DNA from: a virus
Direction: 5' to 3' (one strand)
IMG/VR virus record: IMGVR_UViG_2162886007_000049
Location: 1 to 20,336 of that record
Length of the DNA stretch: 20,336 bases
The notes beneath the pieces are model-generated. The model had not been told where the DNA came from, made no database searches, and saw only the letters and a list, made by a program, of their open reading frames with translations. The stretch's first letter is position 1, and the number at the start of each line of letters is the position of its first letter. Made by a program: the position numbers and the translations under genes. Of this stretch, positions 1-20,336 are shown piece after piece.

Positions 1-1997
1 CCCACAGTAGCCATAACGATCTGCTGCTTAACCCACTCAATACCAGCCTGAACGAACGAGCCAATAACGGCATTCAGTACGGTGTTGGCGATATTGCCTA
101 GCGCATCTTGAAGGCTCATGGTGCCAGACAGGAGGCCGCCAAGAGCTTGGGTGCCAGCCGTTCCTAGCGCAGTAAGACCATCCATCAGTGCCTGATTACC
201 AGCAGACTGAGCCGCGAAACGCTGTGTTTCGATCTCCATCATGCGAGCGTTGTATTCGGTTTCTGCTTGTTCCTTGAGCGCGAGATAGTCTGTATCGCTC
301 AGCAACTTCATGTCGTTAACGGTTTGCAGATCTTTTAGCTGTTGCGTATACCCCTGAGTAGCTGCCGCAGCAGGATCTACGCGGGCAAGCGTATCCTTTG
401 CCGTCTTGGCATCATAGAAGGCGCCAGCAATATCTCGGATAGATTGGATCTGCTCTGGCGTGGCGTATTTGTTTAGGCTTAGCTGAGCCTGGTCCTGTGC
501 AAGCTCGCGTGCAGATTGGCCTACACTAGCAAGCTCAACACCTAGCTTTGTGAACGCTTTCTGGTTCGCCTCAATGCCGGTCTTCTCTTCGTTGGCTGCT
601 TTTTTTGCCTCTGCTTCTGCTTTCTTTGCAGCAGCAGCGGTTTCAGAGATGCCTTTCTTTTTTGATGCCGTAAGTGTCTTAGTTGCAGTATCTAGCTTGT
701 AGATTTCCGCACCAAGCTCTGCCGCCTGTGCTTTCTCTGCCTCCGTAGCAGCGCTTCCAAGTTTTTGAATAGCTAGAAGCTTAGCCTTGGCTTCTCCAGA
801 CAGTTTTGCTGCATCAGCTTCTTCCTTGAGCTTATCAATTGCCTTTTGCGAGTCTGTCTTTGGTCCGTTCTGTGGGGCAGTGATCTTTAGCTTGTCACCT
901 TCAGCCTTCTGCTCAGCAACCTTCCTGTTTTGGATTGCTTGAATTTCGTCATTGATTCCGTCGATTCTTGTTTTGGTTGCTGCTGCCGTAGCTGTGAGAC
1001 CAAACTTTATTTGAGTTGCATACTGCTGCTCAGCCGTTGCGCGCTCTGTTACAAGCTTGTTTAACTGCTGCTGGTCATCAAGCTGACCAGAAGATAGGCG
1101 AATACCTAGAGCTACGGCATCCAGAGCTTTAGCTAGTGCGCGAGAAGCTCCAGCAGCCTGGTCGATCTTGGATATCGCCACGCCCATAGAGTTGACGATT
1201 GCATTGCTTGCATCACCAACAGAGCGCGGTACATTCTTGAATTCAGCGTTAACTTTACCGGTCTGCTCTTGAATGGCAGTCAATACGCGGTCAATCGTCA
1301 ACTTGCCGTCAAGCATCTGCTGACGAAGTTCATTGAACGGAATACCAAGACCATCTGCGATCTTGCGGCCAAGTTCTGGCATCTGTTCAATGATTGAGTT
1401 GAATTCTTCGGCGCGAAGAGTGCCGCCTGCTACTGACTGACTGAATTGACGCAATGCAGCGCTGATCTCTTCTGCGCTTGAACCGCCAATCTTGCCAATC
1501 TTTTGCAGTGTGTCGGTCAGGCTAAGCACTTGATCACGAGTGACGCCAAGGCTAGTCAGGGATGCCGTCAGGCTTTCCCATAGCTTAATGGTTGTCGTTA
1601 AGTCAGAGCCACCAGCGGAAGAGATCTGGATCAGAGCTGCGTAGTTTGTCTTGGCGTCGGAAGAAGTAGCAGACAGGCGCTTAACTCGCGACTCAAGCAG
1701 CGTGAACTGCTCACTTAGCTTTTGCAGGTTAGCAATAGCCTGCACGGACACGATGCCGGCGATTGCGCCAGCCAGCGGAGTGATCGCCGTACCAAATTTA
1801 GACGACTCACTGCCGGCAGTAGACATGCTCTTGCCGAGAGTGTTCATGCTCTTGGATGAGTTAGCGGCAGCTTTGTCGGTCTTATTGAACCCAGTTTGTA
1901 GGCCATCTAGGCTCTTGTTGACATTCTGCGAGCCGGTTAAAACTTGCGCCGTCTCGATTTCAACTTGGTATTGGATGGATCCGGCACTGATAGTCAT
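1..1997 (-). CDS. Tail tape measure protein (3' end outside window)
   Basis: The frame is open from ATG at 1997 to the window edge, about 665 codons without a stop, so the C-terminus is missing. Residues about 75-270 match the tape-measure N-terminal domain of lambdoid siphophages: the stretch GGTLRAEEFNSIIEQMPELG followed by GIPFNELRQQMLDGKL is typical. A small hydrophobic patch (TPLAGAIAGIVSVQ) lies near residue 65-80. An Ala/Lys/Glu-rich coiled-coil region (KKAEAEAKKAANEEK) lies in the middle. The protein sets tail length and is threaded through the tail tube. Its ATG overlaps the stop of the upstream chaperone gene (ATGA), so the two are translationally coupled, as usual for this gene pair. 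The family call is firm; total length is unknown. Confidence 0.93.
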   Translation of the reverse strand, partial: MTISAGSIQYQVEIETAQVLTGSQNVNKSLDGLQTGFNKTDKAAANSSKSMNTLGKSMSTAGSESSKFGTAITPLAGAIAGIVSVQAIANLQKLSEQFTLLESRVKRLSATSSDAKTNYAALIQISSAGGSDLTTTIKLWESLTASLTSLGVTRDQVLSLTDTLQKIGKIGGSSAEEISAALRQFSQSVAGGTLRAEEFNSIIEQMPELGRKIADGLGIPFNELRQQMLDGKLTIDRVLTAIQEQTGKVNAEFKNVPRSVGDASNAIVNSMGVAISKIDQAAGASRALAKALDAVALGIRLSSGQLDDQQQLNKLVTERATAEQQYATQIKFGLTATAAATKTRIDGINDEIQAIQNRKVAEQKAEGDKLKITAPQNGPKTDSQKAIDKLKEEADAAKLSGEAKAKLLAIQKLGSAATEAEKAQAAELGAEIYKLDTATKTLTASKKKGISETAAAAKKAEAEAKKAANEEKTGIEANQKAFTKLGVELASVGQSARELAQDQAQLSLNKYATPEQIQSIRDIAGAFYDAKTAKDTLARVDPAAAATQGYTQQLKDLQTVNDMKLLSDTDYLALKEQAETEYNARMMEIETQRFAAQSAGNQALMDGLTALGTAGTQALGGLLSGTMSLQDALGNIANTVLNAVIGSFVQAGIEWVKQQIVMATV

Positions 1998-2617
1998 TTC
2001 TTCACCTGATACTGACGCAATCTGTTAATTTCTGCGAGGCGCGACATTGCTTCATCGTGTTCTTCTGGCGGCGGAAGAGTGTCAGGCTTTCCGAATTTTG
2101 ATTGCATGGCGCCAGAGAACTCTGTCATTGTCATCTGCCAGGCTTCGGCGCTAGACAGTCCGAGATGCGCGACGGCTTGAGAAACAAATTCGCGTGGCTT
2201 GAATTCCGGCACGAATTCTTCTTTGGGCTTTGCGATCAGTCTACCTTCCGGTTTCAGTCCGATAATCCCGTGACGCATGAGAGATCGGGCAATGTGAACC
2301 ATATCCTGAGAAGGCATAGCGCCAGGAACAAATGATCCCCACCTGCTACCCATATGGCCAAGCAGGGGTGTTACATCTTCATCACAGCAAGCCACGAGAA
2401 CGTCATAGGCCGTAGCCATGACTTCGCGCTCCCATGCCCTATACGCAGGCACAGGCCAAAACGGGTTTAATTTTGGGGCAGAGAACAGAAGGCTGAACTT
2501 TTCCACGATCTCGGATGGAGAGCCTAGAGAATCCATTGCGGCGAGGGAAGGCCTGAAGAGCCAGTCGTGATCACCGAAACTGACACCCAGTTCGCCAACC
2601 GATGTGATCGCTCTCAT
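1994..2617 (-). CDS. Tail assembly chaperone-like protein (DUF6246-like)
   Basis: This 207-residue protein sits directly before the tape measure gene and overlaps it by 4 bases, the usual position of the lambda G/T-type tail chaperone. It begins MRAITSVGELGV and has a Pro/Glu-rich tail (LPPPEEHDEAMSR). I recall similar proteins in Pseudomonas phages annotated as DUF6246; this is recollection, not a search result. The frame opens at 2653, but the ATG at 2617 is preferred because GGAAG (2628-2624) lies 6 nt upstream of it. Only one chaperone ORF is present, and I saw no convincing slippery heptamer for a longer frameshift product. The chaperone role is inferred from position. Confidence 0.75.
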   Translation of the reverse strand: MRAITSVGELGVSFGDHDWLFRPSLAAMDSLGSPSEIVEKFSLLFSAPKLNPFWPVPAYRAWEREVMATAYDVLVACCDEDVTPLLGHMGSRWGSFVPGAMPSQDMVHIARSLMRHGIIGLKPEGRLIAKPKEEFVPEFKPREFVSQAVAHLGLSSAEAWQMTMTEFSGAMQSKFGKPDTLPPPEEHDEAMSRLAEINRLRQYQVKK

Positions 2618-2643
2618 TTTTTTCTTCCAAAATATTGAAGTAC

Positions 2644-2652
2644 ATAATATCA
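2644..2652 (-). promoter_or_regulatory. Extended -10 promoter for chaperone/tape measure
   Basis: The minus strand reads TGATATTAT, an extended -10 (TGn plus TATTAT, 5 of 6 matches to TATAAT), about 27 nt before the chaperone ATG. No good -35 is visible 16-18 nt upstream. It would restart transcription after the terminator at 3866-3888 and the inserted plus-strand genes. The same form recurs before the holin and capsid operons. Confidence 0.5.
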
Positions 2653-2687
2653 TGGCAAGAATTCATTTATTTTCAGGGGTTGGCTAA

Positions 2688-3599
2688 TTGAGATCTACAA
2701 AAAAAGAAGAATTTTTAGAAAAGGCACGATCCGTTCATGGTGGAAGGTATGGCTATTCGAACGTGACCAAGTCGAGTTATAGGGATATCGTTTCTATCTA
2801 TTGCGATGTCCATGGTGAGTTTTCTCAGCGCGTAGCTTGCCATTTGAGAGGTCGTGGATGCCCGTCTTGTGGACTGAAATCAAGATCAGATAAGAGACGC
2901 CTGGACACAAAATCATTTTGTGATAGGGCCATGGTTATTCATGATGGATTTTATTTTTACGATTCCGTAGTTTACGAAAATATGTTCACGCCGGTTAAAA
3001 TTATATGTCGTGAGCACGGATCATTTATGCAGTCGCCGTCTTCTCATTTTAACGGAAGCGGGTGCCCTACGTGCGGCACAAAAAAGGCAAGAGATCATCA
3101 TCAGCACACGCTAGATGATTTCATCAGCAGGGCAAAAAATGTCCACGGGGAAAAGTACGAATATGGCAAGGCAATTTATATTGAAAGCAAGGAAAAATTA
3201 TGCATAACGTGCCCGTCGCATGGTGATTTTTTTCAGATTGCCGCTTATCACCTGTCAGGAAATGGATGCCCATCTTGCAGTCGAACTGGATTCAATCCTG
3301 GAAAAAATGGATATCTTTACCTGTTAAAGTCTTCAGACGGCTCACTGTTAAAAATAGGAGTAAGCCATAATCTCAGACAGAGATTTAGTAGGCTGACTGC
3401 AAAAACTCCATTTTCATTCACGATTGAATTTACATCGTTCATGAGTGGGCAAGACGCAGCAAGGCTAGAAAAAGAGATTCTTGGTAGATTCATGAGCGCT
3501 GGATTTACTGGGTTCGACGGAGCTACTGAGTGGCTTCGGTATGACGACGAGATCATGAAATATTTCAAAGATCATGAGCTCAGCGTGTTGACGCACTGA
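2688..3599 (+). CDS. Putative homing endonuclease: three DUF723-type repeats plus GIY-YIG-like domain
   Basis: This 303-residue protein lies on the strand opposite the tail genes, between the tail tube and chaperone genes. It has three tandem repeats with an exact 68-residue period: conserved HG at 42/43, 110/111 and 178/179, and GCPxC cysteine pairs at 58/61, 126/129 and 194/197. These are DUF723-like zinc-binding modules, expected to bind DNA. The C-terminus has a GIY-YIG/T5orf172-like core: GYLYLLK at 208-214, KIGVS at 222-226, Arg230/Arg232, Glu261 and a TEW motif at 280-282. TTG at 2688 is the start because no ATG fits and AGGGG (2675-2679) lies 8 nt upstream. It looks more AT-rich than the neighbouring structural genes. 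It is most likely a freestanding selfish nuclease. Confidence 0.8.
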   Translation: MRSTKKEEFLEKARSVHGGRYGYSNVTKSSYRDIVSIYCDVHGEFSQRVACHLRGRGCPSCGLKSRSDKRRLDTKSFCDRAMVIHDGFYFYDSVVYENMFTPVKIICREHGSFMQSPSSHFNGSGCPTCGTKKARDHHQHTLDDFISRAKNVHGEKYEYGKAIYIESKEKLCITCPSHGDFFQIAAYHLSGNGCPSCSRTGFNPGKNGYLYLLKSSDGSLLKIGVSHNLRQRFSRLTAKTPFSFTIEFTSFMSGQDAARLEKEILGRFMSAGFTGFDGATEWLRYDDEIMKYFKDHELSVLTH

Positions 3600-3615
3600 A
3601 TAAAATAGATACACT
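3588..3615 (+). promoter_or_regulatory. Sigma70-type promoter for the 69-residue gene
   Basis: TTGACG (3588-3593), a 16-nt spacer and TACACT (3610-3615) lie just upstream of the 69-residue ORF. The -35 is inside the last codons of the endonuclease gene, so the small gene can be expressed on its own. Confidence 0.55.
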
Positions 3616-3646
3616 ACGCTAACTCAAACGAATTCAAGGATGTGAA

Positions 3647-3856
3647 ATGCTTACTCTGATGCTGGTGGTTGGCTTGTGTTCTGACGTTGGCTGCGATTAC
3701 ATTGACCTCACGGCAAGAGAGGCAGTAGCTAGCGATGCCGACTGCTTTCAAAAGGCCGAGGCGTACAACTCATATAACCGGTCAATTGGTGAGGATCCTA
3801 GATTCGCCTGCATAGAGCCAAGCAAGTACATCTTGTTAGCGAAGAAGGAAATCTGA
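3647..3856 (+). CDS. Small Cys-containing protein, function unknown
   Basis: This 69-residue ORF has a good ribosome binding site (AAGGA, 3636-3640, 6 nt before the ATG), its own promoter and a terminator just after its stop. The N-terminus is hydrophobic (MLTLMLVVGLC) and could be a short membrane anchor or export signal. There are four cysteines at residues 11, 16, 33 and 54, which could form disulfides if exported. It travels with the upstream nuclease gene on the plus strand, opposite the tail genes, so it may have arrived with it. I do not recognise the family. Confidence 0.6.
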   Translation: MLTLMLVVGLCSDVGCDYIDLTAREAVASDADCFQKAEAYNSYNRSIGEDPRFACIEPSKYILLAKKEI

Positions 3857-3865
3857 ACCAATAAA

Positions 3866-3888
3866 AAAGGCCCCGCTTAGGGGCCTTT
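3866..3888. terminator. Bidirectional intrinsic terminator after the major tail gene
   Basis: The stem AAAGGCCCC / GGGGCCTTT (3866-3874 with 3880-3888) has a 5-nt loop. Read on the minus strand it is followed by six T (3868-3863), a strong terminator for the major tail gene ending at 3904. On the plus strand the T tract is only TTTGTGT, so it is weaker for the 69-residue gene. Confidence 0.85.
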
Positions 3889-3903
3889 GTGTATCTACTG
3901 CGT

Positions 3904-4635
3904 TTAAGCCACGACTGTAACCACAGTAGTGTCGCTCTTGGTAGGATCAACCACCGATGTTGCCGTGATGGTAGAAGTACCGACAGCCACACCAGTTACA
4001 CGACCGCTAGAGTTCACAGTGGCATTTGCTGGCGTTCCTGAAGTCCAGACTACTGCTTGGTTAGCGGCGGCAGGAAGAACAGCAGAGTCGATGTTGGTCA
4101 CATTACCAACGGCTACAGTTGCAGTGGCTGGAGTTGTCACGACGGATGTAACGGCTATTGGAGTATCTTCAACAATTACGCTAGCCAGACCACCCGGGCG
4201 AGACGTTGCACTTGCAGTGATTGAATAAGTAGCGATATCATCGTACGGGAACTCTTGGCTGAATTCTGTGAGCACGCAGAAGCCAATTACGGTGTTGATT
4301 GGACCGGTAAGGCGGATCCATACGTACGGCTGAGGGTCGGTTACGAAGTGCTCAAACAGCAACTGCTGATTGGATGTAGTACCATCGTCGCGTTTAGTTA
4401 CGCCGTCAATCGACACTTCGAACGTCTTGTACGTGATCAGAGTATCTCGGAAGCTGCCTACAGAGTCATCTGCGGTAGCGTCAACGGTATCAGCGCTCAT
4501 GGTCAGCGATTTGTTGCGAGCGGCACCCAGCGGAAGCCATGTCAGCGTCATCGGATCAACATCGCCGCAAGCTAGAGCAAATTCTGCGAGAACGCTCTTA
4601 CCTACGAATTTAGAACTTGCACAGTTAAGGGCCAT
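3904..4635 (-). CDS. Major tail tube protein with C-terminal Ig-like (Big_2) domain
   Basis: This 243-residue protein lies between the tail terminator-like gene and the chaperone/tape measure pair, the standard place for the tail tube subunit. Residues 1-150 form the tube domain. Residues about 160-243 are a bacterial Ig-like group 2 domain, shown by repeated Thr/Val/Ala strands, ATVNSSGRVTGVAVGTSTITAT and a final TVVTVVA. Such domains decorate tail tubes and are thought to help weak binding to cell-surface sugars. GGAGG lies 8 nt before the ATG. A strong terminator follows the stop, which would favour high expression of this gene relative to the downstream tail genes. Confidence 0.88.
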   Translation of the reverse strand: MALNCASSKFVGKSVLAEFALACGDVDPMTLTWLPLGAARNKSLTMSADTVDATADDSVGSFRDTLITYKTFEVSIDGVTKRDDGTTSNQQLLFEHFVTDPQPYVWIRLTGPINTVIGFCVLTEFSQEFPYDDIATYSITASATSRPGGLASVIVEDTPIAVTSVVTTPATATVAVGNVTNIDSAVLPAAANQAVVWTSGTPANATVNSSGRVTGVAVGTSTITATSVVDPTKSDTTVVTVVA

Positions 4636-4700
4636 TCTCGGCGCCTCCTATAAGGTTGTTGAGTATCGCCCACAACTGAGCGTATATTTCAAGCAATAGT

Positions 4701-5087
4701 TTAACACGTAAGCTCGAAATTAATTTCTAGCCACGGTCGGTTTGTCTCTGTGTAATAAGGCCCCTGAATGCTTCCAAGTGCTCGAATTTGCATCATGCAG
4801 TTAGTCGAGAAGTTGGAAATGGCGGCGTCGAATAGTGATTCAATGAATAGCTCGGCGGCCTCAGTATCACCAAGAGCCCTGCCATTTGAGCGACCAGTTA
4901 CAATCACGCGAATATGCGGATACTGGATTTCACCATTTGGCGAGCGTCCAGAGTCAGACCAGACAGCTACAAACTTCTTTGTGGAGTTATTTGTTTCTTC
5001 CCACATCCCACGACTAATCGTATAGCCGGCAGTTGAAACATAAGCCTCTAGCCAGTCGCGGAACAGGTTGATTGGTGTGTGACTCAT
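4701..5087 (-). CDS. Putative tail terminator / tail completion protein
   Basis: This 128-residue protein sits between an HK97 gp10-like protein and the major tail protein, where siphophages carry the tail terminator (lambda gpU-like) gene. The start MSHTPINLFRDWLEAYV and an ending with PWLEINFEL fit the short alpha/beta proteins of this class. The assignment depends on position more than on a motif. Its ATG overlaps the previous stop (TAATG), so it is translationally coupled. It should cap the tail and help join it to the head. Confidence 0.65.
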   Translation of the reverse strand: MSHTPINLFRDWLEAYVSTAGYTISRGMWEETNNSTKKFVAVWSDSGRSPNGEIQYPHIRVIVTGRSNGRALGDTEAAELFIESLFDAAISNFSTNCMMQIRALGSIQGPYYTETNRPWLEINFELTC

Positions 5088-5500
5088 TAGACTTTCATCC
5101 CGCGTTGAATGATTGCATCGATTGCCGCTCGAGCATCAGAATCTTCGAATGCCTTGCGCAGAAACTCAGGCTCACCGTCTTTATCCCAAAAATTACCACG
5201 AGACGGATCTGATTTTGATCGTGGAGTATTTGTTCCGAGAAGGGTGCCTTTTGCATCATGTACGGCAGCGGCATATGCAGCGGTGTATCCAATAGCTCCA
5301 ACAACCCTAGTGCCATAAGCCGTAATCTTTCTGTACTGGCTGTTGATTAAGTTCGAGGTGTCGATAGGCGTCATGGTTGCAGCAAATGCTGATGCCTCAA
5401 TAAGCACCTCCGTCAGAGTCTTCTCTGCTTTAGGGCCGGATATGTCACCGAACACTCTGCGTAATTGCTGACGAACTTCCTTCAACCCCTTAACCGGCAT
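5087..5500 (-). CDS. HK97 gp10-like head-tail connection protein
   Basis: This 137-residue protein has features of the HK97 gp10 family: an N-terminal helix beginning MPVKGLKEVRQQLRRVF, a central segment with YAAAVHDAKG, and a C-terminal GEPEFLRKAFEDS pattern. Family members act at the head-tail junction during completion of the particle. It is coupled to both neighbours by TGATG and TAATG overlaps, in a run of four short joining genes. Length is normal for the family. Confidence 0.78.
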   Translation of the reverse strand: MPVKGLKEVRQQLRRVFGDISGPKAEKTLTEVLIEASAFAATMTPIDTSNLINSQYRKITAYGTRVVGAIGYTAAYAAAVHDAKGTLLGTNTPRSKSDPSRGNFWDKDGEPEFLRKAFEDSDARAAIDAIIQRGMKV

Positions 5501-5844
5501 CAGACAGTCTCCAGATCGTACTCATCCTCATAACCCATGGCAGACATACCATGACGAGCTATCTTGCGAATCTCTGCGGCCGATACTGCATCCCATGCTT
5601 GGGCGGTAGTGTCGCCGTATGCGATGCGGTCTAGGTATTGGGGGCGAACATCGCCAGTGTAATAGATATCGCGAGTCACGAACTCTGCGCCTTCAGTGTC
5701 GCGTGATTGGCGCGATACGCCCTCATGCCCGCAAAGGATGGTGTACGGGGTTCCGTATGTTACGCCACCGCCCCAGTCGGCTTCGGCGAGCCTTGGATAG
5801 ATCGTTGCGGTGTCGATCATGTACCACGCGGACATGAAGGCCAT
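5500..5844 (-). CDS. Putative head-tail joining / stopper protein
   Basis: This 114-residue protein starts MAFMSAWYMIDTATIYPRL and includes TRDIYYTGDVRPQYLDRI. The frame opens upstream at 5874, but ATG 5844 is chosen because it overlaps the previous stop (TGATG) and has GGGAAG 8 nt upstream. Its place between the adaptor-like protein and the gp10-like protein suggests a stopper or neck protein. No catalytic motif is seen. Function is inferred from gene order only. Confidence 0.6.
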   Translation of the reverse strand: MAFMSAWYMIDTATIYPRLAEADWGGGVTYGTPYTILCGHEGVSRQSRDTEGAEFVTRDIYYTGDVRPQYLDRIAYGDTTAQAWDAVSAAEIRKIARHGMSAMGYEDEYDLETV

Positions 5845-6233
5845 CAGCAGCACTTCCCGCCAGTCGAAACCCACAGACCAGCAGATGTGCCAGGCTCTGG
5901 AGGGATTATGGAAGTGGTGCAGCCGCTGGTGTCGAGCGCATTCAGTAGCGAACGCAGTGAACGATAGCCATCAGTAAACGACTTGTAACGGAAGGACTGA
6001 GACGCGCCACTAGGTGCCGTCTGGCTGGAGATGTACTTGTCGCCAGAGACGAACCCGAACATTCCAAGCGCGTACAGGTAGATCAGCATCTGGGTGGATG
6101 CAGGATAGCCAGCACCATCAAGGCACGGCTGAATGATCGCAACCGTATCAAGCCATGCCTGCAAGATGAATGTTGGTGGAATTGGTACGCCGATGCTGGC
6201 GAGATATTCTTGAAGCTGCTCTAGCGTCGGCAT
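5844..6233 (-). CDS. Putative head-tail adaptor protein
   Basis: This 129-residue protein (MPTLEQLQEYLASIGVPIPP) is the first gene of the tail/joining operon, where head-tail adaptors of the gp6/gp15 type usually lie. It is mainly helical in appearance, with a hydrophobic stretch MLIYLYALGMFGFV and a C-terminus rich in Gly, Ser and Cys. A GTG at 6242 would add three residues, but ATG 6233 is better placed: AGGTGG (6244-6239) lies 5 nt upstream. The stop overlaps the next ATG. The role is inferred from position. Confidence 0.6.
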   Translation of the reverse strand: MPTLEQLQEYLASIGVPIPPTFILQAWLDTVAIIQPCLDGAGYPASTQMLIYLYALGMFGFVSGDKYISSQTAPSGASQSFRYKSFTDGYRSLRSLLNALDTSGCTTSIIPPEPGTSAGLWVSTGGKCC

Positions 6234-6261
6234 TTTCGCCACCTGGAAAATAGTTTCCCAT

Positions 6262-6270
6262 ATTTTAGCA
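6262..6270 (-). promoter_or_regulatory. Extended -10 promoter for the head-tail/tail operon
   Basis: The minus strand reads TGCTAAAAT, a TGn extension plus TAAAAT, ending 28 nt before the first ATG of the operon. No convincing -35 is seen. It is divergent from the TTGACG promoter of the phaZ island. Confidence 0.45.
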
Positions 6271-6277
6271 CGGGCTA

Positions 6278-6306
6278 TTGACGTAGAATCTGCGAGGGAA
6301 TAGCCT
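6278..6306 (+). promoter_or_regulatory. Candidate promoter for the 48-residue ORF and phaZ
   Basis: TTGACG (6278-6283) is followed after 17 nt by TAGCCT (6301-6306). The -35 is good and the -10 weak (3 of 6). It lies 34 nt before the small ORF and is the only reasonable candidate in this divergent gap. Confidence 0.35.
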
Positions 6307-6340
6307 ACGAATCACGCAATAAAACCACAGGAAAAACGAC

Positions 6341-6487
6341 ATGACCTTCACCGTACAGAAAGCCCGTAACACCTTCACCGTCACCAGCGTCGAAATGATC
6401 ATCGGCAGCTTCAAGACAGAACAGGAAGCCCAAGCCGAAGCGGATCGAATGACAGCAGAATACGAGCGCGTGCTGAGTTTCTTGTAG
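6341..6487 (+). CDS. Small protein upstream of phaZ, function unknown
   Basis: This 48-residue ORF encodes MTFTVQKARNTFTVTSVEMI, then GSFKTEQEAQAEADRM and an acidic helix. AGGAA (6329-6333) lies 7 nt before the ATG, and the phaZ start follows 20 nt after its stop, so the two look like an operon. The second half is Glu/Ala-rich and probably helical; the first half looks like short beta strands. No domain is recognised. It could be a regulator or simply a small cargo gene. Confidence 0.55.
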   Translation: MTFTVQKARNTFTVTSVEMIIGSFKTEQEAQAEADRMTAEYERVLSFL

Positions 6488-6507
6488 TTTTAATCAAAGG
6501 AATGACG

Positions 6508-7335
6508 ATGAGCTGCTTAACGGAAATAAAAACAACACCATTCGTTTACCGCACAGTCATTATCGACGGACAGACAATCCGCACGGCTGTACGTCCGGGC
6601 AAGTCAACTCTTACGCCGCTGCTGATCTTTAACGGCATAGGCGCATCACTGGAGCTTGTGTTTCCATTCGTTGCTGCGCTTGATCCGGATCTTGAGGTGA
6701 TTGCGTTCGACGTGCCTGGAGTCGGCGGATCGGCAACACCTCTGCTGCCTTACACATTCAGCAGTCTTGCACGACTAGTTACACGCATGCTTGATGTGCT
6801 GGATTACGACGAGGTAACGGTTGCAGGCGTTTCATGGGGCGGTTTCCTTGCTCAGCAGTTCGCCTATGACCATCCTAAGCGCTGCACCAAGCTCATCCTA
6901 GCAGCTACCTCTTCAGGCGTGACGATGGTTCCGCCATCGATGAAGGTTCTGATGCTGATGGCGAGTCCTGAGCGCTACACGAACCATGAGCATATGGCTG
7001 CAATTGCGCCTGAGATTTACGGCGGGTCGTTTCGGAATAATCCTGAGCTGTGCATAAGTTACGCCAACAAAATGAAGGCGCCAACATCGCAACTCGGGTA
7101 CAAGCTCCAAGGTATGGCGGTCTGGTGGTGGTCATCGGCATTCTGGCTGCACAAGATCAAGCAACCGACTCTAGTTTTAGCTGGCAATGACGATCCGATC
7201 ATTCCGCTAGTCAATATGGAATTCATCGCTAGACGTATTCCTAACGCTGAAATGCACATCATTGACGACGGGCATTTGTTTCTGGTGACTAAGGCTAAGG
7301 AGATTTCGCCGAAAATAATGAAATTTCTTGCTTGA
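6508..7335 (+). CDS. phaZ: PhaZ-like intracellular medium-chain PHA depolymerase (alpha/beta hydrolase)
   Basis: This 275-residue alpha/beta hydrolase closely follows Pseudomonas PhaZ as I remember it: the segments IRTAVRPGK, TPLLIFNGIGASLELVFPF and DPDLEVIAFDVPGVGGS, and the C-terminal LHKIKQPTLVLAGNDDP and IIDDGHLFLVTKA. The nucleophile is Ser109 in GVSWGG (107-112). The acid is probably Asp229 in NDDPIIP, and the base His256 in DDGHLF. P. putida PhaZ has Ser102, Asp221 and His248 at similar spacing. NGIGA (42-46) would form the oxyanion site, and residues about 143-213 the lid. The length is nearly full (PhaZ about 283). PhaZ releases hydroxyacids from stored polyester granules in the cytoplasm. 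ATG 6508 is preferred over 6502 because AAGGA (6497-6501) is 6 nt away. It lies opposite the structural genes as cargo. Confidence 0.88.
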   Translation: MSCLTEIKTTPFVYRTVIIDGQTIRTAVRPGKSTLTPLLIFNGIGASLELVFPFVAALDPDLEVIAFDVPGVGGSATPLLPYTFSSLARLVTRMLDVLDYDEVTVAGVSWGGFLAQQFAYDHPKRCTKLILAATSSGVTMVPPSMKVLMLMASPERYTNHEHMAAIAPEIYGGSFRNNPELCISYANKMKAPTSQLGYKLQGMAVWWWSSAFWLHKIKQPTLVLAGNDDPIIPLVNMEFIARRIPNAEMHIIDDGHLFLVTKAKEISPKIMKFLA

Positions 7336-7421
7336 CGGGATTAGATTGAGAGTCTAGTCTCTGAGTTAAGCAAGACAAGCGCCCTGAACATCAGGCCCAC
7401 AAACAAACCGAGGACACGACC

Positions 7422-7454
7422 ATGCTATGGCTCCTGCTGCTTATCCTGATCTAA
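7422..7454 (+). CDS. Ten-residue hydrophobic peptide ORF (MLWLLLLILI)
   Basis: ATG to TAA spans 11 codons. GAGGA (7410-7414) lies 7 nt upstream, an ideal ribosome binding site, and an intrinsic terminator begins 3 nt after the stop. Apart from Met and Trp the peptide is only Leu and Ile, enough for half a membrane span. It may be a membrane micropeptide or a leader peptide. An 86-nt leader separates it from phaZ; that leader contains a small CCTGA-aca-TCAGG hairpin (7384-7396) and no clear promoter, so it may share the phaZ transcript. Confidence 0.4.
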   Translation: MLWLLLLILI

Positions 7455-7457
7455 AAC

Positions 7458-7483
7458 AAAGCCCTCCAAGTGAGGGCTTTTTT
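7458..7483 (+). terminator. Intrinsic terminator of the phaZ island
   Basis: The stem AAAGCCCTC / GAGGGCTTT (7458-7466 with 7472-7480) has a 5-nt loop and six T (7478-7483). The stem is identical to that of the terminator at 11428-11452. It ends the plus-strand island, facing two minus-strand small genes. Confidence 0.88.
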
Positions 7484-7484
7484 A

Positions 7485-7652
7485 TTACTTTCGCTTAACC
7501 TTAGGCCTAGGCGTCGCCACCTCAAGCACCTTCACAGCCTCATCAGGCAACGATACACACTTACCCCTAAGCCATTGAGGGCATGAGTCGGCCTCGACTA
7601 CAGCGCCAGCCTCAAGACCGTTCGTTGGGTATGTTACGCGGAATCTGGCCAT
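7485..7652 (-). CDS. Small protein downstream of major capsid gene, unknown
   Basis: This 55-residue ORF encodes MARFRVTYPTNGLEAGAVVE, a SCPQWLRGKC segment and a basic end (RPKVKRK). Its ATG overlaps the stop of the 58-residue gene before it (TAATG), indicating coupling. The stop lies against the T tract of the convergent phaZ-island terminator. The two cysteines around a Trp could bind metal, but this is a guess. The gene order suggests a minor head or connector factor. Confidence 0.6.
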   Translation of the reverse strand: MARFRVTYPTNGLEAGAVVEADSCPQWLRGKCVSLPDEAVKVLEVATPRPKVKRK

Positions 7653-7828
7653 TACTCTTTATCCTTTGGCGGGCGACCACGGCGCGGAGCTTCGACCTCT
7701 ACCGATTCAACTTCGACAGCCTTGTTAACCAGCGTTACAGGCAGCGACTCATGCTTAACCCGTACACCAATCTCAAGTTCTACGCCGTCAACGAAAACGC
7801 CATGCTGCGTAATCTCAAACTCTTTCAT
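7652..7828 (-). CDS. Small protein with AT-hook-like C-terminus
   Basis: This 58-residue protein begins MKEFEITQHGVFVDGVELEI. It ends in a basic RRGRPPK motif (residues 49-55) resembling an AT-hook, which binds the minor groove of AT-rich DNA. ATG 7828 is chosen over GTG 7834 because GGAG (7837-7834) lies 5 nt upstream. It follows the major capsid gene and its terminator, so it depends on read-through or an unseen promoter. Proteins of this size with RGRPPK tails occur near capsid genes in other phages, to my recollection. Function is unknown. Confidence 0.65.
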   Translation of the reverse strand: MKEFEITQHGVFVDGVELEIGVRVKHESLPVTLVNKAVEVESVEVEAPRRGRPPKDKE

Positions 7829-7840
7829 TTTCACTCCAAT

Positions 7841-7865
7841 AAAAAAGGGGCCCGCTAAGGCCCCT
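7841..7865 (-). terminator. Intrinsic terminator after the major capsid gene
   Basis: The stem GGGGCC / GGCCCC (7847-7852 with 7859-7864) plus one flanking A-T pair has a 6-nt loop. On the minus strand it is followed by six T (7846-7841). It lies 17 nt after the capsid stop codon and should limit transcription into the small downstream genes. Confidence 0.82.
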
Positions 7866-7881
7866 ATTCTAACTCAGGCGG

Positions 7882-8892
7882 TTATGCGCCTTTAACGAAC
7901 TGCGCTACGCCGCTGTTGCCAGCGTTATCACGCTTGAACTGTGGTGCTACTGCGCTCATGATCTGGAAGCTGTACTCGTCGGTGAAGTTTTTACGTTCAA
8001 TCGGCATGGTGGTAACAGGCATCGCAGTCAGGATTTCCAGCACTCGGCGTTCTTTCACAACGGCGAGGATTTCGTTCACTGGAACAGCGGTGGATGGAAC
8101 GATTGCAACAACACCAGGAATCGCCATCAGGCGAGCCAGGATGGTGTTCTGAGGCGCGGCGGTAACGTAGTCGTTAACCGATGCAGCGAACCAGTCACCA
8201 TAGTTCAGGTAGATGGTAGCGCCGCCGTAGAAGTTCTTGGCTTGCAGGCCGAGAAGAACACGCTTGATCGCTTCAACCCACTGAGCACCGGTAGCGGTTA
8301 CCAGATCAACGTTGCCGAAGTTACCAGTAGCGCGACTTGGCGCGGTACGGATACCGTAGATCTGGTTGCCGGCCACGTTGAACTTGGTGTCCCCGTTAAT
8401 TACCAGATCTTCCAATTTTTCCAAAATGCGACGGTTACCGTTGTCGCGAGTAGCGGCGTCCAGGTACTGCCAGCCACCGTCTTGACGAGCTGCTTCAACA
8501 TCGCGCCAGCCGAAGGTGAAGGTGGTGTCGTAGATTGGAACCGGAGTGCCTTCGTAATCAATGACTGGAGCGTCTGCTTTCGCACGGCTACGGCCATCAA
8601 TCGAGCTGTTCACTTCGCCTTGGTCACCGACCTTGGAGAAGTAGTGCAGGACTTTGCCAATTGGAACGCTCTTTTGCAGGCTGGCCAAGTCAGTGAACAC
8701 GCCAAGCTGAGCACGCTGCAAGGTGATCAGGTCGTTGTCGTAGGTAGCCCACGCGTCACGAGGGATGGTGTAGGCGTTACCGATCAGCTCGCCTTCGCTA
8801 TCTCGTGCGAGGCGCTCTTGACGGGCGTTGTGAGCGCGGCGCTTGCCGATTACGGCAGCCTCTTGCTCTTTGTTAAAAGTCAGAATAGGCAT
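7882..8892 (-). CDS. Major capsid protein
   Basis: This 336-residue protein follows the protease-scaffold and decoration genes, the fixed place of the major head protein. It begins MPILTFNKEQEAAVIGKRR and ends FKRDNAGNSGVAQFVKGA. Segments such as DTTFTFGWRDVEAARQDGG and EKLEDLVINGD resemble the encapsulin-like subset of HK97-fold capsid proteins, with an N-terminal arm, a spine helix and a P-domain. The start is 5 nt after the previous stop, with only a weak AAGAA upstream, so coupling may matter. A strong terminator follows. The role is secure by position and size; the exact Pfam family is not. Confidence 0.88.
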   Translation of the reverse strand: MPILTFNKEQEAAVIGKRRAHNARQERLARDSEGELIGNAYTIPRDAWATYDNDLITLQRAQLGVFTDLASLQKSVPIGKVLHYFSKVGDQGEVNSSIDGRSRAKADAPVIDYEGTPVPIYDTTFTFGWRDVEAARQDGGWQYLDAATRDNGNRRILEKLEDLVINGDTKFNVAGNQIYGIRTAPSRATGNFGNVDLVTATGAQWVEAIKRVLLGLQAKNFYGGATIYLNYGDWFAASVNDYVTAAPQNTILARLMAIPGVVAIVPSTAVPVNEILAVVKERRVLEILTAMPVTTMPIERKNFTDEYSFQIMSAVAPQFKRDNAGNSGVAQFVKGA

Positions 8893-8897
8893 TGTTC

Positions 8898-9329
8898 TTA
8901 CACCACGTAGGAGTTAGGCAGGATACGGACGTCACCGAGGCCGTTCGCGGAGATTGCTCGGGAGGCTGCTTCGTCGAATACTGCGACGGCGACTTCACCG
9001 GTTGCGGCTGCTTTGAACTGGCCGGCAGCAACACTCAGGACTGCGCCAGGTGCGTAGGTAGCAGCGGCAAAGCGAACATTGAACTCGTACTGAGTTACAG
9101 GCTTGAATGCCTCGCCAGTCTCGCCGGACGGAACAGCGGTATCCACGGTTTCGCCGATGTAGGCGCGGTTGTGCATGATGAAGAAATCAACCTTGGAGGT
9201 TGCTGCCAACTGCCACACGCCAGCGGTCAAAGTTACAGCGAGCCCCGGCAGAATACTTGCGCCAGTCTTTGCGGTGCGCGAATCAGGCTGTGCGAGATGC
9301 ACAGGACCACGCCAGATAACGTTAGCCAT
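8898..9329 (-). CDS. Putative head decoration protein
   Basis: This 143-residue, beta-rich, Gly/Ala/Thr-rich protein lies between the protease-scaffold and capsid genes, where phages carry a decoration or cement protein (lambda gpD position). It begins MANVIWRGPVHLAQPDSRTA and has no membrane or catalytic motif. Its ATG overlaps the protease stop (TAATG), and AGGAGG lies 7 nt upstream, so high expression is expected. The role is inferred from order and composition. Confidence 0.7.
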   Translation of the reverse strand: MANVIWRGPVHLAQPDSRTAKTGASILPGLAVTLTAGVWQLAATSKVDFFIMHNRAYIGETVDTAVPSGETGEAFKPVTQYEFNVRFAAATYAPGAVLSVAAGQFKAAATGEVAVAVFDEAASRAISANGLGDVRILPNSYVV

Positions 9330-9661
9330 TATTTGGCCTCCTGATCAGCTTTGTTCAAGCTATAGCCTTCGAACTCGTCTTTGGCGTTGGTAACTGGAGC
9401 GCCCGAAACGATGCCAGCAGCGGTTTGCACGCTAGCGAACATTGCGTCAAGAGCTTCACCTTGCAGAGCGTTTGCAACAACTTCGCCGTGAACTTTTGCT
9501 ACTGCGGCGCGTTTGTCTTTCAGGCCCGCTTCGGCGTTAGCCTTCAGCGATTCCTGCAATGCATTGATGGTCACAGATTGAGCTTCCAGCTGAGCGTTGA
9601 ACGCACCGCTAAGTTTCTCAGCCTGAGCATCAAGCATCGCTTGAAGTTCAACTTTGTCCAT
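9329..9661 (-). CDS. Internal in-frame start: scaffold-only product
   Basis: Met329 of the protease-scaffold gene is preceded by GAGGAA (9673-9668) at 6 nt, as good a ribosome site as any in the window. Translation from 9661 would yield 110 residues (MDKVELQAMLDAQAEKL onward), exactly the coiled-coil scaffold part without protease. Lambda makes its scaffold Nu3 from inside gene C in the same way. The site is seen in the sequence; the product is inferred. Confidence 0.6.
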   Translation of the reverse strand: MDKVELQAMLDAQAEKLSGAFNAQLEAQSVTINALQESLKANAEAGLKDKRAAVAKVHGEVVANALQGEALDAMFASVQTAAGIVSGAPVTNAKDEFEGYSLNKADQEAK

Positions 9662-10645
9662 CTCTAATTCCTCGATAACATTAGCCACGACTGGCTGTTC
9701 AGTTTTGGTACTGAAATATTTTACCATAGCTTTCAAGTTAGCCATGATGGTGTTGGTTTTGACCTTGTACGATGTTTCAACAGTTACTACTTTCGATTCG
9801 CCGGTAAGGATTGGATTGTCACCCTCATAGTGATAGTCGATTGTGTAAGTGCCTTCTGGCGTTACATAGATCAGCGCCCGATCATCGAAGTCTTGCACGT
9901 ACGCGTAACTGTCCGAAGTGGCAAACCGCTCCTTGACTGCCTCGCTCAAGATGGCAAGCTTCTCGCCATATGAGTCGTCTAGGGCGTCTTCGTTGACAGT
10001 CGGCAGCACTGAGTTAATGACCGACTCGCAGTTGACCGCGATTGCAACCTCATCACCGCCAGCGCCTTGCTCGTGGAACAGGATTGCCAGGTGGTCATAG
10101 GACTGCTGAGTGGCGATCCAGCTATACGACTTGCCGCGAGATTCGCCTTTGGCATTCACGCGAGCAGTCATAAGGCCGGTTGACATATGCACTGGCTCCG
10201 GCTTAGCTGCGCCGTTGACTTGGTAGTCTTCAGCCTTGCCAACCCAATTCAGCAGCATTTCACCGTCTGGATGGGATTTAGCAACGCGCTCGTTGATCAT
10301 CACGTCAGCGAAGTACTCTTCGCCGGCCTGTCGCACGTTCTGAGCGTGAACACCGCCGTAGTGCTTGCCTAGTGCCACCGCAACATCAGCGTTGTCTAGC
10401 GAGCTGATAGCGACATACTGTCCGTTTACTTCTGGGTGCCCGAAAGGCATCACGCGGCCATCCATCGACGAATAACCCTTGGCGTTCTCGGACGAAGAGT
10501 ACAGACCATCGTTTAAGACAATGTTGTCCTTCATCCACAGCACATTCTTGATAACCGCGTACTTCTCGCCAGCTACCTCCGTGCGCTCAATCTTGATCGA
10601 GTCAGCGTTAACCGCTGACAGGATGTTAACCCTTGTCTTCTTCAT
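9329..10645 (-). CDS. Prohead maturation protease fused to scaffold (DUF2213-type)
   Basis: Residues 1-200 resemble the DUF2213 prohead protease family. The likely catalytic residues are His70 in the FGHPEVNG motif and Ser155 in VHMSTGL, with His185 in SYDHLAIL as the third member. This fits the herpesvirus-assemblin-like fold of phage prohead proteases. Residues about 325-438 form an Ala/Glu/Gln-rich coiled coil typical of scaffold. The protein should shape the procapsid and then cut the scaffold away before packaging. The first 20 nt overlap the end of an HNH nuclease gene. An internal start with a strong ribosome site at 9661 probably also gives a scaffold-only product. Confidence 0.88.
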   Translation of the reverse strand: MKKTRVNILSAVNADSIKIERTEVAGEKYAVIKNVLWMKDNIVLNDGLYSSSENAKGYSSMDGRVMPFGHPEVNGQYVAISSLDNADVAVALGKHYGGVHAQNVRQAGEEYFADVMINERVAKSHPDGEMLLNWVGKAEDYQVNGAAKPEPVHMSTGLMTARVNAKGESRGKSYSWIATQQSYDHLAILFHEQGAGGDEVAIAVNCESVINSVLPTVNEDALDDSYGEKLAILSEAVKERFATSDSYAYVQDFDDRALIYVTPEGTYTIDYHYEGDNPILTGESKVVTVETSYKVKTNTIMANLKAMVKYFSTKTEQPVVANVIEELEMDKVELQAMLDAQAEKLSGAFNAQLEAQSVTINALQESLKANAEAGLKDKRAAVAKVHGEVVANALQGEALDAMFASVQTAAGIVSGAPVTNAKDEFEGYSLNKADQEAK

Positions 10646-11378
10646 TCCGAATACTCTGGGTGGACTTATAGCGATACATCACGCCATTGAATTTTGAAGA
10701 TTTTAACATATTGTCGGACTTCCACTCTGGGCGTAGGTTGCAGAGAAGATTGATCATGGATAGATCCTTGCCCTGAGCAATGAATGCGGCAACCGGTTTT
10801 ACGTGATCGATATGCCAATCCCCGTGATTCTCCCATGTCATTCCTGGCTTGAAATTGAACTCAATCCGAGTCATTAGATTTTCTATGTTTATATCCCTGA
10901 CCGAAACAGAACCCTTGCTCATCTTGGCCTTACGCACGCATGCCACAAGCCTTGATCGTAATATGCACGCGATCCTGTGATGCTTGTCGTCGCGGTATTT
11001 GCTCCTGATCGACTCCTTGTATTTATCTGTCGCCTGTCTGGCTTTGTCGTATGCTCGTTTTTTTGCTCTCATGTGCGGCAACGCAAGATACTCTCGTCGG
11101 TATGCGCGATGCTTTTCTGTTTTAACCTTGGCCCTGCTTAGCTCTTTTGCTCTATCGGTCTGTCTGTATGCCTTGTTTCTATCGGTTAGTTTTTCCGTGT
11201 ACTCTTTATCTATGCCATATCTGGCGCCAGCAAACGCCTTCGCCTTGATTCGTGCGCATTCCATGCAGACACCGCTAGATGTCTGTCTTTCGTCGACGTG
11301 GCCATGAACGCATGGCTTTCCTGTGTAGTAGCGAACAAGCCCATCCTCTCTAGCCTCTTTTCTTAGTATCACTTTCAT
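10626..11378 (-). CDS. HNH homing endonuclease
   Basis: This 250-residue protein has an N-terminal zinc-ribbon-like part (Cys23 in PCVHGH, then CMEC at 38-41), a long Lys/Arg-rich helical middle that should bind DNA, and a C-terminal HNH core: WHIDH with His189, Asp191 and His192, then N214 in LLCNLRP and N223 in KSDNML. It makes site-specific cuts that spread its own gene. It sits just before the prohead protease gene and overlaps its first 20 nt. A GTG at 11384 would add two residues; no strong ribosome site is visible for either start. It looks like a freestanding insertion in the head operon. Confidence 0.85.
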   Translation of the reverse strand: MKVILRKEAREDGLVRYYTGKPCVHGHVDERQTSSGVCMECARIKAKAFAGARYGIDKEYTEKLTDRNKAYRQTDRAKELSRAKVKTEKHRAYRREYLALPHMRAKKRAYDKARQATDKYKESIRSKYRDDKHHRIACILRSRLVACVRKAKMSKGSVSVRDINIENLMTRIEFNFKPGMTWENHGDWHIDHVKPVAAFIAQGKDLSMINLLCNLRPEWKSDNMLKSSKFNGVMYRYKSTQSIRNEEDKG

Positions 11379-11408
11379 TTTCACGACGCCATTCTATTTG
11401 ATGCAGTC

Positions 11409-11417
11409 ATCATATCA
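11409..11417 (-). promoter_or_regulatory. Extended -10 promoter for HNH / head operon
   Basis: The minus strand reads TGATATGAT immediately after the terminator at 11428-11452 and 31 nt before the HNH start. The -35 region falls in the terminator stem, so the TG extension must carry recognition. It would drive the HNH, protease, decoration and capsid genes. Confidence 0.5.
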
Positions 11418-11427
11418 CGGACAAAAG

Positions 11428-11452
11428 AAAGCCCTCTGGCTAGGAGGGCTTT
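11428..11452 (-). terminator. Intrinsic terminator after the 299-residue gene
   Basis: The stem AAAGCCCTC / GAGGGCTTT (11428-11436 with 11444-11452) has a 7-nt loop. The minus-strand exit is TTTCTTTTG, a moderate T tract. Stem arms are identical to the terminator at 7458-7483. Confidence 0.8.
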
Positions 11453-11468
11453 GGTTGATGACTATGGG

Positions 11469-12368
11469 TTACTGGCGGCGGATGAACTTGTAATTATCCT
11501 CGTCGCCAAATGTTCCGACTGGACCTTTTACGTCCACGCTATCTCTATGAGAGATCGGATACTGGTCGCCAACCTTAACGCTTGAATTCGCGAAACAGCT
11601 GATATTAATGACTTCGACGATATCGCCAACCTGCCAATCTTTGAAAGGAGGATTGATATCAGCCGCCCCCATAACCGGAGCCATAGCAGGGATCAGCGCA
11701 AACCCTTCGCTAGCCAGAAGGTCGATCAGCGCATCACGCTCGCGGGTGAATTTCTCGATGTAGGCGTTGAGTTCGGTTACTTCGTCTCGCCACTTGAATG
11801 GCGTTTCCATTTGATCCGTCTTGGCTTCGATGTATTGCACGATAACCTCTCCTTCTGATTCGTCGTCTGCGTAGATGTCCGTGTTTCCAGGGTGGACAGT
11901 CTCTTGATATCCGATTTCTTCTACTTCATCCGATTGTGGCTGGCTGATGATTCGAAAGGCCATGATATCGCCCGGTTGGCCTGTGTGCTTCCAGCGGATG
12001 GCGCCTTTGCTGCCGGCCTCCGTGGATACAATTTCACCGTCACGATGACGAACCTCGATGCTAACTCCGTCTTCAACGGGCTGCTTACCACCACGATGCC
12101 GCTTCCACTCGCCACCCTTCTGGCGGTCTCGTTCTGCTTGCCACATTTTCTGCGTTACCCGAGCAGTCTTGTAGTCGGACGCAAGCTCAAAATCCAGAAC
12201 ATCTCCTTTGCTTCCACGAGTCTGTCCAGTGGTTAGCATCCATGTGTATCCAGTGAACTTGGCTCCAGATAATGCCAATGGCCAGCACCCGTCATCACCT
12301 TGAACGTACTCGACCGTATTTTCCGGCCACTCGACCAACTTGTCCGCCAACAATTCAACCAATTTCAT
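11469..12368 (-). CDS. Unknown phage protein, 299 residues
   Basis: ATG 12368 (MKLVELLADKLVEWPENTVE) is chosen over 12410 because GGAGGG lies 9 nt upstream. The N-terminal part has aromatic, Gly-rich segments (GDDGCWPLALSG, KFTGYTWML). The centre is highly charged, with RQKGGEWKRHRGGKQ and EVRHRDGEIV. A short coiled coil (ELNAYIEKFTRERDALIDLL) precedes a C-terminal module, DWQVGDIVEVINI to KVGDQYPISHRDSV, that resembles a small SH3/KOW-like barrel. It has its own TTGACG promoter and terminator, and a style similar to the 172-residue protein at 15577-16095. Probably an early or accessory gene. Confidence 0.7.
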   Translation of the reverse strand: MKLVELLADKLVEWPENTVEYVQGDDGCWPLALSGAKFTGYTWMLTTGQTRGSKGDVLDFELASDYKTARVTQKMWQAERDRQKGGEWKRHRGGKQPVEDGVSIEVRHRDGEIVSTEAGSKGAIRWKHTGQPGDIMAFRIISQPQSDEVEEIGYQETVHPGNTDIYADDESEGEVIVQYIEAKTDQMETPFKWRDEVTELNAYIEKFTRERDALIDLLASEGFALIPAMAPVMGAADINPPFKDWQVGDIVEVINISCFANSSVKVGDQYPISHRDSVDVKGPVGTFGDEDNYKFIRRQ

Positions 12369-12397
12369 CCGTCCAACCCTCCATTTAAAGTACGCAA

Positions 12398-12426
12398 ACC
12401 TTATCCTCAATCCGAATCCGCGTCAA
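12398..12426 (-). promoter_or_regulatory. Promoter for the 299-residue gene
   Basis: The minus strand shows TTGACG (12426-12421), a 17-nt spacer and TAAGGT (12403-12398), 29 nt before the ATG. The -35 is good and the -10 partial. Confidence 0.45.
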
Positions 12427-12443
12427 TCTGCTTTTTAAATTAT

Positions 12444-12947
12444 TCAGAGATATCCGAGCCACTCAAAAGGCTCAGTCATCATCTGTCTGTTCTTCTTGAA
12501 CACATTCAGAAATCCAGGAATACATTGCACGTTATTCCAGCAATGCAGGCCGCTGACCAGCTTTCCGTTTAGAGGAAACATGTGATCGACGTGCCACTCA
12601 ATGCCAGTGGCAACCTTTCGGTCATGGCACAGCGAGGTTGCCTCAGCCATTACGAAGTAATCAAGCTCCCCATACCATGGCGGCACCCTCTTAATTCGCT
12701 TGGCTCTGAGCTTTTGGCTAGCCGCTGACGCCGATGCTGGATTTTCTTTTGCTCGCCTTATCGCATAATCAATAAGCCTGTCCCTGTTTTCAGTATGAAA
12801 TTTCGCATGCTTTTCAGCAAAATACTCTTTTCTTGAGTTGTAATATTTTTTACATGCGGCCTGTCTACGCTCCTTATTCCTCTGATACCAAAGCCTTTTC
12901 CTCTCTTTTTCCTTATCTTTTTTCTCATCGCTTTCGGAAGGAGTCAT
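12444..12947 (-). CDS. HNH homing endonuclease
   Basis: This 167-residue protein has a very basic N-terminal helix region (residues 8-70: KKDKEKERKRLW, RRQAACKKYY) and a C-terminal HNH core: WHVDH with His119, Asp121 and His122, then HCWNNVQCIP with His135 and Asn138/139, and N148/N153 near the end. It probably nicks or cuts a specific phage site. It stands between the inverted portal gene and the 299-residue gene. The ribosome site is weak (GAG in TTGAGATGATCA). It is not closely alike to the HNH protein at 10626-11378, so it is a separate arrival. Confidence 0.83.
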   Translation of the reverse strand: MTPSESDEKKDKEKERKRLWYQRNKERRQAACKKYYNSRKEYFAEKHAKFHTENRDRLIDYAIRRAKENPASASAASQKLRAKRIKRVPPWYGELDYFVMAEATSLCHDRKVATGIEWHVDHMFPLNGKLVSGLHCWNNVQCIPGFLNVFKKNRQMMTEPFEWLGYL

Positions 12948-12977
12948 TGATCATCTCAATAATTTTATTGACTGCTC

Positions 12978-12986
12978 AGTCTATCA
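12978..12986 (-). promoter_or_regulatory. Extended -10 promoter candidate for the HNH gene
   Basis: The minus strand reads TGATAGACT, 30 nt before the HNH ATG. An upstream TTGGCG at 18 nt could act as a partial -35. It faces away from the portal promoter in the same 125-bp gap. Confidence 0.35.
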
Positions 12987-13037
12987 TGAGCCAACAAATA
13001 TCGCCAATTCATTCATTCAATCGACGTCCTATCGTGG

Positions 13038-13046
13038 TGATAGAAT
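13038..13046 (+). promoter_or_regulatory. Extended -10 promoter for portal-MuF operon
   Basis: TGATAGAAT (TGn plus TAGAAT) ends 26 nt before the portal ATG. No good -35 is found. Upstream lies a short ATTC repeat (13008-13020). This is the plus-strand counterpart of the extended -10 sites on the minus strand. Confidence 0.45.
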
Positions 13047-13072
13047 GTAGGTAATTTACGAGGCCCTATTTT

Positions 13073-14446
13073 ATGACTGTGAAACGCACGCCTGCACTAG
13101 ATTTGGCGCTGAACTCGGCATTGAGCGAGCGTCAGGCTGTGATGAGCCGCCAGTCTCTGCTGATGGGCGGGATTGACAATAAGCGCCCCGATGCCTGGTG
13201 CAGCTACGGATACAAGACTGATCTCTGCTTCAATGATTACTATCGCCTGTTTGAGCGCGGCGGGATTGCTCACGGCGCAGTAATGACGCTGAACGAGAAC
13301 TGCTGGTCGACTGATCCGGAGGTTATCGAAGGCGACGAGGAAGATCGCGCCGAAGCTCCTACTGCTTGGGAGAAACAATTCAAGAAGCTTGCCAAGCGCC
13401 TGAAGTTGTGGGAGAAGTTCCGCGATGCTGATATGCGCCGCTTGGTTGGGCGTTATTCGTGCATCCTCCTGCAATTCAAGGATTCGAAGCAGTGGGATAA
13501 GCCAGTCGGCAAAGCATCTGAACAGCAGCTGATTAACCTGATCCCAGCTTGGGAGGCTCAGATTCGCGTTTCTGCTTGGTACGATAATCCAGCAGACGCA
13601 AACTTTGGCAAGCCAAAAGAATTTATCTACACCGAGAACGCGCTTAACGATAACTTCGATGCAGAGCCTGGTCGCATAATTACCGTGCATCCTGATCGAG
13701 TCGTAGTTATCGGCGACATGCGCAACGGAATCCCATTCCTGCAAGCCGGTTTCAACGACTGCGTGAACATGGAGAAGGTGCTTGGTGGTTCGGGTGAATC
13801 CTTCCTGAAGAACGCTAGCCGTCAATTGGCGATCAACTTCGATAAAGAGGTTGACCTTTCTGCCATCGCGCGCGCTCATGGAGTAGCTGAAGGCGAGCTG
13901 CAAGAGATCTTCGACGAAGTAACGCGAGGCATGAACCGTGGGCAGGATCAGACGGTAATCACTAAGGGCGCGACTGTGACGCCTCTGGTGGCTAACGTTC
14001 CAGATCCAATCCCAGCCTTTGACGTATCCCTGCAATCCTTCTGCGCGTCTATCCGCATCCCGTCCAAGATCATCGTTGGCAATCAGACTGGTGAGCGTGC
14101 ATCTACTGAGGATCAGAAGACGTTTAACAAGCGCTGCCAGGGTCGCAGGGTTAGCCTGTTGTCGTCTGACATTGAGACGTTTGTTGATCATCTGATGCGC
14201 TTAGGTGTGCTGCTGACGGTTGAGTCGTCGGTTTGCTGGGATGACTTAAGCGAGGCGTCTCAGGCTGAAATGCTGGCTAACGTCGTGCTCATGGCCGATG
14301 TTAATCAGAAGATGCTTGCAAGTGGCGAGCTGGTATTCAGCATTAAGCGGATGATTGAGGCGTCTGGCTACGATTATGACGCCGAGGAATTGACTCCGCT
14401 TCCTGATGTAGAGCCAGCGCCAGAAGACCCGGCAACCGTGCAATAA
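13073..14446 (+). CDS. Portal protein (DUF1073-like)
   Basis: This 457-residue protein resembles the DUF1073 group of portal proteins. It has an N-terminal arm with YGYKTDLCFNDYYRLFERGG, a basic central part (KQFKKLAKRLKLWEKF), and a late segment SIRIPSKIIVGNQTGERAST followed by KTFNKRC, which is typical of the portal crown/stem region. It forms the ring through which DNA enters the head. GAGG lies 9 nt before the ATG. It is on the plus strand while terminase and capsid genes are on the minus strand, which is unusual. A terminator separates it from the MuF gene. Confidence 0.88.
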   Translation: MTVKRTPALDLALNSALSERQAVMSRQSLLMGGIDNKRPDAWCSYGYKTDLCFNDYYRLFERGGIAHGAVMTLNENCWSTDPEVIEGDEEDRAEAPTAWEKQFKKLAKRLKLWEKFRDADMRRLVGRYSCILLQFKDSKQWDKPVGKASEQQLINLIPAWEAQIRVSAWYDNPADANFGKPKEFIYTENALNDNFDAEPGRIITVHPDRVVVIGDMRNGIPFLQAGFNDCVNMEKVLGGSGESFLKNASRQLAINFDKEVDLSAIARAHGVAEGELQEIFDEVTRGMNRGQDQTVITKGATVTPLVANVPDPIPAFDVSLQSFCASIRIPSKIIVGNQTGERASTEDQKTFNKRCQGRRVSLLSSDIETFVDHLMRLGVLLTVESSVCWDDLSEASQAEMLANVVLMADVNQKMLASGELVFSIKRMIEASGYDYDAEELTPLPDVEPAPEDPATVQ

Positions 14447-14448
14447 TC

Positions 14449-14468
14449 AAAGGCCCTATGGGGCCTTT
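14449..14468 (+). terminator. Intrinsic terminator between portal and MuF genes
   Basis: The stem AAAGGCCC / GGGCCTTT (14449-14456 with 14461-14468) has a TATG loop and a TTTCTT exit. It follows the portal stop by 2 nt and lies 17 nt before the MuF start. Partial read-through would lower MuF relative to portal. Confidence 0.75.
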
Positions 14469-14485
14469 CTTAATTAGAGGATTTT

Positions 14486-15385
14486 ATGGGCGAGCCAATC
14501 ATCCCAAGAAGCGAGACGGATCCAACCGGCCAGCAGGCGAGAGTCCAGCGCGCTATCAAGGATTTCAATCGACGCATTGACGCCGTACAGAAAGGCGTTT
14601 TGGCTATCCTGAAGCGCATCCCATACAAGGTCGTCACGCTTAACGCAATCAACGCTGAGCAGAAGACGTACATCTTCGAGCTTGACGACTTCACACTATC
14701 CAACATGGATAACGAGATTTCCATGCTGATCGGCCAGCTAATAGACGAAGGCACGCCACAAACGAACTGGTTCATGTCCGGGTACATCACCCCGGCATAT
14801 GTTCAAGGTACGGCGCTGACGATGGCCAACCTGACGATTCAGTCTGAGGCGTATGCAGTGAGCCGTCCACACCTAGACTCGCTGCTGACTAGCGCTCCTT
14901 ATCGTCGCCGCCTTAGTCTGCTCCAGGCTCGCACGTTCAACGAGATGAGAAAGATTTCTGACGACATGGCTGGTGATCTAGCGTCAACCTTGTCGCGCGG
15001 CATGGCTAGCGGTATCAGTCCACGCAAGATCGCGGAGAACATCGAGACAAGGATTGGAGTTAGCAAGTTTGACGCAAGCCGTATAGCGCAGACTGAAGTT
15101 GTCGGCGCTATGCGTACAGCTAGGCGTGAAGAGGCGCAACAGGCGCAGACTGACCTAGGCATAAAGTCTAAATTGCTCCACCTCTCGGCGCTTAAGAGCA
15201 CGAGCCGTGCTAGCCATATAGCTCGACACGGCAACCTGTATACAATCCAAGAAGTTGCAACGTGGTACTCGATAGTTCCGAATATGATCTTTTGCTACTG
15301 TAGTCAGGTCGAAGTATTGGTTGACGACAAAGGCAATCCACTATCCCCCGGAATCATCGAGCGAGCCAAGCGCAAGCTGAAATAG
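14486..15385 (+). CDS. MuF-like minor head protein
   Basis: This 299-residue protein has a helical N-terminal half and a C-terminal MuF domain. Its signature runs from RIAQTEVVGAMRTARREE, through SRASHIARHGNLYTIQEV, to NMIFCYCSQVEVLVDDKGNP. His, Cys and Tyr positions match the SPP1 gp7/Mu F module, which is found beside portal and helps DNA exit or head assembly. AGAGG lies 5 nt before the ATG. It belongs to the inverted portal cassette and is followed at once by a terminator. Confidence 0.85.
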   Translation: MGEPIIPRSETDPTGQQARVQRAIKDFNRRIDAVQKGVLAILKRIPYKVVTLNAINAEQKTYIFELDDFTLSNMDNEISMLIGQLIDEGTPQTNWFMSGYITPAYVQGTALTMANLTIQSEAYAVSRPHLDSLLTSAPYRRRLSLLQARTFNEMRKISDDMAGDLASTLSRGMASGISPRKIAENIETRIGVSKFDASRIAQTEVVGAMRTARREEAQQAQTDLGIKSKLLHLSALKSTSRASHIARHGNLYTIQEVATWYSIVPNMIFCYCSQVEVLVDDKGNPLSPGIIERAKRKLK

Positions 15386-15386
15386 A

Positions 15387-15409
15387 AAAAGGCCCTTTAT
15401 GGGCCTTTT
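15387..15409. terminator. Bidirectional intrinsic terminator
   Basis: The stem AAAAGGCCC / GGGCCTTTT (15387-15395 with 15401-15409) has a 5-nt loop. The plus-strand exit is TTTTGTTTT and the minus-strand exit TTTTTC. It separates the convergent MuF (plus) and 54-residue membrane protein (minus) genes. Confidence 0.88.
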
Positions 15410-15412
15410 GTT

Positions 15413-15577
15413 TTACTGCCAGATTTGGATTATCAGTCCGATAAATATTCCAAGAAATGAAAAGCATCCAATTGTTGCCATGATCGTGTATAGAGCCGAC
15501 TCCTTCTTATTGTGCGGCGACAAAAAGAAACATAGCATCAGAACCATGAATGAAGTTGCCGCAATCTGCCAACCCAT
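15413..15577 (-). CDS. Small two-helix membrane protein
   Basis: This 54-residue ORF encodes MGWQIAATSFMVLMLCFFLS, a polar turn PHNKKES, and a second hydrophobic helix (residues about 31-53, rich in Ile, Gly and Phe). GGAGGTGG lies just upstream, and its ATG overlaps the previous stop (TGATG), so it is clearly translated with the 172-residue gene. Two short membrane spans joined by a charged loop fit a class II holin or pinholin, or a superinfection-exclusion protein. It is not beside a lysin, so the role is open. Confidence 0.7.
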   Translation of the reverse strand: MGWQIAATSFMVLMLCFFLSPHNKKESALYTIMATIGCFSFLGIFIGLIIQIWQ

Positions 15578-16095
15578 CAAACCACCTCCAGCTTAAACCC
15601 GGCATCAACCGCTTTACCGGCAGTTACTCGGCAATCAGTCCCGACGATATCCATGAACTCGCGGATTGCGGTTTCGCGTTGTTCGGTGGCTAGTTGTTCG
15701 GCGGTTTTGATTGCGCGGAACTCCATATCTTCTGGTGTGTACGCGCCTTCTGGGTCGTCGTGCTCGTCATTTTTAAACTTCAAAAGAACTGTATGCTTAC
15801 TCAAGTACATTACTTCAACTTCGCGCCATTCGCAGCACTCATAAAACTCGCACACCGTACCTACCGGCGGCAACCCATCTTGCGGGCCTGACCATTGCTT
15901 AAGCTGGGCAGTCGGTCTCTCAATGTAACGAGAAGGATCGTCTTCTTTGCTCGCAGGATTCCATACGCCATTCGGAGCAAAATAATCACTCATGAACAGC
16001 CACTTATCTCCATCCTTCTTATAGAAACCAGGATTAAACTGCAACGTTTCAGAACCGTAATGAGTTGCTGATTCCGGCCAATTCAAATTACTCAT
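15577..16095 (-). CDS. Unknown phage protein, 172 residues
   Basis: It starts MSNLNWPESATHYGSETLQF and has many Trp, Tyr and Pro residues, with LPPVGTVCEFYECCEWREVE as a beta-rich module, then a helical C-terminus (residues about 130-160). The style (P.G..CE....W) is common in small accessory proteins of tailed phages, and similar to the C-terminal part of the 299-residue protein. It overlaps the previous gene by 4 nt (ATGA) and couples to the membrane protein after it. No known domain is seen. Confidence 0.7.
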   Translation of the reverse strand: MSNLNWPESATHYGSETLQFNPGFYKKDGDKWLFMSDYFAPNGVWNPASKEDDPSRYIERPTAQLKQWSGPQDGLPPVGTVCEFYECCEWREVEVMYLSKHTVLLKFKNDEHDDPEGAYTPEDMEFRAIKTAEQLATEQRETAIREFMDIVGTDCRVTAGKAVDAGFKLEVV

Positions 16096-16391
16096 AACTT
16101 AACCCCGTCAGCGTCGTATTGTGGGTGGTGTTTCTTCAGTTCTGCGATGAACTCTGCCGCTGGCTTGTCGAAGTATTCAGCGTCGAAATCCTCGCTCTCG
16201 AAATATGCTGGCCGCTCTGGATAGTAAATCCACTTCCAGTCTTGGGCGTCACTGATATCTACAGGCGAAATACGCATTGTGAGAGCGCTAGAATTCACAT
16301 CAACGCTAACCGATACGCTTCCTTCTGCGTTCACGTCACACGCAAGATTCATGATCTCGCTAACAACTTCTCTCTCTTTAACCGTCGCCAT
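16092..16391 (-). CDS. Unknown acidic protein, 99 residues
   Basis: ATG 16391 (MATVKEREVVSEIMNLACDV) is chosen over 16448 because GGAGG lies 8 nt upstream. The middle is beta-like (GSVSVSVDVNSSALTMRIS); the end is acidic and aromatic (YFESEDFDAEYFDKPAAEF). The acidic surface could mimic DNA, but this is speculation. It is the first gene of a three-gene unit with the 172- and 54-residue proteins, with its own promoter. Confidence 0.65.
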   Translation of the reverse strand: MATVKEREVVSEIMNLACDVNAEGSVSVSVDVNSSALTMRISPVDISDAQDWKWIYYPERPAYFESEDFDAEYFDKPAAEFIAELKKHHPQYDADGVKL

Positions 16392-16419
16392 CTTTACCGC
16401 CTCCGTGTTGTGTGAGCCG

Positions 16420-16448
16420 ATTATTGAATTTATTCGGCTCGTCGTCAA
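16420..16448 (-). promoter_or_regulatory. Sigma70-type promoter for the 99/172/54-residue unit
   Basis: The minus strand reads TTGACG (16448-16443), a 17-nt spacer and AATAAT (16425-16420). The -35 and -10 each match consensus at 5 of 6. It begins just after the methyltransferase stop and lies 29 nt before the ATG. Confidence 0.6.
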
Positions 16449-16449
16449 T

Positions 16450-17190
16450 CTATTTGCTCAGGATATAGAATGCTGTTGCTGCCACTCGTGAAACCTGGCC
16501 GTTTCCAATGGCCTTAAGGCGGTCCAGTCTATGGGCCACCCCATCATCCACTCGGTGAAGTTCGGATGGATCTTGCCACCAACGTGAGTCGCGAGCGTGG
16601 GAGTGTTGCGAGCGTACTCTGCTGGATACGCTCCCTCTTTCGTGTTGTGGCAGGTTGGAGTCGGTAGCAAGGATCCAGATTCGATCCCTGACGTGATTGG
16701 CTCCCAGGCTTGACGCTGATAAACATCCCCATTCCGCATCGTACCCCATCTCGGCAAGATCACCGAGGACCACGGCAAGTCCTCTGGAAACAAGGAGTGG
16801 GCTGTTCTCCATGTACGCGAACTTAGGTCGTACTTCGCCAATGATTCTTCCCATGGGCTTCCACATGCTTGACTTGGCGCCATCGATTCCTGCGCCGTTA
16901 CCGGATGCACTGATGTCTTGGCATGGAAACCCGCCAGAAACCACGTCAACAAGTCCTCGCCAAGGCTTTCCGTCAAAGGTGCAAACGTCTGACCAGATCG
17001 GGAAAGCTTCGAGAATGCCATCATTCTGTCTTGCTGCAAGTACGCTAGCGGCGTAGGGTTCTCGCTCGACTGCGCAGACGGTTCGCCATCCGAGCAGCTT
17101 TCCGGCGAGAATTCCTCCGCCCGCACCCGCAAAGAGAGCGAGTTCTCGTAATCCTTCATCAGTGCGTTGCTTATCATCCAGCTCATTCAT
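16450..17190 (-). CDS. DNA (cytosine-5) methyltransferase
   Basis: This 246-residue protein has the C5-methylase motifs in order: motif I LALFAGAGGG (17-26), motif IV GGFPCQDIS with catalytic Cys90, motif VI ENSP (128-131), motif VIII RDRIWILA (168-175), and motif X AIGNGQV (227-233). It transfers a methyl group from S-adenosylmethionine to C5 of cytosine, probably to protect phage DNA from host restriction. The target-recognition region (about 178-213) is short, so the protein is smaller than M.HhaI (327). The ATG at 17190 follows AGGAGG by 5 nt. No restriction enzyme gene is beside it, so it is an orphan. Nearly the whole gene is overlapped by a second open frame. Confidence 0.92.
   Translation of the reverse strand: MNELDDKQRTDEGLRELALFAGAGGGILAGKLLGWRTVCAVEREPYAASVLAARQNDGILEAFPIWSDVCTFDGKPWRGLVDVVSGGFPCQDISASGNGAGIDGAKSSMWKPMGRIIGEVRPKFAYMENSPLLVSRGLAVVLGDLAEMGYDAEWGCLSASSLGANHVRDRIWILATDSNLPQHERGSVSSRVRSQHSHARDSRWWQDPSELHRVDDGVAHRLDRLKAIGNGQVSRVAATAFYILSK
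16458..17186 (-). CDS. Overlapping 242-codon ORF inside the methyltransferase gene
   Basis: In the frame shifted by one, 242 codons are open from ATG 17186, four nt after the methyltransferase ATG, and within reach of the same AGGAGG site. The product contains LTWFLAGFHAKTS (81-92), SSRTWRTAHSLFPEDLPW, PRWGTMRNG (145-153), SLLPTPTCHN (172-181), and TEWMMGWPIDWTAL (211-224). I recall phage proteins with these patterns (WRT..S, PRWG.MRNG, LLPTPT, EWxMGWPxGWT) annotated next to or over methylase genes. The LAGFHAKTS stretch is the second-frame reading of SGGFPCQDIS, so part of the similarity follows from the methylase itself. It could be a truly dual-coded gene or a shadow kept open by codon bias. 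Confidence 0.4.
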   Translation of the reverse strand: MSWMISNALMKDYENSLSLRVRAEEFSPESCSDGEPSAQSSENPTPLAYLQQDRMMAFSKLSRSGQTFAPLTESLGEDLLTWFLAGFHAKTSVHPVTAQESMAPSQACGSPWEESLAKYDLSSRTWRTAHSLFPEDLPWSSVILPRWGTMRNGDVYQRQAWEPITSGIESGSLLPTPTCHNTKEGAYPAEYARNTPTLATHVGGKIHPNFTEWMMGWPIDWTALRPLETARFHEWQQQHSIS

Positions 17191-17213
17191 CACCGCCTCC
17201 TGTGTATGCAGCG

Positions 17214-17241
17214 ATTGTATATGGCTGGAGATAGGCGTCAA
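17214..17241 (-). promoter_or_regulatory. Strong sigma70-type promoter for the methyltransferase
   Basis: The minus strand reads TTGACG (17241-17236), a 16-nt spacer and TACAAT (17219-17214), the best -35/-10 pair in the window. The start site would be about 15-20 nt before the ATG. Confidence 0.7.
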
Positions 17242-17260
17242 CTGTTTTCCGGAGAACAGT
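17241..17260. promoter_or_regulatory. Palindromic operator candidate at the methyltransferase promoter
   Basis: Half-sites ACTGTTTTCC and GGAGAACAGT form a 20-bp palindrome with one imperfect pair, and its edge touches the first base of the -35. This is where a dimeric repressor or activator would bind. The methylase itself or a phage regulator could be the ligand. It could also fold as a hairpin in RNA. Confidence 0.5.
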
Positions 17261-17266
17261 AATTTC

Positions 17267-17295
17267 GCACGGTAACAGGAGGGGTGATACCGTGC
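17267..17295. repeat. Inverted repeat between terL and the methyltransferase
   Basis: A perfect 8-bp stem (GCACGGTA / TACCGTGC) has a 13-nt loop, 10 nt after the terL stop. It lacks a T tract (exit GAAATTACTG), so it is not a typical intrinsic terminator. It may stabilise the terL mRNA 3' end or be a protein site. Confidence 0.6.
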
Positions 17296-17305
17296 GGGGA
17301 TGGTG

Positions 17306-18538
17306 TTACCGGCGCATGCGGGCTGGGAGGAAGACGCCGCCGGCAGCCTTGAGCTTCATAACAGGCTCAAGCGCGTACCGGATGGCGTCGATGTAGTGGT
17401 TCCAGTCGTCGACGATCACGGGAAGGATGTCGCCGGACAGTCGATCAATCTTGTACCCGTATTTACGGAACTCTTCCTGCACCTTGACGCAGCGGGTGTG
17501 AATAACCACCTCCTGATAGCTCTTGATGTGCTCTACGCCGTCTTCTACGCTGCCCTTGCCCTTGGTCACGCCTTCAATGCGAGGCATCCCATGGCGTTTC
17601 AAGTAGCTGATGGACTCAGGACGCGCACAGTCTGCGCGTACAGCATGCTCAGCGAATCCAGGCACGCGCTCATTAACGTATGCGGCTGTATCGTCAAGCT
17701 CCAAGCCAATACGTCCAGCCTCGTACTCGATGTAAAGCCTGTCATCAAAAATCCAGCACTTGACGGCGGCTGTAGGATCTTGCGCAAACCCGAAATCGAG
17801 GCCGTTGTATGGTCCATCCCAATCAGGACCAGGCTCGAAGTCGGCGATGCGTGACTTGCCGGCGAATACCTGAGCATCAGTACGGCTAAGGTAATCGCCC
17901 TCCCATATGTGCGCATAGGTTGCGCTATCCATCGTCTTGAGCGCGTGCATGCGCTGCTCTTCAAGCTCAAGTGGAAACCACGGATTGTCGGAATAGTTCA
18001 TTTCCACGATGCAGGATCGCGGCGGAGTGTTCTTTACGAAGCGATGGTCTACAGGGCTTCCATCAAGGCGCGGGTTCCACACGACCCATATTTCAGATCC
18101 TGGCGCACGGATAGTAGGCTCCAGGGCCTGCCAGGATGCCTCGGGGACGTCCTCAGCCTCTTCCACGATGCATAGGTCTATCTGAGCCAGCGACTTGATA
18201 GAGCCGATGTTGTGGCGCAGGCCTTTGAATAGGAACTCAGTCCCATTCTTCCCGCGCAGGTAGTCAACGCCAACGTCATACGCAGCTTCAAGCCATGGCT
18301 CCGAGGCGATAGCGTTCTTTAGCTCGGCGTGAAAGGACTCTTTGATCGATGCTTGGAGTTCACGAGTGCAGAGAATGCGCAGTGGTTCGATGACTCCCCA
18401 TATCGCGGCCATCTTGGCGAACGAAAAGGATTTTCCCGACCCTCGGCCACCTCTTGCGCCACGATAGCGAACAGTTCCGCGAGGATGGCTGAATACCTCC
18501 AGCATCTTAGGAGGCAGACGGATTTGCGCCGTACTCAT
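17306..18538 (-). CDS. terL: Terminase large subunit (PBSX-type)
   Basis: This 410-residue packaging motor has Walker A GGRGSGKS (30-37), Walker B LCIVEEAED (122-130) with the catalytic Glu in the EE pair, and a C-terminal RNase H-like nuclease with Asp248 in GLDFGF, Asp303 in RADCARPES and the DDWNHYIDA end motif (377-385). The ATPase drives DNA into the head and the nuclease cuts concatemers. Length is normal for the family. The ATG overlaps the terS stop (ATGA), the classic coupling of the two subunits. Confidence 0.96.
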   Translation of the reverse strand: MSTAQIRLPPKMLEVFSHPRGTVRYRGARGGRGSGKSFSFAKMAAIWGVIEPLRILCTRELQASIKESFHAELKNAIASEPWLEAAYDVGVDYLRGKNGTEFLFKGLRHNIGSIKSLAQIDLCIVEEAEDVPEASWQALEPTIRAPGSEIWVVWNPRLDGSPVDHRFVKNTPPRSCIVEMNYSDNPWFPLELEEQRMHALKTMDSATYAHIWEGDYLSRTDAQVFAGKSRIADFEPGPDWDGPYNGLDFGFAQDPTAAVKCWIFDDRLYIEYEAGRIGLELDDTAAYVNERVPGFAEHAVRADCARPESISYLKRHGMPRIEGVTKGKGSVEDGVEHIKSYQEVVIHTRCVKVQEEFRKYGYKIDRLSGDILPVIVDDWNHYIDAIRYALEPVMKLKAAGGVFLPARMRR

Positions 18539-18996
18539 TCCTTGCCTGCTACTAGCTCGATTCGATTAGGCAGCATTGTGCCATCACTGGAGTGCTTAAC
18601 CTCTTGCTTGTCAACCAGGCCAAGATCGCGAGCAATGAGTGTCGAGTTCATCAGGCCGGCAACTGCGCGCTCGAACTTGTACGTGCGCATACGGGCTTCA
18701 ACCTCTTCACAAACAAGGTCGAACTCTTCACTGATGCGGTAGTTCTGCCAGGTATGACGATGAATACCGAGATGGGTGCACAGAGCAACGATGGAAGGCG
18801 CACGAGGCTTAGGAATCTCGGCCATGATGATTTGGCCTTGGAAGCAGAACGGCTTTTCCTCCATCAGAGGGTTAGCGCTGTTCCAGTCTAGGTATTCTTG
18901 GCACGCAGCCATCAAATCATCAGGCGTCTCAAACATTCTTGAGCGCCCGACTGTCGAGGTCTTATCCCCTGTGTGAACGATTGGTCTATTAGCCAT
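18535..18996 (-). CDS. terS: Terminase small subunit
   Basis: This 153-residue protein has a central helix-turn-helix-like segment (APSIVALCTHLGIHRHTWQN), the DNA-recognition part of small terminases, followed by helices (EFDLVCEEVEARMRTYKFER) that build the ring. The end, GLMNSTLIARDLGLVDKQE, is typical of this family. It recognises the packaging site and recruits TerL. GGAGG lies 7 nt before the ATG and forms the 3' arm of a terminator hairpin. Identity is firm from its coupling to terL. Confidence 0.9.
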   Translation of the reverse strand: MANRPIVHTGDKTSTVGRSRMFETPDDLMAACQEYLDWNSANPLMEEKPFCFQGQIIMAEIPKPRAPSIVALCTHLGIHRHTWQNYRISEEFDLVCEEVEARMRTYKFERAVAGLMNSTLIARDLGLVDKQEVKHSSDGTMLPNRIELVAGKE

Positions 18997-19000
18997 TAAA

Positions 19001-19020
19001 AAGCCTCCATTAAGAGGCCT
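19001..19020 (-). terminator. Terminator hairpin containing the terS ribosome binding site
   Basis: On the minus strand GCCTC / GAGGC (19018-19014 with 19007-19003), extended by a G-U and an A-U pair, is followed by TTTTT running into the terS ATG. The GGAGG of terS is in the 3' arm. The stem is short, so it could be partial termination, a ribosome-site cover, or both. Confidence 0.6.
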
Positions 19021-19028
19021 AGTTTAAC

Positions 19029-19355
19029 CTATTCGCTAGCTTTCTTTTCTGCGAATCTGGCAGCGAAGGCCTTAACCTGATCGATGCCAAAGACTGCGAC
19101 GGCGCCACCAATTGCGAAACACCAGCCATTGGATAGGCCGAATGCCTCGACTGCTGAGCCGGCCATGAAGGTAATGATGCCGCCTGCACTAACCTCCCAG
19201 AACGATGTCCAGAACGTTCGCTCACTATTACGAAACGCCATTACCGTGCTGAGTGCTACGTTCATTATTGCGGCCTTGATAGGCTCCGGAATAGATGCCC
19301 ACAGTTGCGCTAGTACGTTTGGGTCGCCAGTTGGATCGCTCATGGGCTTCTTCAT
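19029..19355 (-). CDS. Putative holin
   Basis: This 108-residue protein has three hydrophobic stretches (about 27-41, 52-73, 77-96), a short polar N-terminus and a charged C-terminus (ARFAEKKASE). This layout and size fit holins with three spans, and the segment IPEPIKAAIMNVALS looks like a LydA-like holin as I recall. A holin opens the inner membrane at lysis. It is the first gene of the terS-terL operon; no lysin is visible. ATG 19355 has no ribosome site; ATG 19343 (MSDPTGDP) has GAAG close upstream and may be the true start. Confidence 0.78.
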   Translation of the reverse strand: MKKPMSDPTGDPNVLAQLWASIPEPIKAAIMNVALSTVMAFRNSERTFWTSFWEVSAGGIITFMAGSAVEAFGLSNGWCFAIGGAVAVFGIDQVKAFAARFAEKKASE

Positions 19356-19398
19356 TGTGGATGTGGTCTGATTTAAGGAATGTACCTAGTTGGACATA

Positions 19399-19407
19399 AT
19401 GATATCA
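19399..19407 (-). promoter_or_regulatory. Extended -10 promoter for the holin-terminase operon
   Basis: The minus strand reads TGATATCAT, 43 nt before the holin ATG. There is no good -35 at 16-18 nt. It lies within a set of short palindromes that could be regulator sites. Confidence 0.5.
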
Positions 19408-19464
19408 GTTTCAGTTCGGTGGCTTTGTGATATCACTTTTTCAGTTGTTCGGAATTACCGAACA
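19400..19464. repeat. Palindromes and repeated motifs at the holin promoter
   Basis: TGATATCA occurs twice (19400-19407, 19428-19435), the second inside the 10-bp palindrome GTGATATCAC (19427-19436). A 7-bp perfect inverted repeat TGTTCGG / CCGAACA lies at 19446-19452 and 19458-19464. GATATCA then TTTCAGTT and CGG also form two imperfect direct repeats (from 19401 and 19429). The layout looks like an array of operator sites. Confidence 0.55.
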
Positions 19465-19470
19465 CGTGAC

Positions 19471-19951
19471 ATAAAAACGCCCCGATTTGAGCATAACCTT
19501 GCGGTCATAGGCTTGGGGCGTGTGTTGTGGCGACCGGGAACTCCCAATCCGTATTTCAGTGCTTCAAGAGCTACATCATTTCGTAGATCCACTAGACTTG
19601 TACCGCTCTCGTAGTCGGCCCTTGAATCTAGCGTCATGGCTGAACATGCTCGGCTACTCGTCAGCGTCTTACGCCGCGTATGAACGTAAGATCCGTACTG
19701 CATCAGCCTGTGCCGGCGACAGATCAGATGGTCAAGCCACCCGATGACTGCCGTAAGTCGTATCCGGCCTTTCGATAACCTGCAAGCTGTGCCTGCAACC
19801 TATCTCGACTGATTCTACTTCACCTGCGTCTCACCCTACGCAGAGTCAATCCGTACTCTATCTCTCCGGGGTTTCCTGAGTACTGCGACAGGTGTTATCC
19901 GGAAGCTAACAGGATTTCAGGTCCTGCGCTGGCATTGTCACCGGATGCAGA
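19471..19951 (-). ncRNA. Structured noncoding RNA, family not recognised
   Basis: No convincing gene covers this stretch, yet the minus strand folds into many helices: ATCCGG/CCGGAT (19946-19941 with 19902-19897) enclosing CAGGA/TCCTG; GTACTC/GAGTAC (19883-19878 with 19858-19853); TGCAGGC/GCTTGCA with an ACA loop (19797-19781); a long hairpin at 19753-19717 (CGGCAG/CTGTCG, ATC/GAT, GGTGG/CCATC); CTTACG/CGTAAG (19690-19685 with 19673-19668); and CTAC/GTAG (19586-19571). Several need G-U pairs that exist only in minus-strand RNA. The RNA ends in a terminator and starts beside an extended -10. TACGGAT occurs three times (19855, 19697, 19553). Its role is unknown; it is upstream of the lysis/packaging operon. 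Confidence 0.6.
19473..19521 (-). terminator. Terminator at the 3' end of the structured RNA
   Basis: The outer stem ACGCCCC / GGGGCGT (19521-19515 with 19483-19477) encloses an inner hairpin TATGACC-GCAA-GGTTATG (19509-19492) with a GNRA tetraloop, followed by TTTTTAT. A terminator with a built-in GNRA hairpin is uncommon and suggests the 3' end is part of the fold. Confidence 0.75.
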
Positions 19952-19952
19952 A

Positions 19953-19961
19953 ATGATACCA
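19953..19961 (-). promoter_or_regulatory. Extended -10 promoter for the structured RNA
   Basis: The minus strand reads TGGTATCAT (TGn plus TATCAT). A start site about 7 nt later would lie at the first helix (ATCCGG). No clear -35 is seen. Confidence 0.4.
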
Positions 19962-20019
19962 CATGCATAAAACTGCACATATTCTGCCTGTTTTGCGTAA
20001 AAACTGCCATTTAATAGGC

Positions 20020-20053
20020 AAAAAGAAGCCCATCGGACGGTTCACGATGGGCT
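20020..20053 (-). terminator. Intrinsic terminator after the partial gene
   Basis: A perfect 9-bp stem AGCCCATCG / CGATGGGCT (20027-20035 with 20045-20053) has a 9-nt loop. The minus-strand exit is TCTTTTTGCC. It isolates the structured RNA from the upstream gene. The 82 nt between it and the stop of that gene hold no recognisable element. Confidence 0.85.
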
Positions 20054-20135
20054 AAAGGTGCAGCATCGCAGGGAGGGGAGGACCGCGATTAGAAGGCGCT
20101 AACGTAACGAGTCAGAGGATAGCGCGCTGTTGGAC

Positions 20136-20336
20136 CTAGTATGCCATAGGTTTGTACATCGGTGCGCATTTAATTCGTAGTTCTAGCTCGTGTTCGCGAT
20201 CAGCATTCGAATGCACGAACTGTCTAAGCTTCTCGCAAGCCTCATCATCCATCTTCAGCCCAGCACGAAACCGCTCATACCGCGCATACCCAAGCTCGCA
20301 CATGGTCATCATCGCCATTGTGTTGATTTGGTCTAG
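20136..20336 (-). CDS. Unknown protein, 3' end of gene (start uncertain)
   Basis: The frame is open to the window edge: LDQINT then MAMMTMCELGYARYERFRAG, ending APMYKPMAY. An ATG at 20318 exists but has no ribosome binding site, so the gene probably continues beyond the window. The visible part is helical with charged segments (DDEACEKLRQF, DREHELELRIK). No domain is recognised. It is the last gene before a strong terminator, in the same direction as the holin operon. Confidence 0.55.
   Translation of the reverse strand, partial: LDQINTMAMMTMCELGYARYERFRAGLKMDDEACEKLRQFVHSNADREHELELRIKCAPMYKPMAY

Follow-up and report, generated by a model that had tools for sequence, protein, structure and literature searches.

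The question raised by the locus

Why should a phage carry, between the genes for its head and its tail, a homologue of PhaZ, the intracellular depolymerase for medium-chain PHA (mcl-PHA) of Pseudomonas, and does this gene truly belong to the phage? The question is raised by the IMG/VR virus record IMGVR_UViG_2162886007_000049, whose 20,336 bases were analysed as a whole (hereafter the window) and contain structural and related genes for tail, capsid, decoration, portal, morphogenesis, terminase and holin. On its plus strand, a cassette is laid out in the following order: the promoter-like site P1 (6278-6306; TTGACG - 17 nt - TAGCCT), the first gene orfA48 (6341-6487; 48 aa, MTFTVQKARNTF...EYERVLSFL), phaZ (6502-7335, 277 aa, or 275 aa if translated from the ATG at 6508), a second promoter-like site, P2, overlapping the phaZ stop codon (7332-7360; TTGACG - 17 nt - TAGTCT), a hydrophobic micro-ORF of 10 codons (7422-7454; MLWLLLLILI, ribosome binding site GAGGACACGACC) and, as the end of the cassette, an intrinsic terminator with a 9-bp stem (7458-7485, comprising 7458-7480 and the T tract). 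The cassette occupies a hotspot bounded on the left by a minus-strand phrog_786 gene (5844-6242; E 7.8e-39), which is kept in relatives, and on the right by the minus-strand major capsid protein (MCP) gene (7882-8892; phrog_771, E 1.1e-78; phrog_264, major head protein); a small gene (7652-7834) lies between the terminator and the latter.

The original prediction of a plus-strand cassette with a small ORF, phaZ, a 10-codon ORF and a terminator was confirmed in the sequence, but the claim that the surrounding head-tail region is minus-strand holds only in part, as the portal and head-morphogenesis genes (13073-15385) are on the plus strand. Their orientation, opposite to that of the remaining head genes, is found in all relatives too, and also in the cultured Pseudomonas phages MR14 and Torfinnsbu, with DDSR119 sharing the reversed portal gene; the inversion is therefore a true family trait, and an artefact can be ruled out. 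At the junction corresponding to the phaZ hotspot, these three cultured relatives have just 68-141 bases. Putative endonuclease genes are scattered among the head and tail genes (2688-3599, 10626-11384, 12444-12947) and differ between relatives; they were called as T5orf172/GIY-YIG type by Pfam, two being HNH-like by inspection only. A C5-cytosine methylase gene (16450-17241) is overlapped by a second long frame on the same strand (16458-17186, 242 aa).

Residence in phage genomes

The same phaZ (83-98% identical) was found at the same head-tail junction in 18 IMG/VR contigs, referred to here as phage A, which come from several metagenomes and include a few near-duplicates from different assemblies. 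A search of papers for the IMG sample numbers, meant to reveal the habitat, gave no match. Three phage A genomes (48,516, 48,380 and 49,023 bp) are circularly closed by identical ends of 114-123 bases and encode terminase, portal, capsid, helicase, recombination and tail genes. Taken together, the closed genomes and the syntenic contigs show that phaZ resides in a phage. The frame is whole in 17 of the 18 contigs, one copy stopping after 214 aa, and one copy has a small internal deletion. No integrase, resolvase or clear repressor was found in the three complete genomes, and no tRNA genes that might hint at a host were present in the complete-genome stretches scanned.

Among otherwise close genomes, the capsid gene occurs as two very different alleles of about 25% identity (window; L002, L005, L006, L013, L016; L numbers denote our contigs and loci). 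Since this allele differs in several contigs in which phaZ remains 92-98% identical, phaZ persists through strong mosaicism. The gene itself can be mosaic, with DNA identity to the window of about 61-83% in the first half and up to 95% beyond (L017, L018).

Identity of the PhaZ protein

The window PhaZ reached 410.7 bits (E = 2.8e-123) on TIGR02240, the NCBI equivalog for intracellular PHA depolymerase, whose cut-off is 250.6; this is the only equivalog model it passed, with a margin of 160 bits. The runner-up family, PcaDC, gave 116 bits against its cut-off of 390, and Pfam returned generic alpha/beta hydrolase families, nothing more specific. Because canonical Pseudomonas PhaZ proteins score about 603-622 bits on the same model, the window protein has to be regarded as a diverged member of the family, and the E value together with the frame kept intact in nearly all related contigs excludes a chance ORF. 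Its identity to Pseudomonas PhaZ is 66-68% over nearly the full length.

The catalytic set proposed originally, Ser109, Asp229 and His256 (275-aa numbering), held, as it aligns with Ser102, Asp221 and His248 of P. putida PhaZ. Experiments have shown that these three residues and Asn35 are critical in the latter enzyme, as are the loop FNGIG (34-38), the lid (133-192) and the hinge YYWQLF (190-195) (PMC12504323). All of these elements are retained in the window protein with the exception of the lid hinge, which reads YKLQGM in place of YYWQLF, accompanied by the substitution of Ser184 with Ala and one extra residue. The lid itself is present, with 61 residues, and is helical in an AlphaFold2 model (pLDDT 88.4, pTM 0.88; lid helices around 145-206). 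Furthermore, the C-terminal tail of host PhaZ (about 18 residues) is missing, so that the claim of Pseudomonas-type segments over the full length has to be corrected at the tail and at the hinge. The folds nearest to the model among solved structures are esterases and hydrolases of 16-30% identity, and no viral structure in BFVD exceeded about 20% identity.

Compared with Pseudomonas PhaZ (PhaZKT; TIGR02240), the phage protein thus shares the alpha/beta hydrolase with lid, the Ser/Asp/His triad, Asn35 and the FNGIG loop, but forms a separate clade and differs in hinge, extra lid residue and missing tail, while its gene sits in a head-tail moron and not next to phaC. The phrog_789 esterase/lipase of mycobacteriophages is likewise an alpha/beta hydrolase in phage genomes, but is not a PhaZ and resembles the window protein at about 30% identity over only a part of it. 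PHA depolymerase activity of the window gene product is, to our judgement, very likely, albeit inferred without an enzyme assay.

A gain/loss site with its own signals

Neighbour searches with a conserved gene (5500-5874) yielded 46 loci, 41 of them spanning the hotspot, in a sampling which was not random. The gene phaZ is present in 15 of these 41 hotspots and absent from 26, and should accordingly be dispensable for the virion and for replication. In the relatives without phaZ, orfA48 is followed directly by the ribosome binding site of the micro-ORF and then by the terminator, which shows the site of gain or loss to lie between orfA48 and the micro-ORF/terminator; other cargo found at the hotspot comprises RNA ligase, SPFH/Band 7 and TerB-like genes. 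Based on this clean empty site, the promoter-like P1 and the terminator, phaZ can be regarded as a moron, meeting the demands for an own promoter, a terminator and clean presence or absence, although the promoter is supported by sequence conservation only.

P1 or a close variant was present in all 15 phaZ-containing hotspots, its 17-nt spacing is that of promoter-like sites in relatives lacking phaZ (for example L143, L151, L163, L165), and each of the three complete genomes contains the exact block a single time. A sigma-70 consensus scan with strict hexamers did not pick it up, because the second hexamer matches weakly. By sequence inspection, P2 has the same architecture as P1 and as the promoter-like sites in phaZ-less hotspots. 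That P1 and P2 act as promoters is inferred from these sequences, transcription not having been shown. Upstream of P1 lies a near-palindrome, GGAAAATAGTTTCC(C), and an operator-like palindrome, GGAAAATAGTTTTCC, is seen just upstream of P1 (upstream of 6278) in L007, L013 and L018, being imperfect in the window.

Upstream of phaZ, orfA48 is 83-98% identical in most phage A contigs, and 50-58% identical in several phaZ-less relatives as well as in L021, an unrelated phaZ phage; family searches with orfA48 gave no match. In L017 (2837-2962), its C-terminus EYERVLSFL is kept despite replacement of the remaining protein, and in the unrelated 54-kb phage L021 an orfA48 homologue (7653-7796) precedes phaZ. 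These observations could possibly reflect a recombination anchor or a linked function. The same or a similar micro-ORF (MLWLIVLLILI, MLTAALILLLLF; 10-12 codons; including L138, L151, L165) recurs in some two thirds of the 41 hotspots irrespective of the presence of phaZ, with its own ribosome binding site, synonymous changes and the terminator thereafter; it probably encodes a real micro-peptide, the role of which is unknown. The position of the terminator is kept in relatives, and its stretch (7452-7492) matches several Vibrio phages over 38-42 nt at 95-97%, beside their portal gene, which hints at an exchange of terminators or hotspots.

The morons of lambdoid phages are likewise units of promoter, gene and terminator, placed between late genes on the opposite strand and variable among close relatives. 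Phage A differs from these in its metabolic hydrolase cargo, in the apparent lack of an integrase and in the resident frame which orfA48 and the micro-ORF form around the cargo.

Selection, origin and spread

Among the phage A phaZ copies, dN/dS is 0.067 (mean dS 0.49), which shows that the gene is kept functional under strong purifying selection, with the catalytic and lid framework of PhaZ preserved; among phage B copies the value is 0.086. The GC3 of the phage gene is 0.56 as compared to 0.79-0.98 in the chromosomal phaZ genes tested. In the phylogenetic tree, chromosomal Pseudomonas PhaZ proteins form one clade (98/99) and those of phage A another (100/99), thereby placing the window protein beside, and not inside, the chromosomal clade. 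The original prediction would have been refuted by best matches to other alpha/beta hydrolases without support for a PhaZ clade; both TIGR02240 and the tree favoured PhaZ instead. Two copies from Pseudomonas megaplasmids (P. serbica L030, P. silesiensis L176; about 65-67% identical to phage A PhaZ) are likely the sister of the phage A clade (87/88 support); these are, however, plasmid-borne and not located by phage structural genes, the one of L030 adjoining R2K ATP-grasp and HipA-like genes. That all mobile PhaZ arose only once could neither be shown nor rejected (AU p 0.54), and it should be noted that several deep forks of the tree are unresolved and that long branches are present.

A wider profile scan revealed phaZ in at least 51 IMG/VR viral contigs belonging to several phage groups, whereas none of the 50,697 INPHARED records contained the gene, no full-length match exceeding 29%; the designation of phaZ as an uncommon phage gene therefore holds only partly. 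Four of the records (229, 280, 284 and 307 kb) are phiKZ-type jumbo phages, in which terminase and RNA polymerase subunits of the phiKZ type (689-846 bits) were identified. Others comprise 104-kb records that also encode terminase, and a group of 52 kb that bears an integrase; some smaller or mid-sized records lack confirmation by a terminase match. The phiKZ-sized L243 (IMGVR_UViG_2974641675_000001, 279,845 bp), possibly derived from an isolate, has a PhaZ of 51% which is still above the equivalog cut-off. Apart from the most divergent, the viral homologues tested passed TIGR02240 as well, with 290-477 bits; L245 fell just short (245.7 vs 250.6). Across 52 viral sequences, Asn35, the triad, Tyr190 and Gln193 are kept in every copy covering these sites, and the glycines of FNGIG are invariant where covered, with the remaining hinge positions varying. 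None of the viral PhaZ placed in the tree falls into the chromosomal Pseudomonas clade and none of the viral loci tested has phaC as a neighbour; chromosomal phaZ genes beside mis-called proviruses are thereby ruled out.

Host

A PhaZ of their own is carried by 364 of 399 Pseudomonas genomes, the listed best matches being at most 68% identical to the phage gene, and among 369 gammaproteobacterial genomes the family was matched in one, the Pseudomonas centre itself. Judged by the portal, the closest cultured phages are those of P. poae (Torfinnsbu) and P. putida (DDSR119). From this family distribution and these relatives the host is likely a Pseudomonas, so that virus and substrate would meet, but no direct link to a host was found: the 399 Pseudomonas genomes yielded neither a match to the MCP (a query without positive control) nor a prophage with phage-type PhaZ (phage B query without positive control).

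Proposed role in infection

Residing in a bona fide phage genome and having a metabolic homologue in the host, phaZ satisfies the genomic criteria for an auxiliary metabolic gene, and the explanation we consider likely is that of a separately controlled auxiliary metabolic gene, carried as a moron by a Pseudomonas phage, with activity, expression and benefit being inferred. In this view, phaZ would be expressed from P1 during infection, the soluble enzyme would bind to the mcl-PHA granules of the host and its catalytic serine would cut the polyester into (R)-3-hydroxyalkanoic acids, which FadD and beta-oxidation of the host would convert to acetyl-CoA, NADH and ATP. The phage would no longer depend on the PhaZ level of its host, and in a starved cell filled with granules the stored carbon could be directed into phage replication. 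As most Pseudomonas genomes already encode PhaZ, any gain must come from its level or timing. In growing wild-type P. putida, Western blots did not reveal the native PhaZ, and raising PhaZ kept metabolism active, with about tenfold ATP in stationary phase (PMC8764540); this ATP rise renders a fuelling of infection plausible. We lean, by a small margin, towards fuel as the main benefit, which like the catalysis on mcl-PHA remains an inference; the original prediction had likewise called use by the phage an inference, and we agree. Speaking against the depolymerase and fuel view are the YKLQGM hinge, the change of Ser184 to Ala and the extra residue, all within a region in which deletions or S184F abolish the depolymerase activity of PhaZKT.

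Alternative explanations

The phage enzyme might be a PhaZ-derived esterase acting on other substrates (host acyl esters, lipids or acyl-homoserine lactones), for example in lysis or signalling. In favour of this, the altered hinge is nearly invariant across the phage A copies, the folds of esterases and of an AHL lactonase align well, and a single change in the hinge shifts the substrate of PhaZKT from the polymer to small esters (PMC12504323). Nevertheless, we consider it unlikely, since the PHA depolymerase equivalog is exceeded by a wide margin, a hinge of the form YYYQ is kept in many of the other viral PhaZ, and Asn35, the FNGIG glycines, Tyr190 and Gln193 do not vary where covered.

Lysogenic conversion, in which phaZ would serve a lysogen (survival of starvation or stress through a faster PHA cycle) and not lytic growth, appears improbable as well. 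A moron with its own promoter is an architecture typical of genes expressed from prophages, an integrase occurs in the second phaZ phage group, and faster PHA cycling brings more ATP and stress tolerance (PMC8764540). The three complete phage A genomes, however, lack an integrase, resolvase or clear repressor, no such prophage was found in the 399 Pseudomonas genomes, and phaZ is also present in phiKZ-type jumbo phages, which, as a rule, are not known to be temperate.

If granules were removed on physical grounds (to gain space, to aid lysis or to set granule-bound proteins free) instead of for energy, the enzyme chemistry would be identical; such a clearance of granules cannot be told apart from the fuel model by sequence, but is without positive evidence and seems very unlikely. 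Misassembly, host contamination or passive hitch-hiking, for which only the truncated copy and the one with the internal deletion could be cited, is all but excluded by the syntenic contigs from several metagenomes, the closed genomes, the low dN/dS, the GC3 distinct from chromosomal genes and the absence of phaC neighbours, the closed genomes and synteny ruling out contamination or a chimera.

Novelty and significance

In the open-access literature searched, no earlier report of a phage phaZ was found. Phage genes of PHA synthesis (phaC, fadJ, phbB and others) are known from PHA-producing mixed cultures (PMC12013262); these also belong to the PHA cycle, but to synthesis rather than degradation, and the main text of that study mentions neither phaZ nor a depolymerase. 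Well-known auxiliary metabolic genes mostly target photosynthesis, nucleotides, sulfur or central carbon. While such genes are thus a known kind, the breadth of phaZ across phage groups is unusual. A bolder reading, which might equally well prove right or wrong, is that capturing the host's depolymerase for PHA reserves is a strategy to which Pseudomonas phages have turned repeatedly, in which a radiation of viral PhaZ, distinct from all sampled chromosomal PhaZ and with a re-tuned lid hinge, would burn the polyester store during infection in unrelated carriers ranging from siphophages of about 48 kb to phiKZ-type jumbo phages of 300 kb.

The dozens of naturally diverged PhaZ lids are a resource for enzyme work on bioplastics, and the finding is of relevance to PHA biotechnology, where product may be lost to phage, and to the turnover of carbon by pseudomonads living in soil and water. 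The fuel reading predicts a benefit in PHA-accumulating hosts only, and a phage enzyme directed at a storage polymer could account for the growth of phages in starved, granule-filled bacteria.
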